Assembly (NCBI RefSeq): GCF_022919095.1
Contig: NZ_CP095073.1
Span: forward strand, 1,674,001-1,738,000
Reading direction: 5' to 3'
Origin: Halobacillus salinarum
Lineage (GTDB): Bacteria > Bacillota > Bacilli > Bacillales > Halobacillaceae
Length of the DNA: 64,000 nucleotides
Shown: positions 1 to 64,000 of the stretch, one piece after another
Numbering within the stretch: the first letter of the stretch is position 1
Layout: each line of letters opens with the position of its first letter
Program-made: the position numbers and the translations under genes
The notes under the pieces: model-generated
Database searches by the model: none
What the model was told of the DNA's origin: nothing
What the model saw: only the letters and a program-made list of their open reading frames with translations

Positions 1-1
1 T

Positions 2-58
2 GGTGATAACCATCGAGGAAGGTATGATTTTGCAAGTTGGAAAGCGGAAATTCGTTAA
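2..58 (+). CDS. C-terminal end of an esterase-like protein (partial)
   Basis: The second reading frame is open from the window edge to a TAA and gives an 18-residue tail with an N-H-x4-Y-D-F-x-S-W-K pattern. This recalls the end of alpha/beta-hydrolase esterases, where the catalytic His is followed by a W-containing segment. The downstream ATPase gene begins about 40 bp later on the same strand. The fragment is too short for a firm family call. Confidence 0.35.
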   Translation, partial: GDNHRGRYDFASWKAEIR

Positions 59-100
59 ATTAACAACAGGTTGAAGCTATTCCAAAAGGAGTGGAACTCA

Positions 101-811
101 GTGGAGTTAACTACGGAAACCCAGTTCATCAAAAGTCTTGACTTTAAGAAAGAAGAGATTCGATCCTATCAATCTTTTCCGTTAAACCTGCCAGTCGTGC
201 GGAATTTTTCCAAACTGATTTTCCACCCTAATGTTACGTATATTGTGGGGGAAAATGGAATGGGGAAATCTACGTTACTTGAAGGGATCGCAGTCCAACT
301 CGGCTTTAATCCAGAAGGAGGAACGCTCAACTTTAACTTTTCCAATTATGATTCCCATTCTAATCTCGATCAATATATGAGAATTGTTAAGGGAGCTTAC
401 CGTCCAAAGGATCATTTCTTCTTACGTGCTGAAACCTTTTACAATCTGGCAACGAACATAGAAGAATTAGATAAAGATCCTGTTTCAGGACCGAAAATAG
501 TGGAGTCGTTTGGAGGGAAATCCCTTCATAAACAGTCTCATGGGGAATCTTTTTTTGCTGCGTTTAATCACCGTTTTCAAGGGAATGGTCTTTATATTCT
601 CGATGAACCTGAAGCGGCGTTATCTCCTATTAGACAGTTGTCCATGGTAAGCAGGATGCATGAACTTGTACAGCAAGGATCGCAATTCATCATTTCTACC
701 CATTCGCCGTTATTAATGGCTTACCCAAAGGCTAAAATTATAGAATTAGGTGATACAGGGATGAAAGAAGTTAACCTTGAAGACACCGGGCATTTCTCAA
801 CTATGAAATAA
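101..811 (+). CDS. Small AAA/ABC-fold ATPase (COG3910-like)
   Basis: A 236-residue soluble ATPase. Visible motifs are a Walker A (GENGMGKST, about residues 50-58), an ABC-like signature S-H-G-E-S near 146-150, a Walker B ending L-D-E-P near 164-170, and a downstream S-T-H-S-P switch histidine. There is no membrane segment and no partner permease, so this is a stand-alone predicted ATPase rather than a transporter subunit. Its substrate is unknown. The GTG at 101 is preferred over an in-frame TTG at 71 because AAAAGGAG ends nine bases before it. Confidence 0.8.
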   Translation: MELTTETQFIKSLDFKKEEIRSYQSFPLNLPVVRNFSKLIFHPNVTYIVGENGMGKSTLLEGIAVQLGFNPEGGTLNFNFSNYDSHSNLDQYMRIVKGAYRPKDHFFLRAETFYNLATNIEELDKDPVSGPKIVESFGGKSLHKQSHGESFFAAFNHRFQGNGLYILDEPEAALSPIRQLSMVSRMHELVQQGSQFIISTHSPLLMAYPKAKIIELGDTGMKEVNLEDTGHFSTMK

Positions 812-948
812 TTCTTTGAGGATAAAGACAGGTGGTTACACCACTTACTGAAATAAAACAAGGGTAATCATTCTTCCAGTACGAATAAGTTATCATTTTC
901 CAATCGACGTACTAAAATAGACGTACAAGAGGTTAAGGGGGATTTATT

Positions 949-2763
949 TTGGTACTTGGCGCGAAAATGGAAACTTTTTCACAGGCATTCCTGGACGGTT
1001 CTGCCTACATTACCACGGAGTCTCTCCATGACTCTATGGAGAATTACGAAGTTGCTGTATTTAATTATGAAGGGGATCATGCTTTAGGTTTTGGATTTCC
1101 TCAATCCGTCGTGTCAGGAGATCCCACTTCAAGCGGCATGGTGCTCTGGACGAGAGTGAATCCTGACTTGGAAAGAGGCCTCACAAATAAAGAAATTGAT
1201 CCGTGGTTTCAAAAGAGGATGATGAAGGAGACGGACCTCGCAAACGCCATCCCTCAAGGCGGATTTGTGATGTTTCAAATCAGCAGAGATGTTGATTTTT
1301 CATGGATCGAATTAAGCGGATTCTCCCCTATTTGGAAAGATCATGACCATGTAGTTAAGCTTGATTTAGATCACGAGCTGAAGCCTGGAAAATCTTATTA
1401 TTACCGTTTTATCACTAAAAATGGACGGATAAGTAAAACGGGCCATTGTAAAACGCTTCCGAAAGAAGAAGAAGATTACCCGGCTGCAAGGATAGGGTAT
1501 ATCTCCTGTCAGGATTATACGAGTGGTTATTTTAATGCTTTATCTCATCTGGCGGATGAAAATCTCGACTTTTTTCTCCATCTAGGCGACTACATATATG
1601 AAGCCGTAGGGAAAGCAGAATACCAGTCTTCATTGAAGGAAAGACAGCTTGAACTTCCAGATGGTATAAATAAAGCGAGCTCACTTGAGGATTATCGAAC
1701 GTTGTATCAAACCTACCGCACCGATAAGGATTTACAGCGTCTCCATGAATCTCACGCGATGGCAGCCACCTGGGATGATCATGAATATGCCAATGATGCG
1801 TACTCTCCGGGTGTTGCTCCAGACGATAGCCTTAAACCAGATTTCAATCGAAGAGAAAATGCAGACAGGGCTTGGATCGAATACATGCCGGTCAGACTGG
1901 CTTATGAAACCGATACATCTATTAAACTATATCGTAGGTTTAAGCTGGGAAAGCTGACCGAAGTATTTATGACGGATGAGCGGTCGAACAGGGATGCTCA
2001 CCCTTGTGGTGAAAAGGAATTAGACCGCTATTTTACTAGTGGCTGTGAGGACATTCATGCTCAAGACCGGTCTATGCTTGGAACGTCTCAAAAGGAATGG
2101 CTGATCAATGGAATAATAAACTCCTCTAGTAAGTGGACAATATGGGCGAATCAAGTACAGATTGCGCAAATGAAGCTGCTTGGCCGTTACCTGAACCTGG
2201 ATGCCTGGGACGGATTTGCTTATGAACGACATCAAATCGCCCGCAGCGTATGTGAGGAAGGTATCTATAATTTTATTGCCCTTACTGGAGACTTCCATTC
2301 GTTTGAAGCTTCTTATCTTAAGGAGGAATACACCAGGGAATCGAAGCCATTTGGTGTTGAACTGATGGTAGGATCGGTTACTTCCAGCAATTTAAATGAT
2401 CTAGTACAGAAAAATCTAGATGAAATCACTGATTTTTCCAGTCCTTTGCCAAAAAATGCGGCGATTGAAATGGCTGGACAATTTAAAGCCAATCTTCAGT
2501 CAGAAAGTATTATTCCAACCAGATTTTTATTTAAAGAGCTTCAAAATCTAATTAAATTGGAAAACCCATGGATTGAGCTATTCGATAGTACAAATCACGG
2601 GTATGCCGTATTGGAGCTCACTAGGACGAATGCTAAATGGTCAGCTTTTAAAGTAGACTCCATTGAAGAGCCAAACGCTGAAAAAAAGCTGCTTTTTGAG
2701 TGTGATATTCCAAGTGGAGAAGTAAAAATCAATGTGAAAGAAAAAAACAGCATTTTTGGATAA
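949..2763 (+). CDS. PhoD-like alkaline phosphatase/phosphodiesterase, no signal peptide
   Basis: A PhoD-family metallophosphoesterase of 604 residues. Family landmarks are the N-terminal V-S-G-D-P-T/V-L-W-T-R-V domain (about 54-70), the metal site G-D-Y-I-Y-E (213-218), W-D-D-H-E (275-279) and a late T-G-D-F-H-S segment. Known PhoD enzymes are Tat-exported phosphodiesterases, but here the N-terminus has neither a twin Arg nor a hydrophobic stretch. The protein may be cytosolic, or the true N-terminus may be missing. The TTG start follows AAGGGGGA at good spacing; an ATG at 967 is an alternative. Confidence 0.85.
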   Translation: MVLGAKMETFSQAFLDGSAYITTESLHDSMENYEVAVFNYEGDHALGFGFPQSVVSGDPTSSGMVLWTRVNPDLERGLTNKEIDPWFQKRMMKETDLANAIPQGGFVMFQISRDVDFSWIELSGFSPIWKDHDHVVKLDLDHELKPGKSYYYRFITKNGRISKTGHCKTLPKEEEDYPAARIGYISCQDYTSGYFNALSHLADENLDFFLHLGDYIYEAVGKAEYQSSLKERQLELPDGINKASSLEDYRTLYQTYRTDKDLQRLHESHAMAATWDDHEYANDAYSPGVAPDDSLKPDFNRRENADRAWIEYMPVRLAYETDTSIKLYRRFKLGKLTEVFMTDERSNRDAHPCGEKELDRYFTSGCEDIHAQDRSMLGTSQKEWLINGIINSSSKWTIWANQVQIAQMKLLGRYLNLDAWDGFAYERHQIARSVCEEGIYNFIALTGDFHSFEASYLKEEYTRESKPFGVELMVGSVTSSNLNDLVQKNLDEITDFSSPLPKNAAIEMAGQFKANLQSESIIPTRFLFKELQNLIKLENPWIELFDSTNHGYAVLELTRTNAKWSAFKVDSIEEPNAEKKLLFECDIPSGEVKINVKEKNSIFG

Positions 2764-2990
2764 AAAAAGATCTTCTTTGGTTTGTAACATTTTCTTCCAA
2801 GGTCCTGTCATCTTATCATCTTTTTACGCTACACTTTAGTGAAGGTAGAGGGAGAAAACAGCCCTAATGATCAGTCTGATTGTTAGGAATACTCGCCGTC
2901 CTTTTGAGTAAGAATTGTAGAGGGCAGCATTCTTAGCATTCACTTTACAAATGAATGGTACGATGGAAGAAATTATTCAAAGGGGTGTGC

Positions 2991-3299
2991 GTGGCATTGT
3001 TTTTGAAAGAAGTGAAAAACCTCCAGTTTTATAGTCAGCTTTCTTTAAAACAAGTGGAGGATCGGCTTCTCATTACTGCAGATTTTCCTAAGGAATTTCG
3101 GATTGAAAATCAACTGCACGAGCCGTTTTTGTATGTCACTTTATACGTCAGAGGCGGTGCCAGGATAAAAATTATCGATGAAGGCACAGCAAACATTTAT
3201 ACTTTGACAAAGAAAGAGATTGATCCTGCCACATACAAGAAGATTATTCAATTCGCGATTGACCACGCTCCACAGTTTAAAAATTTATCTAAACAATAA
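2991..3299 (+). CDS. Hypothetical small protein
   Basis: A 102-residue soluble protein of mixed alpha/beta composition that I do not recognise. A longer in-frame start exists at 2955, but AAAGGGG at 2979-2985 points to the GTG at 2991 or the TTG at 2997. A strong rho-independent terminator follows directly, which supports a real transcript. No catalytic or metal-binding pattern is evident. Confidence 0.55.
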   Translation: MALFLKEVKNLQFYSQLSLKQVEDRLLITADFPKEFRIENQLHEPFLYVTLYVRGGARIKIIDEGTANIYTLTKKEIDPATYKKIIQFAIDHAPQFKNLSKQ

Positions 3300-3303
3300 G
3301 CTG

Positions 3304-3332
3304 AGTGCTTCCTTTCCAGGAAGCACTTTTTT
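3304..3332 (+). terminator. Rho-independent terminator
   Basis: Ten-bp perfect stem (AGTGCTTCCT/AGGAAGCACT) with a TTCC loop and a T run, directly after the hypothetical gene ending at 3299. Confidence 0.9.
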
Positions 3333-3376
3333 AATGTGATTTAGGATTGTGTTTGTAAAAGAGTTTTGAAATAATT

Positions 3377-3622
3377 ATGATAATAAAAAATACTTTGGTA
3401 AAGGGAAAGAGGAGAATCCATGAAAAGGTAAAAATGGTTATCCTGATTTTTCAATCTTCAGTCGTTTTACTCGGGTTTTACTGTCTTTTCTCGAAAATGT
3501 TCACCATACTTCCCCTTTTGTTATTCATTTTAGGCTGTTATATGCTTCTGAATGGTACAATACTTATGAAAGAAAATAAACAGAACTTTTGGGGTTTTAC
3601 AAGTATTATTATTTCTTTTTGA
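3377..3622 (+). CDS. DUF3953-like small membrane protein, possibly shortened
   Basis: A small protein with two predicted membrane helices and a short charged K-E-N-K-Q link, resembling DUF3953 proteins of Bacillaceae. The start is uncertain; an internal GTG at 3428 or ATG at 3434 would give a more typical family N-terminus. The frame stops right after I-I-I-S-F. Adding one T to the adjacent T run would extend it by a few hydrophobic residues ending at a TAG near 3641, as in family members, so a one-base slip is possible. Function unknown. Confidence 0.5.
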   Translation: MIIKNTLVKGKRRIHEKVKMVILIFQSSVVLLGFYCLFSKMFTILPLLLFILGCYMLLNGTILMKENKQNFWGFTSIIISF

Positions 3623-3874
3623 CTCTTTTTTACAGTTTATAGAAAATCAGGGAACTTAGCTGCTGTTTCGCTCTCCTCTAAAATAATCAGGAGTGTTTGC
3701 AAATGATAGTGGCACCCCCGTGTCACATTCTCTAATAAAAAGCTCCAATACGGTATTTCGATTAACCTGCCTGGCTTCAAATAACCATTTACCGCTGATT
3801 GGTCAAGATGCAGGAACCCGAAGAAAGAAACATCAGCTTAATTACAGTTATATACTCAGCCCCTTAGTATTTTA
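3623..3874. other. Intergenic region, no gene recognised
   Basis: About 250 bases upstream of the TetR promoter. A 61-codon open frame (3693-3878) has no ribosome binding site and no family resemblance, and runs into the TetR operator. I see no RNA or repeat here. Confidence 0.5.
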
Positions 3875-3923
3875 TTGACGGACAATATGTCCGATATATG
3901 ATATTCTACGGACATACTGTCTG
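3875..3923 (+). promoter_or_regulatory. TetR-gene promoter with two operators
   Basis: TTGACG (3875-3880), 16 bp, TATGAT (3897-3902). An inverted repeat CGGACA-N3-TGTCCG (3879-3893) overlaps the -35 and spacer. A second copy CGGACA-N3-TGTCTG with one mismatch (3909-3923) covers the start region, with centres 30 bp apart. This geometry fits autorepression by the TetR protein encoded immediately downstream. Confidence 0.8.
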
Positions 3924-3955
3924 TAAGTAAAGTGAAGAATTAGGAGATTGATGGA

Positions 3956-4561
3956 ATGGAAAAGGAATTAAATACGAATGTCCAGCCTCGCAAGTTAAGC
4001 CGGGAAGAAAAGAACCGTTTGAAAATCCTGCATTCTGCAAGGGAGCTTTTCATTGAGCATGGGGTAGCGTTTGTTAATATGCATCAAATTGCTAAAGAAG
4101 CAGGTGTTGGTCAGGCCACTTTATATCGTCGCTACAAGGAAAAAGGGGAAATTTGTGTGGACATTATTCACGAGGAATGTGCCTCTTTTTTTGAAAAGGT
4201 AGAGAAATATCTGGATGAGACCACAGACCTGACTTCTTTGGATCGCCTGTACCATGTTATGGAATGCTTTGTTGAGTTTTTACAGCCGAGAGTTCCGTGG
4301 TTATGTTCCATAAGCCGGGCGTCCTCTGATCATGAGCCGCTTCAATCTCCCCTTTACCAATGGATGAGAAAGATTTGCCGGGAATTAATGGAGGAAGCGG
4401 TTGAGAGGAATGAATTAACCGAATTCGATGTGAACTACACAGTAGAAATATTACTTGCAGCCTTGTTTAATATTGATTTTCACATTAAGCAGGAAGGCTT
4501 CTCTACCGAGCAAATTTTAAACGGATTACAACGGATATTTATCACTGGCTTAAAGAGTTAA
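3956..4561 (+). CDS. TetR/AcrR-family transcriptional regulator
   Basis: A 201-residue regulator with an N-terminal helix-turn-helix (about residues 20-65, including A-R-E-L-F-I-E-H-G and G-V-G-Q-A-T-L-Y-R-R-Y) and a helical C-terminal ligand-binding domain. It probably represses its own promoter through the two CGGACA inverted repeats at 3879-3923. No efflux or enzyme gene is adjacent (the next gene is thrS behind its own leader), so other targets must lie elsewhere. The ATG at 3956 is nine bases from TAGGAG; an ATG at 3951 is out of frame. Confidence 0.88.
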   Translation: MEKELNTNVQPRKLSREEKNRLKILHSARELFIEHGVAFVNMHQIAKEAGVGQATLYRRYKEKGEICVDIIHEECASFFEKVEKYLDETTDLTSLDRLYHVMECFVEFLQPRVPWLCSISRASSDHEPLQSPLYQWMRKICRELMEEAVERNELTEFDVNYTVEILLAALFNIDFHIKQEGFSTEQILNGLQRIFITGLKS

Positions 4562-4609
4562 CTGCAATTTTTACTAAACTCTGTCACAAATAAAAATGTT
4601 GTGAATATA

Positions 4610-4638
4610 TTGACTTATTACAGATCATCCTATATATT
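4610..4638 (+). promoter_or_regulatory. Sigma-A promoter for the T-box/thrS transcript
   Basis: TTGACT (4610-4615), 17 bp, TATATT (4633-4638), just upstream of the first T-box. It is the only good promoter before thrS, so both leaders probably sit on one transcript. Confidence 0.75.
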
Positions 4639-4656
4639 AATAAAAATTATACTAAC

Positions 4657-4903
4657 GCTTGGAAAAGGACATGAGTTTTTCTTTACGGTTATTAGAGAGG
4701 GGAGTCAGCGGCTGAAAGCTTCCTAACACGAAAGGATTACTTACCCCCTTGGAGCAGTTCTGGTGAACGACGAGTAATCAGAACCGCAGACGCTGCGATA
4801 AAGCTGAATGAAGCCGCCGTTTACAATGACAGCGGGAATTTGGGTGGAACCACGAGACCGCACACGCTCGTCCCTCTAGTAGAGGGATGATCGTGTGCTT
4901 TTT
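4657..4903 (+). ncRNA. T-box riboswitch 1 (tRNA-Thr)
   Basis: A complete T-box leader: Stem I with AGAGAG and apical GCTGAAAGC, specifier region with ACC at 4743-4745 next to a CCTT that can pair with AAGG of the 5' side, a Stem III hairpin (GTTCTG/CAGAAC), the T-box core GGGTGGAACCACG (4842-4854), and a terminator hairpin 4860-4898 followed by T5. ACC is a Thr codon, matching the downstream gene. Uncharged tRNA-Thr should favour antitermination. Confidence 0.92.
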
Positions 4904-4919
4904 AATTGAATCGACAGAT

Positions 4920-5160
4920 GCTTGGAAAAGGACATGAGTTTTTCTTTACGGTTAATAGAGAGGGAAGTCAGCGGCTGAAAGCTTCCTAACACGAAAGGAT
5001 TACTTACCCCCTTGGAGCAGTTCTGGTGAACGACGAGTAATCAGAACCGCAGACGCTGCGATAAAGCTGAATGAAGCCGCTGTTTACAATGACAGCGGGA
5101 ATTTGGGTGGAACCACGAGATGACACGCTCGTCCCTTTTGGAGGGAGAGGCGTGTTTTTT
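4920..5160 (+). ncRNA. T-box riboswitch 2 (tRNA-Thr), tandem copy
   Basis: A second full T-box at a constant 263-bp offset from the first. Over the 201 nt from 4657-4857 against 4920-5120 I count three substitutions and no indel. Specifier ACC is at 5006-5008, T-box core at 5105-5117, and a separate terminator stem at 5123-5155 precedes a T run. The terminator loops of the two copies differ. Two terminators in series should tighten control of thrS. Confidence 0.92.
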
Positions 5161-5191
5161 TATGAACATTTTTAAAAAGGAGCGGATAAAG

Positions 5192-7114
5192 ATGGAAAAG
5201 GAAAAAATTATTGTCCAGTTTCCGAATGGAGCGGAAAGAAAGTATCCTAAAGGGGTCGCTTTGGAAGAAATTGCGGAGTCCATTAGCCCAAGTTTAAAAA
5301 AGAAATCTGTCGCAGGGGAAGTGAACGGGAAGTTATACGATATGAAACAAACGATTTCTTCGAATGTTTTCATCGAACTTGTAGATTTGCAAAGTAATTC
5401 AGGCTTAGAGGTAATGAGACATACAGCCGCACATATCCTGGCTCAGGCAGTAAGGAGAATTTTTGGAAAAGTTAACTTAGGCGTCGGGCCGGTCATTGAA
5501 AATGGATTTTATTATGACATGGAGCTGGGACAGAAATTGTCCATTAGTGATTTACACACGATTGAAAAGGAAATGAGAAAGATTATTTCTGAAAATCTTG
5601 AAATTCGTCGTGAAGAAATCTCTCGTGAAGAGGCGCGGATTCTTTTTCAAGCCGACCCTTACAAGCTGGAATTGTTAGAGGATATCCCGGTTGGAGAAAA
5701 GATCAGTATATACAGACAAGGGGAGTTTGTGGATTTGTGCCGAGGTCCCCATCTTCCCTCTACCGGCCTCGTTCAAGCCTTCAAGCTTACACAAGTGTCC
5801 GGCGCTTATTGGCGGGGGGACAGCAGTAATCAAATGCTTCAACGAATATATGGAGCAGCTTTTCCGAATAAGGAAGAACTGAAGGAATATTTTCATTTTC
5901 TTGAGGAAGCAGAGAAACGAAATCATCGTAAACTTGGGAAAGAGTTGGAGTTATTTATGTTTTCAGAAGAGGCTCCAGGCATGCCTTTTTATTTACCTAA
6001 TGGTCAAGTGATTCGTAACGAGCTTGAAGCTTACTTGAGAAAGCTTCAGGAATCATACGGATATCAAGAAGTCCGTACGCCGGTCATGATGAATCAGCGT
6101 TTATGGGAACAGTCAGGACATTGGGAACACTATAAGGAAAATATGTACTTTTCTGAAGTAGATGAGCAAAGATTTGCAATCAAGCCAATGAATTGCCCCG
6201 GCCATATGCTGATTTTTAAAAATAAGCTTCATTCATATCGTGATCTGCCGGTGAGGATGGCGGAGTTCGGTCAAGTTCACCGCCATGAATTCAGCGGGGC
6301 TTTAAACGGCTTGCTCAGAGTCCGGACATTCTGCCAGGACGATGCCCATATTTACGTCACTGCCGCTCAAATTGAGCAGGAAGTATCTACAGCATTAAAG
6401 CTTATTGATGACGTATATCAAACATTCGGATTTTCCTATGAAGTCGAATTATCTACAAGACCTGAGAAGCGGATGGGAGAAGAAAAATTGTGGGACGAAG
6501 CTGAAGCCGCTTTGAAGAACGTTCTGCATGATTTGAATTATCATTACAGAATAAATGAAGGGGATGGTGCTTTCTACGGTCCGAAAATTGATATTCACAT
6601 TAAAGATGCCCTTAAACGAAGCCATCAGTGTGCAACCGTTCAGCTGGATTTCCAAATGCCGGAAAAATTTGATCTCTCTTATATTGATGAGCATGGGGAG
6701 AAAGTGCGTCCTGTAGTGATTCACCGAGCCGTTTTCGGTTCTATTGATCGTTTTCTAGGGATTTTAATTGAACACTTTGCTGGTGCATTTCCAAGCTGGC
6801 TTGCCCCGGTTCAGGCAAAGCTTATTCCTGTTTCCAACACAGCTCATATGGATTACATGGAAAAATTGCTTGCAGAGCTTAAACAAGCAGGAATACGGGC
6901 AGAGCTTGACAGCAGGGAGGAGAAACTCGGGTATAAAATACGAGACGCTCAGAAGAGAAAAGTACCTTTTATTCTAATTGCCGGAGACCAGGAAATAAGC
7001 AGCCAAACAATTAATGTGAGAAGGTATGGTTCAGAAGGTTCAACGGAGACATCTTTTGAAAAGTTTATTCATTTTCTTAAGGAAAGCATTGACAATCGGA
7101 GCCTTGTTAAATAG
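5192..7114 (+). CDS. thrS: Threonyl-tRNA synthetase
   Basis: A 640-residue class II synthetase that charges tRNA-Thr in the cytosol. Domains in order: TGS (about 1-60), editing domain with H-x3-H (H-T-A-A-H) and C-x3-H (C-R-G-P-H), catalytic core with the zinc Cys of M-N-C-P-G-H-M and motif 2 around R-V-R-T-F-C-Q-D-D-A-H, and an anticodon-binding domain from about 540. The ATG at 5192 follows AAAAAGGAG by nine bases; an in-frame ATG at 5120 lies inside the T-box and is not the start. The tandem T-box leader recalls thrZ of B. subtilis, which has three. Confidence 0.97.
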   Translation: MEKEKIIVQFPNGAERKYPKGVALEEIAESISPSLKKKSVAGEVNGKLYDMKQTISSNVFIELVDLQSNSGLEVMRHTAAHILAQAVRRIFGKVNLGVGPVIENGFYYDMELGQKLSISDLHTIEKEMRKIISENLEIRREEISREEARILFQADPYKLELLEDIPVGEKISIYRQGEFVDLCRGPHLPSTGLVQAFKLTQVSGAYWRGDSSNQMLQRIYGAAFPNKEELKEYFHFLEEAEKRNHRKLGKELELFMFSEEAPGMPFYLPNGQVIRNELEAYLRKLQESYGYQEVRTPVMMNQRLWEQSGHWEHYKENMYFSEVDEQRFAIKPMNCPGHMLIFKNKLHSYRDLPVRMAEFGQVHRHEFSGALNGLLRVRTFCQDDAHIYVTAAQIEQEVSTALKLIDDVYQTFGFSYEVELSTRPEKRMGEEKLWDEAEAALKNVLHDLNYHYRINEGDGAFYGPKIDIHIKDALKRSHQCATVQLDFQMPEKFDLSYIDEHGEKVRPVVIHRAVFGSIDRFLGILIEHFAGAFPSWLAPVQAKLIPVSNTAHMDYMEKLLAELKQAGIRAELDSREEKLGYKIRDAQKRKVPFILIAGDQEISSQTINVRRYGSEGSTETSFEKFIHFLKESIDNRSLVK

Positions 7115-7147
7115 AAAGGAGGGTCCTGTGTGGACCTCCTTTCTTTT
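7113..7147 (+). terminator. Terminator after thrS
   Basis: Stem AGAAAGGAGG/CCTCCTTTCT extended by GTCC/GGAC, followed by T4. It overlaps the thrS stop codon region. Confidence 0.85.
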
Positions 7148-7236
7148 AGAATGTGAGGTTTTAACTCTCCCGATAAAAGAAATATAGTACATAGGAGGCA
7201 TTGAGTTTACCGGCAGTTTAAAAGGAGGTTACAACG

Positions 7237-7845
7237 ATGCGTTATCTTGCAGTTTCGGATATCCATGGTGAAGTTGGAAAATTGGAAAAAGTATTAAGTG
7301 AAGCCTCCTATGATCCAAAACGGGACCAATTGATTTTACTTGGAGATTATGTTGATCGCGGGCCCTATTCAAGAAATGTAGTGGCAAAGATTCAAGCGTT
7401 AGTAGAGATGGATGGGGCAATTGCCATCAAAGGGAATCACGATGATTTATTTATCAGGTCTCAATACGACTCGTATGCTCTTGAACTTTGGGAGATCAAT
7501 GGAGCGTCCAGCACTCTCAAATCCTACGAAGGAAATTATGATGAAATGAGAAATCATCAAAAATGGCTGGAGAACAACTTGAAACTCTATTACGAAACAG
7601 AGGATTACATTTTTGTTCATGCTGGACTCGAGCCTGAAGTTCCAGTGGAAAAACAGGAAGAGGAAACGATGCTGTGGACAAGGCATACAGCGGAAATCGG
7701 ATTGGGTAAGACCGTTATCCACGGGCATACACCAGTAGAAACGATTGCGTATTACCATGATCAAGTAGACATAGATACAGGAGCTGCTTACGGAGGTAAA
7801 TTGACCGCTCTTGAACTTCCGAATCACGAAGTTTATGCAGTGTAA
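7237..7845 (+). CDS. PPP-family metallophosphatase
   Basis: A 202-residue phosphoprotein phosphatase-type enzyme. The metal motifs are complete: D-I-H-G near residue 8, G-D-Y-V-D-R-G near 35, G-N-H-D near 66, a mid-protein H-A-G-L, and H-G-H-T-P near 166. It resembles small bacterial serine/threonine or diadenosine-tetraphosphate phosphatases; substrate cannot be told from sequence. AAAGGAGG precedes the ATG. It is bracketed by terminators, so it is monocistronic. Confidence 0.88.
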   Translation: MRYLAVSDIHGEVGKLEKVLSEASYDPKRDQLILLGDYVDRGPYSRNVVAKIQALVEMDGAIAIKGNHDDLFIRSQYDSYALELWEINGASSTLKSYEGNYDEMRNHQKWLENNLKLYYETEDYIFVHAGLEPEVPVEKQEEETMLWTRHTAEIGLGKTVIHGHTPVETIAYYHDQVDIDTGAAYGGKLTALELPNHEVYAV

Positions 7846-7859
7846 ACAATTATTTTAAG

Positions 7860-7894
7860 AACCGGCTGCAGAGCAAGCTTGCAGCCGGTTTTTT
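7860..7894 (+). terminator. Terminator after the phosphatase
   Basis: Eleven-bp stem AACCGGCTGCA/TGCAGCCGGTT and a run of six T. Confidence 0.92.
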
Positions 7895-8053
7895 AATGCA
7901 GATCAATCGTCATCCTTGTTCGTTGACGAATTGAAACCTTCATGGTATTACATGTTTATAAAGCTTTATTGAGGTCCCGTAGGAAAAATGTGCTGGGATT
8001 GAGCTGCTCAGAAAAAAGACTACACCTGCTTATAAAAATGGGAGGTAATAAAG

Positions 8054-8719
8054 ATGAATCCATTGTGGAAACAGGTTGATGAGTATTACAGTGATAAATT
8101 ACATGCTATGGATCCTGTGATGGCTTCTGTACTTAAGGCAAATAATGAAGCTGGTCTGCCTTCGATAGATGTTTCTCCTTTGCAGGGAAAACAGCTGTAT
8201 TTGCTTGCAAAATTAAAAGGAGCGAAGAATATTTTAGAAATCGGAACACTCGGCGGCTTCAGTACGATTTGGCTGGCTAGAGCACTTCCTGAAGATGGTC
8301 GTCTAGTAACGCTTGAATTCAGCGAAAAACATGCAGCTGTGGCACACGAGAACTTAAGAAGAGCTGGAGTAGACCAGAAAGTAGACATCTTAGTGGGACC
8401 TGCCTTAGATACTTTACCTAAACTCCATGATAAAGGTTTTTCTGATTTTGATTTTGTGTTTATTGATGCCGATAAACGAAATAATCCGGGTTATCTACAA
8501 TGGTCACTTGATCTTGTTATTTCTGGTGCCGTCATAGTGGGAGATAATGTCATTCGAAATGGACGAGTGGTTGAGGAAAATAGTGAAGATGAAGGAATTA
8601 AGGGAATCAGAGAATTCGCAGATCTTCTGGCTGCTGATACGCGGATCGAGTCTACTGCAGTGCAGACAGTCGGGAGCAAAGGATATGATGGATTTGTACT
8701 AGCTGTGGTTCAAAAGTAA
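8054..8719 (+). CDS. Class I SAM-dependent O-methyltransferase
   Basis: A 221-residue methyltransferase of the catechol/caffeoyl-CoA type (family 3). The SAM-binding motif I is I-L-E-I-G-T-L-G-G-F-S (about 57-67), followed by a V-T-L-E acidic strand, the metal-site D of F-I-D-A-D-K and a later G-D-N segment typical of divalent-metal-dependent members. It is shorter and less tRNA-enzyme-like than TrmR (YrrM). It stands alone, so the acceptor substrate is unknown. RBS GGGAGGT lies before the ATG. Confidence 0.85.
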   Translation: MNPLWKQVDEYYSDKLHAMDPVMASVLKANNEAGLPSIDVSPLQGKQLYLLAKLKGAKNILEIGTLGGFSTIWLARALPEDGRLVTLEFSEKHAAVAHENLRRAGVDQKVDILVGPALDTLPKLHDKGFSDFDFVFIDADKRNNPGYLQWSLDLVISGAVIVGDNVIRNGRVVEENSEDEGIKGIREFADLLAADTRIESTAVQTVGSKGYDGFVLAVVQK

Positions 8720-8740
8720 TCCATAGGAGAAAAAATAAGG

Positions 8741-8787
8741 GGCTGTGTCTTAAAGTAGGTTTATCGACTTTTTGAAACAGCCTTTTT
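8741..8787 (+). terminator. Probable terminator after the methyltransferase
   Basis: GGCTGT/ACAGCC outer stem with an AAAGT/ACTTT inner stem and T5. Weaker than its neighbours because the stem is interrupted. Confidence 0.6.
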
Positions 8788-9133
8788 GTGTGTCTTAAAA
8801 CTACGTTAACCGATTTTAGTTCGTCAAACTTCCATAGTTTACCACAAAAATGTGCTATGATTTCTCAATATATTACAGAATACTGTTTCATTTTGCTCGT
8901 AAGAACGGTGTTAAAATAATTTAGGAAGCGCTTACATATATCTTTCGGAGGTGATCGTAACCCATCATTTAATAATTGAAAGGTCGCAGTTTGTATCTAT
9001 AAAACGCAGCCAAGTCCTATTAAAAAACTACTTCCTATTACTCCAGAAGACTCCCTAACCTTTTAGCTCCTGGTTCCCGTCGTTTATTGAGTAAGTATTT
9101 TCCTAATTCCTATCTAAAGAAAGGAGAACTTTC
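8788..9133 (+). other. Long leader region of the GH3 gene
   Basis: No open frame is convincing. It contains an extended -10 (TGCTATGAT, with TATGAT at 8856-8861) without a clear -35, and a cre site at 8923-8936. About 200 bases between cre and the start codon could be a 5' UTR; I see no strong hairpin in it. Confidence 0.5.
8923..8936 (-). promoter_or_regulatory. cre site (CcpA) upstream of the GH3 gene
   Basis: On the minus strand the sequence is TGTAAGCGCTTCCT, close to the cre consensus TGWAANCGNTNWCA. It lies about 60 bp past the candidate -10, where CcpA would act as a roadblock. Catabolite repression suits a secreted glycosidase. Confidence 0.65.
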
Positions 9134-12100
9134 ATGCGCGTGACTAAATTATTTAGCATCTGCATCATGATCTTGCTCCTAATTATGAGTCAAAGTGCAG
9201 CTGTTTTTGCAAGTACCAATCAGGAACCACAGAAAAGTAATCCATCGTCTGATTACATGAATCCGGATCTCCCTATTCCCGATCGTGTTAGATCATTGCT
9301 CAGCCAAATGACATTGGAAGAAAAAGTTGGGCAGATGACACAAATAAACGTGACTAGACTTATGGGGGATGGTGCCTGGGATCAGGGGGATTTGAACGAG
9401 GCTACTTTAAAAAAGGTGCTCGTCGATAACCATGCTGGTTCAATCTTGAGTGGAGGTGGTGCTTCTCCTATTCCAAATAATGCAGAGGAATGGGCCAAGA
9501 TGACAAATAAGGTACAGAAGTATGCCATTGAACACACTCGTCTGCATATCCCGATTATTTATGGTGTGGATGCCGTCCATGGCCACAATAACGTAATGGG
9601 AGCGACGATTTTTCCTCACAATATTGGCATGGGTGCGACCTGGGACACGGAGCTTGCTAAGAAAACTGCAGCCTCTACTTCTAAAGCAGTGGAAGCTACC
9701 GGTATCAATTGGAACTTTGCCCCTGTGCTTGATGTAGCCAGAGACATCCGATGGGGAAGGTATTATGAAGCGTACAGCGAGGATCCATTGCTTGTTACCG
9801 AATTAGGCAATGCTGCCATTCAAGGCATTCAGCAGGATGAAGAGAAAGGTACACTCCAAATGGCTGCTTCCGCTAAGCACTTCTTAGGGTATTCAGCTTC
9901 GGAGACAGGTCATGACCGTACTCCTGCTGATATTTCCACTCGAACATTGAGAAATACGTTTTTGCCACCTTTTAAAAGGGCGGTGAAAAATGATGTTGCT
10001 ACGATCATGGTCAACAGTTCATCTGTGAATGGGATTCCAGTTCATTCTTCTCATTATTTACTTACAGATCTTCTTAGAAAGCAATTAGGATATAAAGGTG
10101 TAGTAGTGTCTGATTGGCAGGATATTCAATACCTTGTAGACGAATATCACATCGCAGACACTTACAAAGAAGCGATTAAAATAAGCATTAATGCAGGAGT
10201 AGACATGTCTATGGTGCCTATAGAAGCCGAGCCATTTACTTCTAATCTTATTGACCTTGTAAAAGAAGGAAAGGTTTCAGAAAAGAGGATCAATGAGGCT
10301 GTCAGCCGGATCCTAACGCTTAAATTCAAATTAGGCTTGTTTGAAGAGCCATACGTGGATGCAAGCCAAGCGATAGAAAAAGTGAATAACCAGGACAGGG
10401 ATCTAGCTTATCAGGCGGCTGCTGAAAGCCTCACTTTGCTGAAAAATGAGAATCAAACACTGCCTCTCGATAAAAACATCGATTCACTGTATGTAACAGG
10501 TCCGAGTGCGAATAGTGTAGAAAACCAGATGGGCGGCTGGACGATAGGCTGGCAGGGCATTCCTGAGAATAGTGATGAACTCCCGCCGGCAGTAACTGTA
10601 CTCGAAGGAATTAAAAAAACAGTCTCCTCTAATACGAGGGTTACCTTTGATGAAGGAAAGGATCTTCAGAAAGCCCGGCAGTCTGCTGAAAATGCTGATG
10701 CAGTTGTTATAGTAGTTGGCGAAAAGCCCTATGCTGAGGGAGAAGGAGATACGGAAACAGGACAACTTCCTGAAGCTCAGCAGGAATTATTTCAAGCCGT
10801 TCAAAAAAGCGGAACACCTGTGATTGTCGTGACAGTGGCGGGAAGACCTTTAATTATGAATGACATCGTGAAAAATACGAATGCTTTTTTGATGGCCTAT
10901 CTGCCTGGTACAGAAGGAGGCAGTGCGATTGCTGATACGCTGTTTGGAAATTACAATCCCAGTGGAGAATTAGCCGTCTCCTGGCCTAAAAGGATTGGGG
11001 ATGTCCCTATGAATTATATGCAGTACCCAGGTCCTAATGGAGGGGAAAGCAGTGATTATGATCCATTGTTTGCCTTTGGAGCTGGACTAAGCTATACGAC
11101 GTTCGATTACAGCAACTTGAACGTTTCAGACCATGTTAATAAAGAGGGCAACGTGAAGGTTCAAGTCGACGTAACGAATAGTGGAAGTCGTGCTGGAGAA
11201 GAGGTTGTCCAAGCTTACACTGATAACGCAGCTGATTATGTGCTGACTCCTCCAAAAAAATTACAAGGATTTAAGCGTGTTTCTCTTGATCCTGGTGAAA
11301 CCAAAACCGTTCAGCTTGATTTCCCTGCCTCACAATTATCTGTCATTACGGGGGATGTATTAGGTAACAGTGAGCGGTTTGTATATCCTGGGGAATATAC
11401 CTTAATGAGTGGCGATCAAACTGCGGCATTCACCGTCGATCCGGAAAAAGATGAACCCCAAATTAACAAGCGGCTAGCCGGTAAAGACCGCTATCAAACA
11501 GCGATAGAAATTTCACAAGAAGGATGGGACAAAGCGGAAAACGTAATCATTGCTCGTGGTGATAACTTTGCTGATGCCCTTTCCGGTTCTCCGCTCGCCT
11601 ATAAATTGGATGCACCAATTTTATTAACAAAAACTGACCGTCTGCTGCCTGAAGTAAAAGAAGAAATCAAGAGGTTGGGTGCAGAGCACGCGATTGTTCT
11701 GGGAGGTCCTAATGCGGTTTCTTCGTACGCAGAATATCAAGTTGAAGGATTGGGAGTTAACGTAGACCGTGTGAAAGGAAAAGACCGTTATGGGACTGCT
11801 GCCCATATTGCGGCCCGTCTTGATGGTCATCCTGATAAAGCGATTGTAGCAAATGGAAATAAGTTTCCAGATGCGCTCTCCGCTGCTCCATATGCTGCTA
11901 AGCATGGATTTCCAATCTTGTTGACGAAAAGTAACAAACTTCCAAAATCAACGAAGGAAGCACTTCAGGAAGTACCTAAAACAGTGGTTGTTGGAGGAGA
12001 TTCCGTTGTCAATGGTGATGTGTTCAGCCAATTACCTGAGGCTGAACGTTATAATGGAAAGAATCGCTATGAAACCTCAGCTGTAATTGCTCAGGAATTA

Positions 12101-12331
12101 GAATCTTCAGCTGACGCTGCATTTGTTTCTACAGGAAGTAAATTTGCAGATGCCTTAACCGGTTCAGTGTTAGCGGCAAAAAGAAATGGAGTGTCCTTAC
12201 TAGTAGAAGAAAATCAAGTGCCCAAAGAGGTTAAGAAGGCGTACCAGAATTTAAATATCGAGCATTTGTATATTCTGGGTGGTCCGAATGCAGTGAGTGA
12301 GAGAGTAAGACAGGAATTGTGGCAGGATTAA
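9134..12331 (+). CDS. Secreted GH3 beta-glucosidase-like enzyme with three CWB2 repeats
   Basis: A 1065-residue exported enzyme. Signal peptide (about 1-27, ending V-F-A-S), GH3 N-terminal barrel (about 45-400) with the K-H-F substrate motif and nucleophile Asp327 in V-V-S-D-W, GH3 C-terminal domain, a fibronectin III-like domain near 660-760, then from about 777 three cell-wall-binding type 2 repeats (PF04122-like), each opening with a K-x-R-Y-x-T-A/S signature and containing F-A/P-D-A-L and a V-L/V-G-G segment. CWB2 repeats hold proteins to wall polymers, so the glucosidase is probably surface-anchored. RBS AAAGGAG precedes the ATG. Confidence 0.92.
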   Translation: MRVTKLFSICIMILLLIMSQSAAVFASTNQEPQKSNPSSDYMNPDLPIPDRVRSLLSQMTLEEKVGQMTQINVTRLMGDGAWDQGDLNEATLKKVLVDNHAGSILSGGGASPIPNNAEEWAKMTNKVQKYAIEHTRLHIPIIYGVDAVHGHNNVMGATIFPHNIGMGATWDTELAKKTAASTSKAVEATGINWNFAPVLDVARDIRWGRYYEAYSEDPLLVTELGNAAIQGIQQDEEKGTLQMAASAKHFLGYSASETGHDRTPADISTRTLRNTFLPPFKRAVKNDVATIMVNSSSVNGIPVHSSHYLLTDLLRKQLGYKGVVVSDWQDIQYLVDEYHIADTYKEAIKISINAGVDMSMVPIEAEPFTSNLIDLVKEGKVSEKRINEAVSRILTLKFKLGLFEEPYVDASQAIEKVNNQDRDLAYQAAAESLTLLKNENQTLPLDKNIDSLYVTGPSANSVENQMGGWTIGWQGIPENSDELPPAVTVLEGIKKTVSSNTRVTFDEGKDLQKARQSAENADAVVIVVGEKPYAEGEGDTETGQLPEAQQELFQAVQKSGTPVIVVTVAGRPLIMNDIVKNTNAFLMAYLPGTEGGSAIADTLFGNYNPSGELAVSWPKRIGDVPMNYMQYPGPNGGESSDYDPLFAFGAGLSYTTFDYSNLNVSDHVNKEGNVKVQVDVTNSGSRAGEEVVQAYTDNAADYVLTPPKKLQGFKRVSLDPGETKTVQLDFPASQLSVITGDVLGNSERFVYPGEYTLMSGDQTAAFTVDPEKDEPQINKRLAGKDRYQTAIEISQEGWDKAENVIIARGDNFADALSGSPLAYKLDAPILLTKTDRLLPEVKEEIKRLGAEHAIVLGGPNAVSSYAEYQVEGLGVNVDRVKGKDRYGTAAHIAARLDGHPDKAIVANGNKFPDALSAAPYAAKHGFPILLTKSNKLPKSTKEALQEVPKTVVVGGDSVVNGDVFSQLPEAERYNGKNRYETSAVIAQELESSADAAFVSTGSKFADALTGSVLAAKRNGVSLLVEENQVPKEVKKAYQNLNIEHLYILGGPNAVSERVRQELWQD

Positions 12332-12344
12332 GTTTCAAGAGGAA

Positions 12345-12371
12345 TCCCCGGAGAGTTCATTTCTCCGGGGA
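12345..12371 (+). terminator. Terminator after the GH3 gene
   Basis: GC-rich 9-bp stem CCCCGGAGA/TCTCCGGGG with a short loop. The T tract is poor (ACTTCTTG), so efficiency is uncertain. Confidence 0.65.
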
Positions 12372-12777
12372 CTTCTTGTGATCCAATATTAGAAAAATAA
12401 CTGCTCAAGGTAATAGCCGCCCATGATACTGTCGGAAAAAAACTCTCCAATTAAGGAATAAACTCTGCAAGGTGCGCGAAATGAAAGAGCCGATTAGCAA
12501 AAGAAAACTTATAAAACCCCGGGCTCCCACTTTTTATTGAGCAGGACTCCCGCTGCCCATGCTATGTAAAGTGTCAGCAAATACTACGAAAAATCCTCCG
12601 TTAAAACCGGTTACGAGTATCATGACGCACTTCCGTATTATTATTTTTCATTATACTGGTTAATACAGAGGTGAATCCCTCACTCAAACTATTGGAATCC
12701 TCCAAAATAGTAAGAATAGTGGATTGTTAAAAGAAATATACATACTACATGTCCCATTTATGGAGAGGACTTTCCTG
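12372..12777. other. Intergenic region, no gene recognised
   Basis: About 400 bases between the GH3 and YitT genes. Minus-strand frames around 12500-12620 give short membrane-like peptides broken by stops, possibly a decayed gene, but nothing I can assign. Confidence 0.4.
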
Positions 12778-13365
12778 ATGAAATTGATTCATAAGAGCGC
12801 GACTATATTATTTGGAAGCTTCTTACTATCCATTGGTATTAATTTTTTTCTCGTCCCTTATGAATTGCTGGATGGAGGAGTCATTGGTTTAGGGTTAATC
12901 ATTAATTACTTAACTGGTGTACAAGCAGGCCTTATTATTATTGTGTTAAGTCTGCCGATTTTTATCATGGCTTGGATATGGGATAGAAGTTATTTCTATA
13001 ACAGCCTTCACGGCATGTTGTTTTCTTCTTTTGCGATCGATCTTCTCGCACCTCTCCACACTGGATTTTCACTGGAAAATTATTTTTCCTCGCTATGGAG
13101 TTCTATTACAGGCGGTTTGTTTATAGGGACAGGAATAGGCATTATGCTTCGCAGTAAGACGAGTACTGGAGGTACAGACCTGCTTGCCCAGTTTCTTGCG
13201 AAGCTCTTTCGTATGAATGTTGGATTGGTTATTTTCTTTATTGATATAGCCGTCATAGGTTTGGGAGGAATATTAATTTCTTCTCAATCGTTTGCTTTGT
13301 CGGCGGTAACGATTATCTTCGTAGGAATTGCAACGAGCGCGTGTACTTGGAATATGGGGAACTAG
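12778..13365 (+). CDS. YitT-family membrane protein (short form)
   Basis: A polytopic membrane protein of 195 residues with the DUF161 core: N-terminal G-I-N-F-F-L-V-P segment, a G-G-V-I-G loop, and a mid-protein R-S-K-T-S-T-G-G-T-D-L-L-A motif that is typical of YitT. Longer family members add a cytosolic DUF2179 domain, which is absent here. Transport function is unproven. GGAGAGGA precedes the ATG at 12778; the longer frame opening at 12724 has no RBS. uppP follows by 36 bp and may be co-transcribed. Confidence 0.82.
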   Translation: MKLIHKSATILFGSFLLSIGINFFLVPYELLDGGVIGLGLIINYLTGVQAGLIIIVLSLPIFIMAWIWDRSYFYNSLHGMLFSSFAIDLLAPLHTGFSLENYFSSLWSSITGGLFIGTGIGIMLRSKTSTGGTDLLAQFLAKLFRMNVGLVIFFIDIAVIGLGGILISSQSFALSAVTIIFVGIATSACTWNMGN

Positions 13366-13401
13366 TTAGATTACACAATAGGAATTTAAGGAGAAATACG
13401 T

Positions 13402-14217
13402 ATGCAATGGGGAATTGTGGCTGCAGTTATCATAAGCTTTGTGGAAGCCTTAACTGAGTTTGCGCCTGTTTCTTCAACTGGACACATGATTATTGTGAAC
13501 GACTTAATTCTTCATACCGAACGTATGCTGACGGAGCCTGTTTCAAATACGTTTCTAATTGTCGTTCAGCTTGGTTCTGTTCTAGCTGTCGTTGTAGTCT
13601 TCAAACAGCGATTCAAACAAATTCTTCAAGTCACAAAGAAGAATAATAAAAGGGAGCACACATTTAGTCTTAACACCCTTTTCATTGGCATTTTCCCTGC
13701 GATTGTAACAGGCTTCCTTGTACAATATTGGGTGGACACGTATTTATTCTCGATCCATTCGGTGATCTTAGCTTTAATAGCGGGATCGGTTCTTATGATC
13801 ATTGCAGATACGTGTAAGCCGCTTCACGCTGGAGTGAAAAGTGTGGATCAAATCACTTATAAACAAGCTTTTATTATCGGTCTATTTCAAAGTGTGGCTT
13901 TATGGCCGGGCTTTTCCCGATCTGGAGCAACGATTTCTGGAGGGGTATTATTGGGGTTAAGTCACCGGGCGGCGGCTGACTTTACGTTTATTATGGCTGT
14001 ACCAATTATGGCGGGGGCCAGCGGACTTTCCTTACTTAAAAATTTGGATTTGTTCACGTTGAATGTACTTCCTTTTTTTGCGTTTGGATTTGTGGGAGCA
14101 TTCGTTTTTTCACTTCTGGTTATTCGGTTTTTTTTGAATTTAATTAACACCATCAAGCTCTTTCCATTTGCTATTTACCGGATATTACTTGCGGGTGTGT
14201 TACTCGTTTGGATATAA
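13402..14217 (+). CDS. uppP: Undecaprenyl-diphosphatase
   Basis: BacA/UppP-type integral membrane phosphatase, 271 residues, which recycles undecaprenyl pyrophosphate for peptidoglycan and wall polymer synthesis and can confer bacitracin tolerance. Both family signatures are present: E-A-L-T-E-F-x-P-V-S-S-T-G-H near residues 15-28 and P-G-F-S-R-S-G near 172-178. RBS AAGGAG. The length is normal for the family. It follows the YitT gene at short distance. Confidence 0.95.
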   Translation: MQWGIVAAVIISFVEALTEFAPVSSTGHMIIVNDLILHTERMLTEPVSNTFLIVVQLGSVLAVVVVFKQRFKQILQVTKKNNKREHTFSLNTLFIGIFPAIVTGFLVQYWVDTYLFSIHSVILALIAGSVLMIIADTCKPLHAGVKSVDQITYKQAFIIGLFQSVALWPGFSRSGATISGGVLLGLSHRAAADFTFIMAVPIMAGASGLSLLKNLDLFTLNVLPFFAFGFVGAFVFSLLVIRFFLNLINTIKLFPFAIYRILLAGVLLVWI

Positions 14218-14303
14218 AAACTAATCGATTGTTGGTTCCTTTAATAAAAGGATTACGACGTCTTTTCACGAATATATTTAAAAAAGAATAAGGAGGTTAT
14301 ACT

Positions 14304-14825
14304 TTGTCTGAGCATGTAAGGGAGATGTATGAGTATCATTTTTGGGCTAATCAGCGAATTTTGGAACATTTAGCAAGTTTATCTCCTCGTTATTACCATC
14401 AGGAAATTGAAAGTGTTTTTCCTTCAGTCGCAAAGGTCTTGAGTCACATCTATCTGACAGATTGCATGTGGCTGAGCATCCTGAATGGAGAAGACATGGC
14501 TGAAGCTCTTGAATCCTCTCGTGAACGGGGGACCCAGTTAGAAGGGATAGAATTGGAGCAATTAGCTGAGAAGTACCGTTTATTAGGGGATGAATATCTT
14601 TCCTTTATCCAAGACCAAAAGGACTTAGAAGAGATATTTGTGCTGAATAATCCTTATACATCAATAAGGGAAACACGTATTTCAGAAATCATTCTCCATG
14701 TTGTGAATCACGGCACTTATCACAGGGGAAACATTTCAGCGATGCTGCATCAAATGGGAGAAGCCTCGGTGATGACAGATTACGCGTTCTTTTGGTATGA
14801 AGAGGAAGCTTCATCGCAGCAATAG
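14304..14825 (+). CDS. DinB-family protein
   Basis: A 173-residue four-helix-bundle protein of the DinB/YfiT superfamily, which often binds divalent metal through three His residues. Here the candidates are H in V-L-S-H-I-Y-L and the two in V-N-H-G-T-Y-H-R-G-N. Many members are thiol-S-transferases or have unknown roles. The TTG start is preceded by AAGGAGGT. It ends before a terminator hairpin and is convergent with amt. Confidence 0.88.
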   Translation: MSEHVREMYEYHFWANQRILEHLASLSPRYYHQEIESVFPSVAKVLSHIYLTDCMWLSILNGEDMAEALESSRERGTQLEGIELEQLAEKYRLLGDEYLSFIQDQKDLEEIFVLNNPYTSIRETRISEIILHVVNHGTYHRGNISAMLHQMGEASVMTDYAFFWYEEEASSQQ

Positions 14826-14917
14826 GTGACGAATAAGAAGGAACCATCGATAAGATTATAAACGAAGATAGGCAAGAGTAAAAAATTATTCCAGATAAAG
14901 ACAAACTATGAAGGATT

Positions 14918-14962
14918 GAATGACCACTTCGGTGAAAGCATGCAGTCGGAGTGGTCATTCTT
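14918..14962 (+). terminator. Terminator after dinB-like gene
   Basis: Stem GAATGACCACT/AGTGGTCATTC with a loop of about 20 nt and a T-rich 3' flank. Confidence 0.7.
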
Positions 14963-15010
14963 CCATTGAATAAGTCACTCTTCAAAGAAATGGGAAATAA
15001 TCAATTTCAT

Positions 15011-15051
15011 AAAAAGATCCGCAAGAAGGTGAAATCTTCTTGCGGATTTTA
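15011..15051. terminator. Bidirectional terminator, amt side
   Basis: Stem ATCCGCAAGAAG/CTTCTTGCGGAT flanked by A5 and T4. On the minus strand it lies just after the amt stop codon. Confidence 0.88.
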
Positions 15052-15086
15052 TAATGACTAAACCACTTTTGTTTCTGCAGCTTTGT

Positions 15087-16370
15087 CTATGATCCTTTGT
15101 TGTCTTCTTCTGCAGCTTCAAAATGGTCGTCGTATTTAATGAATTCGTGTTCCTGGTAGGCGGCAACCATACCGTGGTAACTTACATCCAGCCCAACTTC
15201 CTCTTCTTCTTCGGTTGATCTGACAGGTATCCACAACTGAATCAGTTTAAGACCCCCCCACGTTACTATAAATCCCCAAGCACATAGAACAACTAAACCG
15301 AGTATTTGAATGCCGAGCAGTTCCCAGCCGCCGCCATTAAAGAGCCCGTCATCTGCTGCAAATAACCCAACAGCAACAGTTCCCCACATGCCAGATACCG
15401 CATGAACGGGAAAAGCACCGACAGGGTCATCGATTCCTTTTGCCTCCAGCCAGTCGCTTGCAAACAACATGAACAGCCCTGCGAGAGCACCTATAAAAAT
15501 AGCTGCACCATCGCTGACGAAAGCACATCCTGCAGTAATCCCTACTAAGCCTGCTAATGAACCATTAATGACAGAGGGAGCATCCGACCGTTTATAGCGA
15601 AATAGAGTATAGAGCAGGGTAGCTGCGCCGCCAGAAGCGGCTGAAAGCATAGTAACAATTGCGATATGTCCGATCCTTACGTCTGTGGCACTCAAAGTAC
15701 TACCTGCATTAAAGCCAAACCACCCAAACCAAAGAAGGAATGCTCCTACAGAGGCTAAAGGAAGATTACTAGGCAGAGCAATTTTGCTTGACCCTTCTGG
15801 GAGAAACTTTCCTTTGCGCGGTCCAATAAAAATGGCTGCTGCCAGGGCAGCGAAGCCTCCAAGGCCGTGAATGACGGCTGACCCAGCAAAATCAAGCATT
15901 CCCAGCTTTCCAAGCCATCCGCCTCCCCAAATCCAGTGTCCGGCAATCGGATAGATAATGGCGGTCATCATAACGGCATAGAGGAGATAGGCTCTAAAAT
16001 TAATCCGTTCCGCAACAGCTCCTGAAACTATCGAGATGACCGCGATAACAAATGCTGCTTGAAATAACCAGAACGTATCCGTGGAAATAGTCAGGTCAAG
16101 CTGAGATAAATCCCCACCGATCAAAAAACCATTGGAGCCGATGATTCCAGCTGCATCTTTGCCCCACATCAGACCGAATCCAATTAAATAAAAACAGAGA
16201 GTTCCAATCGTAATATCTGCAAATATCTTCATTATGATATTTACATTATTTTTATGTCTGACAAACCCTGCTTCCAAGAGGGCAAACCCGCCTTCCATCA
16301 GCAGGATCATCGCAGCAGTAAGTACAACCCAAATCGTATCTAAACCAGTACTCAGTTCTTGAATATTCAC
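15087..16370 (-). CDS. amt: Ammonium transporter
   Basis: Amt/Mep/Rh ammonium channel of 427 residues with about eleven membrane helices. Landmarks are the F-W-L-F-Q-A-A-F segment, the G-H-W-I-W-G-G-G-W-L loop, F-x-G-S-A-V-I-H-G-L-G-G with the first pore His, and the late F-P-V-H-A-V-S-G-M-W-G with the second pore His. The GTG start lies two bases after the stop of the upstream coiled-coil gene, so the two are translationally coupled. No glnK/PII gene is next to it, unlike in many bacteria. Regulated by the promoter at 16801-16845. Confidence 0.96.
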   Translation of the reverse strand: MNIQELSTGLDTIWVVLTAAMILLMEGGFALLEAGFVRHKNNVNIIMKIFADITIGTLCFYLIGFGLMWGKDAAGIIGSNGFLIGGDLSQLDLTISTDTFWLFQAAFVIAVISIVSGAVAERINFRAYLLYAVMMTAIIYPIAGHWIWGGGWLGKLGMLDFAGSAVIHGLGGFAALAAAIFIGPRKGKFLPEGSSKIALPSNLPLASVGAFLLWFGWFGFNAGSTLSATDVRIGHIAIVTMLSAASGGAATLLYTLFRYKRSDAPSVINGSLAGLVGITAGCAFVSDGAAIFIGALAGLFMLFASDWLEAKGIDDPVGAFPVHAVSGMWGTVAVGLFAADDGLFNGGGWELLGIQILGLVVLCAWGFIVTWGGLKLIQLWIPVRSTEEEEEVGLDVSYHGMVAAYQEHEFIKYDDHFEAAEEDNKGS

Positions 16371-16372
16371 CT

Positions 16373-16780
16373 TTACAAATCCCCCGTTTCCTTGTATTCA
16401 CGGATCTCATCTATTAAAGAACTGGATAGTATTAGTTCCTGTTGTTCTTCACCTTCATCGATTCCTTCTAAGGTGGTATCCAATTCACTTATGCTTTGAG
16501 AGATGAAATCAATTTGCTTTAAACGCTCTTTTACGTGAACCATGTATTCGACTGCTTGATGATGGCTGGGGGGACGGCTGGCAAAAAATTTGCGGACAGG
16601 GGAAAGAGATTGATAAAAAGCCTGTTCCGCATTTTTCTTTTCTTCATACTTACTGATCTTACTGCGTATTTCTTCAATGGTTTGTTCTTTTTGGTTTCTT
16701 AGCTTTTGAAGTACCTTGATGAATTTCTTAGGAGAGACTTCTAAACGGTTGCTCTGGTTAAACTCATCCCTTACGATCAT
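16373..16780 (-). CDS. Uncharacterised coiled-coil protein co-transcribed with amt
   Basis: A 135-residue, highly charged, all-helical protein. Residues about 20-60 and 80-125 look like coiled coil, separated by a loop with P-V-R-K-F-F-A-S-R-P-P-S-H-H. It has no membrane segment, no Cys and no family I recognise. It is the first gene of a two-gene operon with amt and sits where a PII protein often occurs, so a role in controlling or anchoring the transporter is a reasonable guess. GAGGAG precedes the ATG. Confidence 0.75.
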   Translation of the reverse strand: MIVRDEFNQSNRLEVSPKKFIKVLQKLRNQKEQTIEEIRSKISKYEEKKNAEQAFYQSLSPVRKFFASRPPSHHQAVEYMVHVKERLKQIDFISQSISELDTTLEGIDEGEEQQELILSSSLIDEIREYKETGDL

Positions 16781-16800
16781 GTTAAACTCCTCACGAATTA

Positions 16801-16845
16801 TGTTAGGTTTTCTTACATTATAGGAGGGTTTAATCTATCAGTCAA
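16801..16845 (-). promoter_or_regulatory. amt operon promoter with GlnR/TnrA box
   Basis: Minus strand: TTGACT (16845-16840), 17 bp, TATAAT (16822-16817). Immediately downstream, 16817-16801 reads TGTAA-N7-CTAACA, an exact fit to the symmetric GlnR/TnrA consensus TGTNA-N7-TNACA. It starts on the last base of the -10, a position suited to repression rather than to TnrA-type activation. Confidence 0.88.
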
Positions 16846-17056
16846 TGAATCTTGTTACATCTCTAAGAGAAATAAGGTAAAATGGTTTTACAGCACCTTT
16901 TTTCATTTATTCTCTATAAAATAAAAAAGTAATTCATTTTTAAAAAAGTATGTAGTTGTTTTCAAATTTGCAGTGTGAAAAAGTTACTGCTGTGATATGG
17001 TAATCTATTCCACTGTGTAGTAATATTGAACTAGACTATAAAAAGAGGTGTAATTA

Positions 17057-18109
17057 ATGATCACAGAAATTGATGGAAAAAAGTTGGATTTCCACCAATT
17101 GATCGAGCATTCTTTAAACCCATTTATCATTATTGATAAATCAACGATAAAATACGCTAATCAAGCCTGCAAGACTTTAGTGAAAGTGGATAGCCGTGAA
17201 GAAATTTTAAACCAGAGCTTTAAAAAATTTCTCCATCCCGATTACCATGACATTAGTGATGAACGTTTAAAACAGGTTCTTACATATAAGAAAGATCTTG
17301 AGCCTGTAGAGATAAAAATCATAGATGCGTATGGTCAATCCATAGATGTTGAATCCAAAGTCGGGGTATTTTATTTTGGAACGGAAACGATGGCTCAAGT
17401 TATCCTTCAGGATATTTCGGACAGGAAAGAAACGGACAGAGTATTGATGCATTCAGAAAAGTTATCCGTTATAGGGGAACTTGCAGCAGGGATCGTCCAT
17501 GAAATACGTAACCCACTTACGATTGTTAAAGGTTTTCTGGAATTATTGGATGGAGAAGTTTCAGAGAGGGGAGAAGAATATGTTAAGGTAATGCTCACAG
17601 AAGTCAAACGGATTGAATCGATTGCAAATGAGCTTCTTTATTTTTCCAAGCCTCATGAACATCAACTGCACCCTCACAATCTAGTTCCAATTCTGGAAAA
17701 TGTAAACCGATTATTAGAAAATACAGCCTCAAAAAAGCAGGTATCTTTAAATCTTGATGCCAATCATAAAGAGATCGTAATTAATTGTGATCAAGATCAA
17801 ATCAAGCAAGTGTTCATAAATATTATTAAAAATGCAATAGAAGCTACGCCGGCAAACGGAAGGGTCAACATTACTTTAACAGCGAATTCCGGTGCTGCCG
17901 TGAGTATTAGTGATACGGGATGCGGCCTTTCGAAAGAACAACTGAATAAGCTGGGAACTTCTTTTATGACTACGAAAGAAAATGGTACCGGTTTAGGGTT
18001 AATGGTCTCCTATAATATTATTAAAAATCATAAAGGGGAAATTAATGTCGACAGTGTGGAAGGGGAAGGGACTACTTTCGTAATCGAGCTTCCTAAAGAG
18101 GAAAACTAG
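17057..18109 (+). CDS. Orphan PAS-containing sensor histidine kinase
   Basis: A 350-residue soluble kinase: PAS domain (about 8-120), HisKA with phospho-acceptor His in I-V-H-E-I-R-N-P-L (near 153), and HATPase_c with N-box (N-I-I-K-N-A-I-E-A), G1 D-T-G-C-G-L and G2 G-T-G-L-G-L. It has no transmembrane segment and no adjacent response regulator, as in KinA/KinE-type sporulation kinases that feed the Spo0 phosphorelay. That assignment is inference. GAGGTG lies before the ATG. Confidence 0.88.
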   Translation: MITEIDGKKLDFHQLIEHSLNPFIIIDKSTIKYANQACKTLVKVDSREEILNQSFKKFLHPDYHDISDERLKQVLTYKKDLEPVEIKIIDAYGQSIDVESKVGVFYFGTETMAQVILQDISDRKETDRVLMHSEKLSVIGELAAGIVHEIRNPLTIVKGFLELLDGEVSERGEEYVKVMLTEVKRIESIANELLYFSKPHEHQLHPHNLVPILENVNRLLENTASKKQVSLNLDANHKEIVINCDQDQIKQVFINIIKNAIEATPANGRVNITLTANSGAAVSISDTGCGLSKEQLNKLGTSFMTTKENGTGLGLMVSYNIIKNHKGEINVDSVEGEGTTFVIELPKEEN

Positions 18110-18138
18110 AAGCGGAATGATTCCGCTTCTAGTTTTTT
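18104..18138. terminator. Bidirectional terminator between kinase and AEC genes
   Basis: Fourteen-bp stem AACTAGAAGCGGAA/TTCCGCTTCTAGTT with a 3-nt loop and T tract. It includes the kinase stop codon and serves the convergent AEC gene too. Confidence 0.88.
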
Positions 18139-19051
18139 ATGTCGCAGCCCCTACCACCCAAAGCATAAAGGGAACGGTTACGATGCTTGCAATAGTAGTC
18201 AACAGTGTAACATATGAAACCAATTGAGGCTCCGTATTAAATTGAAGTGAATACATCGTTGTATTAGCGGCGGTCGGCATAGCGGATAATACAATTAATA
18301 TACTTGCGAGCATTGGATTTAACCCTAAAACCATAGTGAGCAGTAAAGCAATCACAGGAGAAATGATAAACCTCAATGAAAATACAGTGGAAATGTCCTG
18401 CCATTTAACTGTCCCTTTAGTTAAAGAGGCAAGCTGCATGCCCAACACGATCATAATGGTTGGAATAGTAGCATCAGCAATTAAGTTGGTTGCTTGCATG
18501 ATGAATTCCGGCATGTGTATATGAAATACTTGAACGATAATGCCGAGAAGAACTGCATGATTGATCGGCATGCGGGCAATTTTTACTAAGGAATCTTTCA
18601 AACTATGTTCAGCAGAAAGGCTTCCCCTCGCTGCATAATACATCCCTACGGTGTTCATAAGCAAAGACTGAATGACCATCATTATGATGGCATAGTCGAC
18701 GCCTGCATCGCCATAGGCAAACAAAATAATGGGTACTCCATAGTTTCCGCTATTCATGAAGACACTTGACAGCACAAGAGCCGAGGTTTTTGACCTCGGC
18801 TGGGACTGAATTGCGGAAAGAATACGCACCAGTATGATCAACAGGATCATTAAAGCAATACAGAAAATGAGAATGTAAAGGTAGTCGAGTGTGATCTCAT
18901 GCGTATAAAAGGTTTGAAAGGCAAGAAAAGGATACATCAAGTAGAGAGCAGCCGTTGAAATGGATTTTCTATCAAAGCCGATCGTTTTCTGACCGATGTA
19001 TCCAACGCTGAAAATAATAAATGCTGGAAGTACAATTAGAACTACATCCAT
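18137..19051 (-). CDS. AEC-family (auxin efflux carrier type) transporter
   Basis: A 304-residue membrane protein with about ten helices in two halves, the second opening near the conserved P-T-I-M-I-V-L-G-M-Q-L segment. N-x-G-N-Y-G in the first half (S-G-N-Y-G-V-P) is a family landmark. Bacterial AEC members include malate and malonate permeases. It lies 33 bp behind the 2-hydroxycarboxylate transporter on the same strand, so dicarboxylate transport is the likely role. Confidence 0.85.
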   Translation of the reverse strand: MDVVLIVLPAFIIFSVGYIGQKTIGFDRKSISTAALYLMYPFLAFQTFYTHEITLDYLYILIFCIALMILLIILVRILSAIQSQPRSKTSALVLSSVFMNSGNYGVPIILFAYGDAGVDYAIIMMVIQSLLMNTVGMYYAARGSLSAEHSLKDSLVKIARMPINHAVLLGIIVQVFHIHMPEFIMQATNLIADATIPTIMIVLGMQLASLTKGTVKWQDISTVFSLRFIISPVIALLLTMVLGLNPMLASILIVLSAMPTAANTTMYSLQFNTEPQLVSYVTLLTTIASIVTVPFMLWVVGAAT

Positions 19052-19084
19052 AACTTCACCACAATTCAGAAGAGTGTATAACCC

Positions 19085-20413
19085 TCATCCTAACAGAGGT
19101 ATAATCAAACCCGCTAATAGAAGGATGAGTGCCCCGCCTAAGCGGGAGGAAATCTGTGCGAATGGCATGAGTTCCATTCTTTTTGAGGCAGAGAGAACAG
19201 CGACGTCTCCCGTCCCACCCATATTTGCCATACATAATCCAGCTGTAATTGCTGCTTCAATTGGGTAAAATCCTACTAGTCTGCCAACAAGCCCAGCTCC
19301 TATGACCGCCCCAAGCACTACCCCAAGGACAGTGAGAATGTATTGTACAGTTAAAGCATCAATCACCGTATTTAAATCTGTATAAGCAATCCCGATTCCG
19401 AATAGTAAAGCCATGGTCCAGTTATTGGCCACAAACTTATACCACTGGCTCGCTCCATCTACAATGTTTTGCGGGATAATGCCAGCGATTTTAGCTGAAG
19501 CAACCACAATAATCATTAACGCATAAGGGTGAATAGGGATAAAATCGCCAAGAAGGCTTCCTACAGCAAAGAAAGTAACGGCTGCAAGTAATCCTATTCC
19601 CATTTTTTGAATATCGTACGTCTGCTTTTCCTGTTTGTAGGAGAAACCTTGAATTAATTGTCCATTCCCGCTTAATGAAGGAAATTTCTTCCCTATTAAA
19701 TCCAGCATACTGGCTAGTACTATGGCAAACACGTTTCCTAATGCGAGGGCAGGAACAAGCATGGAAATATAATAGCTTGGATCGTTCCCCATCATTTCAG
19801 AATAGACCTGGCTCATAGGTACTGCACCAGCTCCCATACCGCCGCCCATAATCGGCATCGTAATGACCAGGATAGCATCTCTTAGTGAAAATCCAACCAA
19901 TGCTCCGAGAAGACTTGCGACTGCGACTGCTCCAATCACCGCTGCAAAAATCGGAAGGAAATAGCGCAGCCCTACTTTGACTAGTATTTTTTTATTCATG
20001 CCGAGGATGCTTCCTGTAATTAAAGCAGCAATGTAAAAGTTCAAGAATCCTCCGTCTTTCATAAAATCAGTCATCGTTGTCACAGAATTACCAGGAAGCC
20101 AGGCGGCGTAGTTCATAAAGGCTGCGCCAAAAATTGCAATGATCGCGCCTCCGCCTAAAAAAGTTTTTACGATAGGGGTATGGTCGCCTATCCATCCTAG
20201 CAGCTCCCCGAAGACGATCATGATTAACAGACTTCCAATCATTCCTCCTGGGAGGTTGCCTGTGTATAGACTGAGGAGAGTGATCACAGTAAATACAGCA
20301 AACCAGAGTACCGGAACTTCAAAAATTTTAAAGGCCTTTAATTTGGGAATCTTTTTTCCTTCTGCACCACCTGGACTTTGCTCGTACGAAAGCTCTCTTG
20401 CCGTTTGTGCCAT
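19085..20413 (-). CDS. 2-hydroxycarboxylate (malate/citrate) transporter
   Basis: A 442-residue secondary transporter of the 2HCT family (CitS, CimH, MaeN). The two family re-entrant-loop motifs are visible as M-G-G-G-M-G-A-G-A near residue 195 and M-G-G-T-G-D near 400. Substrates in characterised members are malate and citrate taken up with Na+ or H+. A CitA/DcuS-type two-component system lies immediately upstream and a cre site sits before the start, both fitting control by substrate and by preferred carbon source. Confidence 0.92.
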   Translation of the reverse strand: MAQTARELSYEQSPGGAEGKKIPKLKAFKIFEVPVLWFAVFTVITLLSLYTGNLPGGMIGSLLIMIVFGELLGWIGDHTPIVKTFLGGGAIIAIFGAAFMNYAAWLPGNSVTTMTDFMKDGGFLNFYIAALITGSILGMNKKILVKVGLRYFLPIFAAVIGAVAVASLLGALVGFSLRDAILVITMPIMGGGMGAGAVPMSQVYSEMMGNDPSYYISMLVPALALGNVFAIVLASMLDLIGKKFPSLSGNGQLIQGFSYKQEKQTYDIQKMGIGLLAAVTFFAVGSLLGDFIPIHPYALMIIVVASAKIAGIIPQNIVDGASQWYKFVANNWTMALLFGIGIAYTDLNTVIDALTVQYILTVLGVVLGAVIGAGLVGRLVGFYPIEAAITAGLCMANMGGTGDVAVLSASKRMELMPFAQISSRLGGALILLLAGLIIPLLG

Positions 20414-20440
20414 TTTACCACTCCTTATAAAAGTACGTTT

Positions 20441-20454
20441 AGCAAACGCTTACA
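20441..20454 (-). promoter_or_regulatory. cre site before the 2HCT transporter
   Basis: Minus strand TGTAAGCGTTTGCT, a close match to the CcpA consensus, 28 bp upstream of the start codon, where bound CcpA would block transcription. Confidence 0.75.
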
Positions 20455-20526
20455 TTTGAACTGATTTAATCATAATAAAGTTCACAAAACATTCACACTT
20501 TTTGAAAGTATTGATAGTTTTGTAAT

Positions 20527-20552
20527 TAAAAAAAGCAGCCTTCAGGGCTGCT
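20527..20552 (-). terminator. Terminator after the response-regulator gene
   Basis: On the minus strand AGCAGCC-N5-GGCTGCT is followed by seven T. It separates the two-component genes from the transporter, so the transporter has its own promoter. Confidence 0.88.
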
Positions 20553-20714
20553 GAGGAGAGGGGGAGTTTCATTTCTCAGGTTCGCTTGCATTAGCTCAAT
20601 TCATTTTACAATAAAAGGTTTATGTACCGCGGGTTATTGGAATTTTTTCTATCTAATATAAGTCATAAAATCGTTGAGCTATATAGAAAAACTTAACACT
20701 TCCTGCTTCAGTCC

Positions 20715-21431
20715 TTAAAGAAAAGGTTCGATTTTATTACTATTATCCTTGATTAAACGATATTGATATATGGGCCTGCCTACTCCATAAATTAAATGTT
20801 CTTCCAAATAATGAATTTCAGTTAAAAACTTTAAATATTTTCTCACAGAAACTCTTGAAATTTGTGAATGTTCGGCTACATCTTCCGTAGAAAATGGGTG
20901 AGGATGCAAGCTGTGAATGATATGATTAATAATTTGCAAAGTGTTCTTAGTAAGCCCTTTGGGAAGGGAATCATAGACCGTGTTTTTCCTGTTCGGCTGT
21001 TGCTTTTCACGCAGGAGACGATCAAGTTCCTGTTGACTGATTTGGGCTTTATTTTGAATGGTGTGGAAATGTCGTTTATAAGTGAGAAGAGCCTCTTTGA
21101 ACCGATCGAATTCGAACGGTTTAATTAAATAGTCCACTGCACCAAGCCTGAGAGCCTGCTGGATTTGGCTGAGTCCGGACGCTGCGGTGATGAGAATCAC
21201 ATCGATATCATGATTTTGTGTTCTTACTTCTTGTAAAAAATCGATCCCGTTTAATCCGGGCATATAGACATCCAGAAGTATTAAGTCGATGCTTTTTTCT
21301 TTAAGCAGGGCGGCAGCTTCTTTAGCATTGGCAGCACTTCCTGCAAGAAGAAAGCCGTCGAGTTTCTCGACGTATTGTCGATTTAAAGAAGCTACCATCG
21401 GGTCGTCTTCCACAACTAATACGTTAATCAT
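20715..21431 (-). CDS. CitB/DcuR-type response regulator (MalR-like)
   Basis: A 238-residue response regulator: receiver domain with D-D near residue 9, phospho-acceptor D in L-L-D-V-Y-M-P-G and K in Y-L-I-K-P-F, then a C-terminal winged-helix region (S-T-E-D-V-A-E-H-S-Q-I-S-R-V-S-V-R-K-Y-L). In B. subtilis MalR of this class activates the maeN malate transporter. The ATG at 21431 overlaps the end of the kinase gene by 8 bp with AGGAGG nearby; a longer frame to 21530 is an artefact of that overlap. Confidence 0.92.
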   Translation of the reverse strand: MINVLVVEDDPMVASLNRQYVEKLDGFLLAGSAANAKEAAALLKEKSIDLILLDVYMPGLNGIDFLQEVRTQNHDIDVILITAASGLSQIQQALRLGAVDYLIKPFEFDRFKEALLTYKRHFHTIQNKAQISQQELDRLLREKQQPNRKNTVYDSLPKGLTKNTLQIINHIIHSLHPHPFSTEDVAEHSQISRVSVRKYLKFLTEIHYLEEHLIYGVGRPIYQYRLIKDNSNKIEPFL

Positions 21432-23031
21432 TACTTTGCCCTCCTGGTTCATAAGGAATGAGAACGGTAAACCTCGTACCGTGATCTTTGCTGGATAGAA
21501 CTTCAATAGAGCCACCCAGTTTTTCAGCACTGTTCCTGGCTAAATAAAGGCCAAACCCTCTGCCTTCTCCCTCCTTGGTAGTCATTCCTTTTTCAAATAT
21601 CTGATTCTGAATCTTCTCAGGAATCCCTTTGCCTTGGTCTGAAATCTCTATGCTTAACAATTTATCTATATAGGATAATTGGAGGTGAATGACCTTTTCG
21701 TCGGGGACTGCAACACTGTCAATCGCATTGTCGATTAAATTACCGAGAATGGTTATAAGTTCGTGCGTGATGTCAGGGTCGGCGGGCTGCGGGATTATCG
21801 TGTCACATTGGATATCCAGCTCCACATGAGATTCCCTGGCAAAGCTGATTTTGCCTAGAATGAAGCCTGCGAACGCAGGATCCTTTAAATAACGGGTTAA
21901 ACTTCCGACCTCGTGGCTTTGATGATTGACCAGCTTGTGAATGAATTGCTGAACGTCTTCATAATTTTCCATTTTTATCATCCCTAACAGTACGTGAAGC
22001 TGATTCATAAATTCGTGTGACTGGGACCGAAGAGTATCAGCGTACATTTGGACGCCAGTTAATTTCTCTGCGAGCTGGTTGACCTCAGTTTTATCCCGAA
22101 AAGTAGCAATAGCTCCGACGGCTTGTCCATTCACGACTAAAGGGACTCTATTGGTAATGACAGAGATTCCATTAATCATCTGCTCTTCATTCAGATCGGC
22201 TTCTCGTTTATCGAGCACGCGGTCGAGCATGGTTCCGGGAAGAAATTCGTGAATATTCATCCCTATAGGTTCCTTATCCATTAAGCCTGCCTTGTTAAAT
22301 ATTTTCCGTGCAGATTTGTTCACAAGAAGTATCGTGGCGTCTTTATCAATCGCAATAATTCCTTCATGGACTGAATGGAGCATTTGATTGCGCTCCTCGT
22401 GGATACGGGCGATTGTATAGGGTTCAAGACCGAATAAACTACGTTTAATATAGTAGGCTAGTAAAACTGCGCCCACGATCCCTACTAACACACCGATGAT
22501 GGAACCGATTAATATACGATGCTGACCTTGACGAATCGATGATTCTACATCTTCAAGAGAGATACCAACTGAAACGGCTCCTATTTGTTGACCTTCATTA
22601 TCATAAATCGGAGTAAAAGCCCTTAAAGATTTCCCGAGAGTTCCTGTCGAAGTAGAAATGTATTCTTTCCCTTGAAGGACTCTTTTTTCATCACCTCCGA
22701 CAAAATGCTTGCCGATTCTGCCGGGGTTCGGATGGGACCTGCGGATGCCCTCCATATTCATAACAACGACAAACATGACGCCGGAAGCCTTTTGAATAGA
22801 CATCGCATAATCCTGAATCCCTCCTGCGTTTCCTTCATCTTGCAGCCCTGTTTTCACTACTTGGGACTCACCGACACTTCTGGCAACAATGAGGGCTTTT
22901 TCTTTTAATTGCTTTTCAATATTTTCACTTGTAGAGTCAGTAATTAACAAATCTGTAATTGCCAATGAAACTAAGACTACAAGACAGACGAAAAAAATAA
23001 TAATGGTTCTTAGCTTAAAACGAGGATGCAA
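21424..23031 (-). CDS. CitA/DcuS-type sensor histidine kinase (MalK-like)
   Basis: A 535-residue membrane kinase: first helix about 8-28, extracytoplasmic PAS-like (CACHE) domain with the family segment R-x-S-H-P-N-P-x-R-I-G near 113-123, second helix near 175-195, cytoplasmic PAS, SpoOB-type dimerisation domain with acceptor His in S-H-E-F-M-N, and HATPase_c. The family senses citrate, malate or fumarate outside the cell. It starts with TTG after GAGAGGTG. Its position next to a 2HCT and an AEC transporter points to malate or citrate. Confidence 0.93.
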   Translation of the reverse strand: MHPRFKLRTIIIFFVCLVVLVSLAITDLLITDSTSENIEKQLKEKALIVARSVGESQVVKTGLQDEGNAGGIQDYAMSIQKASGVMFVVVMNMEGIRRSHPNPGRIGKHFVGGDEKRVLQGKEYISTSTGTLGKSLRAFTPIYDNEGQQIGAVSVGISLEDVESSIRQGQHRILIGSIIGVLVGIVGAVLLAYYIKRSLFGLEPYTIARIHEERNQMLHSVHEGIIAIDKDATILLVNKSARKIFNKAGLMDKEPIGMNIHEFLPGTMLDRVLDKREADLNEEQMINGISVITNRVPLVVNGQAVGAIATFRDKTEVNQLAEKLTGVQMYADTLRSQSHEFMNQLHVLLGMIKMENYEDVQQFIHKLVNHQSHEVGSLTRYLKDPAFAGFILGKISFARESHVELDIQCDTIIPQPADPDITHELITILGNLIDNAIDSVAVPDEKVIHLQLSYIDKLLSIEISDQGKGIPEKIQNQIFEKGMTTKEGEGRGFGLYLARNSAEKLGGSIEVLSSKDHGTRFTVLIPYEPGGQSND

Positions 23032-23109
23032 TGCGTTTCACCTCTCCATGATTCAAGGTCTTACCGTTAATTTTAAAGGATAGGGAGAGGAATTGCATGG
23101 GGCATCACA

Positions 23110-23742
23110 TTAGTAGTCAATCGTTTTATCATTAATTTTAATGGAAATGTCTTTATTATGAGCTTGTGAGACCTCTCTTGAAGGATTGTTAGCCGGTGGT
23201 CCAATTACAACAGATTCCTGAATTGGAGATAAGGTTTCAGCAATTTCCTTCTTGTCTATTCCGTAGGCTGTCTGGAAAACCTCCGGAGGTGTAAGGCGCA
23301 GCGTATCAGAGCCTTCCGCTGTTTCAAACTGGTCGTTATTAAAAAACAAATGGAGATGAAGATTTTCAGAGGCCGGAGTAATCCAGTGCCACCACGCCAT
23401 TGGTATAAAAACAACCTGCCCTGGCCGTGCCTGATAAGTATGAAGCTGGTTTGTATCTGGATCAATAATTGAAACCAAGGCTTCCCCGGATACAACCACA
23501 TCTAATTCCCAAGCGTTTGGGTGCCAGTGAGGTTCTCTGATATGTCCTTTAGTTAAGTATAGGTCTACAAATGCGCCTCCAATCATAGCTGGAAGCTGGG
23601 TGGAAGTAACGTCATAGGCGATGTTATGATCATCTCGCTTGAAGAATAAGCTTTGTTTAGAATCGAAGAAAAGGTTAGGTGTTCCGCTCGTCTTTTTTAT
23701 ATTCGTGTTGTCTGGCACGAAACCTGATTTTGACATATTCAT
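23110..23742 (-). CDS. Single-domain cupin protein
   Basis: A 210-residue cupin. Motif 1 is P-H-W-H-P-N-A-W-E-L-D near residues 80-90 and motif 2 is P-G-Q-V-V-F-I-P with a following W-H-W, giving the usual metal set of two His, Glu and His. It resembles one half of oxalate decarboxylase or of germin-like spore-coat proteins; activity is unknown. AGGAGG sits before the ATG. It lies alone between the kinase and the GntP gene. Confidence 0.8.
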   Translation of the reverse strand: MNMSKSGFVPDNTNIKKTSGTPNLFFDSKQSLFFKRDDHNIAYDVTSTQLPAMIGGAFVDLYLTKGHIREPHWHPNAWELDVVVSGEALVSIIDPDTNQLHTYQARPGQVVFIPMAWWHWITPASENLHLHLFFNNDQFETAEGSDTLRLTPPEVFQTAYGIDKKEIAETLSPIQESVVIGPPANNPSREVSQAHNKDISIKINDKTIDY

Positions 23743-24090
23743 CCTCCTGTCATCGTTCGCAAAAGAATATTATTCACTTATATATGAAAGATCAAGCTTA
23801 GTTGTGCAGTTTTTTATATTATTCACATAACACTTCTAAGGTGGAAGAAATTCTTCTTTTCTATTTTTGGAGGGGAGATAAGGGAGTAATAAAAAGAACG
23901 TTTGAAGTCACACAAGTCAGACGTAATTACAATTTTCCAATCATTTCATCCTAAAAAGCGTTCATTTATATGAGAATGCTTACGAAGTTTCTTTAAGAAA
24001 GGGGTTTCAAAATCACGTTTTTGTTTAAATAAGAAGGGTATCCTTTTTGAAGACAGGAGAAAAGGAGGGAGTATTCTTCTCAGGTGTATT
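23743..24090. other. Divergent intergenic region
   Basis: About 350 bases between the cupin and GntP genes. A weak cre-like AAAGCGTTCAT lies near 23956. Otherwise nothing definite until the promoter at 24091. Confidence 0.4.
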
Positions 24091-24118
24091 TTGAAAACGA
24101 TTACTTTAGTTTTATGAT
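24091..24118 (+). promoter_or_regulatory. gntP-type gene promoter with cre site
   Basis: TTGAAA (24091-24096), 16 bp, TATGAT (24113-24118). The cre TGAAAACGATTACT (24092-24105) overlaps the -35, so CcpA binding would exclude RNA polymerase. Confidence 0.82.
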
Positions 24119-24139
24119 TAAGAAAGGAGTTATATAGAA

Positions 24140-25492
24140 ATGGATTCGACAGCTGGTTTAGTGATTGTGGCCGTATTAGCAGTTATCGCATTATTATTTT
24201 TAGTTATGAAAACGAAACTCCAGGCATTTGTTGCTTTACTTGCCGTAAGTATCCTCGTCGGCCTGGTCGTAGGAATGAAACCTGCTGACGTCATTAAAAC
24301 CATTCAGGACGGGATGGGCGGAACGCTTGGTTATGTAGCTGTGATTATCGGTTTAGGTGCGATGTTTGGAGAGATGCTGAGAGTATCCGGAGGAGCTGAG
24401 AGGCTGGCCATTACGCTAATGGATAAGTTTGGGGAAAAAAATATAAGCTGGGCTCTTGGTTTAACAGGCTTTATTGTGTCTATTCCTGTATTTTTAGATG
24501 TCGCTCTCGTAATTTTAGTTCCCATTTTATACAGCTTGACGCAAAGAACGAATAAATCGCTGCTTTATTTTGGGATTCCTTTGTTAGCTGGACTTGCGGT
24601 TACTCATAGTTTTATACCGCCGACTCCAGGACCCATTTCAGTGGCCTCACTGCTGCATGCAGATCTCGGCTGGGTGATCTTGTTTGGAGCCATTGCCGGA
24701 GTACCGGCTATGATCATTGCAGGACCTCTGTTTGGTAAATACATCGCTGATAAAATTCATATCGGTGTTCCTGAATATATGCTTGAACAAGTGAAAAATG
24801 CGGATATCGATAAAGAAAATCTGCCCAGCTTTTCGAGCGTACTCTTAATTATTACACTTCCTTTAGTATTAATCCTTATCAACACTTTATCGGACTTAGT
24901 GTTACCAGATGGAAGTACAGCGCAGAGTATTCTTACCTTTATTGGACACCCGTTCGTTGCACTTACTATTGCAGCGCTGCTCACTTTCTATATATTTGGT
25001 ATAAGGCGTGGATATTCGAAGGAGCAAGTGCAGGAAATTACTACGAAAGCGCTTGAACCTGCCGGAATCATTATTTTGGTAACTGGTGCTGGTGGCGTGT
25101 TTGGAGAAATGCTTATCCAGTCAGGAATAGGGGATATTCTTGCAGATGCGATGAAATCAACACAAATGCCGCTGCTTGTTTTTGCGTTTATTGCAGCAAC
25201 AGTTGTACGTATTGCCCAAGGGTCTGCAACTGTTTCTATGATTACAGCTGCTGGTCTTGTTTCTCCAATTCTTGATTCTTTCGATGTCAGCGAACCAATG
25301 CTTGGATTGCTCGTAATCGCCATTGCTTCTGGAGCTACTGTCGTGTCACACGTCAACGATTCCGGCTTTTGGCTGGTCAACCGTTACTTCGGATTGACCG
25401 AAAAACAAACCTTACAATCATGGACGGTTATGGAAACGATTATCGGTCTGGTCGGCTTTGGAATCTCGCTCATTCTAAGTATATTTGTTTAA
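24140..25492 (+). CDS. GntP-family permease (gluconate-type)
   Basis: A 450-residue membrane transporter of the GntP family, with about twelve helices and the signatures F-I-P-P-T-P-G-P near residue 157, a central hydrophilic loop, and R-I-A-Q-G-S-A-T-V near 353 followed by S-H-V-N-D-S-G-F-W. The family moves gluconate and related sugar acids with H+. No kinase or dehydrogenase gene is adjacent. Catabolite control is indicated by the cre over its promoter. A second family member is encoded at 29238-30596. Confidence 0.93.
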   Translation: MDSTAGLVIVAVLAVIALLFLVMKTKLQAFVALLAVSILVGLVVGMKPADVIKTIQDGMGGTLGYVAVIIGLGAMFGEMLRVSGGAERLAITLMDKFGEKNISWALGLTGFIVSIPVFLDVALVILVPILYSLTQRTNKSLLYFGIPLLAGLAVTHSFIPPTPGPISVASLLHADLGWVILFGAIAGVPAMIIAGPLFGKYIADKIHIGVPEYMLEQVKNADIDKENLPSFSSVLLIITLPLVLILINTLSDLVLPDGSTAQSILTFIGHPFVALTIAALLTFYIFGIRRGYSKEQVQEITTKALEPAGIIILVTGAGGVFGEMLIQSGIGDILADAMKSTQMPLLVFAFIAATVVRIAQGSATVSMITAAGLVSPILDSFDVSEPMLGLLVIAIASGATVVSHVNDSGFWLVNRYFGLTEKQTLQSWTVMETIIGLVGFGISLILSIFV

Positions 25493-25646
25493 TAAACCAT
25501 CCCTGTTTGAAGGTTGATGAAAATGTTCTTACTAATTTAGAGGTGCTGCTAAAGTGTCGTTGATAATCGCGAATCGCTTGTCGACAGATGCTTGCCGCAG
25601 GAGTCACTACCGATTGCTCATCGGGGCATCAATAAGGGCCAATCTA

Positions 25647-25688
25647 AAAAGAGTGATTTTCTTTGTATAAAAGAAAATCACTCTTTTC
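25647..25688 (+). terminator. Terminator downstream of the GntP gene
   Basis: Eighteen-bp stem AAAAGAGTGATTTTCTTT/AAAGAAAATCACTCTTTT with a short loop and T-rich flank, about 155 bp after the stop. Confidence 0.85.
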
Positions 25689-26167
25689 TCTTGTAAAGAA
25701 AAAGAATACATGAAAGTGAAATCAATCAGCTGAAAAAACTTTTTGCTATTTGGTTGGGAGTTTTTTAAGAAAAATATTCCTTTTTGTTTATAATCTGTTT
25801 ATAATTCTGTCTTATGATAGGTACAAAATCATGAGGAAGGAGCTGAAGGAGTAAGAGTTCCTCATTTTGTCGAATAAAATGAGGAATGTACCGGGTCAAA
25901 TTATTTACAAAAAATAAAAGAATATACGAGGCATCTTTTTAGTAAAATGGAATTTGTGCTAGTGATTTGCCAGTATAGGCTTTAAATGCCGAAGTTTATG
26001 AGATAATCATTCGCTTATGACTACTAAGACTCTGGACTTAGGCAAAGATTAGCCTGAAGTACGCTGTAAAGAATACGAAAAACGAGTAATTTTAAAAGTA
26101 ACTGCCAGGTAAGAAAGACATAGGGTCTTCTGGCAAAAATTTCACTTTAAGTCTGGAGGGGAACAAC
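25689..26167 (+). other. Long leader of the RND pump gene
   Basis: No convincing gene. AT-rich promoter-like repeats (TTTATAATCTG, TTTATAATTCTG) occur near 25790-25815, a CCTCATTTT/AAAATGAGG hairpin near 25860-25885, and a second imperfect hairpin (GCCAG...CTGGC) about 26103-26136, just before the RBS. The last could affect translation of the pump. Confidence 0.4.
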
Positions 26168-29100
26168 ATGCAAACATTAACGAATTGGGCTTTTCGCAAT
26201 AAGGCGGCCATGGCATTGTTTGTAATCATCACTTTACTAATTGGAATCATCAGCTATTTTCGCTTGCCAATGGAATTCCTGCCTGAAGCGGATAACCCGC
26301 AAGTTACAGTCGTGACATTCGGTCAAGGATATGATGCCGGATCGATGACGACGAATGTCACGGAACCAGTGGAAAAAGCAGTGGCTTCAGTGAATGGGAA
26401 GACAAATGTCTTATCTACGACCGGAGAAGGGTATTCCCAGGTGTCCATTAATTTCGATTCCAAAACTGATATGAAGGAAGCTAAGAATCACGTGGAGGAT
26501 GCCTTAAACGGTGTCTCACTTCCTGACGGGGTTGGTGAACCACAAATATCCCAGCTCAACACCTCTATGATCCCAATTGGGCAGGTCTCATTAACGTTTG
26601 ATGATGGACTGACTAAGAGCAATGTGGACCAGGTAAAAAATGACTTTAAGCCGTTGTTCGAAAATGAAGATGGCATTTCTCAAGCCAGTGTAGCTGGTGA
26701 GAATAGTGATCACGTAGAAATCAAACTGGATCAGGATAAACTGGAAAAGCTACATATCCCGGTAAATGCTGTGATGGGTGTACTTCAAGGACAGGACGTG
26801 TCCGCTTCCGCTGGAACTGCAACGATTGACGGCCAGCAAAGTACGATTAATGTTACTGACAACCTAACGTCTTTAAATGCTCTGGAAGATTTGACAATTC
26901 CTCTTCAAGTTCCTGGCGCGCCTGAAGTTCACCTTAAAGATATTGCTTCTGTGGAAAAAGTGAATACAGAGGATACTGTGACACGAGTCAATGGTAAAGA
27001 GGCTCTTGCTATGATCCTTTTTAAAGCGAGTGACGCAAGTGCAGTAACAGCAGGGAAACAGGTTCAGAATACAGTAGATAAGATTAATAATGATTATGAG
27101 GGAGTAGAAGCTAAGACCTTGTTTACCACAGGAGACATGGTTGAAAATTCTGTGAACAGCATGGTCCGTGAAGTAGCACTGGGTGCCTTGTTCGCCACGC
27201 TTGTCATTCTTTTGTTCCTGAGAAAATTTAAGCCGACATTGATCACGGTCGTTTCTATTCCTTTGTCCCTCTGTATTACTCTTCTGCTTCTTTGGCTTTC
27301 AGGAGTTACTTTAAACATCCTTACTCTTGGAGGAGTTGCCGTCGCAGTAGGGCGTCTTGTAGATGACAGTATTGTTGTAGTTGAAAACATATTTAGACGC
27401 AGTCAAAACGAACAGCTCACCAAAACTACGGTGCTGCAGGCTACGAAAGAAGTTTCGCGGGCGATTACTTCTTCAACTCTAATTACCGTAGCCGTATTTC
27501 TGCCAATGGGACTCGTTAATGGCTCGCTCAGAGCATTTCTTCTGCCATTTGGTTTAACCGTAACGTATTCCTTATTAGCTTCTTTACTTGTAGCATTAAC
27601 TGTCGTACCGTTAATGAGCAGGGGCATGTTGAAAAATATAAAACTACCGGCTCATCATAGGCCGGCTCGTTATTTAAGTGTACTTAAATGGTCGTTGAAT
27701 CATAAATTCGTGCCCATTTTATTAGCTGTTCTCGTTCTAGGCGGTTCCATCGGCCTTTATATGGCACTTCCGAAAGCAGCTACCAGTGCCAATGATGCTT
27801 CATTTGTAGCTGTGTCTATGAATTTCCCGAGTGACACTCCTAAAACGGAAATTAAGCAGCGCTTAACAGATTTTGAGGATGAATTGGAAGGCTTTGAAGG
27901 TTATGATTATATTATTAGTCAGTATGGGTCAAGTGAAGAAGCAGCCCAATATGGAGAAGTCAGTGATCCTGATACTGTATCCTTTACAGTTATTATGAAT
28001 GAAAATGCCGATGCTGCCCAGTTTATTGAGAAAGTAAATGAAGCAAAGAAAGATGAAAAAGGCGTCACCATTACAGCTTCCCCATCTTCTATTTTTGGTG
28101 GCTCTTCCAACTCTACGATCACATACGACGTCGTTGGAAATGATACAAATGAGATTTTGACAACTTCTAAAAAGATTATGGACAGCATGGAAGAGATCGA
28201 TGGTGTGAAAAAAGTTTCAAGCAACCAGGATAAAACATCTCCCGTTTATACTGTAAATGTAGATACGGAAAAAGCGAATGCACAACAAACAACCATGCAG
28301 ATCAGTTCCTTATTGAATCCGCGTCCGATCGGATCAATCAGTCTTAATGACCAGACGACTCCTGTTTACTTGAATGCAGGGGTGGATGCAAATTCCGTAA
28401 AGGACTTAAAAGATTTGGCGATTGCCACTGATTCAGGCGTTGTGCCACTGTCTGAGGTAGCTGAGATTTCTGCCAAGGAAAAGCCGAGTACAGTGCTTCA
28501 CAAAGATGGTGACTTGTATGTTCGAATTACAGCAGAAGTTACACCAGAAGAACTTTCAGTGGTTTCCAAAAACATAGATGAAAAAGTAAACGAAATTGAT
28601 TTGCCAAAAGGGGTATCCTTGGATAAAGGGGGAGCAGCTGAACAGCAGGCCAGCGACTTCCAGGATCTTGGAATAACAATGCTTGCTTCTATACTCATCG
28701 TCTATTTAATCATGGTACTTACCTTTAAGACGTTCAGAGCTCCGTTAGCCATCTTAATGACGCTGCCGCTTGCTTCCATTGGAGCAGTAGTGGGGCTTTT
28801 GATCTCAAGAGTCCCTGCTGACGCCACTTCCTTAATTGGGGCGCTTATGCTTATCGGGATTGTTATCACCAATGCCATTGTTTTGATTGATCGAGTAAAA
28901 CAGAACGAACAAACCATGATTATCCGGGATGCGGTGATCGAAGCCTGCGGCACGCGTCTGCGCCCGGTTGTGATGACTGCGATTGCTACAATTTGTGCGA
29001 TGCTTCCATTGTTGTTCGGACACACAGAAGATGGAAGTCTAGTTTCCAAGTCACTTGCCGTAGTAGTCATCGGGGGTTTGACTGGCGCTACAGTTTTGAC

Positions 29101-29206
29101 GCTTGTCATCGTTCCGGTATTTTATGAGTTGCTTCACTTTAGAAAATCAAAACGTCAGCGTGCACAACAAGCCGCTGAAGGAGAAAAGGTAGAAGTAGCC
29201 AATTAA
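26168..29206 (+). CDS. RND-family efflux pump (SwrC/AcrB-like)
   Basis: A 1012-residue inner-membrane pump with twelve predicted helices: one at the N-terminus, a large extracytoplasmic loop (about 35-330), a block of helices (about 333-540), a second large loop and a final block from about 835. Family motifs include G-R-L-V-D-D-S-I-V-V-V-E-N with the proton-relay Asp pair near 395-400 and G-x-x-x-x-N-A-I-V-L-I-D-R late. In Firmicutes SwrC exports surfactin and confers biocide tolerance. No membrane-fusion partner is adjacent, normal for Gram-positives. RBS GGAGGGG. Confidence 0.93.
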   Translation: MQTLTNWAFRNKAAMALFVIITLLIGIISYFRLPMEFLPEADNPQVTVVTFGQGYDAGSMTTNVTEPVEKAVASVNGKTNVLSTTGEGYSQVSINFDSKTDMKEAKNHVEDALNGVSLPDGVGEPQISQLNTSMIPIGQVSLTFDDGLTKSNVDQVKNDFKPLFENEDGISQASVAGENSDHVEIKLDQDKLEKLHIPVNAVMGVLQGQDVSASAGTATIDGQQSTINVTDNLTSLNALEDLTIPLQVPGAPEVHLKDIASVEKVNTEDTVTRVNGKEALAMILFKASDASAVTAGKQVQNTVDKINNDYEGVEAKTLFTTGDMVENSVNSMVREVALGALFATLVILLFLRKFKPTLITVVSIPLSLCITLLLLWLSGVTLNILTLGGVAVAVGRLVDDSIVVVENIFRRSQNEQLTKTTVLQATKEVSRAITSSTLITVAVFLPMGLVNGSLRAFLLPFGLTVTYSLLASLLVALTVVPLMSRGMLKNIKLPAHHRPARYLSVLKWSLNHKFVPILLAVLVLGGSIGLYMALPKAATSANDASFVAVSMNFPSDTPKTEIKQRLTDFEDELEGFEGYDYIISQYGSSEEAAQYGEVSDPDTVSFTVIMNENADAAQFIEKVNEAKKDEKGVTITASPSSIFGGSSNSTITYDVVGNDTNEILTTSKKIMDSMEEIDGVKKVSSNQDKTSPVYTVNVDTEKANAQQTTMQISSLLNPRPIGSISLNDQTTPVYLNAGVDANSVKDLKDLAIATDSGVVPLSEVAEISAKEKPSTVLHKDGDLYVRITAEVTPEELSVVSKNIDEKVNEIDLPKGVSLDKGGAAEQQASDFQDLGITMLASILIVYLIMVLTFKTFRAPLAILMTLPLASIGAVVGLLISRVPADATSLIGALMLIGIVITNAIVLIDRVKQNEQTMIIRDAVIEACGTRLRPVVMTAIATICAMLPLLFGHTEDGSLVSKSLAVVVIGGLTGATVLTLVIVPVFYELLHFRKSKRQRAQQAAEGEKVEVAN

Positions 29207-29210
29207 AAAG

Positions 29211-29240
29211 AAAACCACCCGCGGAGGGTGGTTTTTTTTA
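29211..29240. terminator. Bidirectional terminator between RND and GntP genes
   Basis: AAAACCACCC/GGGTGGTTTT stem with T8 on the plus strand; convergent genes share it. Confidence 0.92.
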
Positions 29241-30596
29241 TACGATTAAATTTAAGATCAAGATGAACACAATACCTGCGCAGGAAACAAGTGTTTCTAA
29301 AATCGTCCACGTGGAAAAAGTTTCTTTCATTGTTAAACCGAAAGATTCTTTTACAATCCAAAAGCCTGTATCGTTGACGTGGGAAGCCATAACGCTTCCT
29401 GCTCCTGTAGCGAGAACTAGCAGAGGCAGGTTTACGTCTACGTCTACCTGCTGGATAAGTGGAAGTACCAGCCCTGCTGTCGTTAAAGCAGCCACTGTCG
29501 CAGACCCTTGGGCAACACGAATTAAAGCAGCAATGAGCCAGGCTAATAGTATTGGAGAAATAGTACTGCCATCAAAAATAGCAGCCACATAATCTCCGAC
29601 GCCTCCATCAATTAAAACCTGTTTTAAGGAACCACTGACTCCGAGAATAAAAACAAGCATCCCAATCGCTTTAACAGAGTTTTCAGCGGAAGACATAATG
29701 TCTGTAACTGGTTTTCCACGAGCAATCCCCATTGTATAGACAGCTAACAAAACAGAAAGGGTCATGACAGCTGTGGGAGCACCAATCATAGCAATAAATT
29801 CAAAGAAAAGGTTTGAAGATAGGCTCATCCATTCCTGTATGAGTGTAATGATGGTAGATAAAGCCATTAAAAGCACTGGAAAGAGAGCGGTGAAGGCACT
29901 TACCCCAAAACCCGGCGTATCCTTAAGATCAAACTTTTTCGTATCTGCTAAAGCAGTGATCGTTCCTTCCTTCATCGTATCGAAGGCGGAAGGTGCTAAT
30001 TTCTTTGCAAATACAGTAAAAACAGGTCCGGCAACAATGATCGTAGGAATAGCAATAATAATCCCGTAAAGTAAAACCATTCCAATATTGGCACCATATT
30101 GATCAGATATAACCGTAGGTCCCGGATGCGGCGGTAGAAAAGCATGTGTTACAGACAGCGCCGTAGTCATTGGCAGCCCTAAGTATAAAAATGGAATTTT
30201 CACTTGTTTTGCCATTTGATAAACGATAGGAATAAGCAAAACCAGTCCAACTTCGAAGAAAAGAGCAATTCCTAGAATCGTAGACGTGACCACAACGGCC
30301 CATTGCACTCTTTTCTCTCCGAATTTATGAATTAAAGTTAAAGCAATACGCTGCGCACCGCCAGCATCTGCAATCAATTTACCCAAAATAGCCCCAAATC
30401 CAAAAATCAATCCCGTACTGCCTAATGTTCCTCCAAAACCTTTTTCGATAGTCGGAACAATTTCGTCTAATGGCATTCCAAGTGCTACTGCAAGTAAAAA
30501 GGAAACGACAGCAAGGGAGAGTACTGTATGTAATCGGACTTTCATAATTAAAAAAAGTAAAACCAAAATCCCGAGAGCAGTTATTAATAATGGCAT
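29238..30596 (-). CDS. GntP-family permease, second copy
   Basis: A 452-residue GntP transporter with the same landmarks as the other copy: F-L-P-P-H-P-G-P near residue 155, R-V-A-Q-G-S-A-T-V-A near 354 and S-H-V-N-D-T-G-F-W. The His in place of Thr in the P-P-x-P-G-P motif brings it closer to classical gluconate permeases. The ATG at 30596 follows AGGAAGG; the in-frame start at 30617 lies in the RBS region. A cre-like TGGAATCGATTTCA (30752-30765) lies upstream. Confidence 0.92.
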   Translation of the reverse strand: MPLLITALGILVLLFLIMKVRLHTVLSLAVVSFLLAVALGMPLDEIVPTIEKGFGGTLGSTGLIFGFGAILGKLIADAGGAQRIALTLIHKFGEKRVQWAVVVTSTILGIALFFEVGLVLLIPIVYQMAKQVKIPFLYLGLPMTTALSVTHAFLPPHPGPTVISDQYGANIGMVLLYGIIIAIPTIIVAGPVFTVFAKKLAPSAFDTMKEGTITALADTKKFDLKDTPGFGVSAFTALFPVLLMALSTIITLIQEWMSLSSNLFFEFIAMIGAPTAVMTLSVLLAVYTMGIARGKPVTDIMSSAENSVKAIGMLVFILGVSGSLKQVLIDGGVGDYVAAIFDGSTISPILLAWLIAALIRVAQGSATVAALTTAGLVLPLIQQVDVDVNLPLLVLATGAGSVMASHVNDTGFWIVKESFGLTMKETFSTWTILETLVSCAGIVFILILNLIV

Positions 30597-31005
30597 GGTA
30601 AAACCTTCCTTTCTCATTTGTACGTTTTAATTGTAAATCGGTTTAGTAAAATGGGTGCGTTTTCATAAATTTGGGAGATAAACGATTTCTTTCTAGATGC
30701 TTAGGATCATTCAAAGTGGTGAGCGCCGCTTAAATGAATGGCTTATGAAATTGGAATCGATTTCAGGATTTCGATCCACGTTAGATATTAGAATATTCTT
30801 TAACATTTTTCAAGTGTTTTAGTTTAATAGTGTAAATCAATAAAAGAATAAGTTGAGTCTAAAAGTGTTAGAAGCCTTCAAAAAGTGGATCAAGCAGTTT
30901 TTATAAAAAAAGGTACGCCGTCTTTTTGGTACATAACAAATCGGCCATACATATATTTACTAAGAATGTACTGTAGTGAATTTTCATAAAAAAGGAGGAG
31001 GTGCT
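30597..31005. other. Divergent intergenic region
   Basis: About 400 bases between the second GntP gene and ctaG. Apart from the cre-like site at 30752-30765 I see no gene, RNA or terminator. Confidence 0.4.
30752..30765. promoter_or_regulatory. Candidate cre site
   Basis: TGGAATCGATTTCA differs from the CcpA consensus mainly at the third base. It is about 155 bp upstream of the minus-strand GntP start, so it could control that promoter. LacI-family regulators use similar palindromes, so the regulator is not certain. Confidence 0.45.
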
Positions 31006-31797
31006 GTGGCAGACCTTCTTTGGATCGAGGCGCGATCATCGTGGAACCTCCTTCTGGTGATCAGTACAATGATAATGGCCATATTGTACACATGTTTCGT
31101 TAGGAGGGTAAAACAGAAAGTATTCGATAGACGCGGCTTTCTATTCTTTCTTGGTTTGTTTTTAACTGCTCTTTTGTTAGGAACTCCTCTAACTTTATTG
31201 AGCCATATAACCTTTACTTTTCACATGATTCAAATGAGTGTGATTCTTTTCGTTGTTCCATTATTACTCCTTCTAGGGATGCCTGAAGAGTTAAGAAGAA
31301 GGATGCGGAAACGGGGAAGAATATTTCATTTCATCAAATGGTCCGTCTCAGCTAAACTGTCACTCATTCTCTTTTCAGCGTTATTATTTATCTATCACTT
31401 ACCTTTTGGAATAAATGCAGCTTTTCAACTTCCCGGCGTGCATGCCGGCTGCTTGGCAGTATTATTTTTGTTAGCACTGCATATGTGGACACCTCTAGCT
31501 TTCACTTCTTCTAAAACTATCACTTATCGAAGGTATACACATTGGAGTAGTTTATTAATCATGCCTTCCTGTTTTTTATTTATTGTCTATGCTGTTATCG
31601 GTGGACTCGATAATCCTCTTCTGAACCAAATCCTGGCCAATCTCTGTGTCCCTTCAAAAACGATCTCTCACCAGCTCATTCCATTCCAAATCAATCCCCG
31701 CCTGGATCAGTTTCTGGCTGGGGCAGCGATGGCATGTATCCATAAATCTGCTCTGATGATGGCAGGTAAGTTGAACAGTAAGATAATGAAAAATTAA
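31006..31797 (+). CDS. ctaG: CtaG-type cytochrome oxidase assembly membrane protein
   Basis: A 263-residue membrane protein with about seven helices, matching the caa3_CtaG family (F-H-M-I-Q-M-S near residue 72, H-M-W-T-P-L near 164). In B. subtilis CtaG is needed for assembly of the caa3 oxidase CuB site. Here it stands apart from any oxidase genes; the nearest, qoxABCD, is 19 kb away. The GTG at 31006 has GGAGGAGG just upstream; an in-frame start at 30976 lacks an RBS. Confidence 0.85.
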   Translation: MADLLWIEARSSWNLLLVISTMIMAILYTCFVRRVKQKVFDRRGFLFFLGLFLTALLLGTPLTLLSHITFTFHMIQMSVILFVVPLLLLLGMPEELRRRMRKRGRIFHFIKWSVSAKLSLILFSALLFIYHLPFGINAAFQLPGVHAGCLAVLFLLALHMWTPLAFTSSKTITYRRYTHWSSLLIMPSCFLFIVYAVIGGLDNPLLNQILANLCVPSKTISHQLIPFQINPRLDQFLAGAAMACIHKSALMMAGKLNSKIMKN

Positions 31798-31872
31798 AAA
31801 AACGTTTTTTAATGCGGGAAATAGTGATAGGGGATGAAGGAGAGGAGCACTGAAAATTTTCAGACTAGAATA

Positions 31873-31926
31873 GAACCACTTTTACTGAAGGTGCTTACGA
31901 CCATACAGGAACAGTAAAAGTGGTTC
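31873..31926. terminator. Bidirectional hairpin after ctaG and carbonic anhydrase
   Basis: Fifteen-bp perfect stem GAACCACTTTTACTG/CAGTAAAAGTGGTTC with a 24-nt loop, between convergent genes. The long loop and weak T tract lower certainty. Confidence 0.6.
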
Positions 31927-31981
31927 ATCTCATTCAATTAGATTAATAAACTAAGGCACACGCAGGTACCGCCATATACAT

Positions 31982-32800
31982 TTATTTTGTATTTAAGATT
32001 TCACGACCATTCAGAGGTTCAACAGGACGATGATTGTCAGAAAAAATTTTCTGGAACTTCAGCAGCTGCTTATCTGAGATTTCGATAGGCTGCTTAAGTA
32101 ATATCCACTTTACTCCTTCAGTGCAAGGAGGTGTAGTTAACGAGCCGTTGTAATAGAGGAAATTCATTTCTTCTGGAAGTACATTTTGTAGATTGATCTG
32201 CTCCTTAATGGGTACAGCTTCCGATGTCTTGTTGTCAGGCAGGGATTCCCAAACTGGTGACAGGTTTTTATTTGTTTTTCCTTTCTTGATCATCACCCCA
32301 AGTACGGCAATTTTCCCCTTTGAATCTTTATGTACGAAATGCATTTCCATATCGTAGTGGCTGCCGTTATATTTATGTTCACTTGGTGTATGGAAATGAA
32401 ATTGGTCGAGTGTATACTTTTTCCCATTCATAATGAGGGTGTTATTTTCTTTAGAAGGATCTGCCTGGACTGTATGACCGTTATTAAGAATGGAAACAGA
32501 GCTTGGCTCATATTGAATCTGCACATTTTTCTTCTTTGAAGTTTTATGGACCTGCGAAAAATTTACATTGATTGGCGATTGCTTATCTCCATTGGCACAT
32601 GCAGCATTAACCGGGTTGGTTTTTCCCCAGTTATCAGGTCCTGTTTTCCCTTTATAGCTCCACTGGGCATGCTTTGAATCCTCTCTTTCTTTCCTTTGCC
32701 GTTCACTTGTTTCAGATATTTGTTCTGTATTGATCGAGCACGCACCTAGAGAAAAGCTTAATAATACAGTTAAACAGTAATTTGTGATTTTAGTTTTCAT
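31982..32800 (-). CDS. Alpha-carbonic anhydrase lipoprotein
   Basis: A 272-residue exported enzyme that hydrates CO2. The signal ends in a lipobox L-G-A-C with Cys21, so it should be membrane-anchored outside the cell. The zinc ligands are His135 and His137 (F-H-F-H-T-P-S-E-H) and His154 (M-E-M-H-F-V-H); S-P-I-N near 75 and S-L-T-T-P-P-C-T-E-G complete the family signature. The ATG at 32800 follows GGGAGAG; the frame extends 20 codons further without an RBS. Confidence 0.94.
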   Translation of the reverse strand: MKTKITNYCLTVLLSFSLGACSINTEQISETSERQRKEREDSKHAQWSYKGKTGPDNWGKTNPVNAACANGDKQSPINVNFSQVHKTSKKKNVQIQYEPSSVSILNNGHTVQADPSKENNTLIMNGKKYTLDQFHFHTPSEHKYNGSHYDMEMHFVHKDSKGKIAVLGVMIKKGKTNKNLSPVWESLPDNKTSEAVPIKEQINLQNVLPEEMNFLYYNGSLTTPPCTEGVKWILLKQPIEISDKQLLKFQKIFSDNHRPVEPLNGREILNTK

Positions 32801-33153
32801 TTTGTATCTCTCCCTTTTTACTTTTGTCTTAGGGACTAAAATACATGAAAAAAAATCCATACAAAATAAAATGATTAAAAAATTTTAATAACTATCGAAT
32901 TCAGGAAAATGTAACCATTATGTTGGTAATGCAAACCTTCTATAAGTTGCCTGAAAATATCAATCGAATGGACATCTTAAATTTCAGCAGAAAAATGAAC
33001 AATTGTTCAAGTTACCAGAAAATGACAGGGGATAGAACGAAAGTTTTTCCTGCTAAATTAAATCAGAAAAACGACTCATCACAAACCAGGGCTGTTTGCA
33101 TAACTCCTTAAATTGTCGACCAAACTAGGGGTAGATAAATGAGGAGGAAGTTC
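32801..33153. other. Intergenic region
   Basis: About 350 bases. A 63-codon plus-strand frame (32920-33111) lacks an RBS and recognisable content. The only defined element is the fin RBS at its end. Confidence 0.4.
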
Positions 33154-33354
33154 ATGAAAATACGCTATTTTTGCCGCCAGTGTAACTGTCAGGTAGGAGA
33201 ATTACAGGCCACAGAAGTCGATGTTTCTCAACTTGGTTCTGAAGTCTTAAATGATGCTGATGACCAGCAGGTTGTTCATATGGGTGAGGATGGAGAAATT
33301 AACATTACAACTCTCTGTGACGCATGTAAAGAAAGCCGGGAAAACTTGCAATAG
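33154..33354 (+). CDS. fin: Fin-family anti-sigma-F factor
   Basis: A 66-residue zinc-binding protein. It has a leading C-R-Q-C, a V-G-x-L segment, an L-G-S-E-V-L stretch and a closing C-D-A-C, the pattern of B. subtilis Fin (YabK), which ends sigma-F activity in the forespore. fin usually lies between pth and mfd; here it is isolated between a carbonic anhydrase and a membrane protein, so it may be a paralogue. The ATG at 33154 follows GAGGAGG. Confidence 0.8.
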   Translation: MKIRYFCRQCNCQVGELQATEVDVSQLGSEVLNDADDQQVVHMGEDGEINITTLCDACKESRENLQ

Positions 33355-33378
33355 AGAGCAGCTGTAAGGAAAATATAC

Positions 33379-33420
33379 AGTCCTGCAGAGAAACGACTTT
33401 TCGCTGCAGGACTATTTTTT
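33379..33420 (+). terminator. Terminator after fin
   Basis: AGTCCTGCAG/CTGCAGGACT stem with a 15-nt loop and a T run. Confidence 0.88.
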
Positions 33421-33450
33421 AGAATAAAAAACCAATTTCGTTGAAAGGTA

Positions 33451-33921
33451 TTATTTACGAACAGGATAGACATTTAACTTAACCAGCTTCCTAGAAACCA
33501 AGTCAATGGTGATGAAGCCTCCAAGATAAATGAGAAGAGTTAATAAGATATTCCATTCGTCATCATAACTTACAGTTCCAGTTAGAAGGGCTACGTATTC
33601 AATTGCAGTCATACCCCCGATAAATAGGAAATGAATGAGATACCGGTTATAGGCTTTGTAATAAACGAAGTAAGTAAACAATGCTCCCACGACGGGAAAA
33701 ATACCTAAATCAAGAAAAATGGAATCCAATAAGACCACCCTCGGCATCGGGTGGACTTTCCATAATCCCATATGGATCCCTAACTGATTAATGGTTACTG
33801 CAATAAGAGCGGTAATAGGAGCGGTTGTAAAAAAGATTTTTGGTGCTTTTTTGTACAAATAGATCCCTGGAATCCAGGGAATAATAAATCCGATAATAAT
33901 AATAAAAAGCATAGCATTCAC
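33451..33921 (-). CDS. CBO0543-like membrane protein
   Basis: A 156-residue protein with about five hydrophobic helices, resembling the CBO0543 family of uncharacterised membrane proteins found in spore formers. Conserved-looking charged and aromatic residues cluster near I-E-Y-V-A and W-N-I-L-L. The name carries no function. It is convergent with fin. Confidence 0.7.
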   Translation of the reverse strand: MNAMLFIIIIGFIIPWIPGIYLYKKAPKIFFTTAPITALIAVTINQLGIHMGLWKVHPMPRVVLLDSIFLDLGIFPVVGALFTYFVYYKAYNRYLIHFLFIGGMTAIEYVALLTGTVSYDDEWNILLTLLIYLGGFITIDLVSRKLVKLNVYPVRK

Positions 33922-34002
33922 CTCAGTATATTATTTCGATAATAACGAGGTTCTATTCCCCAAGATAGAAAATCAGTTATAAGTAAAGAAAGAAGCGGAA
34001 TA

Positions 34003-34842
34003 ATGATGAAATTTGGCAGTCATGTATCTATAAGAAATGGTTATTTAAGTGCAGCTAAACACGCTTTTTCAATGAATGCTTCTGCTTTCCAATATTTCCC
34101 GAAAAATCCCAGAAGTTTATCCGCAAAGAATTTTAACAAAGAGGATGCGGCTCTATGTTCTGAATATTGTAAGGTACATTCCATGACTTCTGTTTCCCAT
34201 TCGCCCTACCCAACCAGCTTGACCCCTCAGGATTCCTTTAAACGAAACCAAGTAGTGAAATCTTTATTGAATGATCTTGAGATCAGCGAAGCATGTGGAT
34301 CTCTTGGAACAGTGGTGCACTTCGGAAAGTTATTGGATGTGCATGAACCTTTGGCAAGCTATCAGTTAATGATTGATGTGCTGGATGAAGTGCTGAATGA
34401 ATGGACAGGAAGTGCAAAAATTCTCCTTGAAAATATGGCTGGTAAACCTGGTTCAATAGGTACAACGCTAGAAGAATTGACACAAGTACGTAATCTATGC
34501 GGTGATTCAGAAAAAATTGGTTTCTGCCTGGACACATGTCATGCTTTTGCGAGCGGACTTTGGAACGGGGGAAATTGGCAAGAGTTAGAGAAAAAAGGCC
34601 GGGAACTCGGGTTTTGGGATAATCTAGGTGTGATTCACCTGAATAACTCTAACTATGATACCGGCTCAGGAAAGGACAGGCATGCAAATATTTTCGGGCA
34701 AGGATACATAAGAGAAGAACAATTTTCTCAATTCATGAGGGCAGACATTTTAAAGAAGGTACCTTTTATTCTGGAAACTCCGAAAGATGTTGTTTCCCAT
34801 GAAGAAGAAATCCTTGCTCTTTATAAAAAATGGGGGGATTAA
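34003..34842 (+). CDS. nfo: Deoxyribonuclease IV (AP endonuclease, Nfo family)
   Basis: A 279-residue TIM-barrel AP endonuclease that cuts abasic sites in base-excision repair. Equivalents of all nine E. coli Nfo metal ligands are visible: His in S-H-S-P, His in V-V-H-F-G, Glu in L-L-E-N, Asp and His in L-D-T-C-H, His in I-H-L-N-N, Asp and His in K-D-R-H, Glu in L-E-T-P-K. Some flanking motifs diverge (H-F-G-K replaces H-P-G-S-H; N-N-S replaces N-D-S), so it may be a second, divergent family member. ATG at 34003 or 34006. Confidence 0.9.
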   Translation: MMKFGSHVSIRNGYLSAAKHAFSMNASAFQYFPKNPRSLSAKNFNKEDAALCSEYCKVHSMTSVSHSPYPTSLTPQDSFKRNQVVKSLLNDLEISEACGSLGTVVHFGKLLDVHEPLASYQLMIDVLDEVLNEWTGSAKILLENMAGKPGSIGTTLEELTQVRNLCGDSEKIGFCLDTCHAFASGLWNGGNWQELEKKGRELGFWDNLGVIHLNNSNYDTGSGKDRHANIFGQGYIREEQFSQFMRADILKKVPFILETPKDVVSHEEEILALYKKWGD

Positions 34843-34922
34843 TTTACCATTATATGGATGGTGGGGGATAAAATTTTTTGTGAAGTCATATAGTTGAGCA
34901 AAGCGGAAAAAGGGGGCTATCC

Positions 34923-35648
34923 GTGCCAATAGGAATATTAGGAGCGCTGGAACAGGAAATTTCCTATTTTTTGGCGAGAATGGATATTTGGCGCAAACAA
35001 GAAATTGCCAAGCATAATTTTTATTATGGAGAGCTTGAAAATGAGAGAATTGTCCTCTGTCAAACTGGAGTTGGAAAAGTAAATGCTGCCTCAATCTCAC
35101 AGATTTTAATTGACCTTTATAAAGTAAAAGCCATCATCTTTACCGGTACAGCTGGCGCATTAGACCCGGATTTAAATATTGGCGACATTATTGTCTCTAC
35201 AGATGTCATTCAATTTGACGTTGACTTTTCTCCAATTGGATTTCCTTTAGGAATGATTCCATACTTAAAAAGGTCCGCCTATGTGGCAAATCCACATTTA
35301 GTTAAACTTGCCTTAAATACAGCAACAAAATTTCCAGAACAAAAAGTAGTAAAAGGAAGGATCTTAACAGGGGATCAATTTGTCACTACCAACAGAGTAG
35401 CTGAAGAAATCCGTAAAACCTTTAAAGGAGTGAGCGTAGAAGCGGAAGGAGCAGCAGTCGGCCAGGTATGTTATTTGAATAACATTCCCTTTGTAATCAT
35501 CCGTGCGATTTCTGATCGAGCTAATATGAAGGCTCCCAGTGATTTTACAACTATAGCTGAAGAAGTTGCCAAGCCGGCTCAAATGGTTGTGGTAAGTATA
35601 ATTAAGAGACTTAACGAATTAAAAAGAAAGAAAAAACACCTCAAATGA
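34923..35648 (+). CDS. mtnN: 5'-methylthioadenosine/S-adenosylhomocysteine nucleosidase
   Basis: A 241-residue MTAN that releases adenine from MTA and SAH in methionine salvage. Family marks are the N-terminal G-I-L-G-A-L-E-Q-E, G-T-A-G-A (about 77-81), the ribose-binding V-E-A-E-G-A-A (M-E-M-E-type) near 177 and the catalytic Asp in R-A-I-S-D near 198-202. The GTG start is preceded by a G-rich RBS. It is 80 bp behind nfo without a clear terminator between, so they may be co-transcribed. Confidence 0.93.
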   Translation: MPIGILGALEQEISYFLARMDIWRKQEIAKHNFYYGELENERIVLCQTGVGKVNAASISQILIDLYKVKAIIFTGTAGALDPDLNIGDIIVSTDVIQFDVDFSPIGFPLGMIPYLKRSAYVANPHLVKLALNTATKFPEQKVVKGRILTGDQFVTTNRVAEEIRKTFKGVSVEAEGAAVGQVCYLNNIPFVIIRAISDRANMKAPSDFTTIAEEVAKPAQMVVVSIIKRLNELKRKKKHLK

Positions 35649-35796
35649 ACCCTGGATTATTGTATTACAATCTATTTACAAATTCCTTAAAATGGAACAG
35701 AATACGTTTGAAGTTTTCATGATATGGCAAAACAACAACCAAGAAGAGGTACCGACTTAAGGTATCTTTTCAAAATTAGTATTAGAGGTGAAGAAA

Positions 35797-35982
35797 ATGG
35801 CAGAAACCACTTATAAGACAGGTGAAAAAGCTCCAGAAACCGCGACTTACAAAGTGGGAAGCCTAGTAAATGGAGGAGCAGCCAACCAAGACAATACAGA
35901 AGTAGAAGTCAAAAAAGGCGAGCAGTTCCCACCTTCTCCATCCACAAATGAAGCAGCCTATTGGGTAAAATCATCTGAATAA
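35797..35982 (+). CDS. YjzC-family small protein
   Basis: A 61-residue hydrophilic protein of the YjzC family, with the T-G-E-K-A-P-E-x-x-x-Y opening and a closing A-A-Y-W. Function unknown. GAGGTG lies upstream of the ATG at 35797; the GTG within it is not the start. A second family member lies on the minus strand at 41452-41640. Confidence 0.88.
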   Translation: MAETTYKTGEKAPETATYKVGSLVNGGAANQDNTEVEVKKGEQFPPSPSTNEAAYWVKSSE

Positions 35983-35990
35983 AGATTTCA

Positions 35991-36029
35991 AAAAAACCCC
36001 TGTTTGAATCAATCAAACAGGGGTTTTTT
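35991..36029 (+). terminator. Terminator after yjzC-like gene
   Basis: Seventeen-bp stem AAAAAACCCCTGTTTGA/TCAAACAGGGGTTTTTT with a 5-nt loop. Confidence 0.95.
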
Positions 36030-36123
36030 AGTTGAAGAATTCCTTGAAAATTCTTAAAGGAATTCTTATCTTAACAGGGAACTTCTAAGTTAGGATGGAA
36101 ACCCAGGAGGAGGATTGTTTATC

Positions 36124-36672
36124 ATGCAGTATATTGCTTTTTTACGTGGAATAAACGTTGGAGGAAAAAACAAAATCAAGATGGCAGAACTAAGAAAGCT
36201 GATGGAGGAAAAAAGCTTAACTAAAGTACGTACTTACATACAAAGCGGAAATATTTTGTTTGAATCTGATCGAAAAGAGAACGAGCTGATCAATCACTTG
36301 GAAGTTTCTATTCATGAAAGATTTGGTTTTTTTGTGCCGGTTATCATAAGGACGGCAGCAGAATTGCAATCAATCCTAGTCCGGTGTCCTTTTTCGGAAG
36401 AAGAAATTGCAGCCGCTGCTTCCTCGGCAGCGGGAGAGTGCTTATATCTTGCTCTACTGCAGGAAATTCCTTCTCCAGAAGCCTCACAATCATTGCTTTC
36501 CCTAAATAGTGAGGGAGAGACGTGTCAGCTGGAGGAGAGACAGGTTTATTTACTTGTTCATGATACGATTCGAAAATCAAAGGTGGCAGACTATTTAAAT
36601 AAACAATTTAGTCCTGTGACAATAAGAAATTGGAAAACCATCAGGAAGCTTGTTTCTATGGCAGAATCATAG
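36124..36672 (+). CDS. DUF1697 protein
   Basis: A 182-residue protein of the DUF1697 family, recognised by its opening A-F-L-R-G-I-N-V-G-G and the T-Y-I-Q-S-G-N segment near 36-43, and the late N-W-K-T motif. Structure of relatives suggests a ferredoxin-like fold; no activity is established. ATG at 36124 is ten bases after AGGAGGAT. Confidence 0.9.
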   Translation: MQYIAFLRGINVGGKNKIKMAELRKLMEEKSLTKVRTYIQSGNILFESDRKENELINHLEVSIHERFGFFVPVIIRTAAELQSILVRCPFSEEEIAAAASSAAGECLYLALLQEIPSPEASQSLLSLNSEGETCQLEERQVYLLVHDTIRKSKVADYLNKQFSPVTIRNWKTIRKLVSMAES

Positions 36673-36778
36673 AAGCACTATAGGGTTGGATCACTTCTTC
36701 TGCTGGCGAAGGTTAATATTCTACCGATTAGGATAAAGTATTTAAGAGACTTTTTTAATTTTCAGGAGGTGTTTAAGC

Positions 36779-38398
36779 TTGATGGAAGCAAATACAGACG
36801 TTCTCATTGTAGGTGCAGGGCCAAGTGGTCTAATGCTGGCCAATCAATTAAGGAAATACGGTGTACGTTTTCAAATCATTGAACAGAGAGAAGAACCTTC
36901 CGCCTTTTCAAAAGCACTGGTCGTTCATTCAAGAACCTTGGAAATGATGGATCTCCTTGGAATTTCACAAAAGTTTATTGAAGAAGGATTTATCAATAAA
37001 CAAATCCATTTTTCCTATCATCAAGAAAAAATGTTCGCTGTTGATTTTTCCAATTTAAAAGAGCATACGAATTTTCCGTTTATGAGTATAATTCCACAAA
37101 GTGAAACCGAGAGAATTTTGGAAGAGCAGCTTCCAGATGGCGCGGTAGAGAGAGGAGTAGAGCTTGTTTCCCTTACCCAGCATGGCGAAACGGTGTCCGC
37201 TGTCGTAAATCAAGGAGCTGAGGAGCACACCATTACTTCTAAATACTTAGTTGCCTGTGATGGAGCTCACAGTACAACACGTCACCTGCTGGACATACCA
37301 TTCGAAGGAGAATCAGAAGGAGTGAATGTCATTCTTGGCGACGTAAAAGTAGACGATCCTTCTTTAAACTCCCGGCTTTCGCTAAACAGCAGTGATAACG
37401 GACTGCTTTTTAGTGCACCATTCAGCAACGGCCTCACTCGAGTGATTGCCATTGATTACGAAAGACAAGGCGAGTACCCGGAAAGCCCTCGGTTAAAAGA
37501 TCTGCAAGAATCGGTGTCTCGTGTCTACCCAGAGGAGTTAATACTAACAGATCCCTACTGGGTATCCAGCTTTACTGCCTCCCATCGGCAGATCCCTTAT
37601 TACCGTAAACAACGTGTATTTTTCGTCGGAGATGCTGCACATATTCATAATCCTATTGGAGGACAAGGGATGAATATAGGGATTCAGGACGCTGTAAACT
37701 TATCCTGGAAGTTAGCTTATGTCCTGAATTATGGTTTGTCGCAGGCCTTGCTCGATACTTATCATGAGGAGCGTTTTCCTATTGGGGAGGGGGTAATTAA
37801 AAAGACAGAGTTTATGATCAAAGCTATGAATATTAAAAATAAATATGGAGTTAAATCAAGGAATTTGTTAATGAAATGGCTTCTTGATAAACAAGTATTG
37901 CAGAGTAAAATTACAGAAAACATTTCTCAGCTCGGCATGAACTATACTTTTACGCATCATTCAAAACAAATAGATCATAAGCGAACCGTTGGAAAGTTAG
38001 CGTCTGGAGAAAGAGTGCCTAACGTTCATATGCTTACCCAAGACAAAGAAGAGGTTCATTTATATGAGCGGTTAAAAGGTGGACAATGTCTATTGTTGAT
38101 TTGCACCACTGAGGAACAACTGCCTATGGTTTATGAAACAATCAATCAATCCACTGCTTCTTTCACGAGCAGGTTAGGCGGTATGCTCCAGCCTATTTTT
38201 ATTATCCAAAATGATTTATTTTCGAAAGGGAAGTGGGGACTAAACGTATGGATGGATTTAAAAGGAGAAAGCCGTACTCGTCTTGGTTTAGCCGAGAATG
38301 AGTTAATGGTAGTTCGCCCGGATGGTTATGTCCTCGTTCACACAGACCTCCGAAACCCTCTAAAGCTGAAAAATGCTTTAACTCAATATTTTCAATAG
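36779..38398 (+). CDS. FAD-dependent aromatic-type monooxygenase
   Basis: A 539-residue class A flavoprotein hydroxylase (PheA/TfdB-like). It has the dinucleotide fold V-G-A-G-P-S-G near residues 11-17, a D-G-A-H-S segment near 160, and the FAD pyrophosphate motif G-D-A-A-H-x-H-N-P-I-G-G-Q-G-M-N near 285-300, followed by a C-terminal thioredoxin-like domain. The family hydroxylates phenols or polyketides with NAD(P)H and O2. No aromatic catabolism genes are adjacent. TTG at 36779 or ATG at 36782 follows AGGAGGTG. Confidence 0.9.
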   Translation: MMEANTDVLIVGAGPSGLMLANQLRKYGVRFQIIEQREEPSAFSKALVVHSRTLEMMDLLGISQKFIEEGFINKQIHFSYHQEKMFAVDFSNLKEHTNFPFMSIIPQSETERILEEQLPDGAVERGVELVSLTQHGETVSAVVNQGAEEHTITSKYLVACDGAHSTTRHLLDIPFEGESEGVNVILGDVKVDDPSLNSRLSLNSSDNGLLFSAPFSNGLTRVIAIDYERQGEYPESPRLKDLQESVSRVYPEELILTDPYWVSSFTASHRQIPYYRKQRVFFVGDAAHIHNPIGGQGMNIGIQDAVNLSWKLAYVLNYGLSQALLDTYHEERFPIGEGVIKKTEFMIKAMNIKNKYGVKSRNLLMKWLLDKQVLQSKITENISQLGMNYTFTHHSKQIDHKRTVGKLASGERVPNVHMLTQDKEEVHLYERLKGGQCLLLICTTEEQLPMVYETINQSTASFTSRLGGMLQPIFIIQNDLFSKGKWGLNVWMDLKGESRTRLGLAENELMVVRPDGYVLVHTDLRNPLKLKNALTQYFQ

Positions 38399-38551
38399 TT
38401 ATCGAAAAGACTGCATGGGAAATCGTTGAACAGTATTTAACGACCGAAGTGCAGCTTTTTGCTATAGCATCAACATTTACCTTTCGTGTTAAGATCGTAG
38501 TAAGAAATATATTCCAAATTAAATAAATCACATAAAATAATAGGAGGGGAC

Positions 38552-40507
38552 ATGATGAATGGTGCAAACTATTTATCCATTGAGGAAGTCATTTCAATTC
38601 CTAAGTTCATGGAAACCGCAATCAGTGACGATGGCCGTTATGCAGCCTACGTAAAACAGACGGCAGATTGGGAGGAAAACGCTTATGTGAACCATGTGTG
38701 GCTCTATAATAGAGAGGCAGGTAAAAGCTATCCATTAACTATAGGGAAAAATGAAAGCACCCAGCCACGATTTTCCCCTGATTCGAAATATCTTGCCTGC
38801 ATAGGTGTTTCAGGAGAAGGTGAAAACAGGAAGAAGGAAATATACATACAAACGCTGGGTGATACCCATGCCTATCAAGCTTCGCCTGATTGTTACTCTA
38901 TAGAAGAGTTTAAATGGTCTCCTGATAGTAAAGGGATCTATTTTAAAGCCAGGCGTCTTGAATCGGAATCCTTAAAGAAACGCAAGGAAATGTATGGAGA
39001 ATTTTACTATGTGGACAAAGATTTTGAATATGAAGCGTTATACTTTTTAAATCTAGAAACAGGCGGAAAAGAATTGTACGATCCTCTTCCTCATGGAAAA
39101 ATGACGCCTGCAGTGGAACCTTTGACGGAACAGATGGACTTGCAAATTCACAGTTATGATATTTCTTTTGATTGTAAACACATCGTTTTTAGTGCTGCCC
39201 CAACACCAAGAGCAGTGGATTCGATGGATCAAGAGCTTTATATCCTCCATAGGACCACGAAAGAGATTGATAAGGTGGATGCTTCGCCGCTTCAAGCAGG
39301 GGAGGTATTATTCTCTCCTGGAGGGACTCGACTATGCTATACCTGTTATGAAAAGGAGAAAGCTATATATAATAATAGAACGATAGAGATTTATGATTTA
39401 GAGACGCAACGTACGATCCGTCCTGTTCAGGATATAGACGAACATATTATTCCAGTGCGATGGACACCTAATGGAATACTAATTTCCTGGCAGGAAAAGA
39501 CAAACTTCCTGGCAGGGATAGTATCCGAGACTGGAAAGATTACTTCTCTCGTCAGTAAAGAGGATATGGTGGCATCAGCACCATCCATTACCTGGGATCA
39601 AAGTACTTTCGTATGTGTAAAACAAACCTCAACCACCCCTGCTGAAGTGTATATCAATCATGAACCGATTACCTCCCGATCCGTGGCTTATAAAGGCAAA
39701 ATCCAAAGTGAAAAAGAAGTAGTGACATGGAGGACGGAAGATGGACTTGAAATCGAGGGCGTATTGTCCAAACCGGTAGATTTTGCTGATTCCAAATCGT
39801 ACCCATTAATTGTAGCTGTTCACGGTGGCCCGGCAGGTACCTCCTTCGCTGTCCCGACAACGAATAAATATCAACCAATTGAATCCTTTATCGCAAAAGG
39901 ATTTCTTGTTCTTGAACCTAATTACCGTGGAAGTACAGGGTATGGGCAAGCCTTTCGCAAAGCTAATTACCGGTATTTAGGTCTCGGGGATTATGAAGAT
40001 GTAGTTTCAGGAGTCGATTCCTTAATTGAAAAAGGCTATGTAGATGCTGAAAGAGTAGGGATCTTAGGATGGAGCCAGGGAGGCTATATATCAGCCTTAT
40101 GCGCTACCTACAGCACCCGCTTTAAAGCCGTATCGGTAGGGGCAGGAATTTCTAATTGGATTACTTACTATGCGAATACCGATATTACGCATTTCACACG
40201 ATTTTACTTAGGGTCAGATCCTTGGACAGATGAAGAAATTTATCGTAAGACTTCACCAATGACTTATATTAATAACGCCTGCACGCCTACTTTAATTCAG
40301 CACGGAGAAAAGGATGGAAGAGTACCTTTACCCAACGCCTTTGAATTGTACCGCGGATTGAAAGATCGAGGCGTCCCTGCAGAACTTGTCCTGTTTAAAG
40401 AAATGAAACATAGCTCTCATCAACCTGGACTGAACAGAGCGATTCTTAAGCAAAACCTTCATTGGTTTTGTCACTATTTATTAGATGAACCTTTTCAGTT
40501 TGTCTAA
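38552..40507 (+). CDS. S9-family (prolyl oligopeptidase type) peptidase
   Basis: A 651-residue serine peptidase: N-terminal beta-propeller (about 10-380, with repeated F-S-P-D-S-K and W-S-P-D-S-K TolB-like units) and a C-terminal alpha/beta hydrolase. The catalytic triad is Ser in G-W-S-Q-G-G-Y, Asp in E-K-D-G-R-V-P and His in M-K-H-S-S-H; oxyanion segment H-G-G-P near 430. No signal peptide, so cytosolic cleavage of short or acylated peptides is likely. RBS AGGAGGGG. Confidence 0.94.
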   Translation: MMNGANYLSIEEVISIPKFMETAISDDGRYAAYVKQTADWEENAYVNHVWLYNREAGKSYPLTIGKNESTQPRFSPDSKYLACIGVSGEGENRKKEIYIQTLGDTHAYQASPDCYSIEEFKWSPDSKGIYFKARRLESESLKKRKEMYGEFYYVDKDFEYEALYFLNLETGGKELYDPLPHGKMTPAVEPLTEQMDLQIHSYDISFDCKHIVFSAAPTPRAVDSMDQELYILHRTTKEIDKVDASPLQAGEVLFSPGGTRLCYTCYEKEKAIYNNRTIEIYDLETQRTIRPVQDIDEHIIPVRWTPNGILISWQEKTNFLAGIVSETGKITSLVSKEDMVASAPSITWDQSTFVCVKQTSTTPAEVYINHEPITSRSVAYKGKIQSEKEVVTWRTEDGLEIEGVLSKPVDFADSKSYPLIVAVHGGPAGTSFAVPTTNKYQPIESFIAKGFLVLEPNYRGSTGYGQAFRKANYRYLGLGDYEDVVSGVDSLIEKGYVDAERVGILGWSQGGYISALCATYSTRFKAVSVGAGISNWITYYANTDITHFTRFYLGSDPWTDEEIYRKTSPMTYINNACTPTLIQHGEKDGRVPLPNAFELYRGLKDRGVPAELVLFKEMKHSSHQPGLNRAILKQNLHWFCHYLLDEPFQFV

Positions 40508-40582
40508 TCAGGTAATCTACGCTTGGCTGCATTATTTTTCCCTTCCCTTTTATCAGCCGTTAAGAAAAAACTTTTTTTCCTA

Positions 40583-40613
40583 TTTACATTTACGCTGCGT
40601 AAAGGTGTAAATT
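40583..40613 (+). promoter_or_regulatory. MerR-type promoter with 19-bp spacer
   Basis: TTTACA (40583-40588) and TAAATT (40608-40613) are separated by 19 bp, and the spacer carries an imperfect inverted repeat TTTACGC/GCGTAAA. Long spacers with a dyad are the hallmark of MerR-activated promoters. It lies just ahead of the MerR gene, so it is autoregulated. Confidence 0.82.
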
Positions 40614-40635
40614 GAATGTGTCAGGGGGTGATGGC

Positions 40636-41403
40636 ATGGAATATACAGTCAAAGAGCTCGCAACGATTGCAGGGATCACGGGAAGGACTTTGCGGTATTA
40701 CGACCAAATTGGGATATTAAAGCCGGCTTATACCAATTCATCCGGATATCGCATTTATGAAGCAGCCGAAGTCGACCGGCTGCAGCAGATATTATTTTAT
40801 CGTGAGCTCGATGTGGATTTGGACACAATCGATAAGATCATGAATTCCCCGGGTTTCTCAGAGCTTGCGGCGTTAAAAGCCCATCATGACAAACTCCTGG
40901 CTAAAAGAAAGCAGTTGGAAATCTTGATTCGCAACGTAGAAAAGACGCTTGCGTTAAAAGAAGGGAGAATTGTTATGAGTGATCAGGAAAAATTTGAAGG
41001 TTTTAAGCAGAAGTTGATTGATGAAAATGAACAAAAATACGGAAAAGAAATTCGTGAGAAATATGGAGATGATCAAGTCGACCGCTCGTACCAAAAAATA
41101 ACAGAGATGAGCACAGAGCAGTATGAAGAAGCGGAACGACTGGGACAGCAAGTTCTTGAAGTATTAAATAGGGCTTTTCTTACAAAAGATCCCTCCAGTC
41201 CTCTTGCTCAGGAAGCAGCTGATCTTCATCGGCAGTGGCTGACTAACTACTGGGATAAGTATACGAAAGAGGCACATGCAGGGGTTGCTCAAATGTATGT
41301 GGATGACGAGCGGTTTAAGGCTTATTATGATAAAGAAAATCCTGGCACAGCAGAGTTTCTAAGAGATGCGATCATGATTTATACTGGTAAGAGTAAAGCG
41401 TAA
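40636..41403 (+). CDS. MerR-family regulator with TipAS-like domain
   Basis: A 255-residue regulator. Residues 1-70 form a MerR helix-turn-helix (V-K-E-L-A-x-I-A-G-I-T-x-R-T-L-R-Y-Y-D), followed by a dimerising helix and a C-terminal helical domain resembling TipAS, the antibiotic-binding domain of TipAL and Mta. Relatives are activated by drugs and switch on efflux genes. The adjacent S9 peptidase and YjzC genes are not obvious targets. The ATG at 40636 follows GGGGGTGA. Confidence 0.9.
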   Translation: MEYTVKELATIAGITGRTLRYYDQIGILKPAYTNSSGYRIYEAAEVDRLQQILFYRELDVDLDTIDKIMNSPGFSELAALKAHHDKLLAKRKQLEILIRNVEKTLALKEGRIVMSDQEKFEGFKQKLIDENEQKYGKEIREKYGDDQVDRSYQKITEMSTEQYEEAERLGQQVLEVLNRAFLTKDPSSPLAQEAADLHRQWLTNYWDKYTKEAHAGVAQMYVDDERFKAYYDKENPGTAEFLRDAIMIYTGKSKA

Positions 41404-41409
41404 TAGAGT

Positions 41410-41442
41410 AAAGCCCCTTGGGTGCCATACCCATGGGGCTTT
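41410..41442. terminator. Bidirectional terminator between merR and yjzC genes
   Basis: AAAGCCCC-N2-GGGT/ACCC-N2-GGGGCTTT stem, followed by a CTTTTT tract; genes converge here. Confidence 0.88.
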
Positions 41443-41451
41443 CTTTTTACA

Positions 41452-41640
41452 TTATTTTACCTTTTTCCAATACGCTGATTCCTTACTGGAACGAAGAGGC
41501 GGGAACGTTTCTCCGCTTTCCAGTTTAATTTGAGTTTCTTCATCTGTAGGATTGCTGTTCTTTCTACCATCGGTTAACCCATCAAATTCATAAGTACCGC
41601 TTTCCGGCGCTTTCTCACCTGTTTTAAAACGATCAGCCAT
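41452..41640 (-). CDS. YjzC-family small protein, second copy
   Basis: A 62-residue hydrophilic protein, paralogue of the gene at 35797: same T-G-E-K-A-P-E-S-G-x-Y opening, a shared G-E-x-F-P-P segment and a closing S-A-Y-W. Function unknown. AGGAG precedes the ATG on the minus strand. Confidence 0.88.
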   Translation of the reverse strand: MADRFKTGEKAPESGTYEFDGLTDGRKNSNPTDEETQIKLESGETFPPLRSSKESAYWKKVK

Positions 41641-41783
41641 AAAATAACAGCTCCTTTTTTAAAAATATTATTGTTCAATAGTTATTTATCCTTTTTCAGG
41701 AAATATAAACCTAAAATTTTGAAAATTTTATCTTAGATTGTAAATGCAATTTAGTCAGCTGGTATTGATAAGGTGTTTCTTAA

Positions 41784-41791
41784 GCCGATAT
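41784..41791 (+). promoter_or_regulatory. Sigma-D -10 element before hemAT
   Basis: GCCGATAT is the exact sigma-D -10 consensus, 32 bp before the start codon. A clear TAAA -35 at 14-16 bp is not seen, so the promoter is probable rather than certain. Sigma-D controls motility genes, as expected for an aerotaxis receptor. Confidence 0.65.
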
Positions 41792-41823
41792 AAATAGAAA
41801 AGATGTATATAGGGGGATATCAA

Positions 41824-43125
41824 ATGTTTCAAATTTTTGCTCCACAAAAAAAAGAAAGCAGACTGCATTCCCGGTTAGATCTTACTAATGACTGTACTTT
41901 TGAAGTGAAAAAAGCGTCTGAGCTTGAAAAACAATTAAGAATGATCCATTTTACTGCAGAGGATTTAAATGTCCTGAAAAGTTTGCAGCCTATACTGAAA
42001 CCACATATTCCTAAGATGGTGGACCAGTTTTACAAAAACCTGGAGAATCAGCCTCTTCTCATGGAGATCATTGAAAGTCACAGCTCAGTTACAAAGCTTA
42101 AGGAAACACTGACCAAGCATATTCACGAAATGTTTAACGGTATTTTAGATGATGCTTTTATCGAGAAACGAAGCCGTATTGCCAGCATTCATTTACAGAT
42201 TGGCCTGCAGCCGAAATGGTATATGTGTGCATTTCAGGATTTAATGGTTTCTCTTTTATCCATTTTTAGTGAAGAACTTACCCTTTACGATGACTATAGG
42301 AAAGCTGTCCGTTCTACAACAAAAATTTTAAATTTGGAGCAGCAGATTGTGCTCGAAATTTATGAGCATGAAAACTTAAAGCTTCAGGAAAAAGCTGCAG
42401 AAGAAAAAGAACTAGCCTATAGAACTATTGATGAAATGGCAGAGGAACTTGCTGCTATTTCCCAGCAGGCGAGTGCTTCAACTGAGCAGCTGACAGAGCA
42501 GACAGAAAAAATTCTTAAAGATTCTCAAACAGGAGCACAGATTGCAATCCAAGTCGAGGGACAATCCGCTGATGGCAAAAATCAGCTTGATCATCAACAA
42601 AAACAAATGATGCTCATCCAGGACAGTATCAAACAGATTACTGAAGAAATGAATGCATTAAGAGGAGTAGCTGAGGAAATAAGTAAGATTGTGACCATTG
42701 TGTCTTCCATCGCAGAGCAGACAAATCTGCTGTCTTTGAATGCTTCTATTGAAGCCGCCCGCGCCGGAGAACATGGAAAAGGGTTTACAGTGGTAGCTAA
42801 TGAAGTAAGAAAGCTTTCGGAGCAAACAAAGAGTTCAGTTTCTGAGGTATCTGAATTAATCCTCTCTACGAACAATCAAATTCAAAAGGTTTCTCACAAT
42901 GTAGGGGAGATCGATCACTTAATTGTTGACGGTACAGAAAACATTCATCAAATAAACCGCTTCTTCACGGAGATTGTAGAAGCTATGGGACAAAATAAAC
43001 AAAATAATGAAGGAATCGAAAATGAACTGAAAACCTTTTCACAGGTCATTACAGAAATTAATGACGCTGTAACTCAAGTAGCGGATTCTTCACAGCAGCT
43101 GACAGATGTAACTAGTCAAACATAA
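41824..43125 (+). CDS. hemAT: Heme-based aerotactic transducer HemAT
   Basis: A 433-residue soluble globin-coupled chemoreceptor that reports O2 to CheA. The sensor globin spans about 1-175 and the methyl-accepting signalling domain about 185-433, with the hairpin tip [19 protein letters not shown]. With the ATG at 41824 (after AGGGGGAT), the proximal heme ligand falls at His123 and distal-pocket residues at Tyr70 and Thr95, the same numbers as in B. subtilis HemAT; this also supports the start over 41803. Confidence 0.95.
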
Positions 43126-43244
43126 ACCTAAATATTAGAGTGATATAACAATGCTTATGTCTGTACGCGTTCGTTCAAAGACCAATGAAAATGAGTCTTT
43201 CCATTGAAACCATTTACAAAATCATATATTCTTAATGAAACTTC

Positions 43245-43283
43245 AAAGCACTGATCATGTTCAGGAATTAGATCAGTGCTTTT
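43245..43283 (+). terminator. Terminator after hemAT
   Basis: AAAGCACTGATC/GATCAGTGCTTT stem with a 14-nt loop and T4, about 120 bp after the stop. Confidence 0.88.
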
Positions 43284-43382
43284 CTTATAGAAAAAATTTG
43301 TTTGCAAATCCAATGATCTTTTAAGATTGATTTAAGGTTTGCCATTAAGGAAAGGTTAGAGAATAAGATGGGAGGTAACAAA

Positions 43383-44015
43383 ATGGATTCCTTCATCAGA
43401 AGTGACCAATATAATTTAATTAAAGCCCAGGCGCACCGTTTGATTAGAAGTCATTCCAGCGTTAACGATTCCAGTGTTATGGAAGCCGTAAAATCGGTCT
43501 CTTTAGAGAAGGTTCTTCAATCCTTCTCTTCTTTATCTCCAGAAGAAAAGGAACTAATTGATCATATCTCGGTCATTGAAGATCAGGAAGATGCGATTTT
43601 ACTGTTATCTAGATTGAAGCAGTATGTCATTGAATTTCCTGATTTGACAGAGAACCACCTCAAGAAACTTTTTCCAAAAGTTAAAAAGCTCCAGCACCCT
43701 GACTTAGATGAAATAGATAAAAAAGCGACCTCTTATTTAGGGTGGAACGATTATGGATCGAATCGAAAATACTTGGTCGTCCCTTTTCAAGGTGAATTAA
43801 TTGGCTTAAAAGGAACATTTACTCAATCAAATACTAAAGGAATATGTACCATTTGTTCGGAACAAGAAAAGGTGGGAATGTTTACTACTACAGTGATGAA
43901 TTCAGCGCAGAGTGTAGTGCGGAGAGGCAATTATATTTGCCAGGACAGCGAACTATGTAATCAGAATTTAACTGATTTAACTAATCTCCACCATTTTGTC
44001 AAGCTTATGAGCTGA
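43383..44015 (+). CDS. FusB/FusC-type EF-G-binding protein
   Basis: A 210-residue two-domain protein: helical N-terminal domain (1-130) and a C-terminal treble-clef zinc finger with Cys155, Cys158, Cys186 and Cys192. FusB-type proteins bind elongation factor G and release it from stalled ribosomes, giving fusidic acid tolerance. Chromosomal homologues are common in Bacillaceae and their native role is less clear. The ATG at 43383 follows GGGAGGT; 43368 is inside the RBS. Confidence 0.85.
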   Translation: MDSFIRSDQYNLIKAQAHRLIRSHSSVNDSSVMEAVKSVSLEKVLQSFSSLSPEEKELIDHISVIEDQEDAILLLSRLKQYVIEFPDLTENHLKKLFPKVKKLQHPDLDEIDKKATSYLGWNDYGSNRKYLVVPFQGELIGLKGTFTQSNTKGICTICSEQEKVGMFTTTVMNSAQSVVRRGNYICQDSELCNQNLTDLTNLHHFVKLMS

Positions 44016-44050
44016 ATTAATCTTGTTATGAAGCAAGAGGAATAACTAAC

Positions 44051-44090
44051 GAAGAAGGAATTCTTTAAAAAGGGAATTTCTTCTTTTTTT
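44051..44090 (+). terminator. Terminator after the EF-G-binding protein gene
   Basis: Imperfect stem GAAGAAGGAATTC/GGGAATTTCTTC followed by T7. Confidence 0.8.
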
Positions 44091-44181
44091 GCTTAGCAGT
44101 GCTTTGATCAGGACTGGAAAAGGACAGCTGGTTGCTCTAAAATATGGAACAACAAGTTTAAATGGTTGAAGGAGTCATCAT

Positions 44182-44889
44182 ATGTCTGCGAAACAAAGGA
44201 AGCTTCCTTTATATGAGCAAATAAAGAACAAAATGCTGATGAAGATTAATCATGGAGATTGGACTCCAGGAGAAAACATACCTTCTGAAAGCCAGTTGAT
44301 GGAAAGGTTTAATGTCAGCCGTACAACAATCAGACAGGCGCTTCGTGACCTTGCTCATCAAGGTATTATTGAAACCCGAAGAGGCGCTCCTTCCAGGGTA
44401 AGTATCTCTCCTAAGGGGAAACCTCGTTCACAAGGGGTTTTCCATCATGAAATGGGAAATGAGATGACGGTGAAAGTGCTGAGAACAGGCGTAGTGACAA
44501 ACTATGAAGCCTTAAGACGGCTGAATCTTGGTAAATCAGAGCAAGTCTTTTTTTTGGAAAGACTAAGGCTGGCAGATAGGAAACCGATTGCCTATCAACA
44601 GCTGTTTCTTCCGTTTGAGATAGGGAAAGTCGTTAAAGATTACGCAGAAATTGAATTTGATATTTTTCCTAAATTAGGCCGTGAGGATATTCATTACTCC
44701 ACCATTAAAGAACAAGTAAATGCTGCTGTTGCGACTCAGTATGAAGCAGATTTATTGGGCATCTTTCCGGGCGAACCATTGGTTGACATCGATCGGTTAA
44801 CTTTGGGCATAGAGGGCAGCCCTATCGAGTACAGTCGTACCAAATACAGAACAGATTCATTTCATTACAAAGTCGAAATAGGCGGATAG
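44182..44889 (+). CDS. GntR/HutC-family regulator (UTRA domain)
   Basis: A 235-residue regulator with an N-terminal winged helix (P-S-E-S-Q-L-M-E-R-F-N-V-S-R-T-T-I-R-Q-A-L near 34-54) and a C-terminal UTRA effector domain ending with the typical R-T-K-Y-R-x-D motif. UTRA ligands are small catabolites such as sugars, histidine derivatives or phosphonates. It lies directly upstream of the M24 enzyme and FAD oxidoreductase, so it probably controls them through the element at 44901-44929. Confidence 0.9.
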   Translation: MSAKQRKLPLYEQIKNKMLMKINHGDWTPGENIPSESQLMERFNVSRTTIRQALRDLAHQGIIETRRGAPSRVSISPKGKPRSQGVFHHEMGNEMTVKVLRTGVVTNYEALRRLNLGKSEQVFFLERLRLADRKPIAYQQLFLPFEIGKVVKDYAEIEFDIFPKLGREDIHYSTIKEQVNAAVATQYEADLLGIFPGEPLVDIDRLTLGIEGSPIEYSRTKYRTDSFHYKVEIGG

Positions 44890-44900
44890 TCATTCTCTTA

Positions 44901-44929
44901 TTGTAACAAGTTTTATCTTGTTGTAACAT
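44901..44929 (+). promoter_or_regulatory. Promoter and candidate GntR operator before the M24 gene
   Basis: TTGTAACA occurs twice exactly 20 bp apart (44901-44908, 44921-44928), and AACAAG-N6-CTTGTT forms a dyad inside. The same bases read as -35 TTGTAA, 17 bp, -10 TAACAT. A regulator bound here would cover the promoter. Assignment to the upstream GntR protein is inference. Confidence 0.5.
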
Positions 44930-44965
44930 GTGTGTAAATCCATAATTTATTCAGGAGGCAGACAT

Positions 44966-46180
44966 ATGGGAAAATTAACGAGTATTCGACACGATAAAAC
45001 GCAGATTGACCTTGTAAGGATGCGTAAATATCGGTTAGGTAGAGTGAGAGAGCAATTAAAAAAACTTGGGTATGGCGGAATTGTCATTTTTGATCCAGTA
45101 AATTTGAGGTATGCTACAGGAAGCAGAAACATGCAAGTCTTTATGTTAAGAAATCCTGCCCGTTATGTGTATATTCCTGTTGAAGGCCCGGTCACCTTGT
45201 TTGATTTTCCAAATTGTGAGCACCTTTCTGAAGGAATAGAAACCATTGATGAAGTAAGGCCGGCGATCACATTATCTTATGTAGCCTCAGGAAATCATTT
45301 ATATGAAAATGCGAAGCAGTGGGCTGAGGAAATTTCCGATTTAGTAACGAAGCATGGAGGAGGGAACAAAAAATTAGCGATTGATTATGTTCCCTCAATA
45401 GGAGCGATTGAGCTTGGTCATTTAGGAGTCGAAGTGGTCGATGGGCAGGAACCCATTGAGCATGCCCGCTCAATTAAATCTCCTCAGGAAATAGAAGCAA
45501 TGAAAATCTCGGTGCGCACGGCAGAGGAAGGCATGATCCGTATGAAGCAGGCATTGGAGCCTGGTATTACAGAAAATGAATTATGGTCTCACTTACATCA
45601 GACGAACATCAGTCATGGTGGGGATTATGTGGAGACCAGGCTGCTGAATTCCGGCCACCGCACCAACCCCTGGTTCCAGGAATGCAGCGATAAAGTGATC
45701 CGCGAAGGTGAGCTTGTAGCTTTTGATACCGATATGAATGGACCTTTTGGCTTTTTTACCGACATCAGCCGCACATTTTTCTGTGGAGATGGAACACCTA
45801 CTGATGAACAGAAGCGACTTTATCAGACGGCCTATGAACAAATCCAATATAATATCGAACTGTTAAAACCAGGCATGACATTCAGGGAGTATGCAGAAAA
45901 GAGCTGGGAGATCCCTGACGAGTTTTTTGCTAACCGCTATTTTACCGTAGCGCATGGTACTGGACTGAGCGGTGAATATCCGTATATTGTTTTCCCACAG
46001 GACTTTGAGGAAAAGGGGTATGATGGGGTAATTGAAGAAAATATGGTTCTTTCGGTAGAGAGCTATATCGGTGCAGAAGGTGGTAAAGAAGGAGTTAAAT
46101 TAGAAGAACAGCTGCTAGTCACTAAAGATGGAGTTGAGAATTTTTCAGACTTTCCATTTGAAAAAAAGCTTATGGAATAA
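44966..46180 (+). CDS. DddP-like M24-family metalloenzyme
   Basis: A 404-residue protein with a creatinase-type N-terminal domain and a pita-bread M24 domain. Metal ligands are Asp254, Asp256, Asp266, His330, Glu365 and Glu380. Their spacing equals that recalled for the DMSP lyase DddP (295, 297, 307, 371, 406, 421) with a constant offset of 41, and Tyr325 matches DddP Tyr366. The DddP catalytic Asp377 is Gly336 here, so DMSP lyase activity is doubtful. Peptidase, creatinase-like or another lyase activity is possible. The ATG at 44966 follows CAGGAGG. Confidence 0.85.
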   Translation: MGKLTSIRHDKTQIDLVRMRKYRLGRVREQLKKLGYGGIVIFDPVNLRYATGSRNMQVFMLRNPARYVYIPVEGPVTLFDFPNCEHLSEGIETIDEVRPAITLSYVASGNHLYENAKQWAEEISDLVTKHGGGNKKLAIDYVPSIGAIELGHLGVEVVDGQEPIEHARSIKSPQEIEAMKISVRTAEEGMIRMKQALEPGITENELWSHLHQTNISHGGDYVETRLLNSGHRTNPWFQECSDKVIREGELVAFDTDMNGPFGFFTDISRTFFCGDGTPTDEQKRLYQTAYEQIQYNIELLKPGMTFREYAEKSWEIPDEFFANRYFTVAHGTGLSGEYPYIVFPQDFEEKGYDGVIEENMVLSVESYIGAEGGKEGVKLEEQLLVTKDGVENFSDFPFEKKLME

Positions 46181-46198
46181 CATTTAACTAGATGTAAG

Positions 46199-46230
46199 GC
46201 TGCCTGTAATCGACTGCAGGCAGCTTTTTA
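46199..46230 (+). terminator. Terminator or attenuator between M24 and FAD genes
   Basis: GCTGCCTG/CAGGCAGC stem, 10-nt loop and T5. It lies only about 20 bp before the next start codon, so the FAD gene may be transcribed by read-through. Confidence 0.8.
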
Positions 46231-46250
46231 AGCAAGAAAGCAGGTGGGTT

Positions 46251-47365
46251 ATGAAGGATTGTGTCGTCATAGGAGCGGGGATTTTAGGCGCTTCTACTGC
46301 ATACCATTTAGCAAAAAAGGGAATGAAAGTGGCTTTAGTGGATAAAAAACATACCGGACAAGCGACAGAAGCCGCGGCAGGGATTATTTGTCCATGGCTG
46401 ACGAAGCGGAAAAACAGCTCCTGGTATCGTTTAGCAACGCAAGGAGCAAAGTACTATCCGACCCTCATTGATATGCTTAGTGAAGACGGAGAAGTGGAGA
46501 CCGGCTATTCTAAAGTAGGGGCGATTAATATTTTCACGACCGAAGAGATGCTGGATCGGAAGTACAAAGTCGCAGAAGAAAGAAAGAAGGATACGCCTGA
46601 AATAGGTACTCTTTCGAAGCTTACAGTTGATGAGACACAACAGCTCTTTCCTCTATTATCAGGAGAATATAATGCTCTCCACATCAGTGGGGCAGCGAGG
46701 GTAAATGGGGCAGCCTTAAGAGATGCACTCATTAGAGGAGCTGCTAAATATGGCTGTGAATTTATCCAGGGTGAAGCATCTTTCATCAAAGAAAACGATG
46801 ATGATGTAAAAGGGGTATATGTAAACCGTGAGGCTCTATTGGCTGAGAAAACCATTGTGGCAGGTGGCGTTTGGGCAAAACAACTATGTGAGTCCATAGG
46901 AATCAGCGTTGATATCTCCTCCCAGAAAGCTCAGATTCTTCACCTTCAACTCCCAAATCAAGATACGAATCAATGGCCTGTTGTCATGCCTCCTTACGGG
47001 CAGTACTTTTTAGCCTTTGGTTCAGGGAAGCTTGTAATCGGAGCTACTCAGGAAAATAATACTACCCATACGAGAGTGACCATGGGGGAATTCATGAAAT
47101 CATGGAAAAAGCCCTGAAGGTAGCTCCAGGTTTCGCTGATTGTACATACGTGGAGACAAAGGTGGGGTTTAGACCTTTTACACCAGGTTCTTTACCCGTT
47201 GCCGGAAAAATTCCCGGGTATTCCAGTCTTTATGTGGCAAATGGATTGGGTGCTTCTGGACTTACAAGTGGTCCTGTTTTAGGGAGAGAACTTGCAGCAC
47301 TCATTACAAACGCCCCATTAAAGCTTGAAATGAATGATTATGATCCCGGTGCAGCCCTGATATAA
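46251..47365 (+). pseudogene. FAD-dependent DAO-type oxidoreductase, frameshifted
   Basis: Two overlapping frames (46251-47117 and 47102-47365) together give a complete 371-residue DAO-family amine/amino-acid oxidoreductase: V-I-G-A-G-I-L-G at the N-terminus, and G-x-R-P-F-T-P and G-L-G-A-S-G-L-T near the C-terminus. The break is at a G5 run (47084-47088); a sixth G restores M-G-G-I-H-E-I-M-E-K across the join. Relatives oxidise sarcosine, glycine or D-amino acids. It follows the M24 gene and probably acts in the same pathway. Either a sequencing slip or a real inactivating or phase-variable change. Confidence 0.88.
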
Positions 47366-47443
47366 AGGATCACTTTTTCTATTTCATCGAATGAATCCTT
47401 AACAAAAAGCGAAAGCTATACTTGTTAGGGAGGTGCCCAAATT

Positions 47444-47599
47444 ATGGCGAAAGATGTACTTTGTGAAGTTAGCAACTGTGTTTATAACCGTGAAGGCAAA
47501 AAATGCGACGCTTCACAAATTTTTGTAGTTAGTCACAAAGGTGATAAAGCTCACGACAGTAAAGAAACAGATTGTAAAACATTCGAACCTCTTGGATAA
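47444..47599 (+). CDS. DUF1540 small protein
   Basis: A 51-residue protein with Cys7, Cys12, Cys21 and Cys44, the pattern of DUF1540 proteins common in spore formers; four Cys suggest metal binding. GGGAGGTG precedes the ATG and a terminator follows. Confidence 0.88.
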   Translation: MAKDVLCEVSNCVYNREGKKCDASQIFVVSHKGDKAHDSKETDCKTFEPLG

Positions 47600-47607
47600 C
47601 AGCACAG

Positions 47608-47631
47608 GGCAGCCTTTTTTGGCTGCCTTTT
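47608..47631 (+). terminator. Terminator after the DUF1540 gene
   Basis: GGCAGCC-T6-GGCTGCC and TTTTG. Confidence 0.85.
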
Positions 47632-47717
47632 GTATTGGAAGTGGAAATTTATTAGAGAATTATCTAAAATGATAATCGAACCTACATAGCTAGGCAATGA
47701 ATTGAGGAGGGGAATTG

Positions 47718-48356
47718 TTGAAGAATACAACGAAATGGTTATTCATTATCATAGGAGCAGCAGCTGTAATTGCTATCATTTGGTTTGCTGCCAGTGGGAA
47801 CTCGGACGAAAATGCTTATGAGGGACAGCCTTATCTTGGAGAAGAGGATGCCCCAGTGACTGTTCTGGAATTCGGAGATTATAAATGTCCTTATTGTAAA
47901 GCATTTGAAGCCCAGTTTTTCCCACAGATTGATAAAGAGCTTATTCAAACTGGGGAAATAAAGTTCTATTTCATAAATTTACCGTTTATAAATGTGGATT
48001 CTAAACGTGCAGCTAAGTTTGCTGAAACCGTTTATCAGGAATTAGGAAACGAAACGTACTGGAAATTCCATTCATTGCTGTATGAAAAGCAGCCAGCAGA
48101 CCCGGCAGCAGAGAAACAGGATATTTACGATGAGGAGTTCCTGAAAAAGACGTTAGGTGAGATGACCAGCTCTGAAGATGTAAAGCAGGTTATGGATGCC
48201 TTTAACGACGGAACTGGTGATGAGGCGGTGGAAGAGGATTTGAAATTAGCTAATAAGTTAAATGTATCCCAAACGCCAACACTCATTGTTGATGGTGAAA
48301 GGTTTGAAGGGCAGAACATTGAAGATTTAAAGAAAATGGTGGAAGAAGCCAAATAA
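47718..48356 (+). CDS. DsbA/BdbD-like thiol-disulfide oxidoreductase
   Basis: A 212-residue membrane-anchored thioredoxin-fold protein: one N-terminal helix (about 6-25), then a DsbA-type domain with active site C-P-Y-C at 57-60 and the cis-Pro loop S-Q-T-P-T-L. It should act outside the membrane in disulfide formation, like BdbD, but no BdbC quinone reductase gene is adjacent. The TTG at 47718 is seven bases from GGAGG; TTG 47715 is less well spaced. Confidence 0.9.
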   Translation: MKNTTKWLFIIIGAAAVIAIIWFAASGNSDENAYEGQPYLGEEDAPVTVLEFGDYKCPYCKAFEAQFFPQIDKELIQTGEIKFYFINLPFINVDSKRAAKFAETVYQELGNETYWKFHSLLYEKQPADPAAEKQDIYDEEFLKKTLGEMTSSEDVKQVMDAFNDGTGDEAVEEDLKLANKLNVSQTPTLIVDGERFEGQNIEDLKKMVEEAK

Positions 48357-48374
48357 TTGCATTTTCATAACAAA

Positions 48375-48403
48375 AAAGCTTGCAGGGAAACCCTGCAAGC
48401 TTT
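48375..48403. terminator. Bidirectional terminator between dsbA-like and murB
   Basis: AAAGCTTGCAGGG/CCCTGCAAGCTTT with a 3-nt loop between convergent genes. Confidence 0.9.
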
Positions 48404-48405
48404 CA

Positions 48406-49326
48406 TTATTCTAAGTCTTCGCCGATAATGCGGACTTCTCGCTCTAAATCTACGCCAAACTTTTCTTTGACGGTAGATTGGACGTGTTCTATGAGAGAAA
48501 TATAATCACTGGTCGTAGCATTATCTTTATTGACAATAAATCCAGCATGTTTCGTGGACACCTCTGCTCCGCCGATATTCGTCCCTTGCAGGTTGCTGTC
48601 CTGAATGAGTTTCCCGGCAAAATAACCAGGGGGGCGTTTAAAGACACTGCCACAAGAAGGGTATTCAAGCGGCTGCTTGGATTCCCGCTTGTATGTCAGG
48701 TCATCCATCACTGCCTTGATCTCTTCGTAATTGCCAGGCTTAAGATGGAAAGTAGCTTCAAGAACAATGTCGCCATTATCAGGAATGTTACTTGTACGGT
48801 AATCCAAGCCAAGCTCAGAAGCCAGACGTTTCACCAGGTTTCCATCTTTGTCTACGACATAAGCATAATCGAGGACATCTTTTATCTCTCCGCCATAGGC
48901 ACCTGCGTTCATATAAAGAGCTCCTCCGACAGTGCCTGGAATTCCACAGGCAAATTCCAATCCCGACAGACTTTCCTTCAAGGCATGACGGGAAGCATCA
49001 ATTATCCTTGCACCACTTTGAGCAACAAGCGTAGTACCTTCCGACGAAATATCATTCAAATGCTTTAAATTTATGACAATACCTCGTATACCGCCGTCTT
49101 TAATAATTAAATTTGATCCATTTCCGAGTAATGTAAAAGGGACTTCGGCTTCATTGGAGAACCGCACAACATTTTGGACCTCCTGGAAGGTTGTCGGAGT
49201 AATAAAAAAGTCCGCAACGCCGCCAAGCTTTGTATAAAGATGGTTTTTCAACGTTTCATTCACTTTTACATTTTCAGGCTTCACAAGATTCAATAGTTTA
49301 TGATAAATAATTTTTTGCTTATCCAT
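48406..49326 (-). CDS. murB: UDP-N-acetylenolpyruvoylglucosamine reductase
   Basis: A 306-residue FAD enzyme that reduces UDP-GlcNAc-enolpyruvate to UDP-MurNAc in peptidoglycan synthesis. Landmarks: T-K-L-G-G-V-A-D near 32, L-G-x-G-S-N-L near 67, the flavin segment [24 protein letters not shown] near 121-144, Y-R-x-S near 176, the catalytic Ser in [10 protein letters not shown] near 226, and the closing Glu in R-E-V-R-I. This is the shorter type IIb form of Gram-positives. Confidence 0.96.
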
Positions 49327-49757
49327 TCACACCATTCCTATTTTCAAATTCATTTATTTTCAGCTTTGATTATGTCTCTGGTAATACCATATGTTTTTAA
49401 AAAAAGTACGTTTCCTTTAGAATAGCATATGGACAAGAGACCCGGCTGTTGTCCATTATACATAGGAAAAGGATAGGAGAGAAGGGATAGCTGAAATGGG
49501 TAAGAGAAAAATTTGAGATCAGCCATAATTTCCCGTTTCAGACCCCTACTGACGTGGAAATGGAAAATCTGCCCACTTTCGTCCGGACTGAATTTTCTAA
49601 AACCATGACAATTTAATGACACATGTGAAATAATACGCAAATAATGTCAATTTTTCTGTTAATATAGGTAATGATTTGTCCGACCTGAACTCTTATTTAA
49701 AATATAAATCTGATGTAGTGGGTGAGGATTCAGTTAATAAAAGGAAGGTGACCTGAT
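49327..49757. other. Divergent intergenic region between murB and qoxA
   Basis: About 430 bases. Promoters for both genes must be here but I cannot name one with confidence. A 96-codon minus-strand frame (49350-49640) shows no family features or RBS. Confidence 0.4.
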
Positions 49758-50648
49758 GTGAAATTACTTAAAACGTTCTTAATCTCAAGTTCGTTTCTCT
49801 TTTTAATGTCTGGCTGCAGTGCTCTGCCTGTTCTTAATCCTAAGGGGCCGGTAGCAGATGCTCAGAAGGATTTGATTTATTGGTCAATTATCCTCATGCT
49901 TATTATTGTAGCAGCCGTATTTGTACTATTCACAATCATGTTAGTCAAATACCGGGAACGTAAAAAAGATGATGGGCGTGATCCTGAAGAAATTGAAGGC
50001 AATACGTGGCTGGAAATACTATGGACGGCTATCCCGATCGTCATAGTTATCCTGTTAGCTTGGCCGACTGTAACTACGATTTACAGTTTGGAGAAAGTTC
50101 CAGAAAGCTCTACAGATAAAGATCCACTAGTTATTCGAGCTACTTCTGCTGATTGGAAATGGTTCTTTTCTTATCCAGAACAAGGGATAGAAACCGTGAA
50201 TTACCTTCATATTCCTGAGGATCGTGCAGTGAAATTCGTGTTAACTTCTGCAGATTCTATGGCTGCTCTCTGGATCCCCCAATTAGGAGGACAAGAGTAC
50301 AACATGGCAGGGATGAAAAATGAACTGTATTTACAGGCAGATCATCCTGGCGTTTACAATGGCCGTAATGCAAACTTTACTGGTGAAGGCTTTAATGACA
50401 TGACTTTCAAAGTCCACGCTGATACAGCAGAGGATTTCAAAGCATGGGTGAAGGATACGAAGCAAAATTCGCCTAAGCTTTCTCAAGACAAGTATAACCA
50501 CTTGCTGTTAAAAGGGGACGTGAAGACAATGGCTTTCTCCTCCACTCATTTACAGTTTGTCGATCATGCAAAACAACCAGATTATGCGGTCAAAGTACGA
50601 AAGAAGTTAATCAGCGAAAACCCTGAATTACAGGAAAAATCTCACTAG
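49758..50648 (+). CDS. qoxA: Cytochrome aa3 quinol oxidase subunit II
   Basis: A 296-residue lipoprotein subunit: lipobox M-S-G-C with Cys20, two membrane helices (about 40-65 and 85-107) and an extracytoplasmic cupredoxin-like domain. The CuA ligands of cytochrome c oxidases are absent, as expected for a quinol oxidase. First gene of qoxABCD. The GTG start follows AAGGAAGG. Confidence 0.95.
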
Positions 50649-50665
50649 GAGTGGAGGGACACAAC

Positions 50666-52617
50666 ATGAAACTGGAAGATTTTTTTGTAACAGGTGATCC
50701 ATTAATTTACGGTGCCGATGTCTCCATTATTTTAACAATGGTCGGTATTGTATTTGTGCTCACCTATTTTAAAAAGTGGAAATGGCTGTGGGATGAATGG
50801 ATCACTACAGTAGATCATAAAAAACTTGGCGTTATGTATATTTTATCGGCTGTTCTCATGCTTTTCCGAGGCGGTGTTGATGCATTGCTGATGAGGGCAC
50901 AGCTTACAGTCCCGGAGTCCAGTTTTTTAGATTCACAACACTATAATGAAATTTTTACTACTCATGGTACGATTATGATTTTATTTATGGCAATGCCATT
51001 CTTAATTGGATTATTTAACGTCGTTGTTCCATTGCAGATTGGGGCAAGAGACGTCGCTTATCCGTTTTTGAATTCCGTCAGCTTCTGGACCTTCTTTATG
51101 GGGGCTATGCTTTTTAATATTTCCTTTGTAATCGGGGGTCTCCTGATGCAGGCTGGACATCTTATACGCCGCTTGCAGGAAATGAATTAAGTCCCGGACC
51201 AGGCCAGAACTTCTACTTATTAGGCTTGCAGATTGCCGGGATCGGAACTTTGTTGACCGGGATTAACTTCCTTGTAACCATATTGAAGATGCGTGCTCCA
51301 GGAATGACATTAATGAGACTTCCTATGTTTACCTGGTCCGTTGCTATTACATGTATACTCATCATCTTTGCTTTCCCTGTGTTAACCGTAGCGTTAGCGA
51401 TGATGACCATTGACCGTTTGTTTGGAGCCCACTTCTTTACATTAGCGGATGGCGGGATGCCAATGCTCTGGGCGAACATGTTCTGGATTTGGGGACACCC
51501 TGAAGTTTATATCGTTATTCTTCCAGCATTCGGAATCTTTTCTGAGATCATTAGTGCATTCTCCAGAAAAATGCTGTTCGGATATAAGGCAATGGTTTAC
51601 TCCATGGTCATTATTGCTGGACTCAGCTTTGTCGTGTGGGTACACCACTTCTTTACGATGGGGAACAGCTCAGCTGTAAACTCCTTCTTCTCCATAACGA
51701 CAATGGCGATTGCAATCCCCACAGGGGTTAAAATCTTTAACTGGCTGTTTACTATGCACAAAGGGAAAATCAAAATTACGATGCCGATGCTTTGGTCGCT
51801 TGCTTTTATCCCGAACTTTGTTATCGGCGGAGTTACCGGTGTTATGCTGGCGATGGCTGCAGCCGATTATCAGTACCACAACACGTATTTCCTAGTTTCC
51901 CACTTCCACTATGTGTTAGTCTCAGGAACAGTGTTTGGCTGCTTTGCAGGTCTATACTTCTGGTATCCGAAAGTCTTCGGTTACAAATTAAATGAAAAAA
52001 TCGGCCGCTGGAGTTTTTGGCTGTTTGTCATTGGATTTAACGTCTGTTTCTTCCCGATGTATTTCCTAGGATTTGCAGGCATGCCGCGTCGTATCAGCAC
52101 TTATCCTTGGGATACAGGCTGGTTCCCGCTTAATGCAGTCGCTTCATTTGGGGGCTTGCTGATGGGAATCGGATTTATTGTGCTGCTTTATAACATTTAC
52201 TACAGTGCACGCTACGAAAAAGCTGTGACTACTGGAGACCCTTGGAATGGGCGTACGCTTGAATGGTACACAGAAGCACCGGTACCATTCTACAACTTTG
52301 CTAAGATTCCAGAAATAACGGATCGTGATGAATTCTGGAAGATGAAGCAAGAAGGCCGAGCAGAATTTGATGTCGATAAAGAAGAAATAGAGCCGATTCA
52401 CATGCCTAGTAACTCCGGTGTACCTTTCATTATGGGGACATTCTTCTTCATCGCCGGATTTGGGCTTGTCTTTGAGTGGATGTGGATGGGAATCGTCGGT
52501 TTAATCGGAATATTAGCCTGCATGATTATCCGTTCCTTTGACAAAGATGAGGGTTACCATGTCAGCGTTGAGAAAATTAAGGAAATCGAGCATAGGCTCA
52601 AAGGAAAGGAGGCGTAA
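50666..52617 (+). pseudogene. qoxB: Quinol oxidase subunit I, frameshifted
   Basis: Two frames (50666-51190 and about 51140-52617) together give a 650-residue QoxB, the heme a/heme a3-CuB subunit, equal to the B. subtilis length. Conserved features are intact in the downstream frame, including W-I-W-G-H-P-E-V-Y (CuB His and cross-linked Tyr), V-W-x-H-H-F-F-T-M-G and H-F-H-Y-V-L. The break is in the G5 run at 51134-51138; a sixth G restores I-G-G-S-P-D-A-G-W. The rest of the operon is perfect, so a sequencing slip or very recent mutation is likely. Start ATG at 50666 after GGAGGG. Confidence 0.93.
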
Positions 52618-52620
52618 CGA

Positions 52621-53235
52621 ATGGGTGGACACGCAACTCACATTGACCCTAATAAACCATTAGAATATCAATCAGAAACCGGCCGTTTAAATATTTTAGG
52701 TTTCTGGATCTTCTTAGGAGCAGAAATCGCCCTGTTCGGTACGCTTTTCGCAGCCTATTTTGTCCTGACCGGACGAATTGCTGACGGGCCACCTCCGGAA
52801 GAGCTGTTTGAATTAAAAGGAGTACTCATAGAAACCTTCCTGCTCCTTACAAGTAGTTTTACTTGTGGAATTGCTATTCATGAAATGAGGCGCAGAAGTG
52901 TTCCTGGACTAATGATCTGGTTTATCCTAACATTATTGTTAGGGTACGGATTCGTCTTTTTTGAAATAAGGGAGTTTATTGCTTATGTACACGAAGGGGC
53001 TTCACTTCAGACCAGTGGATATTGGACCAGCTTCTTCACTTTATTAGGTACTCACGGTCTGCACGTGACCATGGGAACATTTTGGATGATCTCTATTCTT
53101 ATTCAAATTGCAGTACGAGGATTGTCACCGGCTACGGCTAAGAAAGCATTTGTTGTTTCTTTGTATTGGCACTTTCTTGACGTTGTTTGGATCTTTATCT
53201 TTACGACAGTCTATTTAATGGGGATGGTGATGTAA
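52621..53235 (+). CDS. qoxC: Quinol oxidase subunit III
   Basis: A 204-residue subunit with five membrane helices, of the cytochrome oxidase III family. Visible landmarks are G-x-W-I/F-F-L-G-A-E near residue 35 and T-H-G-L-H-V-T-x-G near 143, with the final Y-W-H-F-L-D-V-V-W segment. The start follows the qoxB stop by three bases, with GGAGG in the end of qoxB. Confidence 0.96.
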   Translation: MGGHATHIDPNKPLEYQSETGRLNILGFWIFLGAEIALFGTLFAAYFVLTGRIADGPPPEELFELKGVLIETFLLLTSSFTCGIAIHEMRRRSVPGLMIWFILTLLLGYGFVFFEIREFIAYVHEGASLQTSGYWTSFFTLLGTHGLHVTMGTFWMISILIQIAVRGLSPATAKKAFVVSLYWHFLDVVWIFIFTTVYLMGMVM

Positions 53236-53547
53236 ATGTCAGGTCAAAGTAATAACCATTTTCCATGGAATCACGTACTTGGTTTTGCCCTATCCATTTT
53301 TCTTACTGTATTAGCAGTGTGGATTGCCCTTTACACAAGTCTTTCTGTTACTGCAGTGATCTGGATTATTGTAGGATTGGCAGTGCTACAAGCTCTCGTT
53401 CAGCTCTTTATGTTTATGCACGTCCGTGAAGGAGAAGGACGCATTCAGACAACCACGATGTACTACAGTGCAGGTATTGGGATTATTATTGTATTTGGCA
53501 CGATTTGGGTTATCCAGTCGATTATGTCAGGTTCCATGCCAATGTAA
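53236..53547 (+). CDS. qoxD: Quinol oxidase subunit IV
   Basis: A 103-residue subunit with three membrane helices, of the COX4/QoxD family, with the typical Q-L-F-M-F-M-H sequence near 55-61. Its ATG directly follows the qoxC stop codon, so translation is coupled. A strong terminator ends the operon. Confidence 0.95.
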   Translation: MSGQSNNHFPWNHVLGFALSIFLTVLAVWIALYTSLSVTAVIWIIVGLAVLQALVQLFMFMHVREGEGRIQTTTMYYSAGIGIIIVFGTIWVIQSIMSGSMPM

Positions 53548-53567
53548 TATTCAATCAGACTATAGCT

Positions 53568-53602
53568 GAGGCTGCCGCATACAACGCGGCAGCCTCATTT
53601 AT
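53568..53602 (+). terminator. Terminator of the qox operon
   Basis: Eleven-bp stem GAGGCTGCCGC/GCGGCAGCCTC with a 7-nt loop and AT-rich tail. Confidence 0.9.
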
Positions 53603-53656
53603 TGGGTGGGAAAGCTCTTTAGTTGTTGTATAAGAGGAGAGATGAAAAATTCCCGC

Positions 53657-53689
53657 AAAAAAAACAGCTGCTTCCAAGCAGCTGTTTTT
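53657..53689. terminator. Terminator at the end of the convergent membrane-protein gene
   Basis: AAAACAGCTGCTT/AAGCAGCTGTTTT with a 2-nt loop; A/T tracts on both sides make it bidirectional. Confidence 0.9.
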
Positions 53690-53695
53690 GTTCTA

Positions 53696-54031
53696 TTATT
53701 GAGGTTCTTTCTTAGCTTTTGACTTATCTCCATCCATTTCTAATACTCTGGAGAGCATATTAGGTGCAGCACTGATTCTTTTACGGATCTTAACATCTTT
53801 GTAAAGAACGAGGTACATAGCATAATGAGCTAAGATTATATTGGCTGCAAATAATGTTAAGAGTGCCCTATAAGCAAAGGCTCCGACTTCTAATGCCCCG
53901 AACTCAATTACAAAATAAGCCCACATTGCTACGATAAAAGGCATTTGGACAATAGCAAGTTTGCGATGGTCCATCCATAGAAACAGCGGAGTCATACTCG
54001 CCAGTAATACATACACCAAAATAACATCCAT
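53696..54031 (-). CDS. Hypothetical membrane protein
   Basis: A 111-residue protein with three hydrophobic helices in the first 80 residues and a basic, Lys-rich cytosolic tail. I do not recognise the family. A near-perfect cre site lies 28 bp upstream of the ATG, so it is probably catabolite-repressed. Convergent with qoxD. Confidence 0.65.
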   Translation of the reverse strand: MDVILVYVLLASMTPLFLWMDHRKLAIVQMPFIVAMWAYFVIEFGALEVGAFAYRALLTLFAANIILAHYAMYLVLYKDVKIRKRISAAPNMLSRVLEMDGDKSKAKKEPQ

Positions 54032-54058
54032 CTGAACTCACTCCTCTTAAGCAGAATA

Positions 54059-54072
54059 TGTTAACGCTTTCA
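54059..54072 (-). promoter_or_regulatory. cre site before the hypothetical membrane protein
   Basis: Minus strand TGAAAGCGTTAACA fits the CcpA consensus at every defined position. It is the best cre in the window. Confidence 0.8.
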
Positions 54073-54378
54073 CTGCTTTGGAAAATTTTTTAAACGAATT
54101 GTGAATAATTTGTGAACGTTTCTTGAGATTATTATAACAATTTACTGAAAATTTAAAAAGAGTTTTTTGTCTATTTTTTCTTTATTTTTATGATACTCTT
54201 CGACAGGCGTACTATACGTATTTTAAGAGCAGCCTGATATTTTTTCATCTTGACCTATATATCTCACTATACCCAATATGTGGGAGGTAAAAACATACGG
54301 AGCAAACGGGTTAGGATTTGTACAGGAAAGGGAAGAGATGAATATATTATATTCCAGTAGATATGGAGGAGTTCCTGA
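54073..54378. other. Divergent intergenic region
   Basis: About 300 AT-rich bases before the esterase gene. No gene, RNA or hairpin recognised apart from the cre at its left edge. Confidence 0.4.
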
Positions 54379-55317
54379 ATGCCGGTCAACCCGTTAATTC
54401 AATTAATGCTGCATAAGATGAAAGAGAATCCCATGCCTCCCTTAAGCGAAGTCACACCAGAAGAATACCGGGAAAGAGAAAGGAAAATCATGAGTGTGCC
54501 ACAGCCTGAAGAAAAAGTGCAAGCTGTGGATGATTGCCAGCTGGAACTTGATGGCAGAGCTATTCAGATTAGAGTTTATACTCCTTTAGGAGGAAACAAA
54601 CCATACCCTTGCCTTGTGTATTACCATGGCGGCGGCTGGGTGCTGGGAAGTCTGGATACCCATGACATTGTTTGCAAATTTTTCGCGAGTGAATGTAATT
54701 GCAAAGTCATTTCTGTTGATTATCGATTAGCACCTGAAAATAAATTTCCTGCTGCAGTTAGAGATGCCTATGAATCCTTTGAAAAAATCTATGAGGACGC
54801 CGAACATTACGGAATAAGAAGGGATTCCATGGCGGTAGGCGGTGATAGTGCAGGAGGAAACCTTGCCGCTGTAACAGCCATCTGGGCGAAAGAAAATTCA
54901 GGTCCTCCCATTCGTCATCAATTGCTCATTTATCCATCGACCGGATTTAAAGAGGAATCGGATTCTCTCATCGAAAATGCTCAAGGATTCCTGTTGACTA
55001 CAGAAATGATGCATTGGTTTAGAGAGCATTATTTTTATGATACTGAAGATTTGAATCATCCGCACGCTTCACCGATTTTTTACGAAGATAAAACCGGTCT
55101 GCCTCCAGCAACCATACTGACCGCTCAGTATGATCCACTGCGCGACGCGGGAAAGGCATATGCAGATGAATTGAGAGAAGCAGGGGTAAAGGTGAATTAT
55201 CAGAATTTTGAAGGGCTGATTCATGGATTTGCCAACTTTATCGGTCTCGTACCAGAAGCGAAAAGGGCATTGTCACAGGCGGCTGTTTTCTTAAACCACT
55301 CTTTTCAAGAAGGCTGA
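54379..55317 (+). CDS. Alpha/beta hydrolase, HSL-type esterase
   Basis: A 312-residue carboxylesterase of the hormone-sensitive lipase class: oxyanion motif H-G-G-G-W near residues 84-88, nucleophile Ser in G-D-S-A-G-G-N near 155, Asp in Y-D-P-L-R-D near 254 and His in H-G-F near 284. Cytosolic, with no signal peptide. GGAGG precedes the ATG. It probably hydrolyses short-chain acyl esters. Confidence 0.93.
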   Translation: MPVNPLIQLMLHKMKENPMPPLSEVTPEEYRERERKIMSVPQPEEKVQAVDDCQLELDGRAIQIRVYTPLGGNKPYPCLVYYHGGGWVLGSLDTHDIVCKFFASECNCKVISVDYRLAPENKFPAAVRDAYESFEKIYEDAEHYGIRRDSMAVGGDSAGGNLAAVTAIWAKENSGPPIRHQLLIYPSTGFKEESDSLIENAQGFLLTTEMMHWFREHYFYDTEDLNHPHASPIFYEDKTGLPPATILTAQYDPLRDAGKAYADELREAGVKVNYQNFEGLIHGFANFIGLVPEAKRALSQAAVFLNHSFQEG

Positions 55318-55345
55318 AGCAAAAAAATGACCAGGAAAATATTAA

Positions 55346-55359
55346 TGTAAGCGTTTTAT
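55346..55359 (+). promoter_or_regulatory. Candidate cre site upstream of ilvD
   Basis: TGTAAGCGTTTTAT matches the 5' half of the CcpA consensus well but not the 3' end. It lies about 150 bp before ilvD; CcpA affects branched-chain amino acid genes in B. subtilis. Confidence 0.4.
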
Positions 55360-55495
55360 TATAAAGAAAGTTCCTTATTTTCTGAATACTTATTGCGAAG
55401 CGCTGCACAAATTAGTATCATCATTGTAAGCCTGTATTAAATTCGATATTTTTCGATAATAGACGCAAGGATATGGACAGAAAGGATGAAGATTG

Positions 55496-57190
55496 ATGGA
55501 ATCCAAAAAAGATCTCAGGATTCGCAGTAAAGTAATTAGTGAAGGGGTAAATCGAGTTCCGAACAGATCTATGCTCAGAGCTGTCGGATTTACGGATGAA
55601 GATTTTAAAAAGCCGATGATCGGCGTGGCTAGCACGTGGAGTGAAGTTACTCCATGTAATGTACATATCGATCGTTTGGCACGGGAAGCGAAAAACGGAG
55701 CAAAGAACAATGGCGGCTCTCCGCTCATTTTTAATACCATTACAGTCTCTGACGGAATTGCAATGGGCCATGAAGGGATGTTCTATTCCTTACCCAGCCG
55801 GGAAATCATCGCGGATTCTATTGAGACCGTTACGAACGCCGAGCGCTTAGATGGAGTTGTCGCAATTGGCGGTTGTGATAAAACGACACCAGGCTGTCTG
55901 ATAGCCTTGGGGCGTATGAACATTCCATCCGTTTATATATACGGAGGTACCATTCAGCCCGGGAAGTTGAATGGAAAGGATATCGATATTGTCTCCTCAT
56001 TTGAAGCAGTAGGTCAGTATCAGGCTGGAAATATTAACGATGAAGAACTCCACCAAGTCGAGTGCCACGCTTGTCCTGGAGCAGGTGCCTGTGGAGGGAT
56101 GTACACAGCCAATACGATGGCTTCTGCAGTGGAAGCACTTGGAATGAGTATTCCCGGCTCTTCTTCCACACCGGCGGTGAATGATTACAAAGAACAGGAG
56201 TGCCGCCAAGCTGGAGAAATGGTGGTAGAACTATTAGAAAAAGGAATTTATCCGCGCGACATTATGACTAAGAAAGCTTTTGAAAACGCAATTACAGTCG
56301 TTATGGCTCTAGGCGGGTCCACAAATGCTTTTCTGCACCTTACAGCAATGGCACATTCAGCAGGAGTGGATGTAACTCTTGAAGATTTTGAAGTAATACG
56401 TCAGCGCGTTCCATATATTGCAGATATGAAACCAAGCGGTAAATATGTCATGCAGGACTTGTACGAGGCTGGTGGTGTGCCAGCTGTGATGAAATTGTTA
56501 TTAGAGCATGATTTGCTTCATGGAGACTGTTTGACGGTAACAGGGAAAACAGTGGCTGAAAACCTTGCCGATGCTCCATCTTTAAAAGAGGGCCAAAAAG
56601 TGATTCATCCCATTGATGATCCTATTAAGCCTATTGGCTCGTTAGTGCTTCTAAAAGGAAACCTTGCTCCTGAAGGGGCTGTCGCCAAAATGTCCGGACA
56701 AAAAATTTCAAGTTTTGAAGGGCCTGCACGTGTTTATGATAGTGAGGCAGAAGCTGCCGAGGCGATCGAAGCCAACGAAATTAAAGAAGGAGATGTCCTC
56801 GTCATAAGAAATGTCGGCCCGAAAGGCGGCCCAGGAATGCCGGAGATGCTTTCGATTACAGCGATGATCGTAGGGAAAGGGCTGAACGGAAAAGTAGCTC
56901 TGCTTACAGATGGCCGTTTTTCCGGGGGGTCCCATGGGTTTGTAATTGGACATATTGCTCCTGAAGCTTTTGTCGGCGGCCCGATTGGCTTACTCCAAAA
57001 TGGAGACATGGTTAAAATTGATAGTAATACGCAGCAAATCAACTTTGATGTTTCTGAAGAGGAGATTGAGAACCGCAAGCAGAAGTGGCAGCAGCCGGAA
57101 CCTAAATTTAAATCAGGAATATTGGCTAAATATGCAAGACTTGTTTCTTCTTCCGCAAAAGGAGCCGTTACCGACTTAGAGTTGGATTAG
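55496..57190 (+). CDS. ilvD: Dihydroxy-acid dehydratase
   Basis: A 564-residue iron-sulfur dehydratase for valine, isoleucine and pantothenate synthesis. Cluster Cys candidates lie in V-T-P-C-N, G-G-C-D-K-T and C-P-G-A-G-A-C-G-G. The [10 protein letters not shown] form suggests the [2Fe-2S] plant/mycobacterial class rather than the 4Fe enzyme. The other ilv genes are not adjacent, so this may be a stand-alone copy. ATG at 55496 is eight bases after AGGAT; TTG 55493 is the alternative. Confidence 0.95.
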
Positions 57191-57200
57191 AAGATATATG

Positions 57201-57235
57201 GAGCTTCCTCTTTTTTAGAGGAAGCTCTTTATTTA
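57201..57235 (+). terminator. Terminator after ilvD
   Basis: GAGCTTCCTCT/AGAGGAAGCTC with a T5 loop and T-rich tail. Confidence 0.9.
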
Positions 57236-57311
57236 TCTCTAAGTTAGTAAAGCTCGTTTGCTCAAAAGCTATAATAAATGGGAGAGAAAATTAATAACGG
57301 GAGGGAATACT

Positions 57312-57890
57312 ATGACTACCATTGGGTTTATAAGACACGGAAGTACTTTTTGGAATAAAATTGGAAGAGCTCAAGGATCGATGAATATTCCATTAGATGA
57401 TGAGGGGAAAGATCACGCTTGTTTACTTGCAAATAGGCTTAAAGGTGAGAAATGGGAATATCTGATTTCCAGTGATTTATTAAGAGCCGTCCAAACAGCT
57501 GAAATTATCGCTGAACTTAACCCTCACCTTTCTTTAATACAGGACAAGCGCCTAAGGGAAATTGATGGGGGAAAGATCGAAGGTACGACAGAAGAAGAGA
57601 GAGTACAACGGTGGGGAAAGGATTGGAGAACATTGGATCTGGGGAGGGAAGATACAAGTTCAGTAGTGGAGAGGGGGATGGATTGCATCAATGATTGGAT
57701 TGAAAAATACCCGGGGAAGAATGTATTGTTCGTTACACATGGAGGTATGATTAAACAACTTTTAACAGCTATGGGGGTTGACTCCATAGGTAAGTCGCCT
57801 TTAATGAATACTTCGATAACGTGTGTCTCCAGGAAAAATGATAAATACGTTTGTGAATTATATAATTGCACGATGCACCTGTCTAATTAA
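57312..57890 (+). CDS. Histidine phosphatase family protein
   Basis: A 192-residue phosphoglycerate-mutase-like phosphatase: catalytic R-H-G near residues 8-10, a second Arg in S-D-L-L-R-A, proton-donor Glu in R-E-I-D-G-G and the second His in V-T-H-G-G. Such enzymes act on small phosphorylated metabolites. Start ATG at 57312 after GGGAGGG; the longer frame from 57258 has no RBS. Confidence 0.92.
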   Translation: MTTIGFIRHGSTFWNKIGRAQGSMNIPLDDEGKDHACLLANRLKGEKWEYLISSDLLRAVQTAEIIAELNPHLSLIQDKRLREIDGGKIEGTTEEERVQRWGKDWRTLDLGREDTSSVVERGMDCINDWIEKYPGKNVLFVTHGGMIKQLLTAMGVDSIGKSPLMNTSITCVSRKNDKYVCELYNCTMHLSN

Positions 57891-57917
57891 AAAAACTGCC
57901 GGGTCCACCCCCGGCAG
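57889..57917 (-). terminator. Terminator of the VOC gene
   Basis: CTGCCGGG/CCCGGCAG stem; on the minus strand it is followed by a T run. Confidence 0.85.
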
Positions 57918-57927
57918 ACTGTCAAGT

Positions 57928-58344
57928 TTAAGACGATTGTTTCGTGTAATTTAAGTCCCAAATCACTCCAAAAGGGTCTTTTACTTTTGCGTAGATGGCT
58001 CCCCAGAAGGTATCTTGAAGCTCCATAACAGCGCTGCCTTCTTCTGTAAAACGGTCATAAAGCTCTTGAATTTCTTCTTGACTGTCAAGTTCCAGAGCAA
58101 GAGAGATTTGATTGCCGGGACTAACCTGCTGCCCGGGAAATGAATCAGAAACCATCAATAATAATCCTTCATACTTCAACCGGGCGTGCATAATATGGTC
58201 CGAAGCTTCCTCGGGTGTCTCAAAATCAGCTTCTCCAAAAGTTTGGAGCCCTTGAATTTCTCCATGAAATACATTTCTGTAATATTCAAGTGCTTGTCTT
58301 GCTTGACCGCTGAAAGTCAGATAAGGGGTTGCCTGGTGCTTCAT
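57928..58344 (-). CDS. VOC-family (PhnB-like) protein
   Basis: A 138-residue glyoxalase-fold protein of the PhnB/YjdN type: Y-L-x-F-x-G-x-A near the N-terminus, an H-A-R-L segment near 53 and a closing D-P-F-G-V-I-W-D-L. PhnB proteins have no firm function. AGGAG precedes the ATG. Confidence 0.9.
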   Translation of the reverse strand: MKHQATPYLTFSGQARQALEYYRNVFHGEIQGLQTFGEADFETPEEASDHIMHARLKYEGLLLMVSDSFPGQQVSPGNQISLALELDSQEEIQELYDRFTEEGSAVMELQDTFWGAIYAKVKDPFGVIWDLNYTKQSS

Positions 58345-58493
58345 TCTACCACTCCTTTAAGTTTAATCATCTATATTCTAAACTAGTCTGCCAATAAAAA
58401 CAAGAACAAATGTTCTTATTAGCTTGTAGATAAGCCCCATGGATTTTTTTATAAGCTGTTTTTTTATGCCCCCACTGAAGGACAGAAATTTAC

Positions 58494-58549
58494 GAAAAAG
58501 ACTCTCCTCCAACTAGCTGGACTTCGCTAGTTGGAGGAGAGTCTTTTTC
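58494..58549. repeat. Perfect 24-bp inverted repeat at the transposase 3' end
   Basis: Arms 58494-58517 and 58526-58549 are exact reverse complements with an 8-nt loop. The right arm is the coding sequence for the last residues of the transposase fragment, and the left arm includes and follows its stop codon. It can act as a terminator in both directions. Confidence 0.88.
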
Positions 58550-58826
58550 ATGTTTTGACAGGCAGCGGTCAATAACGCCTGTTCCCGAACATTTTCCTGT
58601 CTGCGCAAATGGCAATAGCGCAGCCCATGCCGTTCTTTTGTATCTGCGAAGCAGCGCTCCACTTTCTCTTTTCTCATTCTATAAATCCATTCTCCCGATA
58701 TAAATAATCACTCTTCGGATCGGTCTCATTCCCTTTCACTTCTTTGGTTTCTGGCACAAGTTCATCAATCGTTACGATTTCCAATTCATTTTGCCGTTCT
58801 TTTCTGGAATGAAACAAAACAGTCAC
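58513..58826 (-). pseudogene. IS1182-type transposase remnant, internally deleted
   Basis: Two minus-strand pieces. One (58674-58826) reads a 50-codon frame that combines an N-terminal-like E-I-V-T-I-D-E-L-V-P-E with a mid-protein-like T-D-P-K-S-D-Y-L-Y-R. The other (58513-58707), in a different frame, is the C-terminal end with V-E-R-C-F-A-D-T-K-E-R-H-G and A-L-L-T-A-A-C-Q-N-M-K-K. Most of a transposase of about 450 residues is missing, with two internal deletions and a frameshift. It cannot transpose by itself. Confidence 0.75.
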
Positions 58827-58886
58827 CGCCTTAAACAAGTGTTACTGATAGTGTAACAAATTAACGCGGTAAAAATTGAAAGCAAA

Positions 58887-58920
58887 TAAAAACTGCCGAG
58901 AAACGTTTTCGACAGTTTGA
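58887..58920 (-). terminator. Terminator after the FMN reductase gene
   Basis: Minus strand AACTGTCGA/TCTCGGCAGTT imperfect stem followed by TTTTTATT. Confidence 0.65.
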
Positions 58921-58941
58921 CAAGAACGTTTGTACTTGTTT

Positions 58942-59496
58942 TTATTTATTATTCATGGATGCTGTGAAGTTATGGTTCCATTCTTCTGCTTTTAGTAATG
59001 CTTTTGAATCTAAAAGAATTTCTCCAGGTTTAACGGCTTCGCCAATGATATAATCTTCAAACTTCATGTGAACGAAATCAAAAATGTAGCTGAACTGCTG
59101 GATTAATGGAAGTCCTGTAATCTTTGGATTCGTACCTCCGGTAAGCACTACATACGCTGTTTTTTTACTCAGCTCTTCTTTCATATGATAGCGGCTGTCC
59201 CGTAAATATTGGGACCACCTGTCAATAAAGACTTTCATTTGTCCTGACATTCCAAACCAGTAAATCGGAGTAGCGAAAATAAGGATATCATGAGAAAGAA
59301 CCTCTTGAAGAATCTTCTCATAATCATCATGGACGGGAGTAAATCCTTCTATGCTGTGCCTTTTATCTGAAATGGGTTGGATAGTATGATGAGATAAGGT
59401 TATGGAAGTATAGTCTATCCCTTGCATGATTTGTTTCACCAGGGCTTCTGTATTTCCTTCTTCGCGTGAACTTCCAAGCAATGTAAGAATTTTCAT
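58942..59496 (-). CDS. NAD(P)H-dependent FMN reductase/flavodoxin-fold protein
   Basis: A 184-residue flavoprotein: FMN-phosphate loop G-S-S-R-E-E-G-N-T near residues 7-15 and the A-T-P-I-Y-W-F-G-M-S-G-Q-M-K segment near 75-90. Relatives reduce quinones, azo dyes or iron chelates. It is divergent from the LysR gene, which probably regulates it. ATG at 59496 follows AAAGGAG; the frame to 59514 lies in the RBS. Confidence 0.9.
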   Translation of the reverse strand: MKILTLLGSSREEGNTEALVKQIMQGIDYTSITLSHHTIQPISDKRHSIEGFTPVHDDYEKILQEVLSHDILIFATPIYWFGMSGQMKVFIDRWSQYLRDSRYHMKEELSKKTAYVVLTGGTNPKITGLPLIQQFSYIFDFVHMKFEDYIIGEAVKPGEILLDSKALLKAEEWNHNFTASMNNK

Positions 59497-59535
59497 GTCA
59501 TTTCTCCTTTTCAATCTGTGAATGAAGATAAGTAT

Positions 59536-59597
59536 ATCATTGTTTATGATATCGGAGTTATTTATAATTATTAATAATTAGTATCAAAATTTTTGAT
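59536..59597. promoter_or_regulatory. Two LysR-type operator boxes
   Basis: ATC-N9-GAT occurs at 59536-59550 (dyad ATATCAT/ATGATAT) and again at 59583-59597 (ATCAAAA/TTTTGAT), 47 bp apart, between the divergent reductase and LysR genes. This fits a recognition site plus a second site near the LysR start, typical of LysR autoregulation. Confidence 0.7.
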
Positions 59598-59608
59598 GGA
59601 GGGAATAC

Positions 59609-60505
59609 ATGGATCTATCCTATCTTTATACGTTCAAGGAAGTTGTAAAATGGGGGAGTTATACACGAACTGGTATTGAATTAGGATATGCTCAGTCGAG
59701 CGTTACCACGCAGATTAGGAAGCTTGAAGAATATTATCAAGTGAGGTTGTTTGAAAGATCCGGTCAGAAAATGGAGCTGACGCAAGCTGGAGAACACCTC
59801 TATTATTATGTACATCAAGTTACTCAGTTGATGGATGAAGCGAGAGTAAGAATAACACGTGGTGTGCAGGCAAGAGGTACTTTAAGGATTGGAACAGTAG
59901 AATCACTGGCTGCTTATTTTATCACTCCTCATGTAAAAAAACTAAAAAACGACCACCCGGATTTAAGGATTCAGCTGGAATCAGGCATTTGCCCAAATTT
60001 GAAAAAAGGGGTGCTGAACGGGGAACGGGATTTGGTGGTGATGCTTGATGAGATCAATGAACATCCTGCACTACAGGCTATTCCGCTTAAAAAAGAAGAA
60101 ATGCTCATGGTAGTACACCCCAATCATCGTTTTGCAAAAGAGCGCTATATTGATATGGAACATCTGCAAGAAGAAACTTTGATTTTAACAGAGAAGGGTT
60201 GTTCCTATCGCGTGATGTTTGAAAGGATGTTGAAAAATTATGGAGTTGAGTCTAAATCCGTGCTCACTTTTACAAGTCTGGAAGCGATAAAACAATGTGT
60301 CATCGATGAATTAGGAGTAGCGGTACTTCCGGAGATGGCAGTTAGAAAAGAAATAGACAGGGGGCAGCTCATACCAGTTCGATTCGAAAAAGAACACATG
60401 AGCTTGATGATCCAAATCCTGTATTTAAAGAAAAAGTGGCTTTCGCCCGCGATAAAGCAATTTATCGAATTCTTAAGCGAAGAGAATTTACGAAGTTCCC
60501 AATAA
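59609..60505 (+). CDS. LysR-family transcriptional regulator
   Basis: A 298-residue LysR regulator: winged helix in residues 1-60 (S-Q-S-S-V-T-T-Q-I-R-K-L-E) and a two-lobed effector domain from about 90. The divergent FMN reductase and the ATC-N9-GAT boxes suggest control of that gene. GGAGGG precedes the ATG. The effector is unknown; thiol, quinone or electrophile stress would fit the reductase. Confidence 0.93.
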   Translation: MDLSYLYTFKEVVKWGSYTRTGIELGYAQSSVTTQIRKLEEYYQVRLFERSGQKMELTQAGEHLYYYVHQVTQLMDEARVRITRGVQARGTLRIGTVESLAAYFITPHVKKLKNDHPDLRIQLESGICPNLKKGVLNGERDLVVMLDEINEHPALQAIPLKKEEMLMVVHPNHRFAKERYIDMEHLQEETLILTEKGCSYRVMFERMLKNYGVESKSVLTFTSLEAIKQCVIDELGVAVLPEMAVRKEIDRGQLIPVRFEKEHMSLMIQILYLKKKWLSPAIKQFIEFLSEENLRSSQ

Positions 60506-60626
60506 TAAATACTGATTCTTATCAAAAAAATTGATTCTTTACTTCTCGTATCCAGCTTTAGTGAAAGGTTTTTACGATACGTCCTAGTGGTAATACAATA
60601 GGTAAATGCAATAAGGGGAGGAAATC

Positions 60627-61559
60627 ATGATGACTAGGACTACACTTGGAAAATCTGAAATCCCGGTGAACCCAATTGGCTTAGGAACAAATGCTGTGGG
60701 AGGACATAACATCTATCCTAACCTTGATGAAGAGGCAGGAAAGCAGGTGGTACGAACTGCGTTGGAAAACGGAATGAACCTGTTGGATACCGCATATATA
60801 TACGGACCTGAACGCTCAGAGGAACTAGTAGGACAGGTAGTAAAAGAATATGGAAATCGTGAAGATGTGGTAATTGCAACGAAAGGCGCACACCGGTTTG
60901 TGGGGGAAGATGTAGTATTTAACAACGCTCCATCTTTTTTAAAAGAGTGTGTTGAGCAAAGCCTGCAAAGACTTCAAACTGATTACATCGATTTATTTTA
61001 CATCCATTTTCCAGATAACGAAACTCCGAAAGATGAAGCGGTAGGCGCGTTAAAACAACTGAAAGATGAAGGGAAAATAAGGTCTATAGGAGTTTCTAAC
61101 TTTTCTATTGACCAGTTAAAAGAAGCTAATAAAGATGGGTTTGTGGATGTGCTTCAATCCGAGTACAATCTGTTCAAGAGGCAGGCGGAAGAGGAGTTGC
61201 TGCCATATACAGCAGAGCACCAAATTTCCTTCGTTCCTTACTTTCCTTTAGCCTCTGGATTGCTGTCTGGTAAATATAATGAAAATTCCTCGTTTGATGA
61301 TATAAGAGCAAACAGCCCTTTGTTCCAAGGAGAAGCATTCAAAAAGAATTTAGAAAAGGTAGAACAACTCAGAGACATTTCAAATTCCCAGGGAGTGGAT
61401 ATTCCACATGTGGTGCTTGCCTGGTATTTAAATCAGCCATCGATTGACGCTGTGATTCCTGGTGCGAAAAGGAGAGAGCAAGTGGTCGACAATTTAAAAA
61501 CGCTGGAAGTCGAGTTATCTAAAGATGAATTTAAACAAATTCACGAAATCTTTTCTTAA
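60627..61559 (+). CDS. Aldo/keto reductase
   Basis: A 310-residue NADPH-dependent TIM-barrel reductase. The catalytic tetrad is visible as Asp and Tyr in L-D-T-A-Y-I-Y-G, Lys in A-T-K-G and His in Y-I-H-F, and the nucleotide site as I-P-G-A-K-R near 283. It resembles YhdN/IolS general stress reductases. ATG at 60627 or 60630 after GGGGAGG. Confidence 0.94.
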
Positions 61560-61583
61560 AATGAAGATGTGAAAAATAGTATG

Positions 61584-61627
61584 GATGCCGTAACACTTGA
61601 AAAAAGTGATACGGCATCTTTTTTTTG
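61584..61627 (+). terminator. Terminator after the aldo/keto reductase
   Basis: GATGCCGT-x-x-CACTT/AAGTG-x-ACGGCATC stem followed by T8. Confidence 0.92.
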
Positions 61628-61762
61628 GACCTGTACTAAATTGTTTAATAACTTCCTGCAAAAGCAGGCTGTGCAATGAAATGAAAATCTGATGTGGACT
61701 GTGAAGTTAAAGGGATCTTACTGTGATCAGTAAAAAAATAAAATAAAATTTCAAAAAAGATG

Positions 61763-61830
61763 TTGCATTTTAGTTCTTCACCTCGTAGACTGTGTTATAA
61801 CAGTTAAACAAAAACATAACTGTTATAACA
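61763..61830 (+). promoter_or_regulatory. ace operon promoter and paired palindromic operators
   Basis: TTGCAT (61763-61768), 17 bp, TAGACT (61786-61791) is the best promoter. Just downstream, TGTTATAACAGTTA (61793-61806) and TAACTGTTATAACA (61817-61830) form an exact 14-bp inverted repeat with a 10-bp loop. Each arm holds the perfect 10-bp palindrome TGTTATAACA, with centres 28 bp apart. Confidence 0.75.
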
Positions 61831-61844
61831 AAGGAGGGGAATCT

Positions 61845-61970
61845 ATGAAAACAAAAGAAAAGGAACAGAAGGTGGCTGTGCCATGTCCTCAATGTGGCAG
61901 CGAAATGGAAGTCATGAAGTATTCCTATATAATGGAATGTGATCACTGCCTATCCAAAAGGCAGGAATAA
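61845..61970 (+). CDS. 41-residue zinc-ribbon protein of the ace operon
   Basis: A tiny basic protein with C-P-Q-C-G (Cys14, Cys17) and C-D-H-C (Cys32, Cys35), a zinc-ribbon pattern. AAGGAGGGG precedes the ATG at normal spacing. It lies 69 bp before aceB, behind the operator at 61793-61830, so it is probably expressed with the glyoxylate shunt. Function unknown; a small regulator or chaperone is possible. Confidence 0.78.
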   Translation: MKTKEKEQKVAVPCPQCGSEMEVMKYSYIMECDHCLSKRQE

Positions 61971-61981
61971 TTTTTTGATTT

Positions 61982-61999
61982 AACTGTTATATAATAGTT
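61982..61999 (+). promoter_or_regulatory. Third operator copy with an embedded -10
   Basis: AACTGTTATATAATAGTT is an imperfect palindrome related to the two upstream sites, and it contains TATAAT (61990-61995). It lies 40 bp before aceB and may allow a second, separately controlled start. No good -35 is seen. Confidence 0.55.
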
Positions 62000-62039
62000 T
62001 GGTTTATTTTGTTTTATTATAATACAGGGTGGTGAAAAG

Positions 62040-63635
62040 ATGGAAACCCAACAACGTCATAGTTTGAAGGTCGAGGGGGAGGTGCTTCCCCAACACGAAG
62101 AGATATTGACGAAAGAAGCTTTGGACTTTTTAGGGAAGCTTCATTATCAATTTGAGCAAAGAAGAAGAGAGCTGTTATATAAAAGGGAAGACATTCAAAA
62201 AGAGATAGCTTCAGGGAAAAGACCGAATTTTCTAAAGGAAACTGAACAGATTCGAAAAGACAATTGGACGATTGCGGATCTCCCGGAAGATCTTCTGGAT
62301 AGGCGGGTAGAAATCACTGGTCCAGTTGATCGGAAGATGGTTATTAATGGATTAAATTCTGGAGCTAAAGTATTTATGGCAGATTTTGAAGATGCCAACT
62401 CGCCTACTTGGAAAAATACGATTCAAGGACAACTGAATCTTCGAGATGCGGTAAACAAAACGATTTCTTTTACAAATGAAAAGGGCAGAGAGTACCGCTT
62501 GAATGATGAGCAAGCCGTTCTCATAGTGAGACCAAGAGGGTGGCATTTGGAAGAAAAGCATATCACTTATCGAGGAAGTCCTGTGTCTGCCAGTCTCATA
62601 GACTTTGGTCTTTACTTTTTTCACAATGCGGAGCAATTAATAAAAAACGGTACCGGTCCTTATTTTTACCTGCCGAAGATTGAAAATCATCAGGAAGCGA
62701 AGCTGTGGAATGACATATTCATTTACGCACAGGATTATCTTGGGATCCGTCGCGGTACAATTAAAGCCACTGTTTTGTTGGAAACTATTCTAGCAGCATT
62801 TGAAATGGATGAAATCCTTTATGAATTAAAAGAACACTCTGCCGGCTTGAATTGTGGGCGATGGGATTATATATTCAGCTATTTAAAGAAATTTCGTCAT
62901 GATCCTGCAATGATTTTGCCGGATCGTTCTCAAGTCACCATGGTTGTTCCATTTATGAGAGCTTATTCATTACTGACTATTCAAACCTGTCATAAACGGA
63001 ATGCCCCGGCAATCGGCGGGATGGCAGCGCAAATCCCTCGAAACGACGATCCAAAGAAAAATGAAGAGGCATTTAACAAAGTAAAAGCAGACAAGGAAAG
63101 AGAAGTTACCGATGGACATGACGGAACTTGGGTAGCTCATCCAGGCATGGTATCTACTGCAATGGAAGTCTTTAATAAAGAGATGACTGCTCCCAACCAA
63201 ATTCATATTAAACGGGAGGACGTTCAAGTAAGCGAAGAAGATTTACTTGAAATTCCTGACGGGGAAATCACGGAACAAGGATTGAGGACAAATATTAATG
63301 TAGGCATCCGCTACTTAGCTTCATGGTTAAGTGGGAAAGGAGCGGCACCTATTTATCATTTAATGGAGGACGCAGCAACTGCTGAAATATCAAGAGCCCA
63401 AATCTGGCATTGGATCCGCCATCCAGGAGGAAAGCTTGAGGACGGCCGCAAAATAACTATTCATCTCGTTGAGAAGCTTAGAAGGGAAGAAATGGAGAAG
63501 ATAAAACGCGAATTAGGAGAAGAAACTTTTGAGAGAGGAAATTATAAATTAGCTTCACAATTATTTGATGACTTTGTTCAAGAAGACACATTTTCTGAAT
63601 TTCTAACTTTAAAAGCTTACGAACATCTTAATTAA
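62040..63635 (+). CDS. aceB: Malate synthase A
   Basis: A 531-residue enzyme that joins glyoxylate and acetyl-CoA to malate. The glyoxylate/Mg site appears as V-R-P-R-G-W-H-L near residues 162-169, L-L-E-T-I-L-A-A near 242-249 and the L-N-C-G-R-W-D-Y signature near 267-274; H-P-G-M near 368 is also conserved. The length is typical of form A. aceA follows by 12 bp. Together they form the glyoxylate shunt, for growth on acetate or fatty acids. Confidence 0.97.
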   Translation: METQQRHSLKVEGEVLPQHEEILTKEALDFLGKLHYQFEQRRRELLYKREDIQKEIASGKRPNFLKETEQIRKDNWTIADLPEDLLDRRVEITGPVDRKMVINGLNSGAKVFMADFEDANSPTWKNTIQGQLNLRDAVNKTISFTNEKGREYRLNDEQAVLIVRPRGWHLEEKHITYRGSPVSASLIDFGLYFFHNAEQLIKNGTGPYFYLPKIENHQEAKLWNDIFIYAQDYLGIRRGTIKATVLLETILAAFEMDEILYELKEHSAGLNCGRWDYIFSYLKKFRHDPAMILPDRSQVTMVVPFMRAYSLLTIQTCHKRNAPAIGGMAAQIPRNDDPKKNEEAFNKVKADKEREVTDGHDGTWVAHPGMVSTAMEVFNKEMTAPNQIHIKREDVQVSEEDLLEIPDGEITEQGLRTNINVGIRYLASWLSGKGAAPIYHLMEDAATAEISRAQIWHWIRHPGGKLEDGRKITIHLVEKLRREEMEKIKRELGEETFERGNYKLASQLFDDFVQEDTFSEFLTLKAYEHLN

Positions 63636-63647
63636 GGGGGAAGGACG

Positions 63648-64000
63648 TTGAATAGAAACCGAATAGAGAAACTGCGTAATGAATGGAGCGAAAACAGCAG
63701 GTGGCAAGACGTGACACGTCCGTATGAGGCAGAAGATGTTATTCGTTTAAGAGGATCGCTTGACATCGAATATACACTGGCAGAAAGAGGAGCCAACAAG
63801 CTTTGGAAGCTGTTAAATGAAGAAGATTATATCCATGCATTAGGTGCATTAACAGGAAACCAGGCGATACAGCAGGTGAAAGCAGGTTTGAAAGCCATTT
63901 ATTTGAGTGGCTGGCAGGTGGCTGCAGATGCTAATCTATCTGGACATATGTATCCCGATCAAAGCCTATATCCGTCGAACAGTGTTCCACAGGTTGTCAA
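63648..64000 (+). CDS. aceA: Isocitrate lyase, N-terminal part
   Basis: 117 complete codons up to the window edge. The sequence shows the family segments [25 protein letters not shown] and [10 protein letters not shown]. Isocitrate lyase splits isocitrate to glyoxylate and succinate. The TTG start follows GGGGGAAGGA, 12 bp after aceB. Confidence 0.96.

Follow-up and report, generated by a model that had tools for sequence, protein, structure and literature searches.

The question raised by this locus is which reaction an enzyme built like DddP might carry out when the proposed catalytic Asp of DddP is missing. The locus was analysed as part of a 64,000-nucleotide stretch (the window) of Halobacillus salinarum, NZ_CP095073.1 positions 1,674,001–1,738,000 (GCF_022919095.1), and its features are collected in Table 1. 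The ATG at 44966 is preceded by an AGGAGG sequence. A longer M24 frame is possible from the GTG at 44930, but this start is unlikely because it falls within the putative operator.

Table 1. Features at the M24 locus; positions are those of the window.
Feature	Position	Strand	Basis
GntR/UTRA transcriptional regulator	44182..44889	+	Pfam GntR and UTRA above cut-off
Putative operator site 1, near-palindrome of AACTTRTTGYAAYAWGTT	44895..44912	+	2 mismatches
Putative operator site 2, 20 bp after site 1	44915..44932	+	2 mismatches
DddP-like M24 enzyme, 404 aa	44966..46180	+	ATG start; translation, alignments, AlphaFold model
Intrinsic terminator	46196..46229	+	Hairpin of −20.7 kcal/mol, z −5.16, 0/200 shuffles as stable, then TTTTT
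DAO-type oxidase, frame interrupted	46251..47117	+	288-aa frame

The original prediction held that the protein keeps the six metal ligands of DddP at their spacing, along with its Tyr366, and has Gly336 at the position of Asp377. The translation bears this out: Asp254, Asp256, Asp266, His330, Glu365, Glu380 and Tyr325 all stand where they were placed, Gly336 replaces Asp377, and Arg54, Phe59 and Arg62 are also present. The DddP residue numbers of the prediction match those of PMC4108388 for RdDddP, where Asp295, Asp297, Asp307, His371, Glu406 and Glu421 are given as ligands and Asp377 and Tyr366 as candidate bases, Tyr366 being proposed as the alternative. According to PMC5395565, a Trp and a Tyr of DddP hold the sulfur while an Asp takes the alpha proton.

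Pfam recognised M24 (PF00557, 114.7 bits against a cut-off of 23) and Creatinase_N in the protein, and an AlphaFold model of the monomer had a mean pLDDT of 92.3. The M24 domain and the pita-bread fold place it in the M24 superfamily. When the PDB was searched with phmmer, four DddP sequences came out on top (292–301 bits), followed by prolidases at 63 bits or less. The model superposed on DddP with Z 49.5–49.7 and rmsd 1.6–1.7 over 400–402 residues at 37–38% identity; Z was at most 36.1 for prolidases and 33–34 for DoeA and creatinase (creatinase 33.3–33.7), the latter being a match of fold only. DddP is thus far closer than any prolidase (301 vs 63 bits, Z 49.7 vs 36.1). We take the protein for a cytoplasmic dinuclear-metal pita-bread enzyme, with iron as the probable metal.

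The stretch around Gly336 aligns by phmmer with RlDddP free of gaps (HGTGLSGEYP against HGVGLCDEWP), and its register is fixed by two of the aligned PDB chains, the mutants Y366A and D377N (4s00 and 4s01). Hence, Gly336 lies opposite Asp377, as claimed, and no neighbouring residue substitutes for the Asp in the sequence alignment. Glu337, which follows, corresponds to Glu378 of DddP and is invariant in the Gly clade described below, in the other Asp rows and in DddP proper. All six ligands were kept in 107/107 aligned rows (the single outgroup row left out). Since this metal site is intact throughout and Gly marks a supported clade, Gly336 is not a chance replacement.

The likeness to DddP (RlDddP 4rzy/4s00/4s01, RdDddP 4b28) therefore covers the whole fold, the six-ligand site, Tyr366, Glu378 and the HGxGLxxE[WY]P frame, which has no indels. 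Unlike DddP, the protein has Gly for Asp377, Phe for Trp95, Arg for Thr90 and Arg for His98, so that only Tyr325 is kept of the Trp/Tyr pair that holds the sulfonium group and Trp95 is replaced by Phe59. The sulfur-holding Trp is presumably Trp95, which agrees with the conservation of Trp in the aligned rows. The NCBIfam DddP model (NF043017) gave 380.3 bits against a curated cut-off of 600, and in the tree the protein lies in a separate clade (100/96) outside DddP proper. These results agree with the view of a DddP sister without the proposed catalytic Asp, and in the absence of that residue the reaction is probably a different one.

The relatives were gathered from several sets. A match at 1e-60 was found in 14 of the 44 family genomes searched; 53 loci in named genomes and 17 genomes behind chosen loci gave further relatives. 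Among 369 genomes from the class of a gammaproteobacterium, 20 had a match (9 above the DddP cut-off), and 12 of the 181 plasmid records with a match were taken into the analysis. Thinning at 88% identity reduced the alignment from 108 to 70 rows. A first tree of these 70 rows was rooted with an outgroup, and a second was built from 66 rows, without L001, L097, L126 and L128 and with columns 335–338 removed. Even with the motif columns out, a single branch of the 66-row tree (support 100/96) separated the rows with Gly at 377 from all others; in the rooted tree the same clade is a set of 30 rows (SH-aLRT 98). Gly is present in 30/30 of these thinned rows, of which 8 are from Bacilli (support 100) and 22 from Proteobacteria (99), the hosts being halophilic members of both. 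The designation as a Gram-positive sister enzyme thus holds for the Bacilli but not as an exclusive label.

Residues were compared between the 30 Gly-clade rows, 22 other rows with Asp and 16 DddP-proper rows (positions as protein/DddP). Position 336/377 is Gly in 30, Asp in 22 and Asp in 16 rows, respectively. At 54/90 the Gly clade has Arg in all 30, the other Asp rows have Thr 9, Arg 6, Ser 4, Ala 2 and one other residue, and DddP proper has Thr 15 and Ser 1; Arg54 is accordingly also found in 6/22 Asp-bearing non-DddP rows. Position 59/95 is Phe or Tyr in 29 Gly-clade rows and Asn in one, against Trp 17, Phe 4 and Met 1 in the other Asp rows and Trp in all 16 of DddP proper. At 62/98 the counts are Arg 30; His 21 and Arg 1; and His 16. 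At 52/88 they are Gly 30; Asp 15 and Gly 7; and Asp 16. The combination of Gly336, Arg54, an aromatic residue at 59 and Arg62 occurred in 67/68 Gly-clade rows, the remaining row having Asn at 59. From these counts, the substrate-facing residues were replaced as a set with the metal site unchanged. None of the 30 Gly-clade rows departs from Tyr325 or Glu337, and 27/30 have an acidic residue at 348, as do 14/38 Asp rows; position 343 is His in 21/22 proteobacterial Gly-clade rows and Tyr or Phe in Bacilli. Going by this conservation, the acidic residue 348, His343, Tyr325 or Glu337 could act as an alternative base.

Two further Gly-type sequences may be noted. A divergent alphaproteobacterial row outside the clade (L097, the same gene as L165) represents a second change of Asp377 to Gly; it keeps Trp95 and His98, while Tyr366 is replaced by Ile and residue 378 is Gln. 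A 106-residue fragment at a contig end of an actinobacterial (Egibacter) MAG (L073:2905-3222) carries the N-terminal Gly-clade signature GSRNMQVFMLRNPAR and is 71% identical to the 404-residue protein, though too short for placement in the tree. Either contamination or a transfer between phyla may account for it.

Betaine-type transporter parts (OpuAC SBP or permease, and BCCT; ATPases left out) were counted around the M24 genes. Such a part lay within 3 kb in 33/46 Gly-state proteobacterial loci, 5/21 Bacilli loci (L023, L024, L035, L038, L039) and 1/17 Asp-state loci, and at 4–7 kb in 5/46 and 1/21 of the first two groups; the 46 loci include the non-clade L165 (45 without it), and the loci are not independent, since many are from Chromohalobacter or Halomonas species and three are near-identical rhizobial plasmids. 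No betaine-type transporter part was present within 3 kb in 16/21 Bacilli loci. OpuAC adjoins the M24 gene in both phyla, and Pfam confirmed OpuAC and BCCT in representatives. The closest PDB match of the Salsuginibacillus SBP was OpuAC 2b4l, which we take to be a B. subtilis protein.

A HalD-like (PF23169) Fe/2OG gene was adjacent in 37/46 Gly-state proteobacterial loci (L165 has none) and in 1/17 Asp-state loci. The encoded protein has HFD at its likely iron motif. By the motif rule, HFD is the sign of a hydroxylase rather than a halogenase, so the protein fits a hydroxylase better; solved lysine hydroxylases were marginal matches to it (E 0.12). A search of the family genomes for HalD-like genes gave 0/44, but the controls were also missed by the same search. 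No MttB partner was found elsewhere in the 44 family genomes (0/44).

Some Asp-bearing relatives outside DddP proper have comparable surroundings. Those of Rhizobium and Paraburkholderia stand beside GbcA-like Rieske oxygenases (389–410 bits of 670), and that of Parasedimentitalea stands beside MttB-like and DMGDH-like genes. The 404-residue protein resembles these relatives in sequence (47–50% identity to L145, L147 and L146), in the six ligands and in having a methylated-amine neighbourhood, whereas they keep Asp377 and Trp95 and have other partner enzymes. As read from gene content, the common theme of these neighbourhoods is methylated ammonium compounds, and the neighbours of the M24 gene point to betaine-type osmolytes. 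The osmolyte link that had been suggested for this gene is thus strengthened by the OpuAC and BCCT genes near it.

On a plasmid of R. leguminosarum (L145), the Asp-bearing M24 gene directly follows genes for a GbcA-like Rieske oxygenase and a reductase, with 4-hydroxyproline epimerase and proline/glycine betaine ABC genes in the vicinity. By its gene content, this locus looks like one for hydroxyproline-betaine catabolism in which the M24 step has no assigned role. Enolase-family genes near rhizobial and Pseudomonas copies were considered for a link to proline-betaine epimerases, which was dropped as they gave no betaine assignment; the best PDB matches were of muconate-cycloisomerase type for the L104 gene and of talarate/galactarate-dehydratase type for the L106 gene. 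In Halomonadaceae, genes for a CoA-acylating methylmalonate-semialdehyde dehydrogenase (L150:6443-7924, 657 bits; L152:9175-10671, 673 bits; cut-off 448.5) adjoin a Gly-type M24 gene and a HalD-like gene. This arrangement hints at 3-ammoniopropionate as the substrate in that lineage; because it is confined to one lineage, the malonate-semialdehyde route is kept as a lead and not as the main reading.

The original prediction had also named a GntR/UTRA regulator as partner, and here the evidence was favourable. In 20/21 Bacilli loci the gene immediately before the M24 gene is a GntR homologue, and two sites of the type AACTTRTTGYAAYAWGTT (up to 4 mismatches), 20–21 bp apart and 44–101 bp before the start, were found in 21/22 Bacilli regions (window included), several of these loci being from closely related species. 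The sole region without the tandem putative operator is L036, which is also the exception without a GntR gene anywhere in its 17-kb locus. It is this conservation across loci that speaks for the operator, and not the frequency of the pattern, which within the window is at chance level (2 matches, with as many in 23/100 shuffles; 4 matches at 3 mismatches, 11/100 shuffles). On these grounds, the GntR/UTRA protein is likely a dedicated regulator of the M24 gene. A wider regulon was considered, and no further target was supported: on both strands of the own genome at up to 1 mismatch the reversed control gave 5 matches and the pattern itself 6, two of which are the M24 sites. A possible weak −35 (TTGTAA, 44901–44906) and −10 (TAACAT, 44924–44929) with a 17-bp spacer overlap both sites; they were read by eye and are absent from the promoter scan.

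A hairpin comparable to that after the M24 gene was found within about 35 bases of the gene end in 8/17 other Bacilli loci. No strong hairpin was present in the three Bacilli loci with OpuAC directly downstream, nor in several loci without OpuAC. On this evidence, the M24 gene of Bacilli seems mostly to form a substrate-induced module by itself. The region 43368–44015, immediately before the GntR gene, encodes an EF-G-binding (FBP/FusB-like) protein (111–117 bits against fus cut-offs of 375–450), and frames with a similar start were seen by eye in L021, L026 and L030, where they precede the M24 gene by about 4 kb.

The DAO-type oxidase that had been put forward as a partner did not stand up. 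After some 280 codons its reading frame is interrupted, the C-terminal part going on in another frame (46251–47390), and this may be either a real pseudogene or an assembly error. No DAO homologue was found by tblastn (E 1e-6) in the 21 other Bacilli loci that carry the M24 gene, while DAO homologues (1e-50) are present in 44/44 family genomes, against 14/44 for the M24 gene. The partnership was rejected because of the strong terminator between the two genes, the broken frame, the absence from those loci and the ubiquity in family genomes.

The own genome encodes five further M24 proteins, none with the sixth Asp ligand. L001 and L002 are Xaa-Pro-peptidase-like (325 bits of 393 and 265 of 630), and L003 and L004 are methionine aminopeptidases above cut-off; in all four, Gly or Val stands in place of the sixth ligand and the column of Gly336 holds His. 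The fifth, L005 (G000:C1:723903-724532), of which part was scanned, is a separate DoeA-like M24 protein whose ligand positions carry other residues; the 404-residue protein, by contrast, keeps the ligands.

With a probability of roughly 45%, we favour the reading that the enzyme is a substrate-induced dinuclear-metal hydrolase which cleaves a C–N bond of an imported zwitterionic methylammonium (betaine-type) osmolyte. The osmolyte would enter through BCCT/OpuAC-type transporters and bind the dedicated GntR regulator, so that the promoter would be freed from repression at the two operator sites. Arg54 and Arg62, probably from the partner subunit, would hold the substrate carboxylate, the onium group would lie near Tyr325 and Phe59, and a metal-bound hydroxide would hydrolyse the C–N bond. 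That the two Arg residues reach the partner's active site we infer from the DddP dimer, by which residues 52–62 lie in the relevant domain. On chemical grounds, hydrolysis of a C–N bond is preferred to other reactions, since a metal-bound hydroxide would be available, the base proposed for the beta-elimination of DddP is absent and two invariant Arg residues have been gained. In Proteobacteria, the enzyme would be coupled to the HalD-like Fe/2OG hydroxylase and would feed or follow the oxidative breakdown of a methylated amine.

An enzyme that has lost Asp377 may still be a lyase of DMSP, or of a DMSP analogue, acting through Tyr325, Glu337 or Glu348 as another base; we regard this as rather unlikely. 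The conservation of these positions would allow it, and carriers of the OpuAC/BCCT type can also carry DMSP. The title of a 2026 paper (PMC13270143) refers to DMSP import by BCCT transporters, and PMC4108388, as noted, names Tyr366 as an alternative base. Against it stand the loss not only of Asp377 but also of the Trp conserved in 16/16 DddP-proper rows, and the low score with the DddP model. Near the Gly-clade genes there was also no match to the alcohol dehydrogenase that adjoins dddP in L143 (presumably acuI-like), but this is a weak point, as such a match is also missing around the remaining Asp-state loci, among them L142.

Two readings from elsewhere in the superfamily also have to be weighed against betaine-type C–N hydrolysis. 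One is a creatinase- or ectoine-hydrolase-like enzyme for creatine, ectoine or a relative, rather than for a quaternary ammonium compound. DoeA and creatinase share the fold and are osmolyte-type C–N hydrolases, and creatinase binds the carboxylate of its substrate with an Arg from the N-terminal domain that faces the partner. We consider this reading distinctly unlikely, since the DoeA models TIGR02993 and NF038259 gave 41.8 of 613 and 48.6 of 575 bits, the own genome has its separate DoeA-like protein, and the neighbouring transporters are of quaternary-ammonium type. An ordinary Xaa-Pro dipeptidase or aminopeptidase is very unlikely. In its favour, the protein has M24 and Creatinase_N domains, relatives are annotated as 'Xaa-Pro peptidase family protein', and the pita-bread fold and five metal ligands are shared with Xaa-Pro dipeptidase and aminopeptidase P (M24B). 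However, the protein has the sixth Asp ligand (Asp256) and, after HGxGL, Gly-Glu for the His-Glu of M24B, thus lacking the second His and differing in both respects from the four metal-ligand-bearing paralogues; structural alignments with M24B gave 18–25% identity, and Xaa-Pro peptidase models at most 66.3 bits against cut-offs of 393–630. DddP, by a wide margin the nearest fold, is described as having no Val-Pro activity (PMC5395565).

Beyond the preferred hydrolase reading for this one enzyme, we suggest tentatively, at rather less than even odds, that the clade embodies a third chemistry on the DddP scaffold: Arg-lined M24 hydrolases of the C–N bond of betaine-type osmolytes, without the DddP base, inducible and standing as a single gene in halophilic Bacilli, linked to HalD-like Fe/2OG hydroxylases in Proteobacteria, and hidden under the names 'Xaa-Pro peptidase' or dddP. 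No name for the family was found in the largely open-access literature on DddP, M24 and betaine catabolism. Should the enzyme turn out to break down a nitrogen osmolyte, a step of methylated-amine catabolism that has no assignment would become directly testable.

The clade also bears on gene surveys, which may count its members as dimethyl-sulfide producers, since DddP is familiar as a marine enzyme that gives off this gas. In one study, dddP made up about 65% of bacterial ddd genes in ocean samples (PMC10686828), and survey cut-offs for DddP have been set at E below 1e-70 (PMC5395565) or at least 40% identity (PMC6309047, PMC10686828). The 404-residue protein matches RlDddP at about 1e-88 (in a database different from that of the survey) and is 45–47% identical to L121, L134 and L135, all above the NCBI DddP cut-off, though 37–38% identical to RlDddP. 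Such cut-offs can thus be passed by the Gly clade, although the surveys' own reference sets may differ. PMC6309047 argues from 'DddP homologs' in Halomonas; when six Halomonadaceae genomes were searched here, all 13 matches were of the Gly type. The four-residue signature (377, 90, 95, 98) separates the groups.
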